Source of the DNA: Bacteroidota bacterium | GTDB lineage: Bacteria > Bacteroidota > Ignavibacteria > Kapaibacteriales > UBA2268 | Reading direction: 5' to 3' | Length of the DNA stretch: 47,284 nucleotides | NCBI GenBank assembly: GCA_004322215.1 | Contig: SCSM01000037.1 | Coordinates: 1-47,284 of the forward strand | Shown: piece by piece, positions 1-47,284 of the stretch | Position numbering within the stretch: the first letter of the stretch is position 1 | Layout of the letters: each line of letters opens with the position of its first letter | Position numbers and translations under genes: made by a program | Notes under the pieces: model-generated | The model's input: only the letters and a program-made list of their open reading frames with translations | What the model was told of the DNA's origin: nothing | Database searches by the model: none

Positions 1-1
1 C

Positions 2-226
2 AAAGAATATGAGAAGCGGAAATCGGAATTGGAAGAAATGCTTAGAAAGTCAGAAGAACGCTATCAGAAACGAATCGCAAAAACACAAAAAATGTGGATT
101 GAATATTCTGATAACTATGAAGCCACAAAGATTAATAAAATTGAGAAGGACATTACCTTATTGGAAGCCGAGTTGTTTAAACTCGAAGTAACGCATCCAG
201 AGCCATCAATAGAAGAAACAAAATGA
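2..226 (+). CDS. Partial coiled-coil protein (C-terminal part), cut by window edge
   Basis: The reading frame is open from base 2, so the start lies upstream of the window. The visible 74 residues are rich in Glu, Lys and Arg with heptad-like spacing (ELEEMLRKSEERYQKR), predicting a long alpha-helical coiled coil followed by a short acidic tail. An in-frame TTG at 29 and an ATG at 38 exist, but the helix continues upstream of both, so they are probably internal. A strong hairpin terminator follows directly at 235. The family is not recognised; it opens a run of small same-strand genes. Confidence 0.5.
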   Translation, partial: KEYEKRKSELEEMLRKSEERYQKRIAKTQKMWIEYSDNYEATKINKIEKDITLLEAELFKLEVTHPEPSIEETK

Positions 227-234
227 ATTGTATG

Positions 235-267
235 AGAAGGCTACCACATCGGTAGCCTTCTTCTTTT
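235..267 (+). terminator. Intrinsic terminator
   Basis: An 11-bp perfect stem (agaaggctacc / ggtagccttct) with loop acatc is followed by a T-rich tract. It lies 9 bases after the stop of the coiled-coil gene and ends that transcript. Confidence 0.85.
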
Positions 268-314
268 AAAGATTTATCCAATAACCACTCTTAATATAGC
301 GATGGAGTTTTAAA

Positions 315-521
315 ATGAATATAAAGAAATTCACAGCAAGTTATTCTGTATTTGCAGAAGATAAAGATGAAGCTTGGGCAAGAGTTGATGAAATTGTCAA
401 CAATGCGATGACAGAAGAAGCAACCCTATCAAATACATTTGCCCTGTTAGAAGAAGAACTCACTAAGGAAGAAATCAAAATAGCCAAAATGATGAAATCA
501 ATGAATGATATTGATGGTTAA
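315..521 (+). CDS. Small acidic protein, paralogue of the 1339-1566 product
   Basis: This 68-aa acidic protein starts at the ATG at 315, preceded by a weak GGAG. Its N-terminus (KFTASYSVFAEDKDEAW) aligns with that of the protein at 1339 (YTFLSYVIFANNEDEAW), so the two form a local small family with a [F]xxSYxxFAxxxDEAW signature and a helical acidic tail. The pattern, a short beta strand followed by an amphipathic helix, resembles ferredoxin-like small modules, but that is only a guess. No signal peptide or membrane segment is present. It sits between two terminators, probably in its own short transcript with the 562 peptide. Function unknown; small sets like this are usual in phages and ICEs. 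Confidence 0.65.
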   Translation: MNIKKFTASYSVFAEDKDEAWARVDEIVNNAMTEEATLSNTFALLEEELTKEEIKIAKMMKSMNDIDG

Positions 522-561
522 ATGTAGGTTTAATGAACAAATTAAATTTAAAGGAGGAATA

Positions 562-651
562 ATGAACTATATCATTGCAACTTTCTTTTTTGTATGGGGT
601 ATCATATTGATAACAACCATTTATTACAGCATTGAGGCTCTTTGTCATTAA
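562..651 (+). CDS. 29-aa single-pass membrane peptide
   Basis: The ATG at 562 follows a textbook Shine-Dalgarno (aaaggagg) at about 7-nt spacing, one of the best in the window. The 29-residue product is almost entirely a hydrophobic helix (IIATFFFVWGIILITTIYYS) with a short polar C-terminus. It is followed immediately by a strong terminator at 664. Such peptides can act as phage accessory or small regulatory membrane proteins, but nothing here points to a specific role. The ribosome-binding site and the clean stop/terminator arrangement are the main evidence that it is real. Confidence 0.6.
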   Translation: MNYIIATFFFVWGIILITTIYYSIEALCH

Positions 652-663
652 TTCAAAACCAAT

Positions 664-692
664 GGCACCGGATTTATCCGGTGCCTTTATTT
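664..692 (+). terminator. Intrinsic terminator
   Basis: A 9-bp GC-rich perfect stem (ggcaccgga / tccggtgcc) with a ttta loop is followed by tttattt. It closes the 315-651 unit. Confidence 0.85.
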
Positions 693-716
693 AAAAATAG
701 TATTAAGGTGAAAATT

Positions 717-926
717 ATGGAAGATAAATTTTTTAGTAAAAAGTATTGTGATAGATGTGGTAATGTCTTGGATGCTCGCACTATGTCTTGGTTCAACGAT
801 GATACAATTTGCATGAATTGTTCAGATAAGGAATCAGCAATAAAAAAGAAACTTCAAGATGGTGGGAAAAGTTATGAAGGATGTGGCTATATACCTGATG
901 TAAACAAGCAAGAGGCAATCAAATGA
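717..926 (+). CDS. Small zinc-ribbon protein
   Basis: This 69-aa product has two CxxC knuckles (CDRCG and CMNCS) about 22 residues apart, enclosing TMSWFNDDTIC. The arrangement is typical of small zinc-finger proteins in Bacteroidota conjugative elements and phages, which often share a TMSxFNxDxIC core. The ATG at 717 is chosen because it is preceded by aaggtg; an in-frame ATG at 642 would add an unlikely N-terminus that overlaps the upstream terminator. The stop overlaps the next start (ATGA), so the two are translationally coupled. A role in nucleic-acid or protein binding is inferred from the ribbon only. Confidence 0.75.
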   Translation: MEDKFFSKKYCDRCGNVLDARTMSWFNDDTICMNCSDKESAIKKKLQDGGKSYEGCGYIPDVNKQEAIK

Positions 927-1279
927 ATTCAGCAAAAGAAATAAAAGATAATTTAAACTTGTTTACAGGTACAGAACATTATTATCAACACCCATTTGGA
1001 ATCATGTATACCGATGGAATTAAATTTTTAGCTGACAGTTGTGCTTGCTACTGGCTCATAGATGCTGTTGCCAGTTGGCAGTATGATGAGAAAGTTAAGC
1101 AGGAAGAATTTCAAGTGTATAAACTGAAAGTCAATGAAGATAAATCAGCAATTCTTAATATAGAAGATGGCAACTACAATATCATTCAAACACAAGAAAT
1201 TGATTTTACTGATTTTCCACTTGAAGAAATTCAATTGTGGTTTACAAATAACGTTCTATACTTACCTTCGGAGCATTAA
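923..1279 (+). CDS. DUF6876-like protein
   Basis: This 118-aa protein contains FTGTEHYYQHPFGIMYTDG and ADSCACYWLIDAVASWQ, the hallmarks of the DUF6876 family as I remember it. That family is common in phages and mobile elements and has no assigned function. The start overlaps the zinc-ribbon gene stop by 4 bases (ATGA), indicating co-translation. There is no signal peptide. The length matches the usual 100-130 aa. The family identity rests on remembered motif similarity and should be confirmed by a profile search. Confidence 0.7.
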   Translation: MNSAKEIKDNLNLFTGTEHYYQHPFGIMYTDGIKFLADSCACYWLIDAVASWQYDEKVKQEEFQVYKLKVNEDKSAILNIEDGNYNIIQTQEIDFTDFPLEEIQLWFTNNVLYLPSEH

Positions 1280-1338
1280 ACATGATAATCAAGATAGAAA
1301 TGAATAACAATTTTATTAAAAATAGGTTAGGTGTTCAG

Positions 1339-1566
1339 ATGAATAAATACACTTTTTTAAGCTATGTCATTTTTGCTAATAATGAAGATGAAGCATGGGA
1401 GAAGATACAGGAGAGTATTCAAGATAATGAGATTACAGATTGTTTTACCTGTATAGAAAAAGAAATGACATTTCAAGATTACAAAATTTTAAATCCATTG
1501 GGACTGAATAAGGAACAATTAAAAAATCTAACAGAAGATAATTTGAAGGAATTTTTAGAGGAGTAG
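1339..1566 (+). CDS. Small acidic protein, paralogue of the 315-521 product
   Basis: This 75-aa acidic protein is similar over its first 25 residues to the protein at 315 (SYxxFAxxxDEAW). The start at 1339 is chosen because it aligns with the paralogue start and has ttaggtg upstream. The in-frame ATG at 1282 would add 19 residues without counterpart. The C-terminus is a helical, Glu/Lys/Asn-rich tail. It sits 59 bases after the DUF6876-like gene and 5 bases before the next start, so it is probably in the same transcript. Function unknown. Confidence 0.6.
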   Translation: MNKYTFLSYVIFANNEDEAWEKIQESIQDNEITDCFTCIEKEMTFQDYKILNPLGLNKEQLKNLTEDNLKEFLEE

Positions 1567-1571
1567 CTGAA

Positions 1572-1829
1572 ATGATAATAAATGGTAGAGAAGTTCAAGT
1601 TTATGATAACGGTGGTATAACTAATGACCGCTATACCATTGTTGTTGATAATTCTGTTTATTCAATGAACAAAGTTCCGAATCATCCTGCTTATGGTTTT
1701 AACCAGTATTGTGGAGATGAAGAGCAAGGATATGAGTGGAATGAAAAGTGGGGTGAAGAAGTGCATGATATAAGTGCACTCCCGGAAGAAACAGTAAAAG
1801 CAATTATTCAAAGATTTGAAAACAAGTGA
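1572..1829 (+). CDS. Small hypothetical protein, mobile-element type
   Basis: This 85-aa soluble protein begins MIINGREVQVYDNGG and contains YTIVVDNSVYSMNKVPNHPAYGFN and a C-terminal helix ALPEETVKAIIQRF. The layout, a short beta-rich body with Asp/Gly turns followed by one helix, recalls small hypothetical proteins of phages and ICEs, but I cannot name a family. The start lies 5 bases downstream of the previous stop. Neighbours and spacing suggest a polycistronic cassette of accessory genes. Confidence 0.65.
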   Translation: MIINGREVQVYDNGGITNDRYTIVVDNSVYSMNKVPNHPAYGFNQYCGDEEQGYEWNEKWGEEVHDISALPEETVKAIIQRFENK

Positions 1830-1839
1830 AAGGAAGAAA

Positions 1840-2040
1840 ATGAAAATTTGGTTATTATTTTGGGTTGAATCTGATAGTTGCTTCAATTATACACCTGTTT
1901 TTGAACTTCACAAAAGCAGTGATACAGCCAGGGATAGATATGTTGAATTGACTAATTTTTCACCTATTGAATTTGAACAAAACAGAGGATATCCTACACA
2001 ATTAGTTAGCGAGATAAGTTTAAGGGAAGTGGATGTATAA
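1840..2040 (+). CDS. Small hypothetical protein
   Basis: This 66-aa product starts at the ATG at 1840, preceded by gaaaggaag at good spacing. An earlier in-frame start at 1816 would overlap the preceding gene. The N-terminus (MKIWLLFWVESDS) is a hydrophobic strand rather than a signal peptide because it is short and interrupted by Glu/Asp. The rest (VFELHKSSDTARDRYVELTNF) reads like an alpha/beta small protein. It is the last gene of the cassette; a structured region and possible terminator follow at 2089. Function unknown. Confidence 0.6.
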   Translation: MKIWLLFWVESDSCFNYTPVFELHKSSDTARDRYVELTNFSPIEFEQNRGYPTQLVSEISLREVDV

Positions 2041-2088
2041 CTATTCCCACCATTACTTTGATGCATTAAAGAGCAGTAGAGCGTTCTT

Positions 2089-2163
2089 TGCCAGTTTCTA
2101 TGGTGCTGTACCTGCGCGTGTTCCCCACACGTTTACTGTTAGATAGTAAACTGGCACTTTATT
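2089..2163 (+). other. Structured RNA region / complex terminator
   Basis: A 9-bp outer stem (tgccagttt at 2089-2097 with aaactggca at 2148-2156) encloses a second hairpin (cgtgt at 2117-2121 with acacg at 2127-2131). It is followed by ctttattt. The 50-nt interior is GC-richer than its surroundings. It may simply terminate the small-gene cassette, or be a structured RNA ending in its own terminator. It does not fold as a tRNA. Confidence 0.45.
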
Positions 2164-2440
2164 TAAAGGTGAGTTATTTGAAAATATTTATAGAGTTATA
2201 TATTGACTAATATAATAAAGTCTTGTCATAACTCATTTATCACGTTTGTCGCATTCTTGATATAATATAGTTCAGTTATCAATAAGTCAAACTGAATCAA
2301 TATGAATAAGAATTTGAAAAGTATAAAATATAAACGCTCATTTATGTTTTCAATAAACTTAAATAAAAGTCATTGACATAATTTTAGAGATATGTAAAAG
2401 ATAATTCAAGTTTATACATTTTTGTTTTAGAGTGAAATTT
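2164..2440. promoter_or_regulatory. Recombinase upstream region with inverted repeats
   Basis: This AT-rich non-coding stretch precedes the serine recombinase. It holds two perfect inverted repeats: tgagttat (2170-2177) with ataactca (2228-2235), and ttcagtt (2271-2277) with aactgaa (2290-2296). Serine resolvases and invertases commonly act on dyad sites just upstream of their own genes, so this is a candidate res-like or regulatory region. The repeats alone cannot distinguish a recombination site from an operator. Confidence 0.35.
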
Positions 2441-3052
2441 ATGAAAACTATTTCGTATTTGCGTGTGTCAACCATTGACCAGGACATCGAGAAGAATAAA
2501 ACTGATATTCTCAAACTTGCTAATGAAAAACAATTAGGAAATGTCATATTTGTTGAAGAAAAAATCTCTGGTACAGTAAGTTGGAAGAAAAGAAAGATAC
2601 ATGATATTGTGTATAGTCTTACTGCTGGAGACAACATTATTGTCAGCGAACTTTCACGTTTAGGTCGTTCAATGTTAGAATGCATGGAGATTCTTTCAAT
2701 TGCTACAGAAAAGAAAATCAATATTTATTCTGTTAAAGGTAATTGGAGTTTAGATAATTCCATTCAGTCAAAAATAATTGCTATGGCATTTTCTATGGCA
2801 AGTGAGATTGAAAGAGATTTGATAAGTTCTCGTACCAGGGAATCTTTACGGATAAAAAAGTTGAATGGAATGAAACTCGGTCGTCCCGTTGGGAGCGGTA
2901 GTTCAAAACTTGATGAATTTAAAGTTGAGATAGAAGCTCTGTTAAATAATGGTTCATCAAAACGTTTCATTGCCAAGAGATATGGAATAACAGAACAAGG
3001 TCTTTTTCACTGGCTGAGAAAGAACAAAGAGAAATTGGAAAAAAAAAGTTAA
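2441..3052 (+). CDS. Serine recombinase, resolvase/invertase family
   Basis: This 203-aa site-specific recombinase cuts DNA through a 5'-phosphoserine link. Motifs run in family order: YLRVSTIDQD with the nucleophile Ser10, SELSRLGRSMLE around residues 68-79 (catalytic Arg pair), then the long E-helix (SMASEIERDLISSRTRE) and a KLGRPVGS linker. A C-terminal HTH (SKRFIAKRYGITEQGLFHWLRKN) completes it. The length is typical of small resolvases and invertases. The ATG at 2441 is preferred over an in-frame GTG at 2432 because MKTISYLRVST matches the family start. Inverted repeats upstream may be its target. It could resolve dimers, invert a segment or act as a transposon resolvase. Confidence 0.92.
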   Translation: MKTISYLRVSTIDQDIEKNKTDILKLANEKQLGNVIFVEEKISGTVSWKKRKIHDIVYSLTAGDNIIVSELSRLGRSMLECMEILSIATEKKINIYSVKGNWSLDNSIQSKIIAMAFSMASEIERDLISSRTRESLRIKKLNGMKLGRPVGSGSSKLDEFKVEIEALLNNGSSKRFIAKRYGITEQGLFHWLRKNKEKLEKKS

Positions 3053-3138
3053 TGATGAGTAATCCCATTCAAAGATTTACAAATTAAGTTTGATATTTTG
3101 TTTAATTTGATATAAACAACAAATATAAATCAATAAGA

Positions 3139-3164
3139 AAGGCTGACTATATAAAGTCAGCCTT
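3139..3164. terminator. Hairpin between convergent genes
   Basis: A 9-bp perfect stem (aaggctgac / gtcagcctt) lies between the recombinase (+) and the minus-strand gene ending at 3226. The T-tract is weak on both strands (ttatct on plus, tcttattg on minus). It is probably a shared bidirectional terminator. Confidence 0.6.
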
Positions 3165-3225
3165 ATCTAACACGTCTGTTAACACATCATCTTATACATA
3201 CAATATAAATATGAATCAGTATGAA

Positions 3226-3657
3226 CTATAAAATTTTCAATTCATACATTGCTTTATTGACCATATTTTTTATTTCAAGAAAAGCATGATATATTTCAGA
3301 ATAAAGTTCTCCAGAAAATAAATTAATTTCCCGATAATTTTCATTTACTCCGATAGCTAAGTCAATCGAAGAATTAATGTTTGAATATCCAATTGAGAAT
3401 TCAGTGGTATTTAATTTATTGGAAATTGTTTCTTTAATCTTTCCAATATATTCCGTTATATCCAAAGATAATATCATCTTATAACTTGCATCAACATCAG
3501 CTATTAAATCTTTTTGAAGATTATCTAATGAATTAGCTTGTTCATAAGAAAAAATTGAACTGTCTAATAAAACAAATACAAAATTATCTTTATCAAATAA
3601 GACATATTCACACCCAATAATGCTATCAGGATTTACTAAAGAATAAACATCTAACAT
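3226..3657 (-). CDS. Hypothetical protein, last gene of the clamp/PLP operon
   Basis: This is a 143-aa soluble protein with no recognised family. The ATG at 3657 is preferred over a start at 3699 because it has aaggtg at suitable spacing and avoids overlap with the PLP enzyme gene. The sequence alternates beta strands (YVLFDKDNFVFVLLDSS) with an amphipathic C-terminal helix (ELYSEIYHAFLEIKNMVNKAMYEL), suggesting a compact alpha/beta fold. No Cys/His cluster or catalytic pattern stands out. It follows the PLP gene by about 34 bases on the same strand and is likely co-transcribed. Confidence 0.6.
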   Translation of the reverse strand: MLDVYSLVNPDSIIGCEYVLFDKDNFVFVLLDSSIFSYEQANSLDNLQKDLIADVDASYKMILSLDITEYIGKIKETISNKLNTTEFSIGYSNINSSIDLAIGVNENYREINLFSGELYSEIYHAFLEIKNMVNKAMYELKIL

Positions 3658-3691
3658 AAAACACCTTATAAAAATTTTTAAAAAATAGTTA

Positions 3692-4579
3692 TTAATCAAA
3701 TAAAAAATTATTATTTCCTATAATCCATATCAATGTCTTGTCTGAATCAGCAATTCCAAGTTGCTGTTTGTTTCTCAAAAAAAATTGAACTGCTTTCGAT
3801 TCGTATTTGACATTAAGCTCAAATTCAGGATTGATAAAATGCTTAACATTTTTTGCATAGGGATAAGTAGTATCAATGATAAATTCATATTGTCTATTAA
3901 TTCTGAATTTATTTAGTATCGAATCAACATATTTTCTTCTATCATAACCAGAAATTTGAGTTCCGATGATTCGTTTAACTTGCTTCTTGAACTGTTCAAT
4001 ACCGACAATGATACCTGCCATCGTTATAGCACTCCCACAAGGAATAATTAAATTATCTAAATAATCTGGAAGATTAAGTACCTGATTTGCTGTCGAACCA
4101 ATAATAGCATCCGGGTAATCAGATAAATTAATTCCAAAATTTACAACTTCATAGTTGTTCTCTTTGATTATATCATTTACTCTGCTTGTTACAACATTTC
4201 GGTATCCGATTTTTGCTACTACTTTTATTTCAGCCCCAAGTTGATAAGCCAATGATAATGGTTTATACCTCTTAGCTGTTTCTTCAACGGAATCAATCTT
4301 TCCACCAATACATATCATGCAAGGGACATTATTATCTTTTGCTATCTTCGCCACTATTGCACTCTGTGGAGATGATAATGAGACCGGATTAGTAATTAAT
4401 CCGGTTATTTTCTCATTCTTTGATTTCATGCTCTCATAAAGCAACTGCATCTGACGAACTTTACCTCCTCCGAGTTCATTATAATCTTCGTAAGGGAGAT
4501 AAAGGTCATCTCGTTTATATAGTATACCGTCGTATTCTTCGACTGGTGTTAATTCTGATAAAGCAGTTATTAGTTCCAT
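3692..4579 (-). CDS. Fold-type-II PLP-dependent enzyme (phage type, ACC-deaminase/cysteine desulfhydrase-like)
   Basis: This is a 295-aa enzyme of the tryptophan synthase beta superfamily. RDDLYLPYEDYNELGGGKVRQ carries the Schiff-base lysine (Lys40), matching GGNKVRK of ACC deaminase and D-cysteine desulfhydrase. NPVSLSSPQSAIVA (around 64-77) occupies the substrate-loop position usually reading QSNH. PCGSAITMAG (around 180-189) is the phosphate-binding loop. The ATG at 4579 is chosen because aaggag precedes it; an in-frame ATG at 4627 would overlap the clamp-like gene. The changed substrate loop argues against a housekeeping ACC deaminase. PLP enzymes of this sort are known in phages, some within DNA base-hypermodification pathways. 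Substrate unknown. Confidence 0.75.
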   Translation of the reverse strand: MELITALSELTPVEEYDGILYKRDDLYLPYEDYNELGGGKVRQMQLLYESMKSKNEKITGLITNPVSLSSPQSAIVAKIAKDNNVPCMICIGGKIDSVEETAKRYKPLSLAYQLGAEIKVVAKIGYRNVVTSRVNDIIKENNYEVVNFGINLSDYPDAIIGSTANQVLNLPDYLDNLIIPCGSAITMAGIIVGIEQFKKQVKRIIGTQISGYDRRKYVDSILNKFRINRQYEFIIDTTYPYAKNVKHFINPEFELNVKYESKAVQFFLRNKQQLGIADSDKTLIWIIGNNNFLFD

Positions 4580-4601
4580 TATTTTCTCCTTAATAAAATT
4601 A

Positions 4602-5402
4602 TTAACATTCAACTTCTTCTTCTTCATAATTACATCTCCCGAATGAAATTTTGGTATTAGATAATAAGCTATTAAAAATCACGCTGCTTTCTGTGATAAA
4701 GACAGTGTAGTCTTCGTTCTTATCGAGGTATTTCAGGTATTCTTTGGTAATAAGACAGTTATAATTTAATTCTTTTATAAATTTAATTTCTGTTTTATAC
4801 CTTGTAGAATAATTTTTACCTTCAAAAATAATATAACTACTATCATCAATCTTAGCTGTCTTAATATAAACATCTGTACAAGCCTCATCTTTAGAGTCTT
4901 CAATTACACTTTTTAAAACTTTTGAACTTAATTTAAACTCCAAATAGGATGAAGATGTATCAAAAACTTGGTTTATGACATCATCTGGCATATACTTAAA
5001 TAAGCCCAATTGAGCACAACCATGAATTACTGTTCTGTCTGTACTTTGTAGAATAATAGTTTTCGCTACAAATTCACCTTCATTATTTGCCTCATAATTA
5101 AAAATTATATAAGTGTTATCTACAGTGATAAATTTTTTTAAAATGTTTAAAAAATTCTTTACATGGTATAAACCTATTTTAATTTTCTCAGTAGGGCATT
5201 GCTTATTATCTGTCAGTTCAAAGCATTCACAAAGATTAATTATGTTATATTTAACAGCTGTTCTGGCAACTGTATATGATTTCACCACAGCCGTTAAATC
5301 TGGATTAATTTCCAATAAAAGATTAGAATCAACAACCTCAAATATTTTAAGGAAATCAATTAGCATTGATAAGTCTTTAGCTCTAAAATTTAGCTCTTTC
5401 AT
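4602..5402 (-). CDS. Putative sliding-clamp-like protein (T4 gp45/PCNA fold)
   Basis: By eye this 266-aa acidic protein follows the two-domain layout of T4 gp45-type clamps. A helix (LIDFLKIFEVVDSNLLLE) leads into a strand-rich region, then YHVKNFLNILKKF followed by TYIIFNYE at the end of domain 1. A second helix/strand cycle (FKLSSKVLKSVIEDSK, then SSYIIFEG) follows. It closes with a strand/helix unit (CLITKEYLKYLD) and paired strands (DYTVFITESSVIFNS). gp45 has matching elements in the same order. Start ATG at 5402 has aggag upstream and overlaps the ParB-like gene stop by 4 bases. No polymerase or clamp loader is in the window. The assignment is a fold-level guess. Confidence 0.45.
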   Translation of the reverse strand: MKELNFRAKDLSMLIDFLKIFEVVDSNLLLEINPDLTAVVKSYTVARTAVKYNIINLCECFELTDNKQCPTEKIKIGLYHVKNFLNILKKFITVDNTYIIFNYEANNEGEFVAKTIILQSTDRTVIHGCAQLGLFKYMPDDVINQVFDTSSSYLEFKLSSKVLKSVIEDSKDEACTDVYIKTAKIDDSSYIIFEGKNYSTRYKTEIKFIKELNYNCLITKEYLKYLDKNEDYTVFITESSVIFNSLLSNTKISFGRCNYEEEEVEC

Positions 5403-6388
5403 TTTTTACTCCTGGTTTTACTTGGTTTCATGGTAATTTTATTATAATTTTCAATTGCTTTTTTGATTAATTCACTTGGACTGATGCCTTCTATTTCAGC
5501 AAGTTTATTTATCAAAGCATAGGTATTTTCGTCAACTTGAAGTCTTGTGATTTTAGGTTTTGACACTTTTGGCAAAACCTGCTTTTTAGCCTCTGAAAAT
5601 GTTAATGTATGGTCTTTGACCTTAGCGTACAAGTCAGGATGTTCTTTCAAGAGTTCATAGTAATCCTTTATTGAAGTAGTGCCAATGTCACCTACTAAAT
5701 CAGCGATATATTTATATGTATGCACTGGTTCAGCTAATGAAGGTGTCTTACCAGATCTGATTTCACTGATTTTCTTGCGGAGCTTTTCTTTTGAATCTAA
5801 TTTAACCCCATCAACCATTTCTGCACCTATACATGCAAGGTCTGATTTAGTATGGTGGTATCTGTTAAGGTTTTTTATTCTCAAAAATTCTGGTATGTCC
5901 TCAACTGTACCTGTGTAATAGACACAACGGTAGGGTTTTCCCAACTCAAAACAGGCATTAGCTATGTTTCGTCCATGTAAGACAAAACCATCTAATATTG
6001 TTACATTTTCTTTTTGATCGAATTCAAGTAAAGACAATTTAAAACCATTCATAGACCGCTTTTTCATTAATGGTTCTCCATTCCTTATCGGATGAAATTT
6101 TGGTTCTTCACTTGAGTATACATAAGAGATATTTGATGATTCGCTGGTATTCTCATCACCAAGAGAATAAGTTGGTGGATTAGTAATTTCATTAGTAGTT
6201 TTTTCTACTGAAGTAGATTCAACATTTTCGATTATCGTATCTATTTTTTGATTAACAACAATCAATTCATTGTTGGATTCTGACTGTTCAGGAACAAATA
6301 CTTCCATACCTTCTTCATCATCAAGAATGTTGGTATTTTCTGGAATTTCCTGAATATCATTTGCTTTTGTATTAGATTTATTTTTCAT
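5399..6388 (-). CDS. ParB-like (ParB/sulfiredoxin fold) protein with C-terminal ribbon-helix-helix
   Basis: This 329-aa protein has three parts. Residues 1-100 are a low-complexity acidic Asn/Glu/Ser-rich tail. Residues about 105-205 form a ParB/Srx-like domain with ILDGFVLHGRNIANACFELG (compare LDGRNRLRA in phage ParB-like proteins) and FLRIKNLNRYHHTKSDLA (compare NlhRRHLtesQrA). Residues about 275-318 (RLQVDENTYALINKLAEIEGIS followed by PSELIKKAIENY) read as a CopG/MetJ-type ribbon-helix-helix. The usual DGR triplet reads HGR here, so catalysis may be altered. The stop overlaps the clamp-like start. Roles could be partition, transcription control or, as in some ParB-fold enzymes, small-molecule phosphorylation. 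Confidence 0.75.
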   Translation of the reverse strand: MKNKSNTKANDIQEIPENTNILDDEEGMEVFVPEQSESNNELIVVNQKIDTIIENVESTSVEKTTNEITNPPTYSLGDENTSESSNISYVYSSEEPKFHPIRNGEPLMKKRSMNGFKLSLLEFDQKENVTILDGFVLHGRNIANACFELGKPYRCVYYTGTVEDIPEFLRIKNLNRYHHTKSDLACIGAEMVDGVKLDSKEKLRKKISEIRSGKTPSLAEPVHTYKYIADLVGDIGTTSIKDYYELLKEHPDLYAKVKDHTLTFSEAKKQVLPKVSKPKITRLQVDENTYALINKLAEIEGISPSELIKKAIENYNKITMKPSKTRSKK

Positions 6389-6541
6389 AATTCATCTACT
6401 TTAATTATATTATAAAAATTTTATTAACTATATTATATTAAACCAATTACATGCTCTGTCAAATTTTGACAATAACTTACCGTGGCAACCTGTTAAGGTC
6501 GTTCTAATTCTGCTTAAACGATATTTGATATACTTTCTGAA

Positions 6542-6553
6542 TGGGAGCTCCCA
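6542..6553. promoter_or_regulatory. Palindrome in the operon leader
   Basis: A 12-bp perfect palindrome (tgggagctccca) lies in the 215-bp non-coding gap between the ParB-like gene and the HTH gene. It stands out as GC-rich in an AT-rich stretch. It is a plausible operator for the RHH or MerR-type HTH protein next to it. The rest of the gap shows no gene. Confidence 0.4.
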
Positions 6554-6603
6554 CATTCAATTTTGTATTTTTATTACTTCCTCCTTTCTGATTATTAATA
6601 ACT

Positions 6604-6951
6604 TTAAAATTTATTCAAAATATATTCTGATTCAACTTTTCTGCGAATCTCTGATTTTGCTCTGTTGTAATGTTTCTCGTTGAGAATGAACTCCCGGACA
6701 TTTTCCATAGTGAAAAAAGTATGCTTGCCCGTTGGGCGATAGAATCCTATTTTTCCTTCGCTACAGTATTTATAAATAGTAGCGCGTTTTAATCCTGTTA
6801 AGTTTGAAAAGTCATCTACCGTTAACCAGGGTTTGTTCTCAATCAAAATTTTCTTTTTCAATTCAGCTTTCATTTCACAAATACGACCTTCAACAACAGC
6901 TACTATCAACTGGTTTAAGAGTATTTCTATATTAGGTTGCGTATTTGTCAT
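6604..6951 (-). CDS. MerR-like HTH protein, excisionase / HTH_17 family
   Basis: This 115-aa protein has a short N-terminal helical region and then the HTH_17 core: WLTVDDFSNLTGLKRATIYKYCSEGKIGFYRPTGKHTFF (split here as WLTVDDFSNLTGLKR and ATIYKYCSEGKIGFYRPTGK), followed by MENVREFILN. This winged-helix pattern is shared by excisionases and element-encoded regulators in Bacteroidota. It has a basic C-terminal extension. It stands alone between two gaps of about 215 bp, upstream of the ParB/clamp/PLP genes on the same strand. It probably controls those genes or directs excision. No Shine-Dalgarno is visible. Confidence 0.82.
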   Translation of the reverse strand: MTNTQPNIEILLNQLIVAVVEGRICEMKAELKKKILIENKPWLTVDDFSNLTGLKRATIYKYCSEGKIGFYRPTGKHTFFTMENVREFILNEKHYNRAKSEIRRKVESEYILNKF

Positions 6952-7110
6952 ATTTAACTTTTCTTAATTATTACAATTCAAAATTACTTTAATTGACGTT
7001 AGAAAGCAATAGGTATTTCATTGATTTTAAATGAGTTAGTGCGTATTTAGTACGGTGGGTTTAATCAGCAATACTAATTATGGTGAAATTTTTAAGGTTA
7101 TTAAATAATG

Positions 7111-7141
7111 CAAAAAAAAAGACCGTATTATATACGGTCTT
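7111..7141 (-). terminator. Terminator of the replication-initiator-like gene
   Basis: A 10-bp perfect stem (aagaccgtat at 7119-7128 with atacggtctt at 7132-7141) with a 3-nt loop is followed, reading the minus strand, by an uninterrupted run of about nine T. It lies 30 bases after the stop of the 7173-7973 gene. Confidence 0.88.
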
Positions 7142-7172
7142 TAGAGTAAAGGACGATTAGTAAAAATTATGA

Positions 7173-7973
7173 TCACTTATGATTAATATATTCAATTAAA
7201 TCATCTAATGTAACATTAAACGATAGCAAAAGTAATTCGATTTGGCTCCATTTTTTTTTATTCGATTTCTTGAAATTTATTTCACTCATTTTTATTATCT
7301 CTTCTTCCAAAATATCATAGGATTTTAAGGTAATCAGAATTCCAGAACATTTTATATTTATTTCGTTCAATTTTATCTTTTCTTCTCTTCTTTTTCTTCT
7401 AATTGCTTTTTTTTCTTCATCTGTTTTATAATAATAATCTCTGAATGAATCAGTATGAGCTGTAAACCATTCTGGAGAGGCAAGTAATTCCCTTTTATCA
7501 TTAATATAATAGGTTTTACTTGAATTATAATCTGTAGCTTTTTGTTTTTTTAATATTTCAAATTCTTTTGTTGTCATTGGTTTTTTATCATAGCATACTT
7601 CACCTTTATTATCTACACGATAAATAAAATTTTCAGACAATAATTTTTTCAATGACTTCTCAACTTGAGACTTTTTTATTCCCAATAACTCAACAAAAAA
7701 GTTGGTTTTTTCATTAAAATATTTACCTTCAAAGTTTCTGGCTAATATGGTAAAAAATATTATTCTATCAGACAAAGATAAATCCTCCCTTGAAATAGCA
7801 GTTGTATCTAATAAAGGAAGTCTCATAAAAACATAATCATCATTATTGAATTGTTCGATTATATCATTTAATTCTTGCCACTCGGTGAATCTTTTTTCTT
7901 TGGCTGGGACTGATTCTACAACTGGTTCTTTTTGAACCTGTTTTGCTTTTACTATTAAAGTTTTTTTAACCAT
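7173..7973 (-). CDS. Replication-initiator-like winged-helix protein
   Basis: This 266-aa basic protein contains LSLSDRIIFFTILARNFEGK, then NFFVELLGIKKSQVEKSLKKLLSENFIYR. That is a winged-helix pattern seen in phage and plasmid replication initiators and Bacteroidota mobile-element HTH proteins. A very basic stretch (KKAIRRKRREEKIK) follows in the second half, then a C-terminal helical region. The ATG at 7973, with aaggattg upstream, is preferred over an in-frame TTG at 7979. A 12-bp inverted repeat with three CCAAATTA-type half-sites lies just upstream, suiting an origin or auto-regulatory operator. It could instead be a transcription factor. Confidence 0.55.
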   Translation of the reverse strand: MVKKTLIVKAKQVQKEPVVESVPAKEKRFTEWQELNDIIEQFNNDDYVFMRLPLLDTTAISREDLSLSDRIIFFTILARNFEGKYFNEKTNFFVELLGIKKSQVEKSLKKLLSENFIYRVDNKGEVCYDKKPMTTKEFEILKKQKATDYNSSKTYYINDKRELLASPEWFTAHTDSFRDYYYKTDEEKKAIRRKRREEKIKLNEINIKCSGILITLKSYDILEEEIIKMSEINFKKSNKKKWSQIELLLLSFNVTLDDLIEYINHK

Positions 7974-7994
7974 TTTCAATCCTTAGTTTTTACT

Positions 7995-8035
7995 GATAAT
8001 TTGGAAGCCAAATTACAAGATATTTCCAAATTATC
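7995..8035. promoter_or_regulatory. Inverted repeat / iteron-like sites upstream of rep-like gene
   Basis: A 12-bp perfect inverted repeat (gataatttggaa at 7995-8006, ttccaaattatc at 8024-8035) lies 21 bases from the start of the rep-like gene. A third half-site, ccaaatta at 8008-8015, falls between, 18 bp from the matching one at 8026-8033. Such clusters are typical of initiator or repressor binding sites. Confidence 0.55.
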
Positions 8036-8120
8036 AATATATGGATTGCTAATCTGTATCATATTTTATATAAGTTATTTATGTCATTGGAATGTCAGAG
8101 TAAAACTGTGATTTCGAGAC

Positions 8121-8140
8121 ACATACGAATTAACGTATGT
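8121..8140. repeat. Inverted repeat near the tRNA junction
   Basis: A perfect 7-bp inverted repeat (acatacg / cgtatgt, 6-bp spacer) sits 80 bp from the tRNA-Leu 3' end. It could be a protein-binding site near the element boundary; no T-tract follows, so it is not a terminator. Confidence 0.4.
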
Positions 8141-8180
8141 AGGAAGTATTTTTGGCTGTTTTTTCGACTACACCTTAAAC

Positions 8181-8206
8181 GAAAAAAAGACACTCACAAG
8201 TGTCTT
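8181..8206 (-). terminator. Terminator downstream of tRNA-Leu
   Basis: A stem agacact (8188-8194) / agtgtct (8199-8205) has a 4-nt loop, with a run of seven A on the left (a T-run for the minus strand). It lies 15 bases beyond the tRNA 3' end. A T-rich tract on the right could make it bidirectional. Confidence 0.8.
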
Positions 8207-8220
8207 ATTTTTCAATTCAG

Positions 8221-8304
8221 TGCCCGGAACAGGAATCGAACCTGCACGAGAGTTCTCTCACTACACCCTGAATGTAGCGCGTCTGCCAGTTCCGCCATCC
8301 GGGC
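8221..8304 (-). tRNA. tRNA-Leu(CAG)
   Basis: The minus strand folds as a type II tRNA. The acceptor is GCCCGGA paired with TCCGGGC, plus discriminator A73. The D-arm contains GGCAGAC. The anticodon stem CTACA/TGTAG carries loop TTCAGGG, giving anticodon CAG for the CUG leucine codon. A long variable arm (GAGAGAACTCTC) marks tRNA-Leu, and the T-arm reads GGTTCGATTCC. CCA is not encoded. A Bacteroidota-type promoter lies upstream and a terminator downstream. Its 3' side faces the accessory region, and its 3' part is duplicated in inverted orientation at 9154-9211. Confidence 0.96.
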
Positions 8305-8317
8305 AGGATTAGGAGTA

Positions 8318-8350
8318 CAAAATTAACCTTTATTCGATTATAATACAAAA
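8318..8350 (-). promoter_or_regulatory. Promoter of tRNA-Leu
   Basis: On the minus strand TAATTTTG (8325 to 8318) matches the Bacteroidota -7 element TAnnTTTG. A TTTTG (8350 to 8346) lies 20 bases upstream in the -33 position. The spacing to the tRNA 5' end is short (13 bases), consistent with a tRNA promoter. Confidence 0.5.
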
Positions 8351-8524
8351 ACAAATCAATTGGAAATGGGAATTGGGCGAATGTCATATTGAATTTGATT
8401 CTGCCTCCATTGGCTAATTGACAAACTATGATTGATTTATTAAACTGAATATTGTGATTCAAAATTTATTATGGGATTTGAAATTTTAAATTCCTACAAC
8501 TCATCAATTAAAATTTAAAACTTA

Positions 8525-8668
8525 TCACTTAACGACCACCACACCCTTCGTCAGTGTCACTGCAGGCGAACGTAGTGTAACAAAATACAAGCCGCTGGGA
8601 AAACTGCTTATGTCTATTGAATGTCTCTGCTCATTCATTGCATTTACATTTATTAAGGAAAAAACCTA
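8525..8668 (-). pseudogene. Truncated T9SS C-terminal sorting domain (3' end of a lost gene)
   Basis: Reading the minus strand to the stop at 8525, the frame gives NEQRHSIDISSFPSGLYFV, then TLRSPAVTLTKGVVVVK. That is the end of a type A T9SS sorting domain (IDxSxxPxGxYFVxL...KxVVVK). Upstream the frame is blocked by TAG and runs into the integrase remnant in another frame, so the front of the gene is gone. It is the tail of a former secreted protein, cut by the integrase-bearing DNA. The 220 bp between this stop and the tRNA gene show only the tRNA promoter. Confidence 0.75.
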
Positions 8669-8912
8669 CAGAATTCCCTAATAATTCAAGTTCTTTTGTA
8701 TCCCTGATAATTTCAGCTTTGTATAAAATATCTTCATCTTCTTTTATCATTCTTTTGCTATTACTAATCTTCATGTTTAAGAATTTGCGATCTCGTTTAT
8801 AATCCTTATTATAATCGAGATAGATGCTATATCCTGTCGGAAGCGGATTGAGCCTTATCTTTATCTTTTTACTGACATTTACTCTCTTAATTTCTTCTGC
8901 TAATTGTTTCAT
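8631..8912 (-). pseudogene. Truncated tyrosine-recombinase (integrase) N-terminus
   Basis: This 93-aa frame begins MKQLAEEIKRVNVSKKIKIRL and continues TGYSIYLDYNKDYKRDRKFLNMKI and KAEIIRDTKELEL. That matches the N-terminal arm-type DNA-binding segment of Bacteroidota integrases (pattern xGxYSLYLDYYxxGKRxxEFL, then AexIRxxrExEL). The core-binding and catalytic R/H/R/Y domains are absent. The last residues are junk where the frame runs into the T9SS sorting-tail remnant. It is best read as a broken integrase left by an element that used the neighbouring tRNA. A genuine small protein is a less likely alternative. Confidence 0.7.
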
Positions 8913-9153
8913 ATAATGTTATTTTTTTATTAAAAATATTGTATTTCAGAATTATATATGTTAAAGACAAATATACTAATATTTTTCTATGGGAACAAAT
9001 TAAATAATGACAAATACTGACAAATGAAATTAAAGGAAACAGATTCTCATGGAATGATGAAAATAATAAGAAATATATAAGTATTTGGGATAACAAAAAG
9101 TTGTATCATTGACAAATTCCATGAAGATTAGTATATTTCAATAGTTTACTAAT

Positions 9154-9211
9154 TTCAGGGTGTAGTGAGAGAACTCTCGTGCAGGTTCGATCCCTATTCC
9201 GTGCAACTGAA
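9154..9211 (+). repeat. Inverted copy of tRNA-Leu 3' part (attachment-site remnant)
   Basis: The first 38 bases are identical to the tRNA-Leu gene from the first base of the anticodon loop to the T-loop. Similarity then continues to the tRNA end and 5 bases beyond, with three mismatches and one indel. It is on the opposite strand from the intact tRNA. Duplications that begin at the anticodon loop are the usual product of tyrosine-integrase insertion into tRNA genes. The surrounding 8913-9248 gap holds nothing else that I recognise. Confidence 0.85.
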
Positions 9212-9248
9212 ATAATAATTAAAATGCAAGATGAATCAGTAATTAATT

Positions 9249-11060
9249 TTATATATCATAAAAGATAATAATATGTTTATCTTCACTGCTATAACCATCC
9301 TGATAAATATATGCCAGAAGAATTGAATCGTCATTGTTTGTGCAAAGAACCGATGAACTGAAATTCAAAGTTTTATATTTTTCGATTTCAGTATAATTAT
9401 TTGCATCCATCTTATAAATTGAGCCATCATTATAATTATTACCGGAACCGAAAAGAAATCTGCTATTCTTGCTGAAAACAATATAATTAACACCTTGTCC
9501 AAATGACCATTGTCCAATAAGGTTGCTTAAATCACTTGTTTTATAACAGCAAACACCATTACCAGTGGAACAACGTAAAGCAACTTTGGACATATCATAA
9601 TTAAAAGCAAAATCTTTGAAAAATTGACCTGGTAATTTTATATTTGATTTTTGAATTACAGTGTCGTTTATTGTATAAATAGTTGAATTATAACTTTCAG
9701 CGACATACAACAACATTGCTTGATTATCTAATGCAATACCGCTACCTCTGATATTCCTATCTTCCTTGATAAAATTCATATTGTCCTGTCCATAAGTTGA
9801 TAAGCTGTTAGACCCGATAATAAATATTCTCCTGTTTCTACTATCAATCTGGATATCTGAATTGGACTGTGCATTTATTGTGTAATGGCTTGTATTGTAT
9901 GAATTGATGTCAACGATTGTGATTTTACCTGTATTACTGTAAATAATATATATCTTTTTGTCATCTTCTGACATCGCCATTGATATAGGGTTCAAATACG
10001 GAAGGATAATATTTGTAACAAGTTTTTTTTGCTTTGAATCAATGACATGTAGTATTTTCTTATCTCTGTTCAGTGCATATACATAACCATTTTGTTTATT
10101 GCTAATCATCTTTGATATAATGCCATCTGTCCAAATTCCTTCTTTTACTGTTATATCTATTGAATTTGAGATACTTATTTTATTGTATTGGTCATATAAT
10201 TTCCCAGTCAACTTAAAGCTCCCCATTTCTAAATGTGTAAGAGTGAATTTATTAGTAAAATATGTTGCTGTTCCAATCAGGGAATCATCCCTATAAAATT
10301 CAATCTTTTTAACTTCTTCATTTCTGAAATCATCGTCATTTATGGAATAGTAAACATCTATATCTTCACCAGGGAGGAAAATGTTATCGGGGCTTATTGG
10401 CTGTTTAATTTCCAGCGTAGGTGGCTGATATTCACTTATTACTACCCGGTTATCCATATATGAAAAACCTTCGACTCCTTTAATATCAACAGCTTTAGCA
10501 TAGATTTTATAAGTTCCGAATGTAACATCACTCCATATAAATGAAAATGGGTATATTGAATCCGTTGCGTATAAATTATCGTTTATAAAAAGCTGAGTAT
10601 ATTTTATTATACCGTTTGAACTAGAGGTAGTGACATCAACTATAATCGAATCACCAATTGAAATTTCATTTCTGTTAAGTTTAACCTGTACAGATGGCTT
10701 TTTCGAATTTTCTGATACATACACTTGAATTTCCCTTGATAAAGCACTTTCATTTCTGTCATCGTAAGCCCTTAACCTTAAATGATAATAACCAGGTTTT
10801 GAGAATAACAAAACTTTTGAGAAAGGTGATACCGAGTCGGTGAAAAATACTTCAGAATCAATTATAAAATCAACCCTTGTAATCTTTCCATCATTAACTT
10901 TTGCATCTGCTATAACATTAACTGAATCCCCCTCAGTTAATTCCAGATTACCCACAGGATTATAGAAATCAACTTTTATTTTTATATCGGAGAAATTAAG
11001 AGGGTCATCCTTACAAGCAAACAAAATAATTAAAAGCAAAATAATAAGATATTTTTTCAT
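9249..11060 (-). CDS. Lipoprotein: Ig-like repeats plus beta-propeller (third gene of array)
   Basis: This 603-aa protein has a lipoprotein signal with lipobox LFAC and lipid-bearing Cys16, followed by KDD, which fits the K(D/E)2 surface-export signal reported for some Bacteroidota lipoproteins. Residues about 25-310 contain three Ig-like modules of the type KITRVDFIIDSEVFFTDSVSPF. The remainder repeats YncE-like propeller blades (YVYALNRDKKILHVID, KKIYIIYSNTGKITIVDI, RRIFIIGSNSLS). It is the last of three same-architecture genes, one base after its neighbour. It is presumably an outer-membrane or surface scaffold that binds polymers or proteins. No enzyme motif is seen. Confidence 0.8.
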   Translation of the reverse strand: MKKYLIILLLIILFACKDDPLNFSDIKIKVDFYNPVGNLELTEGDSVNVIADAKVNDGKITRVDFIIDSEVFFTDSVSPFSKVLLFSKPGYYHLRLRAYDDRNESALSREIQVYVSENSKKPSVQVKLNRNEISIGDSIIVDVTTSSSNGIIKYTQLFINDNLYATDSIYPFSFIWSDVTFGTYKIYAKAVDIKGVEGFSYMDNRVVISEYQPPTLEIKQPISPDNIFLPGEDIDVYYSINDDDFRNEEVKKIEFYRDDSLIGTATYFTNKFTLTHLEMGSFKLTGKLYDQYNKISISNSIDITVKEGIWTDGIISKMISNKQNGYVYALNRDKKILHVIDSKQKKLVTNIILPYLNPISMAMSEDDKKIYIIYSNTGKITIVDINSYNTSHYTINAQSNSDIQIDSRNRRIFIIGSNSLSTYGQDNMNFIKEDRNIRGSGIALDNQAMLLYVAESYNSTIYTINDTVIQKSNIKLPGQFFKDFAFNYDMSKVALRCSTGNGVCCYKTSDLSNLIGQWSFGQGVNYIVFSKNSRFLFGSGNNYNDGSIYKMDANNYTEIEKYKTLNFSSSVLCTNNDDSILLAYIYQDGYSSEDKHIIIFYDI

Positions 11061-11061
11061 T

Positions 11062-12900
11062 TTATTTCAGTCTGAATATGAATAGAAATTTTCTGTCCGA
11101 ATAATACGTTGCAAAATAACTGTCATCAGAAGTATTAGCCATGGCACCGCTCCCTTGGTAAACCCATAACTTTTTAATATTTGTATAATAATCCGTAGAA
11201 TTCAGGTATACATAGTTATTTGTGCTGCCATGATCGTTAGTAGAAAAAAATGAATATTGTCCCGAGTAACTAAATCCACCAAATCCGGTTAGTTTTAATG
11301 TTCTGATAATATCGAAATTATTGTTGACATCCAATTCCATCCAAGAACCTGATGTAGCCGAATTGCCGTCATCGTTGTAAAGAATAGTTGAATTACCCGG
11401 CTTGAGAATAAAATTCGATTGGGAACTGAACTTTGAGCTCGAATCAATCAAGTTTAATCCATTAGAATTAACTCTGTATTTTAAAATATATTCTTCATAG
11501 AAATATTTTACGTATTTCAGGTAAAGCAATTTATTTATCCGGTCATAAACAACACTTCTAATATTTTTATCCTGTAAACGGAAAAGCTCATTATTGATAT
11601 TCAAAGTGTTGAGTACTATTACACCGGTTGAACAAGCAGCGAAAAGTCTATCGTTTTCATCATCTAATTCAATGTCATTACATACTGACGGTGCAGTATA
11701 AGTTCTTACTGAACCATTTTGGCAATTTATTGCAGTAATAACCGGACTGTCATAATAATTGACATAAATAATATTATTTTTTTGTGAATATTTAAAATTA
11801 TTAGCATTGTTTACTGTTAAACTATATTCCCTGATAATTATTTGCTGTTCAAGGTCAATCTTATAAATTTTTCTTCCATAGCGGCATAAGGCAAATAAAG
11901 TAGTAGGACTATCGGCAATAACCAATTTATAAACATCTTCCGGTAAGTAAAATCCATTAACAACATTAAACTCAACTTCAGCTGTGGAAGACAAGCCATT
12001 ATTACTGACAGCTTCGAGCTTCAACTTATACTTACCCGTTTTCAAACCTGTTAAAAAGTATTCCGACCATGATGTCCATCTGTCCGTTTTGTCATAATTT
12101 ATTAAATGAGCTGTCTGGCTGTCATTTAGATAAACATTAATGAAATCAATCCATCCACCAATGACAGTAGTTTCAAAATTATAATAAAATTTTTGGTCGG
12201 GCAGGAAATTGTTTTCAGTATAAGTAACAATACTCAAATTAAGTTTCGGTGCTTCATATTTTAATACCTGATAATTAACAATATTCGAATAGAAATACCT
12301 GCCTGTTTTAAATTCCAGCTTCAAATAGAATTTATGATTTCCCGGAGGCAGAGAATCAATTTTATATGAATAAGGATAAGTTTGGTCTTCGAATAAAATA
12401 TTATCATCCATATAGAAGGATACTCTTTCGATTTGTTCCGGATTAATATTGAAAGATGACATGCTCATAAGTAGAGTATCACCTTCCATAAAAGTAATTT
12501 GGTAATAATATGGTTTGCAATTCAGGTAAAAATTAATACTGTCCTTGCTCGGCACATATAATACTTTATTTGGGGATAGTGTTTCAACGTAGGAATTATC
12601 AATAGCTTTCATCTTTATTAAATGATAACCGCGAGCTACATCATTCAGTGTAAAAATATAAGGACTACTGGTTTTTTCAGAATAAATGTATCCGTCCATG
12701 TAAAGGATAACTTTCATTATGCTACCGTCTTTGTCAGCAGCAAGTGCTTCAATATCACATTTGCCGGCGGGTTCCATTAATATCGTATCAGCTTTGATGA
12801 CAAAACTAACTGTCGGAGGAACATTAACAGTTGAAGCAGGATTGTCATCACAACCAACAAAGATAATTAATAAAGTTATTAAAATAAGAATTTTTTTCAT
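11062..12900 (-). CDS. Lipoprotein: Ig-like repeats plus beta-propeller (second gene of array)
   Basis: This 612-aa protein has the same layout as its neighbours. The signal peptide has lipobox FVGC (Cys17) followed by DDNP. Ig-like modules include GSIMKVILYMDGYIYSEKTS, IERVSFYMDDNILFEDQTYPY and a divergent third. From about residue 325 a propeller runs with blades such as LFALCRYGRKIYKIDL, NIIYVNYYDSPVITAIN and DRLFAACSTGVIVLN. Sequence identity to the flanking paralogues looks low although length and order are conserved, suggesting an old duplication. It lies 20 bases downstream of the first gene and 1 base before the third. Function unknown; structural or binding role inferred. Confidence 0.8.
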   Translation of the reverse strand: MKKILILITLLIIFVGCDDNPASTVNVPPTVSFVIKADTILMEPAGKCDIEALAADKDGSIMKVILYMDGYIYSEKTSSPYIFTLNDVARGYHLIKMKAIDNSYVETLSPNKVLYVPSKDSINFYLNCKPYYYQITFMEGDTLLMSMSSFNINPEQIERVSFYMDDNILFEDQTYPYSYKIDSLPPGNHKFYLKLEFKTGRYFYSNIVNYQVLKYEAPKLNLSIVTYTENNFLPDQKFYYNFETTVIGGWIDFINVYLNDSQTAHLINYDKTDRWTSWSEYFLTGLKTGKYKLKLEAVSNNGLSSTAEVEFNVVNGFYLPEDVYKLVIADSPTTLFALCRYGRKIYKIDLEQQIIIREYSLTVNNANNFKYSQKNNIIYVNYYDSPVITAINCQNGSVRTYTAPSVCNDIELDDENDRLFAACSTGVIVLNTLNINNELFRLQDKNIRSVVYDRINKLLYLKYVKYFYEEYILKYRVNSNGLNLIDSSSKFSSQSNFILKPGNSTILYNDDGNSATSGSWMELDVNNNFDIIRTLKLTGFGGFSYSGQYSFFSTNDHGSTNNYVYLNSTDYYTNIKKLWVYQGSGAMANTSDDSYFATYYSDRKFLFIFRLK

Positions 12901-12920
12901 ATTCTATTTTTCCGGTTAAA

Positions 12921-14759
12921 TTATAAATCAATAAAAATAACGTAGCTGGTCATGTCCGAATATGAACCATCCGAACCTGTGACGATAATCTGATTGCTCT
13001 TTTCATCGAGAAGCAGTTTCACTCGTTCATGTTTCCAGGGAACTCTGTACTCTGCTATTAGTGATTTGTTCGTTAAATCATATTTTTCGACAATCATCTC
13101 ATCCTCGAAAATTACATAAAGGTATTTGCTGTCCGACGTTAAAACAGATGACTGGATGGTATTCTTAAGAGTTATCTGCTTATTAATATTTTCGATATTG
13201 CTTGTCAATATTTCAGTTATTTTTACATTTTCATAATCAGTATTATTATATGATTGAAAATAAATCATTGAATTATCACTATTAAAGTTGATTAGATCTT
13301 TTATTTTACCTGTGATTTGCCCGACATCGGAATTGGTTTGTTCAAGCACCGGTTGTCCGCTTATTTTTGCACTGAATTTATGAAGCTTGTTAGGAGGGGT
13401 AGAAGACTCTAATATGTAAAAATCTTGATGAATGTTGTCAAATATCAGGTTTCTCCCGGTAACCCCAGCTATCGAATATACTATTTTATCATTATTTATA
13501 TCATAAACCAATAAATTATTTCCGCTTAATAAATATAGTAAATTATCTTGAATATCAATATCTAAATCATAAACTGGCTTTGATATTGCATTGTTTCGGA
13601 ATGTTTTTGTACTAATATCAAAAATGCTGAATTTATTTATATTTGAATAACCTATAAATACTTTTTGTAAACCAGGAGAAATTGCAATCGAATTAGGGTT
13701 AATAAATGGAAGCTTATAATGCTGAATATTATCAGTGTTATTTCTGTCAGCAATAATAAGTTCGCTATTATTGTCATCAATAAGATAAAGGAATGAATCA
13801 GTCATCTTAACATCAATAATATTCCCCTCAAAATCAAAACCGTCAAGAACAGTTATTTTTACAGTATCAGAATAATGTATATCGTTTTGTTTATAATATG
13901 CTTTTGCATACAAAGTATGAACACCTGCTTGCAGATTGTAAATAGTAAATTCTTCTGAACTTTTATATAATGTCGTGTAAAGTTCGTAATCGTAATACAC
14001 TTCTATTTTATTAAGTGGATGATTGCTGTTATTGTTACTTGCTGTTACTGTTGTCCTGAAATATTTTTTTGTTGATTTTGTATAGGTTGGTGGTGGATTA
14101 TAGATGTCGAAATGAATATTTGATTCACCAAAATCCGTAACTTTCGATAATATTTCGCCGGATTCTCCTTTATGCCCCTTATCATCCCAGGCAATTGCTT
14201 TAAGACTGTAATCTCCTATTTTAAGCGGTAGCCAGTCAAACTCGAAAGGGGGTAAAGAATCGGATAAATAAAGTTCATTATTTTCATAAAAATCAATTTT
14301 TACGATGCTGCCGTTCGGACTATAAACATCCGGAACAAAATGCAATGTGTCATTTATATACCTATTATAATTCCCATAGGGTGCTAAGCTTATAACAGGC
14401 AAGAAATCATGCGTAACAAATGCTTTAATCAGTTCGGATTTATATTGTTGTTCACCTTTAACAGCCACAAGTCTAAAATAAAATACTCCGGTTGTCTTAC
14501 TGCTCCATTTGAATTCATAAGGTTCCTGATTCTTTGATTCAATTAGAAGGTTATTAACAAATAAATCAACCCTTTCAATTTCTTTTGGTTTTGAAACGTA
14601 TGCAGTGATTGTGATATCTTCATCAACTTTTAATTTTGCACTATCAGAGATTGAGATAAATCCAATCCTGATTACATTATCAACTGCTACGGGGCTGTCT
14701 TTGCATGAGATTACAATGAATAGTAATCCTAACATTAATAAAGAAAATGTTAATTTCAT
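12921..14759 (-). CDS. Lipoprotein: Ig-like repeats plus beta-propeller (first gene of array)
   Basis: This 612-aa protein is the promoter-proximal member of the array. The lipobox is VISC (Cys19), followed by KDS. The Ig-like modules carry the repeated pattern EIERVDLFVNNLLIESKNQEPYEF, GSIVKIDFYENNELYLSDSLPPF and LNKIEVYYDYELYTTLYKSS (quoted here in part). From about residue 310 a propeller follows with blades such as SFLYLIDDNNSELIIAD, KVFIGYSNINKFSIFDI and LLYLLSGNNLLVYDI. It contains no catalytic signature. The 415-bp gap upstream separates it from a divergent membrane-protein gene. Ig modules probably form a stalk that presents the propeller. Confidence 0.8.
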   Translation of the reverse strand: MKLTFSLLMLGLLFIVISCKDSPVAVDNVIRIGFISISDSAKLKVDEDITITAYVSKPKEIERVDLFVNNLLIESKNQEPYEFKWSSKTTGVFYFRLVAVKGEQQYKSELIKAFVTHDFLPVISLAPYGNYNRYINDTLHFVPDVYSPNGSIVKIDFYENNELYLSDSLPPFEFDWLPLKIGDYSLKAIAWDDKGHKGESGEILSKVTDFGESNIHFDIYNPPPTYTKSTKKYFRTTVTASNNNSNHPLNKIEVYYDYELYTTLYKSSEEFTIYNLQAGVHTLYAKAYYKQNDIHYSDTVKITVLDGFDFEGNIIDVKMTDSFLYLIDDNNSELIIADRNNTDNIQHYKLPFINPNSIAISPGLQKVFIGYSNINKFSIFDISTKTFRNNAISKPVYDLDIDIQDNLLYLLSGNNLLVYDINNDKIVYSIAGVTGRNLIFDNIHQDFYILESSTPPNKLHKFSAKISGQPVLEQTNSDVGQITGKIKDLINFNSDNSMIYFQSYNNTDYENVKITEILTSNIENINKQITLKNTIQSSVLTSDSKYLYVIFEDEMIVEKYDLTNKSLIAEYRVPWKHERVKLLLDEKSNQIIVTGSDGSYSDMTSYVIFIDL

Positions 14760-15175
14760 AAATTAACTTTTAAATTTACTATAAATCGGTTTAGCGTAAT
14801 TTAATAAATTTTCTAAAAATATTTCCTGTATTTTTTAACTGTTAATAGCAAGTGATTTATTATTTTTATTTTTTGCACTGAATGTTATCACCTGGGAAAT
14901 GCTAAAGTGAAGAATAAAAAATTGACAAATTATTAATAAAGTTACAAATATTTTCATAAATATACTTTGATTACAATACATTATTGGTTAATAAATTTTT
15001 TAGAATATAAATATATTAAATAAGACTTTCAAGTCGGTTATTTTAGATTATAACTTTGCATTTTAACTAGTAATTTTTAAAATAATTATTTTCATAATTT
15101 TAATTAATTTAATAACTAATTTATATTTGATTTTAACTCAATTTTCCTTTATACAAATAATAATGGAGGAAATTT
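14760..15175. other. Divergent intergenic region with a promoter
   Basis: A 416-bp very AT-rich gap without open frames. TAACTTTG at 15051-15058 fits the Bacteroidota -7 element for the rightward gene, with ttc at 15028 in roughly the -33 position, leaving a leader of about 110 nt. A strong ggagga precedes the 15176 start. I see no clear promoter for the leftward lipoprotein array. Confidence 0.4.
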
Positions 15176-15898
15176 ATGACTCAATTTGAAAAACAACTCA
15201 AAAGTATTTATTTGTCTGGTGGAATTTTTGCGATTATTTTTCTTGCCGGAACTATTCTCGACATCATCATAGGTTCCATTGTTGGTGCAGATTTGAATAT
15301 GCTTCCGAAAAATGCAGTAGAGAGGTTTACCCAATTCAATAATAATGTATGGCTTGGACTTTATAATCTCGATTTCCTGAATTTAATTACATCGCTCATT
15401 ATGTTTCCAATATTTTTCACATTGTTTACGGCACATAATCATTTAAATCCTGTTTACTCAAAACTGGCTATGCTCGTTTTCTTAATAGGTACGACTTTCT
15501 TTATTGTCAATAATGCGGCATTACCGATGCTCGACCTGAGCCATCAGTATTCAGCGGCAACGGATTCAGATAAACTCTTAATCGCTTCTGCCGGAGAAGC
15601 ACTGCTTGCTAAAGGAGCACATTCAAGCCCGGGAATTTTCCCCGGATTTGCATTAATCAGCATATCTGAGATATTGATTTCATTTGTTATGCTCTCTGCC
15701 GGAATTTTCAGTAAAGCCACTTCATACATCGGAATAACCGGAAATTCATTATTGTTGCTTTACGTAATATTTGTAACATTTATTCCCGGAATGAAAAGCA
15801 GTGCAATGCTCCTTGCGATGCCCGGCGGACTCCTGTCAATGGTCTGGATTGTGATGTTTACAGCGAGGTTGTTTCAATTGAGAAGCAGTATAAGTTAA
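15176..15898 (+). CDS. Polytopic membrane protein, DUF4386-like
   Basis: This 240-aa protein has about six hydrophobic segments: SGGIFAIIFLAGTILDIIIG, FLNLITSLIMFPIFFTLF, KLAMLVFLIGTTFFIVNNAAL, FALISISEILISFVMLSAGIF and two further C-terminal ones. The mid-protein LSHQYSAATDSDKLLIASAGEALLA, quoted in part, resembles the DUF4386 signature (LSxxYaaA...LLAAGEA). The start is supported by a ggagga Shine-Dalgarno. The function of the family is unknown. The downstream frameshifted membrane protein may have been co-transcribed. The family call is from memory and moderate. Confidence 0.65.
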   Translation: MTQFEKQLKSIYLSGGIFAIIFLAGTILDIIIGSIVGADLNMLPKNAVERFTQFNNNVWLGLYNLDFLNLITSLIMFPIFFTLFTAHNHLNPVYSKLAMLVFLIGTTFFIVNNAALPMLDLSHQYSAATDSDKLLIASAGEALLAKGAHSSPGIFPGFALISISEILISFVMLSAGIFSKATSYIGITGNSLLLLYVIFVTFIPGMKSSAMLLAMPGGLLSMVWIVMFTARLFQLRSSIS

Positions 15899-15973
15899 TA
15901 AAAGTAGAAAGATTATAATAAATTTGGAAATAAGAAAATTAATGAATATTTTGGTTTATCAAACTTAATTCTT

Positions 15974-16418
15974 ATGTTTAACTAATTCATTTTCATACGT
16001 TACGGGTAAAGTTATACTCTCTGCAATAGTTTCTGCAATAGCCGGATTCTTAGGTGGCTGGCTTATTTACGGTATCATTCTCATGGATTTCATGAAGAAT
16101 GCAATGGTGCCACATGAAGGAGTTTACAAGGAACCGCCTGTTATGTGGGCAATAGCACTTGCTCAAATCAGTTTCGGAATTTTTTATGCCTGGCTTTTCA
16201 AAACGATGAATGTAACGAAATTCATACAGGGATTTTTCAAAGGAATAATCATCGCATTTCTTTTTTCGGTATCCTTTGATTCATTCATTTTTGCGACGAT
16301 GAACATGTACAAATCCTTCGGTGGATATGCGGTTGATGTACTTGCTTCGACAGTACTCGGCGGAATCATGGCAGGATTTGCGGCATTAATACTCGGCATC
16401 GGAAAGAAAGCCGAATAA
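15974..16418 (+). pseudogene. Small membrane protein with N-terminal frameshift
   Basis: The main frame gives a protein with four membrane helices. Coding-like sequence (VTGKVILSAIVSAIAGFLGG, then WLIYGIILMDFM) extends upstream of the first in-frame ATG at 16083 and has no in-frame ATG, GTG or TTG. An ATG at 15974 in another frame joins this frame if one T is removed from the ttt at 15977-15979. The gene therefore looks frameshifted, by mutation or sequencing error. Without the upstream part the first membrane helix is lost. The shape, helix then short acidic-basic loop then three helices, recalls small hypothetical membrane proteins of soil and sediment Bacteroidota; no function is known. 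Confidence 0.6.
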
Positions 16419-16757
16419 AACAGAACGATAGAATATAATCATCATTGAAAATTATTTATCCGCACATTAATTCGTGGATGGGGATTGGACTGTGGTTTTG
16501 TATTTTATTAACTATGCAGAAGGATGGGATTATTTTTACTCAAAGACACAAATTGATAGCATACGGATGACACTGATGCAACTGATTCTCGAGGATTTTG
16601 TACACCTACCCTGAACCTTCCTCGCAGGAAGGGAAATTTTGTTGTCCCTTCTTCAAGGAAGGGAATTTTATTTTTCATCAAAACAAAACCTCCTCACCAT
16701 TCTCCTTGTCTAATCATTTGGTGGCAAACTTTATGTTGCAATTTGCGTTATCAAGAT
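16419..16757. repeat. Intergenic gap with paired hairpins
   Basis: A 339-bp gap with no gene recognised. At 16616-16632 and 16646-16663 are two adjacent short palindromes of related sequence (ccttcct-cgc-aggaagg and cccttc-ttcaag-gaaggg), each followed by gaaatttt or gaatttta. They resemble dispersed palindromic repeat units or a tandem terminator for the minus-strand ORF6N gene. Confidence 0.4.
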
Positions 16758-17303
16758 TCATGGTAAAAACCCTATTTTCCTTTTTGGTTTTGATTCCTCA
16801 ATCAATACCTTTTTCAATGTTTCAAAAACCACCTGAAATTTCTTGTCGTGCTCGAGTAGTTTCTGCTCGGTTTTATTTTCAAATTTTTCGAGTTTATGTA
16901 CTAATTCCTTGCTGAGAGAAATGAATTCCCTCATACTGATAAATGCTTTAACCACGTAGATACTTGCATTGACAGCTCTTTCACTGTTAAGAACGCTCGC
17001 AAGCATTATTGCACCATACTCAGTGAATACCTTTGGTAATTTTCTTCTACCTCCCCATCTTGATATCGCATTTTGCGATATCAAGTTTTGAAACTCTTCC
17101 TTTGTTAATTCAAACATAAAATCATCGGGAAATCTTTTTATATTACGTTTTACCTGCTCATTCAAACGAAATGTTTTTACACCATAAATTTCGGCAATGT
17201 CGCTGTCAAGCATTACTCTTATGCCTCGTATAAGATAAATTTTAGAAGTTATTACATCTTCGCTAATCATAATCCCTTTATTTGATTTATCTTTACTTTT
17301 CAT
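16758..17303 (-). CDS. ORF6N-domain DNA-binding protein
   Basis: This 181-aa protein carries the ORF6N signature: IYLIRGIRVMLDSDIAEIYG, then RLNEQVKRNIKRFPDDFMFELT, then ISRWGGRRKLPKVFTEYGAIMLASVL. The C-terminus is a long helix (KELVHKLEKFENKTEQKLLE). The domain occurs in phage antirepressor-like and stand-alone bacterial proteins and is thought to bind DNA. Its start at 17303 overlaps the end of a methyltransferase remnant by 11 bases, so it was probably encoded next to a restriction-modification gene. The function in cells is not established. Confidence 0.9.
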   Translation of the reverse strand: MKSKDKSNKGIMISEDVITSKIYLIRGIRVMLDSDIAEIYGVKTFRLNEQVKRNIKRFPDDFMFELTKEEFQNLISQNAISRWGGRRKLPKVFTEYGAIMLASVLNSERAVNASIYVVKAFISMREFISLSKELVHKLEKFENKTEQKLLEHDKKFQVVFETLKKVLIEESKPKRKIGFLP

Positions 17304-17463
17304 TGAACAATCCCTCCTTCTCCTTCTTTCCGTCTAATCGCTTTGTGCTACTCTTAAAAGTCAGCATCTCGCCCAAGCCGGGGAGGCGGACGGTTTTAAT
17401 TGGGTGCAGTTTGTTCAGTTCCTTGAGTACATCGAGCGAGTCGCCGAAATAGAGTGTGTTCAT
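17293..17463 (-). pseudogene. Internally deleted DNA methyltransferase remnant
   Basis: This 56-aa frame begins MNTLYFGDSLDVLKEL, the exact opening of a class of DNA methyltransferases (MNxLYFGDNLDVL, the start of the SAM-binding region). It then jumps to HPIKTVRLPGLGEMLTFKSS and a Lys/Glu-rich tail. The catalytic (D/N)PPY motif and the rest of the enzyme (normally 300 aa or more) are missing. Head and tail are fused in frame, as expected from a large internal deletion. The remnant may still be translated but cannot methylate DNA. It overlaps the ORF6N start. Confidence 0.65.
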
Positions 17464-17578
17464 TGAAAGCTACCGATTATAAATATAAATAATAGATAAA
17501 TTTAAGAAGAAAATGTATGAAAGTCAAGTTGTTTTTTCATACCTACATGTTCTACTCTAATTAATTGTTGAAAAATCC

Positions 17579-17586
17579 TACCTTTG
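17579..17586 (+). promoter_or_regulatory. Promoter -7 element of acs
   Basis: TACCTTTG matches the Bacteroidota -7 element TAnnTTTG and lies 74 bases before the acs start. A convincing -33 TTG at the right spacing is not seen. Confidence 0.4.
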
Positions 17587-17659
17587 CACTATTTCCCAAA
17601 ACAATTCGTTTGATTTTTCTTTATTTTCAATTTTTCAAAAATCTGTCTGGGGTGATTCT

Positions 17660-19552
17660 ATGTCGAATAAGCAATTGAGCGGAGAAGTGTATTTTCCTTC
17701 GAAGGATATCGTTAATAAAGCCCATATCAAGGACTGGGATAAGCTGAATGAGAAAGTTACAGGCGATTACCAGGGTTTTTGGGAGGAAAGAGCCAAAGAG
17801 CTTCACTGGTTCAAGAAATTCGGCAAAGTGATGGATGATTCGGACAAGCCATTTTATAAATGGTTCACAGGAGGTAAGACAAACCTCGCATACAATTGCT
17901 TGGACAGACACTTAGAGACATCACGTAAAAATAAAATCGCATTGATTTGGGAAGGTGAGAACGGGGAACACCGCACTATGAGTTATTTCCGTTTGCACAA
18001 GGAAACCTGCAAATTCGCTGCTATACTGAAAGCTCTCGGAGTAAGAAAAGGAGACCGGGTTACGATTTACATGGGCAGGACTCCCGAAATCGTTATAGCA
18101 ATGCTCGCCTGTGCAAGAATCGGAGCAATACATTCTGTCGTTTACGGCGGCTTTTCAGTCGAAGCACTCCATGAAAGAATCGAGGATAGCCAGTCGAGAG
18201 TGCTGATTGTATCGGATGGGGCATATCAACGAGGTAAAATCATCCCTCTGAAGCAGATTGCGGACGAAGCGTTGCAGAGAGCAGGAACTGTCGAACATGT
18301 GCTTGTAATCAAGCGTACAGGACAGGAAGTAAACATGGAGCAGGGACGCGATATGTGGCTGCATGAATTGATGAACTTGCCTGTAATAACCAATAACTGT
18401 CCTGCCGAAGAAATGGATTCCGAAGACCCGCTTTTCATTCTTTATACATCGGGGACAACGGGAAAATCGAAAGCCATACTGCATACTCACGGCGGCTACA
18501 TGGTAGGAACATATACTACATTGAAATATGTTTTCGACATTAAAGATGAGGACAGGTTCTGGTGCACTGCCGACCCTGGCTGGATTACGGGTCACAGCTA
18601 TATTGTGTATGGTCCATTGCTTAACGGAGCGACCATATTCCTATATGAAGGAGCACCGACTTATCCCTATCCAAATCGCTGGTGGCAGATGGTGGAAAAA
18701 TACGGCATAACAATTTTTTATACTGCTCCGACTGCAATACGCGGACTGATGCGATTTGGGGAAGCATGGGCTAACAGGCATGACCTTTCATCCCTTCGAT
18801 TGATGGGTTCAGTCGGCGAGCCGATTAATCCCGAAGCGTGGAAGTGGTTTAACCGTGTAATAGGAAAAGAGAAATGCCCGATTATGGATACATGGTGGCA
18901 GACTGAAACGGGAATGTTCATGATTACACCAATGCCATGCGTTGCTCTCAAACCCGGCTCAGCCACAAAGCCATTCCCGGGAATCGAGATGGATATTTTG
19001 AATGAGGAAGGGAAATCGGTTGGACCAAATGAAGAAGGATACTTAGTAATTAAAACACCCTGGCCCGCAATGATTAGGGAGATATATAAAGATAGGGACA
19101 GGTACATTGAGCAATACTGGAAAAAATACCCCGGTTATTACATGACAGGCGACAGTGCCAAACGTGATGAGGATGGCTACTACTGGATTATCGGAAGGGT
19201 GGATGATGTAATAAAGGTGTCGGGATACCGGTTAGGGACTGCGGAAATCGAGTCAGCACTCGTGAGCCACAGTGCAGTTGCAGAAGCGGCGGCAATTGGA
19301 GTTCCGCATGAAATCAAGGGTAATGCCATTCATACTTTTGTAATTTTAAAGCAGGGTTTTGAAAAAAGCGAAGCACTTGCAGAAGAGCTGAGGAAATACG
19401 TCAGCCACGAAGTGGGACCCATAGCCAAACCGGAGTCTGTCGAATTTGTTGATTCACTCCCAAAGACGAGAAGCGGAAAAATAATGAGGAGAGTGCTAAA
19501 GGCAAAAATTATAGGTATAGACCCGGGCAATCTTTCGACATTAGAAGAGTGA
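17660..19552 (+). CDS. acsA: Acetyl-coenzyme A synthetase
   Basis: This 630-aa enzyme activates acetate with ATP and CoA to acetyl-CoA, AMP and pyrophosphate in the cytoplasm. Family hallmarks are the N-terminal ACAS region (GDYQGFWEERAKELHWFKKF), the P-loop-like YTSGTTGKSKA from residue 262, the A5-type WWQTETG at 412-418, a TGDSAKRDEDGYYWIIGRVDD hinge (quoted in part) and the C-terminal PKTRSGKIMRR at 601-611. Lys607 is the lysine acetylated in characterised homologues. The length is normal. A ggggtg upstream supports the ATG at 17660. It is monocistronic, with a Bacteroidota-type -7 element upstream. G+C content is higher than in the accessory region, as expected for a core gene. Confidence 0.97.
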   Translation: MSNKQLSGEVYFPSKDIVNKAHIKDWDKLNEKVTGDYQGFWEERAKELHWFKKFGKVMDDSDKPFYKWFTGGKTNLAYNCLDRHLETSRKNKIALIWEGENGEHRTMSYFRLHKETCKFAAILKALGVRKGDRVTIYMGRTPEIVIAMLACARIGAIHSVVYGGFSVEALHERIEDSQSRVLIVSDGAYQRGKIIPLKQIADEALQRAGTVEHVLVIKRTGQEVNMEQGRDMWLHELMNLPVITNNCPAEEMDSEDPLFILYTSGTTGKSKAILHTHGGYMVGTYTTLKYVFDIKDEDRFWCTADPGWITGHSYIVYGPLLNGATIFLYEGAPTYPYPNRWWQMVEKYGITIFYTAPTAIRGLMRFGEAWANRHDLSSLRLMGSVGEPINPEAWKWFNRVIGKEKCPIMDTWWQTETGMFMITPMPCVALKPGSATKPFPGIEMDILNEEGKSVGPNEEGYLVIKTPWPAMIREIYKDRDRYIEQYWKKYPGYYMTGDSAKRDEDGYYWIIGRVDDVIKVSGYRLGTAEIESALVSHSAVAEAAAIGVPHEIKGNAIHTFVILKQGFEKSEALAEELRKYVSHEVGPIAKPESVEFVDSLPKTRSGKIMRRVLKAKIIGIDPGNLSTLEE

Positions 19553-19577
19553 AAATAATTATTTCAATTATCATAAT

Positions 19578-19597
19578 AAGTACGTATATTTGTACTT
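19578..19597 (+). promoter_or_regulatory. YefM operator overlapping a promoter
   Basis: The inverted repeat aagtac (19578-19583) / gtactt (19592-19597) flanks TATATTTG (19585-19592), a match to the Bacteroidota -7 element. YefM-type antitoxins autoregulate through palindromes with a GTAC core, so antitoxin binding here would block transcription of its own operon. Confidence 0.5.
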
Positions 19598-19624
19598 TAT
19601 TAAATACTTATTCAAGTGATTAAA

Positions 19625-19882
19625 ATGTTAGCTGCAAATTATAGTGAATTCAGGACAGACCTTAAGAAGTTTCTTGACAATGTCGAGAATAATAATGAAA
19701 CACTAATCATTAAAAGGGGTGCCGGGAAAGGAGCTGTGCTTATATCATTAGAAGAATACAATTCCATAATTGAAACAATGCACCTATTGAAATCCAAGCG
19801 GAATGCTGACCGGCTTTATGAATCTATTAGACAAATGAAAAATGGAAAAGTAGTTCGCAAGAAACTAATCGAAGCCGAATGA
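19625..19882 (+). CDS. yefM: YefM/Phd-family antitoxin
   Basis: This 85-aa antitoxin begins MLAANYSEFRTDLKKFLDNV, the YefM DNA-binding fold, and contains NETLIIKRGAGKGAVLISLEEYNSI (in part), the family core strand-helix. The C-terminal half (LLKSKRNADRLYESIRQMKNGKVVRK) is the disordered toxin-neutralising region. The ATG at 19625 is preferred to an in-frame GTG at 19616 by homology. The stop overlaps the toxin start by 4 bases (ATGA), the classic antitoxin-first order. An operator-like palindrome lies upstream. The partner toxin is broken, so this antitoxin is probably an unpaired survivor or a repressor of other YoeB systems. Confidence 0.9.
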   Translation: MLAANYSEFRTDLKKFLDNVENNNETLIIKRGAGKGAVLISLEEYNSIIETMHLLKSKRNADRLYESIRQMKNGKVVRKKLIEAE

Positions 19883-20142
19883 GAATCGTTTTTTCAGAAA
19901 TTGCATGGGAAGATTATGATTCCTGGTTGAATAATGACAGGAAGATTCTCAAAAAGATTAATGAGCTAATCAAAGACATTCAAAGACATCCTCATGAAGG
20001 ATTAGGAAAGCCCGAACTCTTGAAATTCGATTTAGCCGGATTATGATTAAGACGAATTGACAGAGAGCATCGTTTAGTCTATCAGGTCATAAAAAACGAA
20101 CTGCTGATTTATTCATGCAGGTATCATTATGATGAATATTAA
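19879..20142 (+). pseudogene. yoeB: YoeB toxin with nonsense codon at Trp56
   Basis: The frame reads as a full-length 87-residue YoeB ribosome-dependent mRNA interferase (KILKKINELIKDIQRHPHEG, KPELLKFDLAGL, then LRRIDREHRLVY and YSCRYHYDEY). Codon 56 (20044-20046) is TGA where the family has Trp (FWSRR in E. coli YoeB). The truncated 55-aa product would keep the general-base Glu region (KPE) but lose the catalytic Arg and His of REHR and RYHY. The rest of the frame is intact, so inactivation looks recent. TGA is used as an ordinary stop elsewhere here, so recoding is unlikely. Confidence 0.9.
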
Positions 20143-20239
20143 AAAATCGAATGAGGACTTTACTTAACAGTAATAATAATATCTGCTTGCCTGAAAATTT
20201 ATAAAAAAATAATTTTTAAAATAATAATTTTTTCATAAA

Positions 20240-20274
20240 TTAGTTGCAGTTACAACTATTGCAAATGCAACTAA
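20240..20274. promoter_or_regulatory. MarR-type operator before the efflux operon
   Basis: TAGTTGCAGTTACAACTA (20241-20258) is an 18-bp dyad with 6-bp arms, the size of a MarR box. A larger repeat pairs ttagttgc (20240-20247) with gcaactaa (20267-20274), and ttgc-aaat-gcaa lies within. The sites end one base before the marR start, fitting autorepression. Upstream, 20143-20239 shows no gene. Confidence 0.65.
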
Positions 20275-20275
20275 T

Positions 20276-20728
20276 ATGAAAAAAGAATATAATTTATTCA
20301 GTGAACTCGGCTTCCTGATTGGGCACACAGGCAGGGCTTTGAAAAACTCCATGACAAAAGCGTTTGCCGACAACGAATTCGAAGTAACCTCCGAACAATG
20401 GGGTATTCTCATGCTACTCTGGTCAAAGGAAGGTATTACCCAACAGGAAATATCATCGGCAATTTCCAAAGAAAAAACCACAGTTGTACGGCTGATTGAC
20501 AATATGGAAAAAAGGAAAATAATCAGGAGGCAGCAGGACAAAGGCGACAGGAGAAACAATCTCATCTATCTTACCGGCGAAGGCAAAAAATTGCGTGAGA
20601 AACTCGTTCCGATTGCTATATCTGAGTTAAGGAAAGCACTGAATAATCTTAATGAAAAAGAAGTAGAGACCCTTACATATCTCTTGCAGAAAGTTTATGA
20701 CAATCTCAAAAACAATAAACATATATGA
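20276..20728 (+). CDS. MarR-family transcriptional regulator of the efflux operon
   Basis: This 150-aa winged-helix repressor contains EQWGILMLLWSKEGITQQEI (recognition region start), EKTTVVRLIDNMEKRKII (recognition helix) and the wing QQDKGDRRNNLIYLT with the conserved DxR pair. N- and C-terminal helices form the usual dimer interface. The start at 20276 lies one base after the palindromic operator, so no Shine-Dalgarno fits. That suggests leaderless or weak translation. It is the first gene of marR-tolC-MFP-RND, and a ligand such as a drug or aromatic acid probably releases repression. The effector cannot be deduced. Confidence 0.93.
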   Translation: MKKEYNLFSELGFLIGHTGRALKNSMTKAFADNEFEVTSEQWGILMLLWSKEGITQQEISSAISKEKTTVVRLIDNMEKRKIIRRQQDKGDRRNNLIYLTGEGKKLREKLVPIAISELRKALNNLNEKEVETLTYLLQKVYDNLKNNKHI

Positions 20729-20758
20729 AAATAATTTATTAAAATAGACAGGTACTTT

Positions 20759-22084
20759 ATGCTTTTAAAAAAGATTTTATTGACGCTGATTGTTCCACTT
20801 GTATTTTGTTCCGTATCAGGACAGGACAACAAGCCGCTTTCGCTCGATGATTGTATTAAGCTCGGGTTGGAACGCAACAAGACACTGAAAATCTCGAAAT
20901 CGAAAGTAACCGCAGCAGATGAAAAGCTGAGCGAAGTGAATGCGGGCATGCTCCCTTCCCTTAGATTGACAGGTTCTTATTCGAGATTAAGTGAGGTTGA
21001 GAAATTTACATTTCCCGGCAGCAGCAGAGATACGGCAGGATTGGATTTATTTCCGGTTATATTGAATAATTACCAGTTTAAATTGACGCTGCAGCAGCCG
21101 CTTTTTGCCGGAATGAGATTATCGAGCAACAGCGATATAATGGAGAATAATTACCTTGCAACCCGGGAAGACAGGAAAAGAGACGAAGCCCAATTGATTC
21201 TCGATATTGAAAATGCTTATTGGTCTCACTTTAATGCTCTTCAGCTCGTTAAAACCGTAAATGAAAACATTTCACAAGTCGAAGGACATTTGAAGGATGT
21301 AGAAAATTTTTACAGGCAAAATTTATCAACCGATAATGATGTATTGAAAGTAAAAGTTCAGCTTTCAAATCTTAAATTATTAAGACTGGATGCCGAAAAT
21401 GCAGTAAACACAACAAGAATGGTGCTTAATAATTTAGTCGGCTTGCCGACAATGCAGAATACCATTATACCGGAAATTGTCGGGGAGGAACCGGCTGATA
21501 TACCTGAGCTCGAGTCATTAATCAATAATGCATATCAAAACAGGCCTGAACTGAAAGGTATGGAATACAGGATTAAAACCGGAGAATCGGGTGTAAGAAT
21601 GGCAAATGCAGGTTGGTTCCCGCAGGTGAATTTTGCCGCTAATTATTATTATTCAAATCCGAATCAGAGGATTTTCCCTTCACAGGAAAAGTTCAGAGCT
21701 ACATGGGATGTAGGCATTAATTTTTCATTCGATATATGGAACTGGCTCACAACTTCACACCAGGTGGAACAGGCAAAGGCAACTTTGGAGCAGACGAGAT
21801 ATTCCACCGAACTGATACGTGATGGAGTGAATCTTGAAGTTTCGCAGGGTTATTTTTCGCTGGTCAAAGCGAAGGAAAAAATTCAGTATGCAATTGAAAA
21901 CAGAGACCAGGCAAAGGAAAATTACCGTGTTACGAATGAAAAATTCAAAGCTGGAATGACTCTAAACTCCGAGCTTGTGGATGCCGAATCCGCTTTACTG
22001 ATTGCAAATATAAATTATACAAATGCAATAGTTGAATATAAAATTGCTAAAGCCAAGCTCGAAAAAGCAGTTGGCAGGAATTAA
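20759..22084 (+). CDS. TolC-like outer-membrane efflux channel
   Basis: This 441-aa outer-membrane factor is the exit duct of a tripartite pump. The signal peptide MLLKKILLTLIVPLVFCSVS with cleavage near GQ precedes LSLDDCIKLGLERNKTLKIS (partly quoted), the standard TolC repeat opening. A second repeat starts at about residue 250 (PELESLINNAYQNRPELKGM). Long heptad-rich helices (KAKATLEQTRYS, ENYRVTNEKFKAGMTL) form the periplasmic tunnel. The length is normal. It lies 30 bases after marR and 28 bases before the adaptor gene. The substrate is not defined. Confidence 0.92.
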   Translation: MLLKKILLTLIVPLVFCSVSGQDNKPLSLDDCIKLGLERNKTLKISKSKVTAADEKLSEVNAGMLPSLRLTGSYSRLSEVEKFTFPGSSRDTAGLDLFPVILNNYQFKLTLQQPLFAGMRLSSNSDIMENNYLATREDRKRDEAQLILDIENAYWSHFNALQLVKTVNENISQVEGHLKDVENFYRQNLSTDNDVLKVKVQLSNLKLLRLDAENAVNTTRMVLNNLVGLPTMQNTIIPEIVGEEPADIPELESLINNAYQNRPELKGMEYRIKTGESGVRMANAGWFPQVNFAANYYYSNPNQRIFPSQEKFRATWDVGINFSFDIWNWLTTSHQVEQAKATLEQTRYSTELIRDGVNLEVSQGYFSLVKAKEKIQYAIENRDQAKENYRVTNEKFKAGMTLNSELVDAESALLIANINYTNAIVEYKIAKAKLEKAVGRN

Positions 22085-22112
22085 GAAAATTATTGTTAAA
22101 TAAAGGATAAAT

Positions 22113-23165
22113 ATGAAAAAGATTGTTTTGATTATCGTTATTGTCGTTGTCATTGCAGGTATGATAATCCTGCTATTGAATAATAAGGCAGCGATTGAAA
22201 AGAGAGCAAAAAGCACAGTATCGCTGGACACAGTTCCGGTTACTGTTGCCGCGGTTCAAGTCAGCCCCTTAGATGAAAAGCTCGTATTGGTAGGAACGGC
22301 TTATGCCGCACAGGAAGTGAACATTGTTTCAGAAACACAGGGAAAAGTATCAGCGATTTATTTCGATGTCGGAAAAAATGTCGGAGCAGGCACTGTCCTT
22401 GTAAAAGTGGATGATGAGCTGAAACAGGCGGCGTTCAATATAGCAGAGGCAAATTATGAAAAAGCAAAAAAGGATTTGGAAAGATATAAAGTGCTTAATA
22501 AAGAAAAATCGGTTAATGATTTACAACTGGAACAGTCAGTTGTTGCTTTCAAATCTGCAGAGTCTCAATATATAACAACCAAAAGACAGCTCGAGGATAC
22601 TAAGATTAAATCACCGATTTCGGGAATTGTAACATCGAGGAATGTGGAAGTCGGAACATATCTTGCAATAAATACAAGTGTGGCTAATGTCGTGAATATT
22701 TCTTCGCTGAAAGTTAAAGTCAATGTTGCTGAAAAGGATGTTTTCAAAATGAAAACAGGTGATAAAGTATTCATCAACACAGATGTTTATCCTGATGTAA
22801 CTTATACCGGGACTATCAAAAACATCAATTCAAAATCGGATGAAGCACACACATACCCGGTTGAGATTGAACTGAAAAACAATCAAAAAAATCCACTGAA
22901 AGCAGGGATGTTTGTCAATTGCACTTTCAATTCGGTGAAAACTACGGAATCGAAAGTCATACCACGAATTGCATTGGTAGGGAGTATCAAATCACCGCAG
23001 GTATATGTTGTCGAAAATAATACAGCTAAAATAAAAAGCATAGTATTAGGTGCAGTTTATACCGATGTTATACAGGTTTTGGACGGTTTGCAAGAGGGTG
23101 AAAATGTAGTAACGAGCGGTCAAATCAATTTACAGGAAAATACAACGGTAAAAATTATAAGGTAA
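22113..23165 (+). CDS. RND efflux periplasmic adaptor (membrane-fusion protein)
   Basis: This 350-aa HlyD/AcrA-type protein has an N-terminal membrane anchor (IVLIIVIVVVIAGMIILLL) and no lipobox. The lipoyl-like domain reads VNIVSETQGKVSAIYFDVGK. An alpha-hairpin follows (ANYEKAKKDLERYKVL, VAFKSAESQYITTKRQLEDT). The second lipoyl half is IKSPISGIVTSRNVEVGTYL, followed by beta-barrel (VNVAEKDVFKMKTGDKV) and membrane-proximal domains. It links the TolC channel to the inner-membrane RND pump. It starts 28 bases after tolC and ends 4 bases before the permease gene. Confidence 0.93.
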   Translation: MKKIVLIIVIVVVIAGMIILLLNNKAAIEKRAKSTVSLDTVPVTVAAVQVSPLDEKLVLVGTAYAAQEVNIVSETQGKVSAIYFDVGKNVGAGTVLVKVDDELKQAAFNIAEANYEKAKKDLERYKVLNKEKSVNDLQLEQSVVAFKSAESQYITTKRQLEDTKIKSPISGIVTSRNVEVGTYLAINTSVANVVNISSLKVKVNVAEKDVFKMKTGDKVFINTDVYPDVTYTGTIKNINSKSDEAHTYPVEIELKNNQKNPLKAGMFVNCTFNSVKTTESKVIPRIALVGSIKSPQVYVVENNTAKIKSIVLGAVYTDVIQVLDGLQEGENVVTSGQINLQENTTVKIIR

Positions 23166-23169
23166 TGAA

Positions 23170-26100
23170 ATGACTATAACAGAACTCTCAATAAAAAGAC
23201 CTACACTTATAATAGTGTTATTTTCATTTCTCGGTGTGCTCGGAATTTACGGATTCATCACACTGAAATATGACCTGATGCCAAAGATGACCCTGCCGAT
23301 GGCTATTGTTACCGTCGTTTACCCCGGTGCGTCGCCGAATGAGGTTGAGACATCAGTTACAAAACCTGTCGAGGATGCTGTATCAGGTTTGGACAGAGTT
23401 AAAGCGATCCGCTCTACATCATTAGAAGGAATGTCGTTGATAAGAATCGAATTTGAACTCGATGTCAATATTGATTTTGCAATCCAGGACGTTCAAAGGA
23501 AAGTAAACGGAATCATGCAGCAGTTACCGAAAGAAGTAAGAACACCCGTAATTACCAAAGTAGCATTCGATGAATTGCCGGTTATCCGCGCGGCTGTGTA
23601 TAGCAAATTACCACCCCGTCAATTGTATCAATTCATAAAAGACAGGGTTCAGCCGAGAATTTCAAAACTTGGCGGAGTAGGTTTGTTCACAATGCTTGGA
23701 GGTGAAGAAAGGGAAATAAAAGTAAATATAGATGCACACAGATTGAAATCCTACAATCTGTCGTTATTCGCAATTGCTCAATCCGTGAAAGCAGCAAATC
23801 TCGACCTTCCGACCGGCAACATAAAGGAAAGCGGCGGTCAGTATGTTGTCAGAGTAGCCGGGAAATTCAATTCAATCGAAGAATTGAAGAATCTCGTGAT
23901 TGCAAGAAGCAAACAAGGCGGAGAAATCAAGCTCAGAGATGTAGCCGAAGTCGAAGACGGGATGAAGGAGATTAAAAACATCAACCGGTTAAACGGTATT
24001 ACATCGGTCGGAATAACAATTCAAAAGCAGACAGATGCAAATACCGTTGAAGTCAGCGAACTCGTAATGAAGGAATTTAATAAACTGGAGCAAGAGAACA
24101 AGGATATTAATTTGAAATTCGGTGTGGCACAGGATGCTTCGGAGTTTATTATGCATTCTGCAAACGGTGTGAAATTTGACCTTTTACTTGCAATTATGAT
24201 AGTTGCATTTGTAATGTTGATTTTCCTTCACAGCTTCAGGAATTCATTCATCATATTGGTTGCAATACCATCATCGCTGATTTCAACATTTTTCATTATG
24301 TATGTGCTGGGTTTCACACTGAATATGATGACACTACTGGCAATGTCTCTCGTCATTGGTATCCTGGTTGACGATTCGATAGTAGTTTTGGAAAACATAT
24401 ACAGACATCTCGAGATGGGAGAAACACAAAGGGATGCAGCATTAAAAGGAAGAAACGAAATCGGGTTTGCTGCCCTTTCAATTACATTGGTTGATGTTGT
24501 TGTGTTTATACCGCTTGCAATGATTTCGGGTGTAATCGGAAATTTTCTCAGGGAATATGCACTCGTTGTGGTATTTTCAACATTAATGAGCTTATTGGTA
24601 TCATTCACGATTACCCCGATGCTTGCATCGAGATTCACCAAGCTCGAACATCTTACAAAGGGTTCACTTATGAACAGGTTTGGTGTGTGGTTCGAGAATT
24701 TCTTTAAGAAACTTACTTCATATTATACTCGAACACTAAATTGGGGACTGCATAATGGCGGGAAGGTTGCAATTGTAACATTAATAATGCTCGTTCTTGC
24801 CTTGATGCTTCCCGGAATGGGATTCATTGGAAACGAATTCATGCCCCAGGTTGACAGGGGGGAAATGGTCGTATCAATCGAGCTTGACCCGGGTGCATCG
24901 CTTGAATATACGAACCAGGTTACTCAAAAAGTAGAAAACATTATCAGTAAATTCCCGCAGGTGAAGTCTATTCTAACAAGTGTCGGTGCGGCATCGGAAG
25001 GATTATTCGGATTTTACAACAATAACACTTCCGATATATACGTTACACTCGTTCCTAAAAATGAAAGGCAGCTCCCGACAGGTGCTATAGGACAGATGAT
25101 TAAAGCCGAAGTACTGAAATTACCCGGATTGAAGTGCAGGGTCAGCCCTATTTCATTAATGGGGACATCAACGAGAACCCCGATTCAGATTCTTGTGCAG
25201 GGCTCTACATTTGACGAAGTGCTCCAGGGTGCAAACCGGATTGCAGATGTCGCAAAAACTGTTCACGGAACAAATGATGTACGGCTCTCATCCGAAGAAG
25301 GCAAACCGGAACTGAGGATTGATATTGACAGGGAAAAATTATCGGCTCTGGGACTGACTGTTATGGATGTAGGACAGAACCTGAGAATTGCACTCACAGG
25401 CGATGATGATTCCAAATACAGGGAGGGCTTGACAGAATACAATATTCGGGTTCAGCTCGACCAGTTCGACCGCTCCAATCCCGATGATGCCGCAAATCTC
25501 ACATTTATGAATAATAAGGGACAGCAGGTTCAGCTTAAGCAATTTGCCAATGTTTATCAGACAGTAGGACCAACCAAGCTCGAGCGTGAAGGCAGGGCGC
25601 CCGCAATTAACATATTATCACAGGCATACGGGAAGACAAGCGGTGTAATAGGAAATGAGATAATGGAGAAGATAAAAACTTTAAAGCTTCCGCCCGGAGT
25701 AACCTGCAAATTGACCGGTGAACTCGAGAATATGAAGGACTCCATGAAAAGTCTGCTTTATGCACTACTTGCAGGAATCCTGTTTGTTTATATGATAATG
25801 ATTGCACTTTATAATTCATTCAAATATCCATTTGTGGTTTTATTTTCGATACCGCTTGCAATCATCGGTGCTTTCCTCGGATTGGCATTGACGATGAAAT
25901 CAATTTCCATTTTTTCAATGCTTGGCATCATAATGTTAATCGGACTCGTTGCAAAGAATGCAATCCTGCTGGTTGACCGAACAAACCAGATGAAGCTCGA
26001 AAGAGGTCTCAGCACTTATGATGCGTTAATTGAGGCAGCCCAAACGAGATTCAGACCGATTCTGATGACAACATTCGCTATGGTATTCGGTATGCTCCCG

Positions 26101-26259
26101 ATTGCACTTTCGACAGCGGCAAGCTCGGAATCGAAATCGGGATTGGCAGTTGTGCTGATTGGCGGATTAATCAGTTCGTTACTGCTTACACTCGTTCTCG
26201 TGCCTGTGGTATATCAGAAGTTCGATAAGATTTTCAGTAGAAAAAAGGCAGTATCATAA
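23170..26259 (+). CDS. RND multidrug efflux permease (AcrB/HAE-1 type)
   Basis: This 1029-aa inner-membrane proton/drug antiporter begins MTITELSIKRPTLIIVLFSF, then YPGASPNEVETSVTKPVEDA. TM4 carries the proton-relay pair GILVDDS (Asp401-Asp402), followed by ENIYRHLEMGET. The second half repeats the fold, with GLVAKNAILLVDRTNQM in TM10 and TRFRPILMTTFAMVFGMLPI. The length is typical. Its subgroup (multidrug rather than heavy metal) is inferred from the absence of metal-export motifs. It ends the marR operon; a hairpin at 26266 terminates it and the convergent gene. Confidence 0.95.
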   Translation: MTITELSIKRPTLIIVLFSFLGVLGIYGFITLKYDLMPKMTLPMAIVTVVYPGASPNEVETSVTKPVEDAVSGLDRVKAIRSTSLEGMSLIRIEFELDVNIDFAIQDVQRKVNGIMQQLPKEVRTPVITKVAFDELPVIRAAVYSKLPPRQLYQFIKDRVQPRISKLGGVGLFTMLGGEEREIKVNIDAHRLKSYNLSLFAIAQSVKAANLDLPTGNIKESGGQYVVRVAGKFNSIEELKNLVIARSKQGGEIKLRDVAEVEDGMKEIKNINRLNGITSVGITIQKQTDANTVEVSELVMKEFNKLEQENKDINLKFGVAQDASEFIMHSANGVKFDLLLAIMIVAFVMLIFLHSFRNSFIILVAIPSSLISTFFIMYVLGFTLNMMTLLAMSLVIGILVDDSIVVLENIYRHLEMGETQRDAALKGRNEIGFAALSITLVDVVVFIPLAMISGVIGNFLREYALVVVFSTLMSLLVSFTITPMLASRFTKLEHLTKGSLMNRFGVWFENFFKKLTSYYTRTLNWGLHNGGKVAIVTLIMLVLALMLPGMGFIGNEFMPQVDRGEMVVSIELDPGASLEYTNQVTQKVENIISKFPQVKSILTSVGAASEGLFGFYNNNTSDIYVTLVPKNERQLPTGAIGQMIKAEVLKLPGLKCRVSPISLMGTSTRTPIQILVQGSTFDEVLQGANRIADVAKTVHGTNDVRLSSEEGKPELRIDIDREKLSALGLTVMDVGQNLRIALTGDDDSKYREGLTEYNIRVQLDQFDRSNPDDAANLTFMNNKGQQVQLKQFANVYQTVGPTKLEREGRAPAINILSQAYGKTSGVIGNEIMEKIKTLKLPPGVTCKLTGELENMKDSMKSLLYALLAGILFVYMIMIALYNSFKYPFVVLFSIPLAIIGAFLGLALTMKSISIFSMLGIIMLIGLVAKNAILLVDRTNQMKLERGLSTYDALIEAAQTRFRPILMTTFAMVFGMLPIALSTAASSESKSGLAVVLIGGLISSLLLTLVLVPVVYQKFDKIFSRKKAVS

Positions 26260-26290
26260 AAAATAAAAGGGGCTGAAAAGCCCCTTTGAA
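26255..26290. terminator. Bidirectional terminator
   Basis: A 9-bp stem (aaaggggct / agccccttt) with a gaaa loop lies between convergent genes. The A-run on its left gives a strong T-tract for the minus-strand gene; on the plus strand it is ttgaatt. Confidence 0.85.
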
Positions 26291-26327
26291 TTGAAAAGGA
26301 TTTATCGAATTTAAATTATTACTTCTT

Positions 26328-27668
26328 TTACTTGGCTTTTCTAACTACCCTGAAGCCGAGATTGAAATTTCCCTGGCTTGCACCGTCTCTTGCCGATGAA
26401 GTTGCAAGGTCGCCACCATCCAGGTAAGAACCACCTCGTATCACTCTATCACTAAAATCTGAAGATGTGGGGCCCGTAGGGTCAACATGAGGATATGGTT
26501 TCAAGCCGTAAAAATCAACGCTATACCAGTCCCAGCACCATTCCCACAAATTACCGTTCATGTCATAAATACCCCAATCATTCGGCTGTCTTGTCCCGAC
26601 ATAATGTATTTTGTTATTAGCATTCCTGTTTGTCCAGGCAATGTCGTCGATTTGAGCGGGGTATTTACCGGTCGTGCCGGCACGGCAGGCATATTCCCAC
26701 TCTGCTTCAGTCGGGAGACGGTAACCGTTTGCCTTGAAATTGCAGGTTACATCATTTCCTATTATTGTGTAGCATGTATCATAGTTTTCCATAATTGATA
26801 ATTTGTTACAAAATTCAACTGCATCCAGCCAGCCAACAAAATTAACAGGCAATGAATCATTTTCAGGAATACTTGGATTCATTGTAGTAACTGTTTTATA
26901 TTGCTTCTGAGTTACTTCGTACTTTCCAATATAAAAACTATCAGTTATCTGAACAGAATGGGCAGGTCCGTACCATTCATCTTCATCATCGGTACCCATA
27001 GTAAAATTACCCGGATTAATCTTGACCATATCAATTAAATGATTGGGATTCTGAACTCTGAATTCTGCTGTGTTTGTTCCCGTGCTGTCATAAGTATAAA
27101 CAACGATTTTTCCGGTTAATGCAAATTCGGGCACCTTTACGCTGATTCTTGTCATTCCCCAAAATGTTACATCGTTATCTTCAACTTTTAATCCTCTGAA
27201 TTCAACAGCACCTTTGATATTTCCGAAGTTTTTACCATAAATCGAGATTGACTGTCTCGGCTGTGCAATGTCCTGGCTGAGGTAATCTACATAAGGGTCT
27301 GTTTGAGTCGGTTGGCTGTTAATTGTAACACTGACCGCATTGCTTGTCTTTCCGTTAACATTAACAGTTAATACTCCTGTAACCCCCCATGAAGGAATAA
27401 TAAATACAATTCTGTTATCCGACCAGGTGTAATGACTTGTATCATTAAGTTTGAAACCATCCAAAGTAATATAGCTGTTTCCGCGGGATTCACCAAAATT
27501 CTTTCCCCTAATAATAATTGCCTGTCCGACATAAGCCGTAATGGATTTCGGACTTTGTATATCAGGTGATGAGCCGTCAATAGGATTTCCATTATCTCCG
27601 CAGGATGACATTAATAATAATACTGCCAACAATAATGCAGTAACAAATGACATGACTCTGATTTTCAT
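26328..27668 (-). CDS. Lipoprotein with two IPT/TIG domains and an FGE-like (SUMF1) domain
   Basis: The ATG at 27668 (ggagaaaag upstream) gives 446 aa. The signal ends in SSC, with lipid Cys23. Residues about 35-200 hold two IPT/TIG modules with the repeated QAIIIRGKNFGE and QSISIYGKNFGN turns. The rest is a formylglycine-generating-enzyme-like domain (VKINPGNFTMGTDDEDEWYG, RLPTEAEWEYACRAGTTGKY, MNGNLWEWCWDW, VIRGGSYLDGG, LGFRVVRK). The family's active-site Cys region (CRSA) reads SSARD, so sulfatase-activating chemistry is unlikely. The C-type-lectin-like fold may bind ligands instead. It is monocistronic and convergent with the RND gene. Confidence 0.88.
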   Translation of the reverse strand: MKIRVMSFVTALLLAVLLLMSSCGDNGNPIDGSSPDIQSPKSITAYVGQAIIIRGKNFGESRGNSYITLDGFKLNDTSHYTWSDNRIVFIIPSWGVTGVLTVNVNGKTSNAVSVTINSQPTQTDPYVDYLSQDIAQPRQSISIYGKNFGNIKGAVEFRGLKVEDNDVTFWGMTRISVKVPEFALTGKIVVYTYDSTGTNTAEFRVQNPNHLIDMVKINPGNFTMGTDDEDEWYGPAHSVQITDSFYIGKYEVTQKQYKTVTTMNPSIPENDSLPVNFVGWLDAVEFCNKLSIMENYDTCYTIIGNDVTCNFKANGYRLPTEAEWEYACRAGTTGKYPAQIDDIAWTNRNANNKIHYVGTRQPNDWGIYDMNGNLWEWCWDWYSVDFYGLKPYPHVDPTGPTSSDFSDRVIRGGSYLDGGDLATSSARDGASQGNFNLGFRVVRKAK

Positions 27669-27887
27669 CTTTTCTCCACTTTTTAAGATATTATACATAT
27701 AGAAACTTTCAATTTAATTAATTTTTTTTAATTATGGTCTTATGATATAGCAATAACACAAAAATTTCCGTTTTGTTACAGTATAATTTTTAATTTTTAA
27801 AAAAAATTCATTTTTACTGCAACTATCTTTTATTTTTTGTGTTATATTGATTTGAAGTAATGATGTTTCAAAATAATAATAATAAAT

Positions 27888-30092
27888 ATGAAAAAATTAC
27901 TTTTACGATTGTTATTCTCCGCAATTTTATTTTGTATCATCAATCAAAACAGCTTTTCAGAATCATTGGAAATTGAATTTAGCGGTGTCAAGTTCGAGCC
28001 CCCTGACGGGAGAGTTTATCACGGGGCGCAGTTAATGACTTACGAAAATACACCCGACCCGCTGGAAGGATACCTGACAAAAACCCTGAATGATTCTACG
28101 ACTCAGCCTGCTGTCCGTGGATTTTTCATCAGTATCCCCGGCACGCGCGGTCCTGAAAAGGCATTAAAGGGACTTGCCGATTTTTATCACCTGGCAGATT
28201 CCGTAGGATTTTTCCCGGAACTCAGTTTATTCCTTGTCAGCGATGTCGCTACGGACAGTATAATTGCCAACAGCACACAATATGACTATATAATTGACAG
28301 TATCATCACATTATCGAAGAATTATGGCAAAAGAATGTTCCTGCGTATTGGCGGTGAATTCAACGGAGCAGGACCAGGGTGGAACGGGGGTGGCTACCAT
28401 CCTTACTTATATGTAAAAATGTTTCAAAAAATTACAGATATGTTCGAATCGAGGGGATTCAGGGATTCAGTAGCTGTAATCTGGTGCTATGAACCGGATG
28501 CTGCGAATGATTTCGATTCTGTTGACGGCAGGGGTGCCCGATGGTATCCCGGCGATGAGTATGCCGACTGGTTTGGACTCGATGTTTTCAATTCTGAGCA
28601 TTTTGACCAATCTCTTCCTGATTATAACAGTCGCCTGATAACGCGAAAAGGCAAGTCAGAAAGATTTCTTGGGATGGCAAGAGAAAAGAATAAACCTGTC
28701 TATATGAGTGAAACTTCTGCTACGGGGATAAATATTAGTCCGGACAGCCTTGACGGAGTTAATGACTGGAACAACTGGTTTGCAAAATTCTGGGAGTTTA
28801 TTGCGGTTCATACCGAAATAAAAGGATTCAGCTATATTGATGCGAATTGGCCCACAGGTGCTTATCCCGGTTGGGGCGACGCAAGAATTGAGAACAATAA
28901 TTACGTCACGCAAAAGTATCGCGGGGAAATGCATGACCCCCGTTATATTCATTTACCATTTAAGCAAAAACCAGTTGAAGTTGATACTTTACCGCTTACT
29001 GAACTTGGTACAAACAAATGGAAAAATTATGAAGGCGGATTATATCCTAATGGCTCGAATGAAAGACCCATTCAACATAATTCAGATGGCATTCAAATTG
29101 CGAATTCCATTGTACCATTGAATACACAAGGTGAGCCAGACCTGCAGGGAAAGATTGTTCTATTATCTGTCGGGATGTCAAATTGCACACAGGAATATTC
29201 AACATTCAAGCAGATTGCCGATGCCGATACTATGAAAAGTCCGAAATGTACAATTATTGACGGAGCCCAGGGCGGACAGACTGCAATTATCATTTCGAAT
29301 CCCTTTGCAACTTTCTGGAGCAATATTGAAACACGTCTTGGAATTGCCGGATTAACTCCCGAACAGGTTCAGGTTGTCTGGCTCAAGGAAGCAGACGCAC
29401 AGCCGAAAGATGAATTCCCTGTCCACGCACAAATACTATACAATGAATTGAAAGAAATTGTGAAAATACTAAAACAAAAATATGTGAATATAAAACTGTG
29501 CTATTTGTCGAGCAGGACGTATGGCGGATATGCTACAACACAGCTCAATCCCGAGCCGTATGCTTATGAATCGGGATTCTCGGTCAAATGGCTTTTAGAT
29601 GACCAAATCAAGGGCGATACCGCACTGATATATTTAGGAAATAATGCAAAATCACCCTGGCTTGCATGGGGACCATACCTGTGGGCTAAAGGCGAGACCC
29701 AGAGAAAAGATGACGGACTTGTATGGCTCGTTGATGATTTTGTCCCTTCAGACAGGACTCATCCTTCACAGTCAGGCAGGCAAAAAGTTGCGAATTTGTT
29801 GCTGAATTTCCTGAAAACCGATTCGACAGCAATCCCCTGGTTTGTGAAAAAGCCGCCGACTGAGGTTAATGAATTAGTACATGAGAAAATTGAATTTGAA
29901 TTATATCCTAATCCCGCAACTGATTACTTAAATGTGATAACAAAATCAGAAAAATTAAAATTTGAAATTTATTCAGCTATCGGAATAAAAATCCTCGAAA
30001 CAAATAATAAAAGAATTGATGTGAGTAATCTCGCCGAAGGTATATATTATTTAAAAACAGGAGATTATATAATAAAATTTCTTAAATTTTAA
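27888..30092 (+). CDS. GH26-like / SGNH-hydrolase-like fusion with T9SS sorting domain
   Basis: This 734-aa secreted protein has a signal peptide (KLLLRLLFSAILFCIINQNSF). Residues about 40-365 read like a GH26/clan-A glycosidase: LRIGGEFNGAG with Glu157 as candidate acid/base and PVYMSETSATG with Glu275 as candidate nucleophile. Residues about 370-655 form an SGNH/GDSL-like esterase: LLSVGMSNC (Ser431) and DRTHPSQSG (Asp622, His625). The C-terminus is a type A sorting domain (LYPNPATDYLNV). It presumably acts on polysaccharide and its ester side-chains outside the cell. The sorting tail is nearly identical at DNA level to the one in the next gene. Confidence 0.75.
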   Translation: MKKLLLRLLFSAILFCIINQNSFSESLEIEFSGVKFEPPDGRVYHGAQLMTYENTPDPLEGYLTKTLNDSTTQPAVRGFFISIPGTRGPEKALKGLADFYHLADSVGFFPELSLFLVSDVATDSIIANSTQYDYIIDSIITLSKNYGKRMFLRIGGEFNGAGPGWNGGGYHPYLYVKMFQKITDMFESRGFRDSVAVIWCYEPDAANDFDSVDGRGARWYPGDEYADWFGLDVFNSEHFDQSLPDYNSRLITRKGKSERFLGMAREKNKPVYMSETSATGINISPDSLDGVNDWNNWFAKFWEFIAVHTEIKGFSYIDANWPTGAYPGWGDARIENNNYVTQKYRGEMHDPRYIHLPFKQKPVEVDTLPLTELGTNKWKNYEGGLYPNGSNERPIQHNSDGIQIANSIVPLNTQGEPDLQGKIVLLSVGMSNCTQEYSTFKQIADADTMKSPKCTIIDGAQGGQTAIIISNPFATFWSNIETRLGIAGLTPEQVQVVWLKEADAQPKDEFPVHAQILYNELKEIVKILKQKYVNIKLCYLSSRTYGGYATTQLNPEPYAYESGFSVKWLLDDQIKGDTALIYLGNNAKSPWLAWGPYLWAKGETQRKDDGLVWLVDDFVPSDRTHPSQSGRQKVANLLLNFLKTDSTAIPWFVKKPPTEVNELVHEKIEFELYPNPATDYLNVITKSEKLKFEIYSAIGIKILETNNKRIDVSNLAEGIYYLKTGDYIIKFLKF
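29901..29974 (+). repeat. Sorting-domain DNA repeat, copy A
   Basis: 73 of 74 bases are identical to 31099-31172. Both encode the YPNPATDYLNVITKSEK part of T9SS tails on otherwise unrelated proteins. Confidence 0.9.
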
Positions 30093-30129
30093 TATATTTT
30101 TCCGGCAATAATTATTTATTGATATTGAC

Positions 30130-31290
30130 ATGAAAAATTCAATTTTTTTTTCTTTCATTTTGATTCTGATGTTGATTGCATACAAAACATCTCATTCTCT
30201 TAATACAAACATCATTGATTCTGTTTCTATTGACTCACTCATTTTTTCTGTCAAAGATTTATCAGGCGAGCAAAAAGTAAATAAATATGGAATAAATACT
30301 GTAATCAGTAAAAGACAATATAATTCAACAGGGAATTTAATTGCAGAAAATTACTTGTTTGAAAAAGGTATTGAATTTGGATATAATACGAGCAGGCAGA
30401 ATTGTCAAGAAACATGCAATAATATAATATGGGAATCAGAAGGTACATTATATTCAGACAGCATTGTCATAATTGGAGCTCATTTCGATTCTTACAACTT
30501 AGATGATCCCGATGGATATATGAATTTATTGTCTCCGGGTGCTGACGACAATGCAAGCGGTTGTGCCGCTATTATAGAAATAGCGAGATTGTTAAAGAAC
30601 TATAAGCCGATTTATAAAATGAAATTTATTTTCTGGGATGAAGAAGAACGCGGATTATATGGAAGTTATTATTATTCAAATTTGGCAAAGGAAAATGGAG
30701 AGAAAATTAAACTGTATATTAATCTTGATATGATTGGATGGGATAATGACAATGATGGTATGATGGAAATTCAATTTCTTGATACCAACACATCGGTATT
30801 TTATGCAACCCAGGCAATTAAGTTTTGCAATGATTATCATCTCGTTTTACTACCTAAACTGAGAAATGGTGAAGCAGGTAGTGATATTCACAATTTTTGG
30901 GATAATGGTTATTCAGCAATTGGCTTTTCAGATATGATTGATTATTACTCATTTGTTCATTCACAAAACGATTTGATTGGTTCGTTCAATTTCGACTATT
31001 TTCTGAATAATTCAAAATTTGCATTGGCAATAATTATGAATAATGCTTATGATGTTAAAACAGATGTAACAGATAATTTTATTAATGATAAATTATCTTT
31101 ATATCCTAATCCCGCAACTGATTACTTAAATGTGATAACAAAATCAGAAAAATCAAAATTTGAAATTTATTCGATTATCGGAAAAAACATCCTCGAAACA
31201 AATAATAAAAGTGTTGATGTGAGTCATTTTCCAACGGGTATTTATTTTCTGAAGTCCGGAAATTTAGTGTCAATGTTTGTGAAATATTAA
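30130..31290 (+). CDS. M28-family zinc metallopeptidase with T9SS sorting domain
   Basis: This 386-aa secreted aminopeptidase-like enzyme has a signal peptide (SIFFSFILILMLIAYKTSHS). The M28 two-zinc ligands are in order: AHFDS (His118, Asp120), GADDNASG (bridging Asp140), DEEERGLYGS (Glu172 base, Glu173 ligand), NLDMIGWD (Asp200) and FVHSQND (His277). The C-terminal 75 residues are a type A sorting domain, LYPNPATDYLNV to SMFVKY. It follows the GH26-like gene by 37 bases and is paralogous to the next gene. It would hydrolyse peptides at the cell surface or outside; whether it is an amino- or carboxypeptidase cannot be told. Confidence 0.92.
   Translation: MKNSIFFSFILILMLIAYKTSHSLNTNIIDSVSIDSLIFSVKDLSGEQKVNKYGINTVISKRQYNSTGNLIAENYLFEKGIEFGYNTSRQNCQETCNNIIWESEGTLYSDSIVIIGAHFDSYNLDDPDGYMNLLSPGADDNASGCAAIIEIARLLKNYKPIYKMKFIFWDEEERGLYGSYYYSNLAKENGEKIKLYINLDMIGWDNDNDGMMEIQFLDTNTSVFYATQAIKFCNDYHLVLLPKLRNGEAGSDIHNFWDNGYSAIGFSDMIDYYSFVHSQNDLIGSFNFDYFLNNSKFALAIIMNNAYDVKTDVTDNFINDKLSLYPNPATDYLNVITKSEKSKFEIYSIIGKNILETNNKSVDVSHFPTGIYFLKSGNLVSMFVKY
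31099..31172 (+). repeat. Sorting-domain DNA repeat, copy B
   Basis: Partner of 29901-29974, 73 of 74 bases identical. Divergence resumes at both ends, which suggests gene conversion or cassette reuse of the sorting tail. Confidence 0.9.
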
Positions 31291-31377
31291 GATTTATTTT
31301 CAATTAAATGTAACTTTTTTTAGAATTGTTATGTCTTTTATAAAAATAAGATTGCCAAAAAATCGGAGGACATTAAT

Positions 31378-32559
31378 ATGACTATGCGTTACATACTATT
31401 TGTTTACCTGGCTATTCTGCCTATTCTTACTCAAAATTCCTTTTCAATAAATAAAAACCTGATTGATTCAGTATCAGTCGCCTCTTTGATTAATTCCGTA
31501 AAGGATTTATCGGGCGAGCAAAGAGTGAATCTAAATGGAATCGATACAGTAATAAACAAGAGGCAATACAATACAACCGGAAATTTTCTTGCAGAAAATT
31601 ATTTATTAATCAAAGGTATTGAGTTAGGATACAAGACGAGTTACCAAACATGCTCCGAAACCTGTAAAAATATTATTTGGGAGTCAGAGGGTACGATTTT
31701 TCAGGACAGTGTAGTAATTATCGGAGCTCATTTTGATTCAATCAATCCTGATGATGCAAGTGGTCAAACAATTTACCTTTCTCCGGGAGCCAATGATAAT
31801 GCAAGCGGATGCGCAGCAATAATTGAAATTGCAAGATTGCTTACAAATTATAAACCGATTCATAAATTGAAATTTATTTTCTGGGATGAAGAAGAAATCG
31901 GCATGACAGGAAGTTATTACTATTCGGATTCTGCAAAGAAAAACGGAGAAAAAATAAAGCTATATATTAATCTCGATATGCTTGGTTGGGATAAAAATGA
32001 TGACGGATATATGCATATTAAATATGTACCTGTCGGACAATCATTTTCCTATGCTGAGAAAGTAGTTAAAATCTGCAAAGAAACAGGCATCGAATTGCAA
32101 CCTAATCCAATTACTCCGAAAAAATTTTTTATTGGTTTCTCGGGTGATGCCGATTATTTTTGGCAATATGGATTCTCAGCAATCGGAATTGCCGACTTGG
32201 CGGATGATAATTCTTTGTACCATACTCAGGGAGACCGAATAAAATACTTTAATGAACAATTTTTCCTGAACAACACAAAACTGGCTCTGGCTCTTGTTAT
32301 GAATGCTGCTTATGATGTGGAAACAAATGTTAATGAAAATCCTGTTAAAAAAAATTTATCAATTTATCCCAATCCCGCTTCTGATGAGCTCATCATTTCA
32401 GGTTTTGAAGGTGATGCAGAAATAATCTATACTATTGGAATTAGTTTATGGAATGGAAGAATAAATTCTGGTAGCAGAATTGATATTTCAAATCTTGTAA
32501 ATGGCATTTACTTTTTGAAAATTAAAAATTCAATTCAGAAGTTTATGGTAGTGAGATGA
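31378..32559 (+). CDS. M28-family zinc metallopeptidase with T9SS sorting domain (paralogue)
   Basis: This 393-aa paralogue aligns with the preceding gene nearly without gaps through residue 200. Zinc ligands are kept at the same positions: AHFDS (118/120), GANDNASG (bridging Asp140; the neighbouring Asp139 is Asn), DEEEIGMTGS (172/173), NLDMLGWD (200) and LYHTQGD. The signal peptide is YILFVYLAILPILTQNSFS. The sorting tail (IYPNPASDELII to KFMVVR) differs from the copy-A/B tail. aatcggagga upstream is a good Shine-Dalgarno. Loops between Asp200 and the last His diverge most, so substrate preference probably differs. Confidence 0.92.
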   Translation: MTMRYILFVYLAILPILTQNSFSINKNLIDSVSVASLINSVKDLSGEQRVNLNGIDTVINKRQYNTTGNFLAENYLLIKGIELGYKTSYQTCSETCKNIIWESEGTIFQDSVVIIGAHFDSINPDDASGQTIYLSPGANDNASGCAAIIEIARLLTNYKPIHKLKFIFWDEEEIGMTGSYYYSDSAKKNGEKIKLYINLDMLGWDKNDDGYMHIKYVPVGQSFSYAEKVVKICKETGIELQPNPITPKKFFIGFSGDADYFWQYGFSAIGIADLADDNSLYHTQGDRIKYFNEQFFLNNTKLALALVMNAAYDVETNVNENPVKKNLSIYPNPASDELIISGFEGDAEIIYTIGISLWNGRINSGSRIDISNLVNGIYFLKIKNSIQKFMVVR

Positions 32560-32634
32560 GAAATTTGTTTATAAATTCAAAATTTAATGAATTTCATAAA
32601 TTTAACTATTAATATTTTATTCAATGAGGTTCTT

Positions 32635-33849
32635 ATGAAAAATTCATTTGTTATTGGAATTACAATCTTTTTTATGTTAAACATTTCAATATTGTCAGCT
32701 CAATGGGAACGAGCTAATACAGGTCTAATTTATAATGGGAATTATGTTCGTTTTATTTTAGTTTATTGTATGGATGGCAATAACATTTTTGCCGGCAGTT
32801 CTGATGGGGGCATATATTATTCTTCTGATAATGGCTCAAATTGGATTGCAAAAAATAATGGATTGAATGATACAACCATTAGCGCAATTGTTGTTAATGG
32901 AAATAGACTATATGCAGGGACAGAAGGCGGAATGTACTTGTCAGAAAACAAAGGGGATTCATGGGAAAAAATTCTTAGTAATTTCACAATTTCAACAATA
33001 GCTTTCAAGGGTAGCAAAATTTTTGGAGGTTATTTCAGATGGATTAAAATTAGTTCTGATAAAGGAGAGAATTGGAATACTATATCATTAAGTAGCAAAC
33101 TTATTAATATTAGAGTTTTATTAACTTCAAAGAATAATATTTTCGCAGGAACAAGCAGAGGAATTTATTTTTCATCTGATGATGGTGGAAGCTGGAGTAC
33201 AATTTCAATTGGAATTCCCGATACAATTTCTGTTAAATTTATGACTAAGTATAAGGATAATATTTATGCGGTTTGCGCTAAAAATGAATTTTATTTATCA
33301 ACTGATGATGGAGTAAGTTGGAATCATTTAAATAATAATTTGGAAGATGCAGCTGTTAATTATCTTGCAGTATTTGAAAATAATTATTATTTAGTTGCTA
33401 CTCAAAATTATGGTATTTTAATTTCTACAGATAACGGTAGTAATTGGACACCATTTAATGACGGGTTGAACAATTTGGAGATTTATACACTCGGGATAAA
33501 CGATGAATATGTATTCGCTTCAAATAATTATGGTGTTTACAGAGCAAAACTTGAAGATTTAGGTATATCATCTGTTAATGAAAATAGTTATATAAATAAT
33601 TTAAATATTTCCCCAAATCCGGCATCTGAAGTTATTAATATTAGAATTGAGGGATTAGAAGGACAAAACTGCAAGCTGACAATTTATGATGAACTCGGAA
33701 ACCCTCTTTCAGGGGCGTTTGACGGCGTTATGACTTCGGATAGTAAAACTATTAATTGTGATTGCAGGAATCTTGTATCGGGTGTATATTTTATGAGATT
33801 GATTTGTGGTAATCAAATCTTTACAAGAACATTCGGGGTAATAAGATAA
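32635..33849 (+). CDS. Sortilin/YCF48-type beta-propeller protein with T9SS sorting domain
   Basis: The ATG at 32635 (gaggttctt upstream) gives 404 aa with a clear signal peptide (SFVIGITIFFMLNISILSAQ). An in-frame ATG at 32587 would add 16 unlikely residues. The body repeats the BNR/YCF48 pattern: NIFAGSSDGGIYYSSDNGSNW, RLYAGTEGGMYLSENKGDSW, NIFAGTSRGIYFSSDDGGSW and NIYAVCAKNEFYLSTDDGVSW (each partly quoted). About seven blades are present. The C-terminus is a type A sorting domain (ISPNPASEVINI to TRTFGVIR). It is probably a secreted binding or scaffold protein; no catalytic motif is present. Confidence 0.88.
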   Translation: MKNSFVIGITIFFMLNISILSAQWERANTGLIYNGNYVRFILVYCMDGNNIFAGSSDGGIYYSSDNGSNWIAKNNGLNDTTISAIVVNGNRLYAGTEGGMYLSENKGDSWEKILSNFTISTIAFKGSKIFGGYFRWIKISSDKGENWNTISLSSKLINIRVLLTSKNNIFAGTSRGIYFSSDDGGSWSTISIGIPDTISVKFMTKYKDNIYAVCAKNEFYLSTDDGVSWNHLNNNLEDAAVNYLAVFENNYYLVATQNYGILISTDNGSNWTPFNDGLNNLEIYTLGINDEYVFASNNYGVYRAKLEDLGISSVNENSYINNLNISPNPASEVINIRIEGLEGQNCKLTIYDELGNPLSGAFDGVMTSDSKTINCDCRNLVSGVYFMRLICGNQIFTRTFGVIR

Positions 33850-33910
33850 AATAATATTATAAAACCATTAACTTCAAAAAAAAGTGTTATAATTTATTTA
33901 AAGAGTTACT

Positions 33911-34093
33911 ATGCATTACAAAGTTGTCATTACTTATGATAAGGAATACGGAGCTTATGTTGTGGACGTACCCTGGTTGTTTGGATGCTTGAGCCAGGGG
34001 AAAACATTGGATGAAGCAATCGAAAACACAAAGGATGCAATAAAATCATGGTTAGAAGTTGAAAAATCATTAGGAAGGAACTTTAAATTTTAG
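33911..34093 (+). CDS. HicB-like antitoxin-fold protein, orphan
   Basis: This 60-aa protein is a partial RNase H-like HicB fold: MHYKVVITYDKEYGAYVVDV, then GCLSQGKTLDEAIENTKDAIKSWLEV (in part). It lacks a C-terminal DNA-binding tail. No HicA partner (a small dsRNA-binding-like protein with a catalytic His) lies on either side. It could neutralise a HicA encoded elsewhere, or be a member of the broad HicB-like family with other roles. A DUF559 nuclease-like gene is convergent downstream. Confidence 0.85.
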   Translation: MHYKVVITYDKEYGAYVVDVPWLFGCLSQGKTLDEAIENTKDAIKSWLEVEKSLGRNFKF

Positions 34094-34111
34094 CAATTTG
34101 ATGAAGTAAAT

Positions 34112-34930
34112 TTATATAAAAAACAATTTATCCTGTTCAGATGGCTTTGTTATAACATATTTATAATTACCTTCTGGTTTTTCTATCCCACCATAATTAT
34201 TGATTGTCTCTTTCACCTGGTATATTGTGTCATTAATTCTATACATTATGTCATCCGTTGTGTATCTCAATATGTTCCACCCCTGGCTTTCTAATACATT
34301 GTCCCTTCTCTTGTCTTTCTTCACATCATCGGGTTTGGTGTGGTATTTGTCCCCGTCACATTCAACACCCAGTTTTCGTTCTTTGCATGGAACCGCAAAG
34401 TCGAGATAGAATCTTTGATTCCTTCCTTTGCCTAAAATCACTTCGTACTGACGTTCAGCATTAATTTCTTCTTTTTTGAATGCTTCCCACATCTTTTCTT
34501 CAATCGGACTTTCACAAAACAGGTCATTAATTTCTTTAGCTTCTTTTAATCTCTTATAAGTAGTGGAAATGAAAATAATGGGCCTGTGTCTTAAACTGGG
34601 AATTGGCTTTGGGAGTTCTTTCAATTTCTCGAATTCAAGTTTGTAATAAATCTTTCCTGTTTTAGGATTCCTTTTTTCTTTTTGGAACAAATCCTTGCGA
34701 TGAACAATTCTGATTTTCTTAACTTTTGCAAACCATCTAACCACAAAAGCGTTGGGACCGAATTTCTTTGTCTGATAAAAGGCAATGTATTTGATTCTTC
34801 TTTCATGAACTATCAGAGGGGCACTGTCAACCGGAATCCTGTACCAGTGTTGCTCACGGGCAATGTCAAAATCTTTAACATCTTTCCATAAGCTAATTAG
34901 TGTATCAATATTCGGATTCCCGGTTGCCAT
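34112..34930 (-). CDS. DUF559 (Vsr-like) nuclease-domain protein
   Basis: This 272-aa protein has an unknown N-terminal half (FYQTKKFGPNAFVVRWFAKV) and a C-terminal DUF559-type PD-(D/E)xK domain. That domain contains CESPIEEKMWEAFKKEEINA, then FYLDFAVPCKERKLGVECDG (Asp and Glu active-site positions), then RRDNVLESQGWNILRYTTDDI. This fold is used by very-short-patch-repair-like endonucleases. The DFAV...GVECDGD core is intact, so it may be active. A stray nuclease with no methylase nearby suggests a defence or mobile-DNA origin. The start ATG at 34930 has ttcccg upstream, not a good ribosome site. Confidence 0.82.
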   Translation of the reverse strand: MATGNPNIDTLISLWKDVKDFDIAREQHWYRIPVDSAPLIVHERRIKYIAFYQTKKFGPNAFVVRWFAKVKKIRIVHRKDLFQKEKRNPKTGKIYYKLEFEKLKELPKPIPSLRHRPIIFISTTYKRLKEAKEINDLFCESPIEEKMWEAFKKEEINAERQYEVILGKGRNQRFYLDFAVPCKERKLGVECDGDKYHTKPDDVKKDKRRDNVLESQGWNILRYTTDDIMYRINDTIYQVKETINNYGGIEKPEGNYKYVITKPSEQDKLFFI

Positions 34931-35011
34931 TGAATTATTAAAAAATTATATTCTTTGTTCATTTATTATTTATTTAAAATAGAAAATTTCAAATTGAAAA
35001 TTCTTCTCCTT

Positions 35012-37297
35012 TCAATCCCAGTCCTCGTCTTCATAATCACAAAGCACAGACTCCAAATCGTTGAATTTAATTTTTTCCGGCTCGAACGATACCGGAGGCA
35101 AGTCAAATTCACAAACTTCATTTGTTATAAATGTCCTGACCCTCGCAACCTGCTTATTGCTCCCGTAAATTCCAATCGGTATAAACATCTTGAAAGTAGG
35201 CGGTACGTTTTCCTGCTTCACGCGAATTCTGATTTGATAATTCCCATCAGGTGTTTTTTGATATTTGGAAGCAATTATATATTTTGGAATTTTTGTATCA
35301 TAAACCCACTGGTCGAAGAACCAGCCGTATTCTAATCCCGTATTGTTTTCAACGATTTTCTGGAAATCACGTGTGGACGCTTTTTTACCTTTGTATGTGT
35401 CATAAAATTCTTTCATAATTTTTAGAAATAAATCTTCGCGCATTGTATTCAAATCAAGGCAGATGTTCCTCAACATATGTAATATCCAGGCACCTTTCTG
35501 ATAGATAATTAGGTTATAATCTCCCTGTGTTTTCATTGAATTGAGACGGTGGCCGAGAGCAATTGGTCCTTCGGGAAATCCGCTTCCCAGAAATGATTTC
35601 CTGTTTTCCAGTAATTCTGTTCTCGCCCTGATAAGAAAATCGAAGAATTTTTGATTATCCTTCAAAATCATCTGTGTATAAATCAGAGACACATATTGAG
35701 CAAATCCTTCGCTCAGCCATCTGTCACGGTATGATTTCATGTCAACGCTGATACCCCACCATTGATGTGCTATTTCGTGAGAACGAAAGCTTTCCCATCT
35801 GCCCGATTTATCCTGGTCAATAAAAGTAAATGTTGATAAATGTATTAACCCGGGAAATGCTTCACCATGGTATGCAGGCAGCTCTGTTGCATAAAATTTC
35901 TTGATGGGAAGAGAACCGAATAATTTAGTAAAAAAGCTCATGCTTAACTGAACATCTTCTGCAACCGCCTTCCATTGGTCTGTCGTATGATATAGAATTT
36001 CAACAGGAGAACCTGCCTCTACATCATATTCCTTCCTGTTAAACAATCCCAAATTGAACGAGGCATTTCTGCATTTATATGGTGTAAGCCAATGAGAGGT
36101 TCTTATTCCATCATTTTTGGCTTCTGATATTAAGTCTCCAATGCTTACAAATTCATAACTTTCAGGTACATGATAAGTCAGGTCGAATAATGTATGTTTA
36201 CTGAATCCATGGTTAGGATACCAGCCGATTGACGTTTTTAATACAACATAATCTTGATACCTCTTTAATATTTCTCCTGAATATTCGATATTAATTGAAA
36301 ATGTGTCATTAATCTTTAAACCCTGAGGCATTTTCACCCACAAACCTGAATAATTTTCCGGTTTATAAAATTTCAAATCCTTTCCGTCGGAAGATTTTAC
36401 TGAACTTACATTCAAATCATCATATAAATAATATCGGAACCATATTGTGCTTGACTTCAATGCAACCATATCAATCTTAGTATTGCATTTCATTTTCAAA
36501 TTTTCTTCGATAGTACAGTCAATTGTGTATTTTTCAATTTTTATTTCTTCTTTTGTCCTTTTCAAAGTATCAACAAATTCGACGTCCTGATATTCATCTG
36601 TAAAGTGAAATTCATTTACACTTTCATTGTAAATCCCGACAGCAGCATACCAGTCACCTCTCCATAAACTCACTTCTTCTTCTTCATAAGGGTCAATACA
36701 GAAAAATAAGTCTTCATAATCATCCATATCGAAGTATGAATAAAAAACCTCATTATACTCGTCTTCAAGTAATGTCCGGGATATAAAACCATTAAATGCA
36801 TTTTTACTCCTGCTGATTTCATACTTAACGAAATTTTCAATCATTTTGTCAGCATTTTTCGAATGTTCTGCTTTCACGGGAATATTAAAATTTATTATTT
36901 CGTTAACGGTGCTATCGCCGCAAAACAACAGCATTGACGAAAATTTTGCATTAAGTGATCTGGTTTTAAGATAACGTTCGAGTTGGTCCTGTTCGACCTT
37001 GATTGGCGGCTCATACATCAGTGTTCCGGTTCCAATAAAAACAGCCATACATATTCTGCCGTTTACCGGTTTGCATAAATAAACCACACCCGAATCGAGT
37101 GAAATATTTGCAACATCTTTTGTGATGAAATATTCTCTTACGGGATAAGCATTAGTGTAGTCAATCGAAACGCTTTTGATATCGGATAAAAAATCGGTGT
37201 AATTTTCGTATGGCTTTGCGTAAGTCAAGTCGGTAAGAGTTATTACAACTAAAAGGGATATAATACACAAAGCAAAAATTCTCATGCCAGACAACAT
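35012..37297 (-). CDS. M1-family metallopeptidase
   Basis: This 761-aa secreted peptidase has a signal peptide (ALCIISLLVVITLTDLTYA). Two in-frame starts, at 37297 and 37285, are both plausible. The zinc site is HEIAHQWWG (His507, Glu508, His511) with the third ligand Glu530 in WLSEGFAQY 19 residues on. The substrate-binding exopeptidase motif, normally GAMEN, reads HGEAFPG here, so aminopeptidase specificity is uncertain. The first 250 residues are a non-family extension before the M1 N-terminal beta-domain (YTIDCTIEENLKMKCNTKID). A C-terminal beta-rich domain ends in an acidic tail. It is monocistronic. Confidence 0.93.
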   Translation of the reverse strand: MLSGMRIFALCIISLLVVITLTDLTYAKPYENYTDFLSDIKSVSIDYTNAYPVREYFITKDVANISLDSGVVYLCKPVNGRICMAVFIGTGTLMYEPPIKVEQDQLERYLKTRSLNAKFSSMLLFCGDSTVNEIINFNIPVKAEHSKNADKMIENFVKYEISRSKNAFNGFISRTLLEDEYNEVFYSYFDMDDYEDLFFCIDPYEEEEVSLWRGDWYAAVGIYNESVNEFHFTDEYQDVEFVDTLKRTKEEIKIEKYTIDCTIEENLKMKCNTKIDMVALKSSTIWFRYYLYDDLNVSSVKSSDGKDLKFYKPENYSGLWVKMPQGLKINDTFSINIEYSGEILKRYQDYVVLKTSIGWYPNHGFSKHTLFDLTYHVPESYEFVSIGDLISEAKNDGIRTSHWLTPYKCRNASFNLGLFNRKEYDVEAGSPVEILYHTTDQWKAVAEDVQLSMSFFTKLFGSLPIKKFYATELPAYHGEAFPGLIHLSTFTFIDQDKSGRWESFRSHEIAHQWWGISVDMKSYRDRWLSEGFAQYVSLIYTQMILKDNQKFFDFLIRARTELLENRKSFLGSGFPEGPIALGHRLNSMKTQGDYNLIIYQKGAWILHMLRNICLDLNTMREDLFLKIMKEFYDTYKGKKASTRDFQKIVENNTGLEYGWFFDQWVYDTKIPKYIIASKYQKTPDGNYQIRIRVKQENVPPTFKMFIPIGIYGSNKQVARVRTFITNEVCEFDLPPVSFEPEKIKFNDLESVLCDYEDEDWD

Positions 37298-37373
37298 AAT
37301 CAGTTCCAGGGAAAATATTTAAACTTTTGTTATTATTACTAATTTAATGAATAATCGGTAAAATTTATAACAT

Positions 37374-38747
37374 TTAATTATTTTTCATAACCCCAATCAT
37401 TCCATCTATCCATTGAGGACATCCGAGCGAATGAATATGCAGATAGCTTGCGAATACATTTTTATATATAAGTCCGTCCCTCATGTCAATTATTCCTTTT
37501 CCACGCTGGACTGAAATACAGGTTTGGAGTGTTGAGTTATTATTTGAAATATGCGAGTAGTGAAACTCATGCCCTTTGATTTCTGTACCGACATTGAAAA
37601 AAGGATTTTGTTTGTCAACTTTAACACTCATATACCCATGCCCCTGCGGTTCTTTTTCCATTTTAATCTTAAAAGGAAAAACTCCAGTCATCGGATATGG
37701 CTTTCCATCATATTCTATTGATTCTGATAAATAAATTAATCCGCCACATTCGGCATATATTGGGAGTCCGTTTTCAGCTTTTTCCTTTACATCTATCATC
37801 AAACTTCGATTATTGATTAACTCCCCGATATTCGTTTCAGGAAAGCCACCGCCTATGTATAACCCGTCAATTTCAGGAAACCGGCTGTCTGATATTGATG
37901 AAATACTAACCAACACAACCCCTCTTTCTTCAAATGCTTCCAGGTTTTCAGGATAATAAAACGAAAATGCTTTGTCATTGAAGTATCCCAAAATTAATCC
38001 TTTTCCATCTAAAGGTTTTGAATCCTCCTTTTTTTCATAATCAATATCTTCGGCTGAACCGGCAATTGATAACAGCATATCGAAATCAACATTTTCACTG
38101 ACAATTTTCCTGATTAATTCGATTGATTCGTTTGCAGGTGAATACTCACCCGGAGTAATCAATCCAAGATGCCTCGATGGAAGTAATTCCGTATCTTTCA
38201 ACTTAGGAATAGAACCAATGACAGGAATTCCTGTTACGGATTCAATTGATTCTCGTAGGATTTTCTCATGTCTTTTTCCGGCAACCTGATTGAGTATTAC
38301 TCCTTTCATATTAATATCCGAATCCAAATTCCGGCAGCCGAGAACAATAGCAGAAGCAGTTCTGGTCATCTTGGTTACATTCAGGACCAGTATAACCGGT
38401 GCTTTCAGCAATTTTGCAAGCTCAGCCGTGCTGTGCGTGCCGGATGAATCGAAACCGTCATATAATCCGCGATTCCCTTCAATAACAGATAAATCACATT
38501 CTATGGAATTTTTTACGAAAGATGATTTTACCGTATCTTCTCCCATCAGATAAGTGTCAAGATTACGAACTGTGTTCCCTGAAGATAATTTAAGCCATGC
38601 CGGGTCGATATAATCCGGTCCTTTTTTGAAAACAGATTGTTTTATAGCTCTTTTTCTAAATTCTGAGACAATCCCGCAACTGACAAAAGTCTTTCCGGAA
38701 TCACCGCCAATACCCGCAATAACAATCCTCGGTATATTAAGTAGCAT
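37374..38747 (-). CDS. cbiA: Cobyrinate a,c-diamide synthase
   Basis: This 457-aa enzyme amidates the a and c carboxylates of cobyrinate with glutamine and ATP in cobalamin synthesis. It has an N-terminal P-loop domain (VIAGIGGDSGKTFVSCGIVS, residues 9-28) with KKGPDYIDPAWL, and VIEGNRGLYDGFDS. A C-terminal class-I glutamine amidotransferase domain follows, with YIGGGFPE, nucleophile Cys334 in YAECGGLIYL and YLHIHSLG. The length is normal. No other cobalamin gene or riboswitch is visible in the window. Related enzymes act in F430-like and siroheme-type modification (DsrN), so the corrinoid assignment is likely but not certain. TATATTTG on the minus strand gives a candidate promoter. Confidence 0.92.
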   Translation of the reverse strand: MLLNIPRIVIAGIGGDSGKTFVSCGIVSEFRKRAIKQSVFKKGPDYIDPAWLKLSSGNTVRNLDTYLMGEDTVKSSFVKNSIECDLSVIEGNRGLYDGFDSSGTHSTAELAKLLKAPVILVLNVTKMTRTASAIVLGCRNLDSDINMKGVILNQVAGKRHEKILRESIESVTGIPVIGSIPKLKDTELLPSRHLGLITPGEYSPANESIELIRKIVSENVDFDMLLSIAGSAEDIDYEKKEDSKPLDGKGLILGYFNDKAFSFYYPENLEAFEERGVVLVSISSISDSRFPEIDGLYIGGGFPETNIGELINNRSLMIDVKEKAENGLPIYAECGGLIYLSESIEYDGKPYPMTGVFPFKIKMEKEPQGHGYMSVKVDKQNPFFNVGTEIKGHEFHYSHISNNNSTLQTCISVQRGKGIIDMRDGLIYKNVFASYLHIHSLGCPQWIDGMIGVMKNN

Positions 38748-38778
38748 ATTATCTGATTAATTGAAAAAATTAGTTAGA

Positions 38779-38845
38779 CAAATATAAAAAGCCGGTTAAT
38801 AATTAATGAAAAAAAAATTAATATTGTGTGTAATAAATTACACAC
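38779..38845. promoter_or_regulatory. Divergent promoter region with inverted repeat
   Basis: Between cbiA and lysE-like genes, TATATTTG (minus strand, 38786 to 38779) fits a -7 element for cbiA. Upstream of it gtgtgtaa (38826-38833) and ttacacac (38838-38845) form an 8-bp perfect inverted repeat followed by five T on the plus strand. Because it lies between divergent genes, an operator is more likely than a terminator. Confidence 0.45.
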
Positions 38846-38901
38846 TTTTTATTATTTTTGTTTTCCTTGATGTTGAATTTAGGGGAATGTGAAGTTAAAA
38901 T

Positions 38902-39615
38902 ATGCTCGTATCCATAATAGCCGGAATGATAATCGGAATAATAATGGGCATACCGCCGGGTCCGGTAGCGGTAACCGCCATTAAGCTGGGTCTGAACAAA
39001 GGCATGAAGCATAGTGTATATGCTTCGTTGGGTACGGGACTCATGGACGTTTTCTTCTGCCTTATATCCATGTTTGCTGCTTCGGCAATCGTTTCATTGG
39101 TTACCAATTTCTTTAATGGCTATCCTATTGTACTTCTAATTTTCCAGATTGTAGTGATTGTATCTGTCATCGTTATCGGGTTATTTCAATTCAGAATTAA
39201 AGATGAATTACCGAATACAGACAATGATATAATCAAGCCCAAAACAAAATTCCTCGATGAGCTTGCTCACAAAGGACCTTTTCTTCTTGGATTTGCTGTT
39301 GCAGTTACAAACATAGCTAATCCGACTTTTTTGCCCTCGATGGCTTATGTTACCATGAATGTCCACAGCTTTGGCATAATCGAAAATTCGGCTTTAAACA
39401 ATGTTTTGTTTTCAGTAGGTTTCGGATTGGGTAATTTCCTGTGGTTGTACATCGTTGTGAGAATTTTATTACATTACCGCGGGAAGATGTCACCTCAGTT
39501 TATGGCTCGGATTCACCAGTTTGCTGGATTCACTCTCATTGGCTTCGGCACAATCCTCGGATTCAGGGCATTCATCCACTGGGCAGAAGTCCTTAAACTT
39601 GCCTTTTTGTTTTGA
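38902..39615 (+). CDS. LysE-family amino-acid exporter
   Basis: This 237-aa inner-membrane transporter opens IIAGMIIGIIMGIPPGPVAVTA, with the family G-PPGP signature, and KLGLNKGMKHSVYASLGTGL, typical of LysE/RhtB. About six membrane helices follow (VFFCLISMFAASAIVSLVTN, IVLLIFQIVVIVSVIVIGLF, GFALLGFAVAVTNIANP and C-terminal ones). The length is standard for the family. It is divergent from cbiA and convergent with GH5; its substrate cannot be inferred. A gaagtt upstream of the ATG is a weak ribosome site. Confidence 0.87.
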   Translation: MLVSIIAGMIIGIIMGIPPGPVAVTAIKLGLNKGMKHSVYASLGTGLMDVFFCLISMFAASAIVSLVTNFFNGYPIVLLIFQIVVIVSVIVIGLFQFRIKDELPNTDNDIIKPKTKFLDELAHKGPFLLGFAVAVTNIANPTFLPSMAYVTMNVHSFGIIENSALNNVLFSVGFGLGNFLWLYIVVRILLHYRGKMSPQFMARIHQFAGFTLIGFGTILGFRAFIHWAEVLKLAFLF

Positions 39616-39624
39616 TTTAATTTA

Positions 39625-40959
39625 TTAATTTTTCAATAAATTCAGGAGTATGCTTTTTGTCCTGGTCCTGTCTGAATAAACACAATAATAAACCCCCTGT
39701 CCATTCGAATTTCCCAAATTAATATTAAAATCATGAGTGCCTCTTTCATAATAACCTCTGCCGAAAGTATAAACTATCTGTCCAAGATTATTATAAATCA
39801 TGATTTTTAAATTTTCTGACTCAGGAAGATTCAGCGTGATTTTTGTTTGTTCCAAAAAAGGATTCGGTGAAACATTAAAGCCAAAATCACAATTTGTAAT
39901 ATCATCAACTGAACTTGCTTCGCATTTCCCACCATTCATTATATACTTTGATGTCAGTGAAGTGTTCTGTATGCTGTATGGACTTGTCTCGGCAACGACC
40001 TTAGCCCATGTATCTCTGAGAGTATTGAAATAGCTGTCTGTTGTCATGTTCATAATATCGCATGTAGGGTCAGCATACTCATTCCCGGGTCCCCACTCCC
40101 AAGCCAGCCAGCCGATATCGTTTTCCCGGCATAATTTAATAATGGTATTATAATCGGTTTCATAGTTACATCCCTTATCCCGGTTGAATTTGTCGGAGAA
40201 TTCGCCGATAATGAAAGGCAATTCAATGTTGACTGATTGCTGAATTTCATTTGTTATGTATGCGGCATTGGCACCATCACTCACCGCCCAGTACATGTGG
40301 ACTGAGAATAGGAGATTATGTTCTGAATCCGCATTGAGCAAATACTGGCCGGTGTTCCTCAATTGACCGAGATTTTTTCCCCAATCGCTTCCATCTATAA
40401 CAAGTGGACATTTGATTCCTGCAGCCCGGATTTGATTGACGGCATCCTCATAACCTGCTTTGAACATCTCATCGTTCACCTGGTCATCGCCGCATTCATT
40501 TGCAATGTTCAGCAGTAAATATTTTTCATGCTTTTTCACCACATTGAGTACTGCCGGTGAAATCCAATAATTGACGCATTGCTGAAGACCGGGCCAATAG
40601 CCCGTTGCGTCGTGAAGCTCTACCATCGGAATCAATTTATTATCAATGCAATCCTGGATCGTTCGGTCTAATCCGTCTGGTCCGGCATCAACTTCCGTTT
40701 GACCAGGAGCAGCCAGCCAGACAATGCGAACGCAATTAGCACCTGTTTTCCTTATTTCAGCATAAGTTGCTTTGCGGAGATTGAGGTCGTTGGTCCAGAC
40801 AATCATTTTATTGACTCCCCGAATGACCACCTTTTCATCGCAGGGCGTATATAAATACCTGCCGTTGACATATAGCGTGGTTCTTGGTTGAGCAGAAGCC
40901 GTCAAAAAGTAAAAAATAAATAATAGAAAAACTGCTAAAGAGTTCAAATGATTTACCAT
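39625..40959 (-). CDS. GH5-type glycosidase with T9SS sorting domain
   Basis: This 444-aa secreted enzyme has a signal peptide (LNSLAVFLLFIFYFLTASAQ). The TIM-barrel GH5 signature is present: VRIVWLAAP, LLLNIANECGD (acid/base Glu155), VHMYWAVSD and LPFIIGEFSD (nucleophile Glu253), then WLAWEWGPGN. This pattern is closest to mannan- or glucan-degrading GH5 enzymes. The C-terminal 75 residues are a sorting domain (FNVSPNPFLEQTKITLNLPE to SILLNLLKN). gaggttttt upstream of the ATG is a fair ribosome site. Substrate not fixed; beta-mannan or beta-glucan is likely. Confidence 0.88.
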   Translation of the reverse strand: MVNHLNSLAVFLLFIFYFLTASAQPRTTLYVNGRYLYTPCDEKVVIRGVNKMIVWTNDLNLRKATYAEIRKTGANCVRIVWLAAPGQTEVDAGPDGLDRTIQDCIDNKLIPMVELHDATGYWPGLQQCVNYWISPAVLNVVKKHEKYLLLNIANECGDDQVNDEMFKAGYEDAVNQIRAAGIKCPLVIDGSDWGKNLGQLRNTGQYLLNADSEHNLLFSVHMYWAVSDGANAAYITNEIQQSVNIELPFIIGEFSDKFNRDKGCNYETDYNTIIKLCRENDIGWLAWEWGPGNEYADPTCDIMNMTTDSYFNTLRDTWAKVVAETSPYSIQNTSLTSKYIMNGGKCEASSVDDITNCDFGFNVSPNPFLEQTKITLNLPESENLKIMIYNNLGQIVYTFGRGYYERGTHDFNINLGNSNGQGVYYCVYSDRTRTKSILLNLLKN

Positions 40960-41104
40960 AAAAACCTCATAAGGAAAAAATTAGCAATATCTAATTTATA
41001 TATTAATAAAGACTAAATTAAATAATAAAATTTGTTAATGCAACAAAAATGTTTAGCAAATAATGTTTTTTAAATTTTTTCCTTATTTAAAAGTTATTAT
41101 TTTT

Positions 41105-41222
41105 AGTGAATAGTGAATAACGAATAGTGAATAATTTCGGTTAAAATTTCTATAACTATTCACTTTTCACTATTAATTATTCACTGTTTTGAGACCTTTC
41201 CCCTTTTCATGTGTCATTATAT
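41105..41222. repeat. Hairpin-rich repeat, copy 1
   Basis: A 118-bp unit beginning agtgaatagtgaataacg and ending gtgtcattatat. It contains several agtgaata/tattcact inverted pairs and can fold into a long imperfect hairpin. It starts 145 bp upstream of the GH5 start; the 40960-41104 part shows no feature. Confidence 0.9.
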
Positions 41223-41225
41223 TTT

Positions 41226-41342
41226 AGTGAATAGTGAATAACGAATAGTGAATAATTTCGGTTAAATTTTCCATAACTATTCACTTTTCACTATTAATTA
41301 TTCACTGTTTTGAGACCTTTTCAATTCTCATTGTCATTATAT
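41226..41342. repeat. Hairpin-rich repeat, copy 2
   Basis: In direct tandem with copy 1 (121-bp offset), it shares all but a few positions. Its middle (gttaaattttccataac) matches copy 3, whereas its tail (tcaattctcattgtcatt) is private. Confidence 0.9.
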
Positions 41343-41375
41343 AAGTTTGCAAGAAAGAAAAATATTAATAAAATT

Positions 41376-41630
41376 ATGAAGCCAATAAAATTTTCAATCC
41401 ATGCACTCAGTTATAAAGTGAAAAGATGCTTTACTGAATCTGAAGTTGAGGATACAATCAGGAATTCCGAATGGCAGGATGCTGAACTTGGGAGATTGGA
41501 ATGTAAAAAGGATTTTAAGTATAATAAAATATGGAACAGAAAATTTTATCAGACAAAACAAATAAAGCCCATTTTCGTTGAAGAAGAAGATGATATTGTT
41601 GTAGTTACTGTTTACACTTACTTTTTTTAG
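41376..41630 (+). CDS. DUF4258 protein (putative toxin-like partner)
   Basis: This 84-aa basic protein matches the DUF4258 layout: FSIHALSYKVKRCFTESEVEDTIRN (in part), a helix, and paired C-terminal strands (KPIFVEEEDDIVVVTVYTYFF). DUF4258 proteins are RelE-like-fold candidates found beside small DUF2283 proteins in TA-like pairs. The ATG at 41376 is preferred to one at 41310, which would read through repeat copy 2. The next gene starts 8 bases downstream. Toxicity has not been shown for this pair and no RelE catalytic residues can be assigned by eye. Confidence 0.82.
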   Translation: MKPIKFSIHALSYKVKRCFTESEVEDTIRNSEWQDAELGRLECKKDFKYNKIWNRKFYQTKQIKPIFVEEEDDIVVVTVYTYFF

Positions 41631-41638
41631 GAAATGCA

Positions 41639-41851
41639 ATGAAAATTCAATATGATAAAGAAGTTGATGCTTTGAGCATAACTTTTACTGAAACAACAGT
41701 AACCACTCAGCATATTGCAGAGGGTATAGCCGTTGATTATGATTCTGACGGTCATATTGCAGGTATTGAAATATTAGATGCCCTGAAAAGATTTGGAAAT
41801 AAAGAGACATTAAAACAAGTTGAGTTTGAACCCGCAGGTATGTTATCATAA
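41639..41851 (+). CDS. DUF2283 protein (putative antitoxin-like partner)
   Basis: This 70-aa protein matches the DUF2283 signature: KIQYDKEVDALSITFTE, EGIAVDYDSDGHIAGIEILDA. It is co-directional with DUF4258 at 8 bases and preceded by aggaaatg. The last base of its stop codon is the first base of repeat copy 3, so the repeat abuts the coding end exactly. The pair resembles a small toxin-antitoxin cassette of which this is the usual second gene. Confidence 0.85.
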   Translation: MKIQYDKEVDALSITFTETTVTTQHIAEGIAVDYDSDGHIAGIEILDALKRFGNKETLKQVEFEPAGMLS

Positions 41852-41968
41852 GTGAATAGTGAATAACGAATAGTGAATAATTTCGGTTAAATTTTCCATA
41901 ACTATTCACTTTTCACTATTAATTATTCACTGTTTTGAGACCTTTTCCCTTTTCATGTGTCATTATAT
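41851..41968. repeat. Hairpin-rich repeat, copy 3
   Basis: A 118-bp direct copy of the unit at 41105. Its middle is like copy 2 and its tail is like copy 1, a mosaic that suggests recombination among copies. Copies 2 and 3 bracket the DUF4258/DUF2283 pair. The 41969-42023 spacer shows nothing. Confidence 0.9.
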
Positions 41969-42023
41969 CATATTATGTTGCAAGAAATAAAAAAGTAATA
42001 GATAATCTTATGTTGTACCTTTT

Positions 42024-42127
42024 AAACCTTAGTAACATAAATGATTAATGGTTCGTCAAACCTTATTAGCTTATCTAAAGAAATAAGGTAATAAGGTTGG
42101 ATTTGGGTGTAGCACTTGTTACTAAGG
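42024..42127 (+). other. Nested inverted repeats upstream of the propeller gene
   Basis: Outer arms ccttagtaac (42027-42036) and gttactaagg (42118-42127) are perfect. Inner arms aaccttatta (42059-42068) and taataaggtt (42089-42098) are perfect too. A competing partner aataagg at 42082-42088 offers an alternative inner hairpin. It may be a leader structure or a small palindromic insertion. Confidence 0.5.
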
Positions 42128-42193
42128 TCGAAAAGGATAATATAAGGTTTTTAAATTTAAAAAACGATTTATTGTCATTCAAAGGGTGGTGCT

Positions 42194-44365
42194 ATGAAAC
42201 TGGTGTACCTGACTGCATTTCTTGTGTTGCTTATATTCATATCAAATGTCAAATCACAAAATCCCGAGTGGATTAATTATACGAATGTATATTTTGTAAG
42301 AACAATTTTAGAAAATGGTAATTTTATGTGGGTAGGGACAAGTGGCGGGCTTATGAAAATTGATAAAGAAAAAGGTAATTCAACTTTATATAATAGAGCA
42401 AATTCGGGTTTGCCTGATAATAGTGTTTCTTCAATAGCTTCTGACGAAAGTGGAAATATATGGATTGGTACATATAGAGGTGGTTTAGCTAAATTTGACG
42501 AAATGAAATGGATTATTTATGACATAACAAATTCAGGGTTACCTGAAAACAGTGTCATGAAAATAGCGATTGATGGAAGCGGCAATAAATGGATTGGAAC
42601 TCATAGTGGTTTGACAAAATTTGACGGTACTAATTGGACTACTTACAATAAATTAAATTCAGGATTGCCAGTTAATCTTGTCATGTCAATAGCAATAGAT
42701 GGAAGCGGCAATAAATGGATTGGTATGCTTAATGGTGGTTTGGCAAAATTTGACGATACGAACTGGATTTTTTACAATACATTAAATTCCGGATTGCCTG
42801 ATATTTATGTACAATCACTAGCAATAGATGACAGTAACAATATATGGATTGGAACTGGTAGTGGTTTGACAAAATTTGATGGAATGAATTGGATTACATA
42901 CAACAAAACAAATTCCGGATTACCAGATAACGATATCAACGCAATAGCAATAGACGAAAATGATAATAAGTGGATAGGTACTGATTGGGGTTTAGCAAAA
43001 TTTGACAGTACTAACTGGATTACTTACCAGACTACAAATTCCGGTTTACCTGGTAATAATATCTGGTCAATTGCAATAGATGATAATGGCAATAAATGGA
43101 TTGGGACTTATTCTGACGGCAGTCTAGCAAAATTTAATGGAGTGTATTGGTCTAATTACAACACTAAAAATTCTGGATTGTCAGATAACCATATCTTTTC
43201 AATTACAATAGACAGAAAAAGCATTAAATGGATAGGTGCTTTGGACAGTGGCCTGATAAAATTTGAAGGAAAGAATTGGCGTACTTATAACAAAAATAAT
43301 TCTGGTTTACCCCCTTATAGCAGTATCATATCATTATTAGTGGATGGAGCTGACAATATATGGATTGGAACTTCTATAAGTGGATTAGTGAAATTTGATA
43401 GAACAAATTGGATTACTTACAACGAAACAAATTCAAGCTTGCCTAATGACCAAATCAATGCTATAGCAATAGACGAAAACGATAATATGTGGATTGGAAC
43501 TGGTAACGGTTTAACAAAATTTGATGGGTCGAATTGGACTACTTTTGAATCATCAAATTCTGGATTGCCTAGTAATTACATAGAATCAATTGCAGTTGAC
43601 GGATATGGTAATAAGTGGATTGGATCAGATAGTGGTTTAACAAAATTTGACGGAATGAATTGGATTACTTACAACACATCAAATTCCGGCTTGCCTTCTA
43701 ATCTGGTATTGTCAACAGCAATTGATGGAGCTAACAATATATGGATTGGGACTTTTAGAGAAGGCATAACTAAATTTGATGGAACGAATTGGAATACTTA
43801 CAATTCATCAAATTCCAAGCTACCTGATAATTATGTTCAGTCAATTGCTATAGATGATAATGATAATAAGTGGATTGGTACTGAGGAAGGTGGTTTAGCA
43901 AAATTTGACGGAACGAATTGGAAAATTTATAACACAACAAATTCTGGTTTACCTGATAACAATGTAAAATCAATAACAATAGACTCAAGTAACAATAAAT
44001 GGATTGGAACAGTTGATGATGGTCTCGCTGTCTTCCGCGAAGGTGGTGTTATTCTTGATGTGGAATCTGAGCAGGAGCCGGTTGCGAAAGGTTTGACATT
44101 CAGTAAAAATTTTCCTAATCCATTTCAATATATGACAAATATTGAATATTCATTGCCTAAAACGGGGAAAGTTACAATCAAAATATATGATATGCAAGGG
44201 CAGTTGCTGAGGGAGTTGTATTCAGGTATTATTGATTCAGGAAAACACACAGCTACCTGGGACGGCAGAACAGATGCGGGGAACGAAGCACCCAACGGTG
44301 TTTATTTCTGTCGCATATCCTCTGACGGTTTTGTTGAAATTAAGAAAATGATTATCAATAAGTAA
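42194..44365 (+). CDS. Two-component-type Reg_prop propeller protein with FlgD-like C-terminal tail
   Basis: This 723-aa secreted protein (signal LVYLTAFLVLLIFISNVKS) has 14 near-identical ~43-residue repeats of the form NxWIGTxxGLxKFDxxNWxTYNxxNSGLPDN. Counting the WIG or WVG motif gives 14, matching the two seven-bladed propellers found in periplasmic sensor regions of hybrid histidine kinases. Here no membrane or kinase part follows. Instead the C-terminus (NFPNPFQYMTNIEYSLPKTG to VEIKKMIINK) is a FlgD-Ig-like/T9SS-type sorting domain. It is probably a secreted binding protein. Repeats are similar at DNA level, so copy number could vary between strains. aaagggtggt is a fair ribosome site. 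Confidence 0.92.
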   Translation: MKLVYLTAFLVLLIFISNVKSQNPEWINYTNVYFVRTILENGNFMWVGTSGGLMKIDKEKGNSTLYNRANSGLPDNSVSSIASDESGNIWIGTYRGGLAKFDEMKWIIYDITNSGLPENSVMKIAIDGSGNKWIGTHSGLTKFDGTNWTTYNKLNSGLPVNLVMSIAIDGSGNKWIGMLNGGLAKFDDTNWIFYNTLNSGLPDIYVQSLAIDDSNNIWIGTGSGLTKFDGMNWITYNKTNSGLPDNDINAIAIDENDNKWIGTDWGLAKFDSTNWITYQTTNSGLPGNNIWSIAIDDNGNKWIGTYSDGSLAKFNGVYWSNYNTKNSGLSDNHIFSITIDRKSIKWIGALDSGLIKFEGKNWRTYNKNNSGLPPYSSIISLLVDGADNIWIGTSISGLVKFDRTNWITYNETNSSLPNDQINAIAIDENDNMWIGTGNGLTKFDGSNWTTFESSNSGLPSNYIESIAVDGYGNKWIGSDSGLTKFDGMNWITYNTSNSGLPSNLVLSTAIDGANNIWIGTFREGITKFDGTNWNTYNSSNSKLPDNYVQSIAIDDNDNKWIGTEEGGLAKFDGTNWKIYNTTNSGLPDNNVKSITIDSSNNKWIGTVDDGLAVFREGGVILDVESEQEPVAKGLTFSKNFPNPFQYMTNIEYSLPKTGKVTIKIYDMQGQLLRELYSGIIDSGKHTATWDGRTDAGNEAPNGVYFCRISSDGFVEIKKMIINK

Positions 44366-44574
44366 GAAATGGTAAATAAACATTTTATCAGGTAATCTGA
44401 TAACTAACTCAGCCATGAATTGTAATGCCCGGCAATTCATATAAATACTTTTCTATAATAAACGTCCAAATCTTTACAAATGACAGGAACATTTCATTTG
44501 CAAATTTAAAATTTTCAAATTTGGGTTTCTATTATTCGTAATTATGGATTTTTGATGTAAAGTAGTGAATTATT

Positions 44575-45678
44575 ATGGAAACCTATAAATATAAATTCTC
44601 AAATAACAAGGATACCGATTTTATCCGCACACTCAGAAGCAGGGTGAATGATTATTTCAAATCGAATAACAAAGGTATGTATAGCAATGCGAATATGATA
44701 ATAAAAACAATTTTTATGTTTTCGTTATATTTCGCTCCTCTTGTGCTTATGTTAACAGGTGTCATCTCCAATCCATGGTTAATTATTTTTATGTGGATTA
44801 TTATGGGTTTCGGTAAAAGCGGTATAGGTATGGGAGTTATGCACGACGCCAACCACGGAGCTTATTCAAGAATCGGGATGATTAACAAGTACCTGAGCTA
44901 TACAATGAACCTGATTGGTGCTAATTCTGCTGTATGGAAAATCCAGCACAATGTCCTTCATCATATATTCACTAATATAGATGGCTCGGATGAGGATATC
45001 TTACCTCCTCCTATTCTGCGTTTTTCACCATATCAGAAGAGATACTGGTTTCATCGTTTTCAGCACATTTATGTTTGGTTTATATATTGTATTACAACTT
45101 TAAACTGGGTTACTTCAAGAAATTTTGTCCAGGTTATCAAATTCAGAAAAATGGGGCTGATAAAGAGTAACAATCAGCTAATGAAAGATATTTTTCAGAT
45201 TACTTTATGGAAATTAGTTTATTATGGATATATACTTGTTCTGCCAATAATTTTGATGCCTGTTTCTCCATGGCTGGTTATTGCCGGTTTTATTGCGATG
45301 CACTTGACCTCAGGATTAACTCTTAGCACGATATTCCAAACGGCTCATGTCATGCCCACTACAGATTATCCTATGCCAAACAGAGAAAAACATATTGATA
45401 ATAACTGGGCTGTCCATCAAATGGAAACAACTACGAATTATGGTCCCAATAGCAAGGTTTTTTCATGGTTGATTGGGGGCTTGGACCATCAGGTGGAACA
45501 CCATCTCTTTTCGAATATCTGCCACGTTCATTACAGGAAATTGTCGGAAATTGCCTCTGAAACTGCAAGAGAATATAATATTCGGTATAATACACAAAAA
45601 AACTTTTTACATGCGATTTGGAACCATGCTAAAATGATGAGGCAATTAGGAAGAATGGAACAGGTAGTTGTCAGCTGA
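44575..45678 (+). CDS. Membrane fatty-acid desaturase
   Basis: This 367-aa acyl-lipid/acyl-CoA desaturase has the three His boxes of the di-iron family: HDANH (90-94), HNVLHH (125-130) and HQVEHH (305-310). Hydrophobic segments lie around 45-80 and 205-250. The last box, with Gln replacing the first His in front-end enzymes but His here (HxxEHH), points to a linoleoyl-CoA-type (DesC/DesA3-like) desaturase. It probably introduces a double bond into membrane lipid acyl chains. It is monocistronic; 44366-44574 upstream shows no gene. Regiospecificity is not predictable. Confidence 0.93.
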   Translation: METYKYKFSNNKDTDFIRTLRSRVNDYFKSNNKGMYSNANMIIKTIFMFSLYFAPLVLMLTGVISNPWLIIFMWIIMGFGKSGIGMGVMHDANHGAYSRIGMINKYLSYTMNLIGANSAVWKIQHNVLHHIFTNIDGSDEDILPPPILRFSPYQKRYWFHRFQHIYVWFIYCITTLNWVTSRNFVQVIKFRKMGLIKSNNQLMKDIFQITLWKLVYYGYILVLPIILMPVSPWLVIAGFIAMHLTSGLTLSTIFQTAHVMPTTDYPMPNREKHIDNNWAVHQMETTTNYGPNSKVFSWLIGGLDHQVEHHLFSNICHVHYRKLSEIASETAREYNIRYNTQKNFLHAIWNHAKMMRQLGRMEQVVVS

Positions 45679-45989
45679 TTGTAATTTGAAATTAGCTGTT
45701 AGAAATTCGGCAGTGAAATGGCGAATTTGGTAGTGGTGAAATAATAGTGTTAAGTGTTAAGACGACATGATAAAATACGGTTTGAAGAACTTCATCTTAT
45801 ACAAGGAGATGGAGTAGAATAGGTTATAGGCTGTATCCTATTAGGTTTTAAAGAGTTGTTCCATGTTACTATGGTGAAGTCGGTTAGAAAGTCCTAAAGG
45901 TTAAGAAAGTCTGTATTAGTGTCGGTTTAGGGGTCGTTTTAATTAAAAGAAAATGGTAAGAAATTTTTAAAGAAGTAAGAAAAAGTATT
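45679..45989. other. Non-coding gap
   Basis: A 311-bp gap with no open frame or convincing terminator. Two related words, gtcggttag (around 45880) and gtcggttta (around 45920), occur upstream of the next gene. It may be a long leader; I see no known riboswitch fold. Confidence 0.3.
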
Positions 45990-47165
45990 TTGGAACTTCG
46001 AGAAATTATTTTAAAAAGAGAAGACCTGTATCAGGAAGTATGGACAGAGCCAATGACAACATTAGCCTCCAAATACCATATTTCCGATGTTGGACTAAAG
46101 AAAATTTGTCGAAAGATGGACATTCCAACTCCCAGTTTAGGTTATTGGGCAAAAAAGAGAGCTGGGAAAAAAGTTTCAAAAAAGCCATTACCACAACAAA
46201 ATCAAAACACAAGGTTAGAATACCATCATAATGTCTCACCGATTGATGTCAAGGAGGCTACAATGAAAGACAGAGTTCTCAAGGAAGTTGAAAGTATTAT
46301 TGAGTTTGAAAAGCAAGAGAAGAATAAGATTACTATCCCTGAAAGACTTAATAGACCTCATACACTTACTCAGATGTTAATAAGTGAATCCAAATTCAAT
46401 AGGACATGTACGTACAATTTGATTGAATTAAACAAGAATGTAAGTGTAGGGAGAAATTCGCTACAAAGAGCAATAAAAGTCTTTGATGCTTTAGTAAAGG
46501 CTTTAGAAGCAAGAGATTATTTGGAAATAAAAAAGGGAAATCAACTTTCAACAGCATATGTAAAAATCTTTGGTGAGGAATACAAATTTATTTTGAGAGA
46601 AAAAATCAAAAGAGTCGAAAATACACCAACTAAGGAAGAAATCAAACGACCCTATTTATACAATCAGTGGAGTTATTTGCATACCGGTTTATTGACTTTG
46701 AAAATCGACGGTTATTCATTTGGAGGTTTTAAACACGAATGGATTGACAATAAAAAAATGATAGAAGAATGTCTTAACGAATTCATCATAGAAAGTGCTA
46801 AAATTGCTCTTTTCAAGAAAAAGGAACATGAAGAGTATAGAAGACAACGAGAAAAGCAAGAAGAGGAAGATAGGCTATGGGAAATAGCAATAGAGGAAAA
46901 AAGAAAAATTGAAGAAGCCAGAATCCAAAAAGAATTAAAGCAAAAAGCGAAAATTGATTTGCTATTGCAACAGGTAAAAAATTTTAGACAAAATCAAGAA
47001 TTGCAACATTTTATTACTGCAATTCAAGAAATATTTTTAAAAAGTGAACATGATGTGGTTGAAGAACAAAAATTTAAAGTATGGTTGAAATGGGCGAAAC
47101 AGATAACAAAAAATTTAAATCCTATAAAAAACTTTAATCTTGACGATTACTTTGATGGAGAATGA
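45990..47165 (+). CDS. Putative HTH protein of an accessory-genome family
   Basis: This 391-aa protein starts at TTG (45990). The N-terminus reads ILKREDLYQEVWTEPMTTLA, then SKYHISDVGLKKICRKMDIP and TPSLGYWAKKRAGKK. That block, xKREDLYxxVWxxPMxxxAxxxxxSDVxLxKxCRxxxIPxPxxGYWAK, recurs at the front of uncharacterised proteins in plasmids and genomic islands. It reads as a helix-turn-helix. A middle mixed alpha/beta part is followed by a long charged coiled coil (KKKEHEEYRRQREKQEEEDR). No ATG gives the full HTH, so TTG is probably genuine. Function unknown; DNA binding is inferred. Confidence 0.72.
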   Translation: MELREIILKREDLYQEVWTEPMTTLASKYHISDVGLKKICRKMDIPTPSLGYWAKKRAGKKVSKKPLPQQNQNTRLEYHHNVSPIDVKEATMKDRVLKEVESIIEFEKQEKNKITIPERLNRPHTLTQMLISESKFNRTCTYNLIELNKNVSVGRNSLQRAIKVFDALVKALEARDYLEIKKGNQLSTAYVKIFGEEYKFILREKIKRVENTPTKEEIKRPYLYNQWSYLHTGLLTLKIDGYSFGGFKHEWIDNKKMIEECLNEFIIESAKIALFKKKEHEEYRRQREKQEEEDRLWEIAIEEKRKIEEARIQKELKQKAKIDLLLQQVKNFRQNQELQHFITAIQEIFLKSEHDVVEEQKFKVWLKWAKQITKNLNPIKNFNLDDYFDGE

Positions 47166-47284
47166 TATTATATAAAATCTAATAATTAATTACACATAGA
47201 TTCTTACATTTTTCATTACTCTTTTGAAAGTGTGAGAACATTTGCCAGAACCATACTACTCTCTCGCTTAATCTATTAATATAT
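47166..47284. other. Right-edge non-coding tail
   Basis: The last 119 bases contain no open frame that I recognise and are AT-rich. Confidence 0.4.

Follow-up and report, generated by a model that had tools for sequence, protein, structure and literature searches.

Several described systems resemble, in one part or another, the operon considered here. Thymidine hypermodification, of the ViI and M6 type, is a pathway of phages. Features in common with it are the homologous PLP gene of Ackermannviridae, the position of the PLP gene in phage Montesquieu next to a gene annotated as thymine pyrophosphorylase, and the mixture of radical-SAM, PLP and acetyltransferase-like genes. However, many PLP loci adjoin an exocyclic-amine-type methyltransferase (MTase) instead. 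Besides, no pyrophosphorylase or 5-hmdU kinase was found by Pfam among eight proteins of the window (the whole 47,284-nucleotide stretch of DNA analysed), in a scan that is blind to pyrophosphorylase, because the annotated one of locus L010 was also unmatched.

In the carboxymethylcytosine system CmoX/CmoA/CmoY, phages hypermodify DNA by means of an enzyme resembling DNA methyltransferases, and ParB-domain proteins are encoded nearby (PMC12783734); both features have counterparts among the loci compared here. Unlike CmoX, which has the SPPC motif and the partner CmoA in that description, the MTases linked here carry TSPPY and have a PLP partner. The SPPC motif was not found: the window contains no MTase, and those elsewhere possess TSPPY, or SCPPY in phages Vincenzo and Pam4. 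Fusions of the ParB-CTPase fold to N6_N4 methyltransferase exist in phages (PMC12704722), and phage ParB-methyltransferase fusions have already been published (PMC12704722, PMC12783734). As in the present loci, the ParB-like domain either neighbours a PF01555 methylase or forms one protein with it. The loci here have a PLP gene or domain in addition, whereas the main text of that paper contains neither 'pyridoxal' nor 'PLP' (PMC12704722). The literature search revealed no described PLP-ParB-methyltransferase system of DNA modification, although an earlier description is possible, notably in Iyer et al. 2013. We put at about even the chance that the operon belongs to a tRNA-Leu element in which a ParB-like/RHH protein and a PCNA-fold clamp constitute a DNA-binding core and a PLP enzyme is cargo, acting on DNA to protect the element.

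The operon and the surrounding element

The operon consists of four open reading frames on the minus strand. The first gene encodes a ParB-like/RHH protein (5399..6388, 329 aa), followed by the genes of a PCNA-fold sliding-clamp-like protein (4602..5402, 266 aa), a PLP enzyme (3692..4579, 295 aa from the likely start, with the frame open from 4627) and a protein without an assigned family (3226..3657, 143 aa, ATG at 3657). The original prediction of four coupled or nearly coupled genes agrees with these frames and starts: the first two genes share a 4-base ATGA overlap, 22 bases separate the clamp-like gene from the PLP gene, counted from the ATG at 4579, and 34 bases separate the latter from the last gene. 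This ATG, located behind AAGGAG, is most likely the start of the PLP gene, rather than 4627. The 143-aa protein had no match in family searches including Pfam, PHROG and PADLOC and no relative in any of the compared loci. A terminator-like hairpin lies after the last gene (3139..3164, minus strand); the region contains four such hairpins versus 1.3 expected, both strands counted. Upstream of the operon there is a promoter-like site TTGACA-16-TAATAT (6435..6462, minus strand), one of 29 promoter-like matches in the region, a number at chance level (25.2 expected).

Further upstream, the minus strand encodes an HTH_17/excisionase-like protein (6604..6951; PF12728 E 1.7e-9, excise E 1e-7) and a winged-helix-like, possibly replication-type protein with weak matches only (7173..7979; e.g., Phage_rep_O E 0.042). 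On the other side, the plus strand encodes a DUF6876 protein (923..1279; PF21781 E 2.9e-46) and a serine recombinase of the resolvase/invertase type (2432..3052; PF00239 E 4.4e-26). Relatives of three of these proteins were found in the element of locus L015, namely of the recombinase (84.7% identity), the DUF6876 protein (56%) and the excisionase-like protein (34%), the last being encoded immediately upstream of the ParB-like gene. The original prediction did not mention that the operon borders a tRNA-Leu gene.

The tRNA-Leu(CAG) gene was located with ARAGORN at 8220..8304 of the minus strand, and the L015 element adjoins the same tRNA-Leu(CAG). The 3' half of the gene recurs in the same genome at G000:C24:28042-28157 as a 116-bp repeat at 93%, near a tyrosine integrase gene (C24:26620-27813); the C3-C24 join rests on a 91-bp overlap of contig ends. 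The tRNA-Leu(CAG) gene is the probable integration site of a mobile element that includes the operon.

The clamp-like and ParB-like proteins

The clamp-like protein matches the Pfam family Rad1 below the cut-off (E 0.007). The best of the AlphaFold2 models, made from four sequences, had a pLDDT of 75.3 and a pTM of 0.75, and the other four ranged in pLDDT from 71.4 to 56.6. In the predicted model a two-domain PCNA-like fold extends along the whole chain: the Foldseek search retrieved PCNA 5a6d (E 2.6e-11), and the structure comparison gave a Z of 18.3 to 7tid_G, with 228 residues aligned at 3.3 Å. Thus, the protein has a PCNA-type predicted fold, and its earlier designation as clamp-like, which an unrelated fold would have contradicted, is retained.

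The predicted fold likens the protein to PCNA, the 9-1-1 complex and phage sliding clamps (Z about 18), and the nearest viral models are uncharacterised proteins of large phages, including Tenacibaculum phages pT24 and PTm1. It differs from these clamps in the low identity to structural matches (6-14% among the matches listed), and neither a clamp loader nor a polymerase was found next to its gene. The clamp alignment found zero relatives on viral contigs. The search of phage records yielded one weak match, in an uncultured phage of 462 kb (E 5e-3), where PLP, MTase and ParB genes are all absent from the locus. Another match, in genome G088 (E 4.6e-4), was dropped, as the locus has no element genes and a wider profile did not recover it.

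Of the ParB-like/RHH assignment proposed originally, the RHH part was confirmed by an RHH_1 match at the C-terminus (E 1.9e-4, above the Pfam cut-off), while the ParB part proved weak. The Pfam scan of the window protein gave no match to PF02195 (ParB_N) at E up to 1, and a profile of phage ParB proteins matched its relatives in L013 (E 3.5e-6) and L014 (E 0.0018), but the protein itself only at E 0.28. The hhalign comparison gave 86% for the family cores and only 22% with full alignments. The ParB-like region, at approximately residues 100-200, is therefore a putative one, assigned via family members and not from the window protein itself, and is the weakest of the identity calls in the operon. 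A PADLOC match of this protein to Specificity_I (E 0.008) was judged to be due to chance.

The PLP enzyme and its viral neighbourhoods

The PLP enzyme matches the phage family phrog_3650 (E 5.2e-29) and PALP (PF00291, E 1.4e-8), the latter marginally by score (34.9 bits versus a cut-off of 35). Among 33 near-invariant positions, conserved at 90% or more, 32 are intact, including K56 of the GGGKVRQ motif, which we take to be the Schiff-base lysine. A lysine occupies this position in 85 of 86 other sequences and aligns with GGNKLRK of ACC deaminase 1f2d. The profile match, marginal in score, and the conserved lysine assign the protein by sequence to fold-type II, as a phage subfamily of ACC-deaminase-like enzymes, in agreement with the original prediction. 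The curated cut-offs for ACC deaminase and D-cysteine desulfhydrase were not reached (TIGR01275, E 2.7e-7, 30.2 bits versus 289.4; TIGR01274, 21.8 bits versus 392).

Relatives of the enzyme were found in four other genomes among the 123 searched within the order and, with E 0.01 as the limit, in 287 phage records, every one below 60% identity; plasmid records gave no match. The viral scan with the single protein as a query found nothing, and the scan with the PLP alignment revealed relatives on 111 viral contigs. Several candidate features and matches were rejected. A clamp-binding C-terminal tail (NNNFLY) was dropped because similar ends, e.g., GNTNFLR, occur in viral PLP proteins, and the idea that the phosphate loop is decayed, with GSA in place of GSG, because other members also have GSA. 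A PADLOC match to QatC (E 0.06) was considered a chance one, and a match at G013:C631 (E 4.4e-4 over 76 residues) sits, by eye, in a kinase-like protein. A further match, G212, had E 1.9e-12 and is not among the loci compared.

The viral neighbourhood counts cover the 80 relatives retrieved out of 111, grouped into 25 clusters, with an MTase model made from the MTases of sister loci only and the sister loci counted separately. MTase genes were found in 13 clusters, being adjacent to the PLP gene in eight and at most three genes away in 11. In representative loci with both genes the two adjoin in 7 of 12, whereas random placement would give 2.3 (P 0.0017). A radical-SAM gene is adjacent to PLP in seven clusters, with a ParB gene within three genes in four. 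An MTase or a radical-SAM gene is adjacent in 15 of the 25 clusters and within three genes in 18; seven clusters have neither. An iterated MTase profile (adjacency in 10/25 clusters, P 2e-5, ParB in 5/25) had absorbed other methylases and was replaced with the sister-only model (8/25, P 0.0017 and 4/25, respectively).

The linked MTases carry TSPPY in all 19 sequences chosen for alignment and in 30 of 35 ORFs found with the sister model, the other five being short, end-truncated or split pieces. MTase genes also occur without PLP within about 5 kb (4/4 phage loci examined). ParB-domain proteins encoded near phage PLP genes either have a radical-SAM gene as neighbour or are continuous with methyltransferase segments. 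In phage Vincenzo, a gene annotated as ParB and containing a methylase region immediately precedes PLP, and in phage Pam4 a ParB-like segment, a PF01555 methylase segment and a PLP segment are all part of one 829-aa protein. The methylases of both phages have SCPPY instead of TSPPY and so represent another subfamily.

It might be supposed that the PLP protein has an auxiliary metabolic role, with some free amino acid as its substrate in a reaction of the deaminase, desulfhydrase or racemase type, to the advantage of the host, the phage or the element, and that its neighbours are a modular coincidence. Both ACC deaminase and D-cysteine desulfhydrase belong to the superfamily, an MTase is absent from the window, and the largest viral cluster (32/80 loci) contains none of the tested neighbours within the retrieved flank, with an MTase match elsewhere in three of six long records. 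The three Ackermannviridae-like loci also show no MTase, ParB or GNAT-like match within 5-6 kb. We regard this explanation as rather unlikely, given the score far below the TIGR01275 cut-off, the partners adjacent in most of the viral clusters, and the presence of PLP on one chain with other parts, namely ParB-like and methylase segments (Pam4) or GNAT-like domains (sister locus L016).

Sister loci and the proposed role of the operon

Three sister loci have the order ParB-like, clamp, TSPPY MTase, (GNAT-like), PLP and D12 methyltransferase. An MTase precedes PLP in five of five sister loci (L012-L016; L018-L022 are the same contigs and were counted once), either directly or with just a GNAT-like gene or domain intervening. 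Clamp-like and PLP genes occur together outside the window genome in L012, L014 and L015, so the pairing noted originally is not confined to this genome. PLP is present in four of the five clamp loci found in the family, a co-occurrence partly ascertained, as most of the loci that went into the clamp profile carry PLP. A second element (L110), in the genome that holds the window, has ParB-like and clamp genes without PLP.

The window operon has neither of the sister methyltransferases. The own genome (96.7% complete) contains no MTase of the sister family beyond a partial generic match (E 7.3e-5) and no close D12 relative (best 27% identity, E 3.5e-7). Strong PADLOC matches were confined to the sister MTases. 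The absence of both methyltransferases from the operon suggests that the gene set may be partial or decayed, and the operon could be a remnant of an ancestral ParB-clamp-MTase-GNAT-PLP-MTase cassette with the PLP gene out of use. There are 22 bases between the clamp and PLP genes, and in L012 the MTase is split over two ORFs and the PLP copy has stops inside the match (from one TGA to two TGA and one TAA, depending on the search). The window PLP frame, however, is open, with its near-invariant residues present, and the operon spacing and terminator are intact, which makes such decay an unlikely account.

The reading with a ParB/clamp core and PLP cargo follows from the L110 element together with the PLP neighbour data: the ParB-like protein and the clamp look like the core of an element family, and the PLP enzyme looks like cargo from phage-type DNA-modification gene sets, with either a TSPPY amino-methyltransferase or a radical-SAM gene and ParB genes. 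During replication of the element, the ParB-like protein and clamp may mark its DNA or hold on to it. The PLP enzyme, recruited by the clamp, would make or reshape a group derived from an amino acid, on bases that a partner enzyme has prepared. The resulting modification would protect the element's DNA. The window set would then be partial, acting with some other partner or heading for loss. Between the two roles proposed originally, the phage neighbourhoods speak for DNA-associated chemistry, as do the methyltransferase genes between clamp and PLP in the sister loci, and the amino-acid pathway fed by a serine kinase found no support. The operon suggests a way of chemically marking DNA that has not been described, although the methylase expected as a partner is missing from this copy. 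If this reading is right, the large, mostly unannotated phage PLP family would provide a handle on new DNA base modifications, and the operon would be an example of a sliding clamp incorporated among the modification genes of a mobile element.

A specific version of this chemistry, undescribed so far, seems quite improbable. Its first step would fall to the TSPPY enzyme, in which the SAM-binding loop is altered (GWxGR or GWGDR): an exocyclic base amine would receive an amino-acid-bearing group, for which 3-amino-3-carboxypropyl from SAM is one candidate. This group would then be reshaped by the PLP enzyme together with radical-SAM, hydroxylase or GNAT-like partners, and the ParB-like protein and PCNA-like clamp would restrict the reaction to the replicating DNA of the element.

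In the SbnI/SbnA pair, SbnA is the PLP partner. By analogy, a ParB/sulfiredoxin-fold protein would phosphorylate serine and the fold-type II enzyme would use O-phosphoserine, and the ParB fold is indeed present in SbnI and SerK according to the text of PMC12704722, but this route is very improbable here, where the ParB-like protein ends in an RHH DNA-binding domain, ParB and clamp genes occur without PLP, and phage ParB proteins near PLP go with radical-SAM genes or methylase segments.

The operon and its products

The tight coupling of four minus-strand genes claimed in the original prediction was confirmed at the window by an ORF check. The genes for the ParB-like/RHH protein (5399–6388) and the clamp-like protein (4602–5402) overlap by four bases. 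The PLP enzyme gene (3692–4579) starts 22 bases beyond the clamp gene, with an in-frame ATG at 4579 preceded by AAGGAG, and the fourth gene (3226–3657) starts with an ATG at 3657, 34 bases beyond the PLP stop and ahead of a terminator-like hairpin (3164–3139). The operon is best read as a partial DNA-modification cassette inside a mobile element. Phages of the ViI/M6 type have known DNA-modification pathways. In the window's cassette, the PLP enzyme would act on DNA, and the ParB-like protein and the clamp could couple modification to the replication of the element. Such a link to replication has been proposed for plasmid methyltransferases (PMC7736820).

The predicted model of the clamp-like protein, built on four sequences only, reached pLDDT 75.3 and pTM 0.75 (pLDDT 71.4 to 56.6 for the remaining four models). 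Among solved structures it most closely matches PCNA and 9-1-1 clamps (Foldseek E 2.6e-11), with a structural alignment of Z 18.3 over 228 residues at 3.3 Å and 12% identity, so that the proposed clamp fold holds in the predicted model. The viral models that match best are uncharacterized proteins; Tenacibaculum phages pT24 and PTm1 are among their sources.

For the PLP protein, the PALP match (E 1.4e-8) falls less than one bit short of the cut-off, and the phrog_3650 match has E 5.2e-29; the protein scores far under the family cut-offs of ACC deaminase and D-cysteine desulfhydrase. In an alignment with 86 other sequences it retains 32 of the 33 positions conserved at 90% or more, the sole difference being L for I. 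A domain search revealed an RHH domain in the first protein. A profile of phage ParB proteins detected its relative in sister locus L013 (E 3.5e-6) and gave E 0.28 for the window protein; in profile alignments the family cores reached 86% probability and the full alignments only 22%. Sequence comparison suggests the ParB-like part only through these relatives. The fourth protein had no match in any family or profile search.

Sister loci and the partner methyltransferase

Counting the own genome, five of the 123 genomes searched in the order have the PLP gene. Across 395 genomes sampled from the phylum, matches at E 1e-10 were found only in the own genome, G012 and the distant G212, and a pattern scan using one genome per species returned five loci, all on sister-locus contigs. 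L014 encodes ParB-like protein, clamp, TSPPY-motif methyltransferase (MTase), GNAT-like protein, PLP enzyme and D12 MTase, and L015 has the same order with no GNAT-like gene. L012 has the order of L014, with the MTase split and stops in the PLP gene. L013 comprises ParB-like, MTase, GNAT-like and PLP genes, with no clamp in the stretch covered. In L016 the MTase is followed by a single 844-aa protein (2087–4621), where two GNAT-like domains flank the PLP domain. The GNAT-like label denotes a below-cut-off LPG_synthase_C match and mutual similarity of these proteins. The own genome contains no sister-type MTase except one weak partial match, and no close relative of the D12 MTase.

Among 54 genomes in the family, three have the clamp, which occurs at five loci, four of them with PLP; the expected co-occurrence of the two beyond this genome is borne out by L012, L014 and L015. 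The fifth locus, L110 in the own genome (contig C33, 30000–49999), includes integrase, HTH, clamp, ParB-like and DUF5131-like genes and lacks PLP and MTase. It therefore looks like ParB and clamp form the element core and PLP is cargo. The L110 element is small (4200–14616 of that locus); its ParB-like protein has 628 aa, and it also encodes a 413-aa protein related to L016 and C24 proteins (C24 being another own-genome contig).

The MTase on a sister contig (L020) gave a good predicted model (pLDDT 84.3) with a class I methyltransferase fold. In a second look, TrmN, aTrm11 and Trm14 tied as best structural matches (Z 16.0 to 15.2). The aTrm11 record is titled as an m2G/m22G enzyme, which points to an exocyclic-amine enzyme. 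All 19 members picked for the alignment retain TSPPY as well as an arginine in the loop that binds SAM; reading this loop as a sign of an unusual cofactor is speculative.

PLP genes in phage neighbourhoods

When viral contigs were scanned with an alignment, 111 PLP relatives were obtained; the 80 that were kept form 25 clusters at 80% identity. With a model from five sister MTases only, MTase was found in 24/80 loci and 13/25 clusters, adjacent to PLP in eight clusters and at most three genes away in 11. Adjacency occurs in seven of 12 representative MTase-bearing loci against 2.3 expected from random placement (P 0.0017). Other adjacent genes encode radical SAM (7/25 clusters, none with MTase in the stretch covered), a second N6/N4 MTase (5/25), GNAT-like (4/25) and Asp/Arg-hydroxylase-like proteins (3/25), and ParB lies within three genes in 4/25. 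At least one tested family is within three genes of PLP in 20/25 clusters.

In the largest cluster (32/80 loci) none of the tested families is nearby, which counts against the DNA-modification reading. When 20 viral records were searched whole, an MTase match appeared in six, including three of six long records of this cluster. Three Ackermannviridae-like PLP loci have no MTase, ParB or GNAT-like gene inside 5–6 kb. The TSPPY MTase is also found with no PLP gene inside about 5 kb, in all four phage loci examined for this, and PLP is thus an add-on.

In phage Vincenzo, PLP is preceded by a gene annotated as ParB that includes a methylase region, and in phage Pam4 (L011:2789–5278) a single 829-aa protein combines ParB-like, methylase and PLP segments; the methylase motif is SCPPY in both phages. 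The PLP part of the Pam4 protein sits between two methylase motifs. In some T4-like contigs, clamp, clamp loader, MTase and PLP genes lie near one another. Those of L085 and L087 are consecutive, the MTase being of the TSPPY type. Viral loci L031, L082 and L079 have ParB_N-type, radical-SAM and PLP genes in a row.

The probable element at tRNA-Leu(CAG)

A tRNA-Leu(CAG) gene (8220–8304) borders the operon gene set. Its 3′ half is repeated at C24:28042–28157 (116 bp, 93%), adjoining a tyrosine integrase. The window is the whole of contig C3, whose bases 1–91 are the reverse complement of C24 bases 1–91, and a mobile element of roughly 36 kb spanning the putative C3–C24 join is therefore possible. 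By eye, C24 genes close to this join resemble ordinary respiratory and regulatory genes. Next to the same tRNA-Leu(CAG), genome G007 has an element whose recombinase is 84.7% identical to that of the window and which also encodes a DUF6876 relative. The window also contains an ORF (8631–8912) that on visual inspection looks like the N-terminal portion of a tyrosine integrase and has no Pfam match, and at 9132–9222 part of the tRNA-Leu 3′ half is repeated in inverted orientation; together they are probably what is left of a further element at this tRNA-Leu. Right of the tRNA, 9249–14759 encodes three tandem lipoprotein-like proteins of similar size (603–612 aa).
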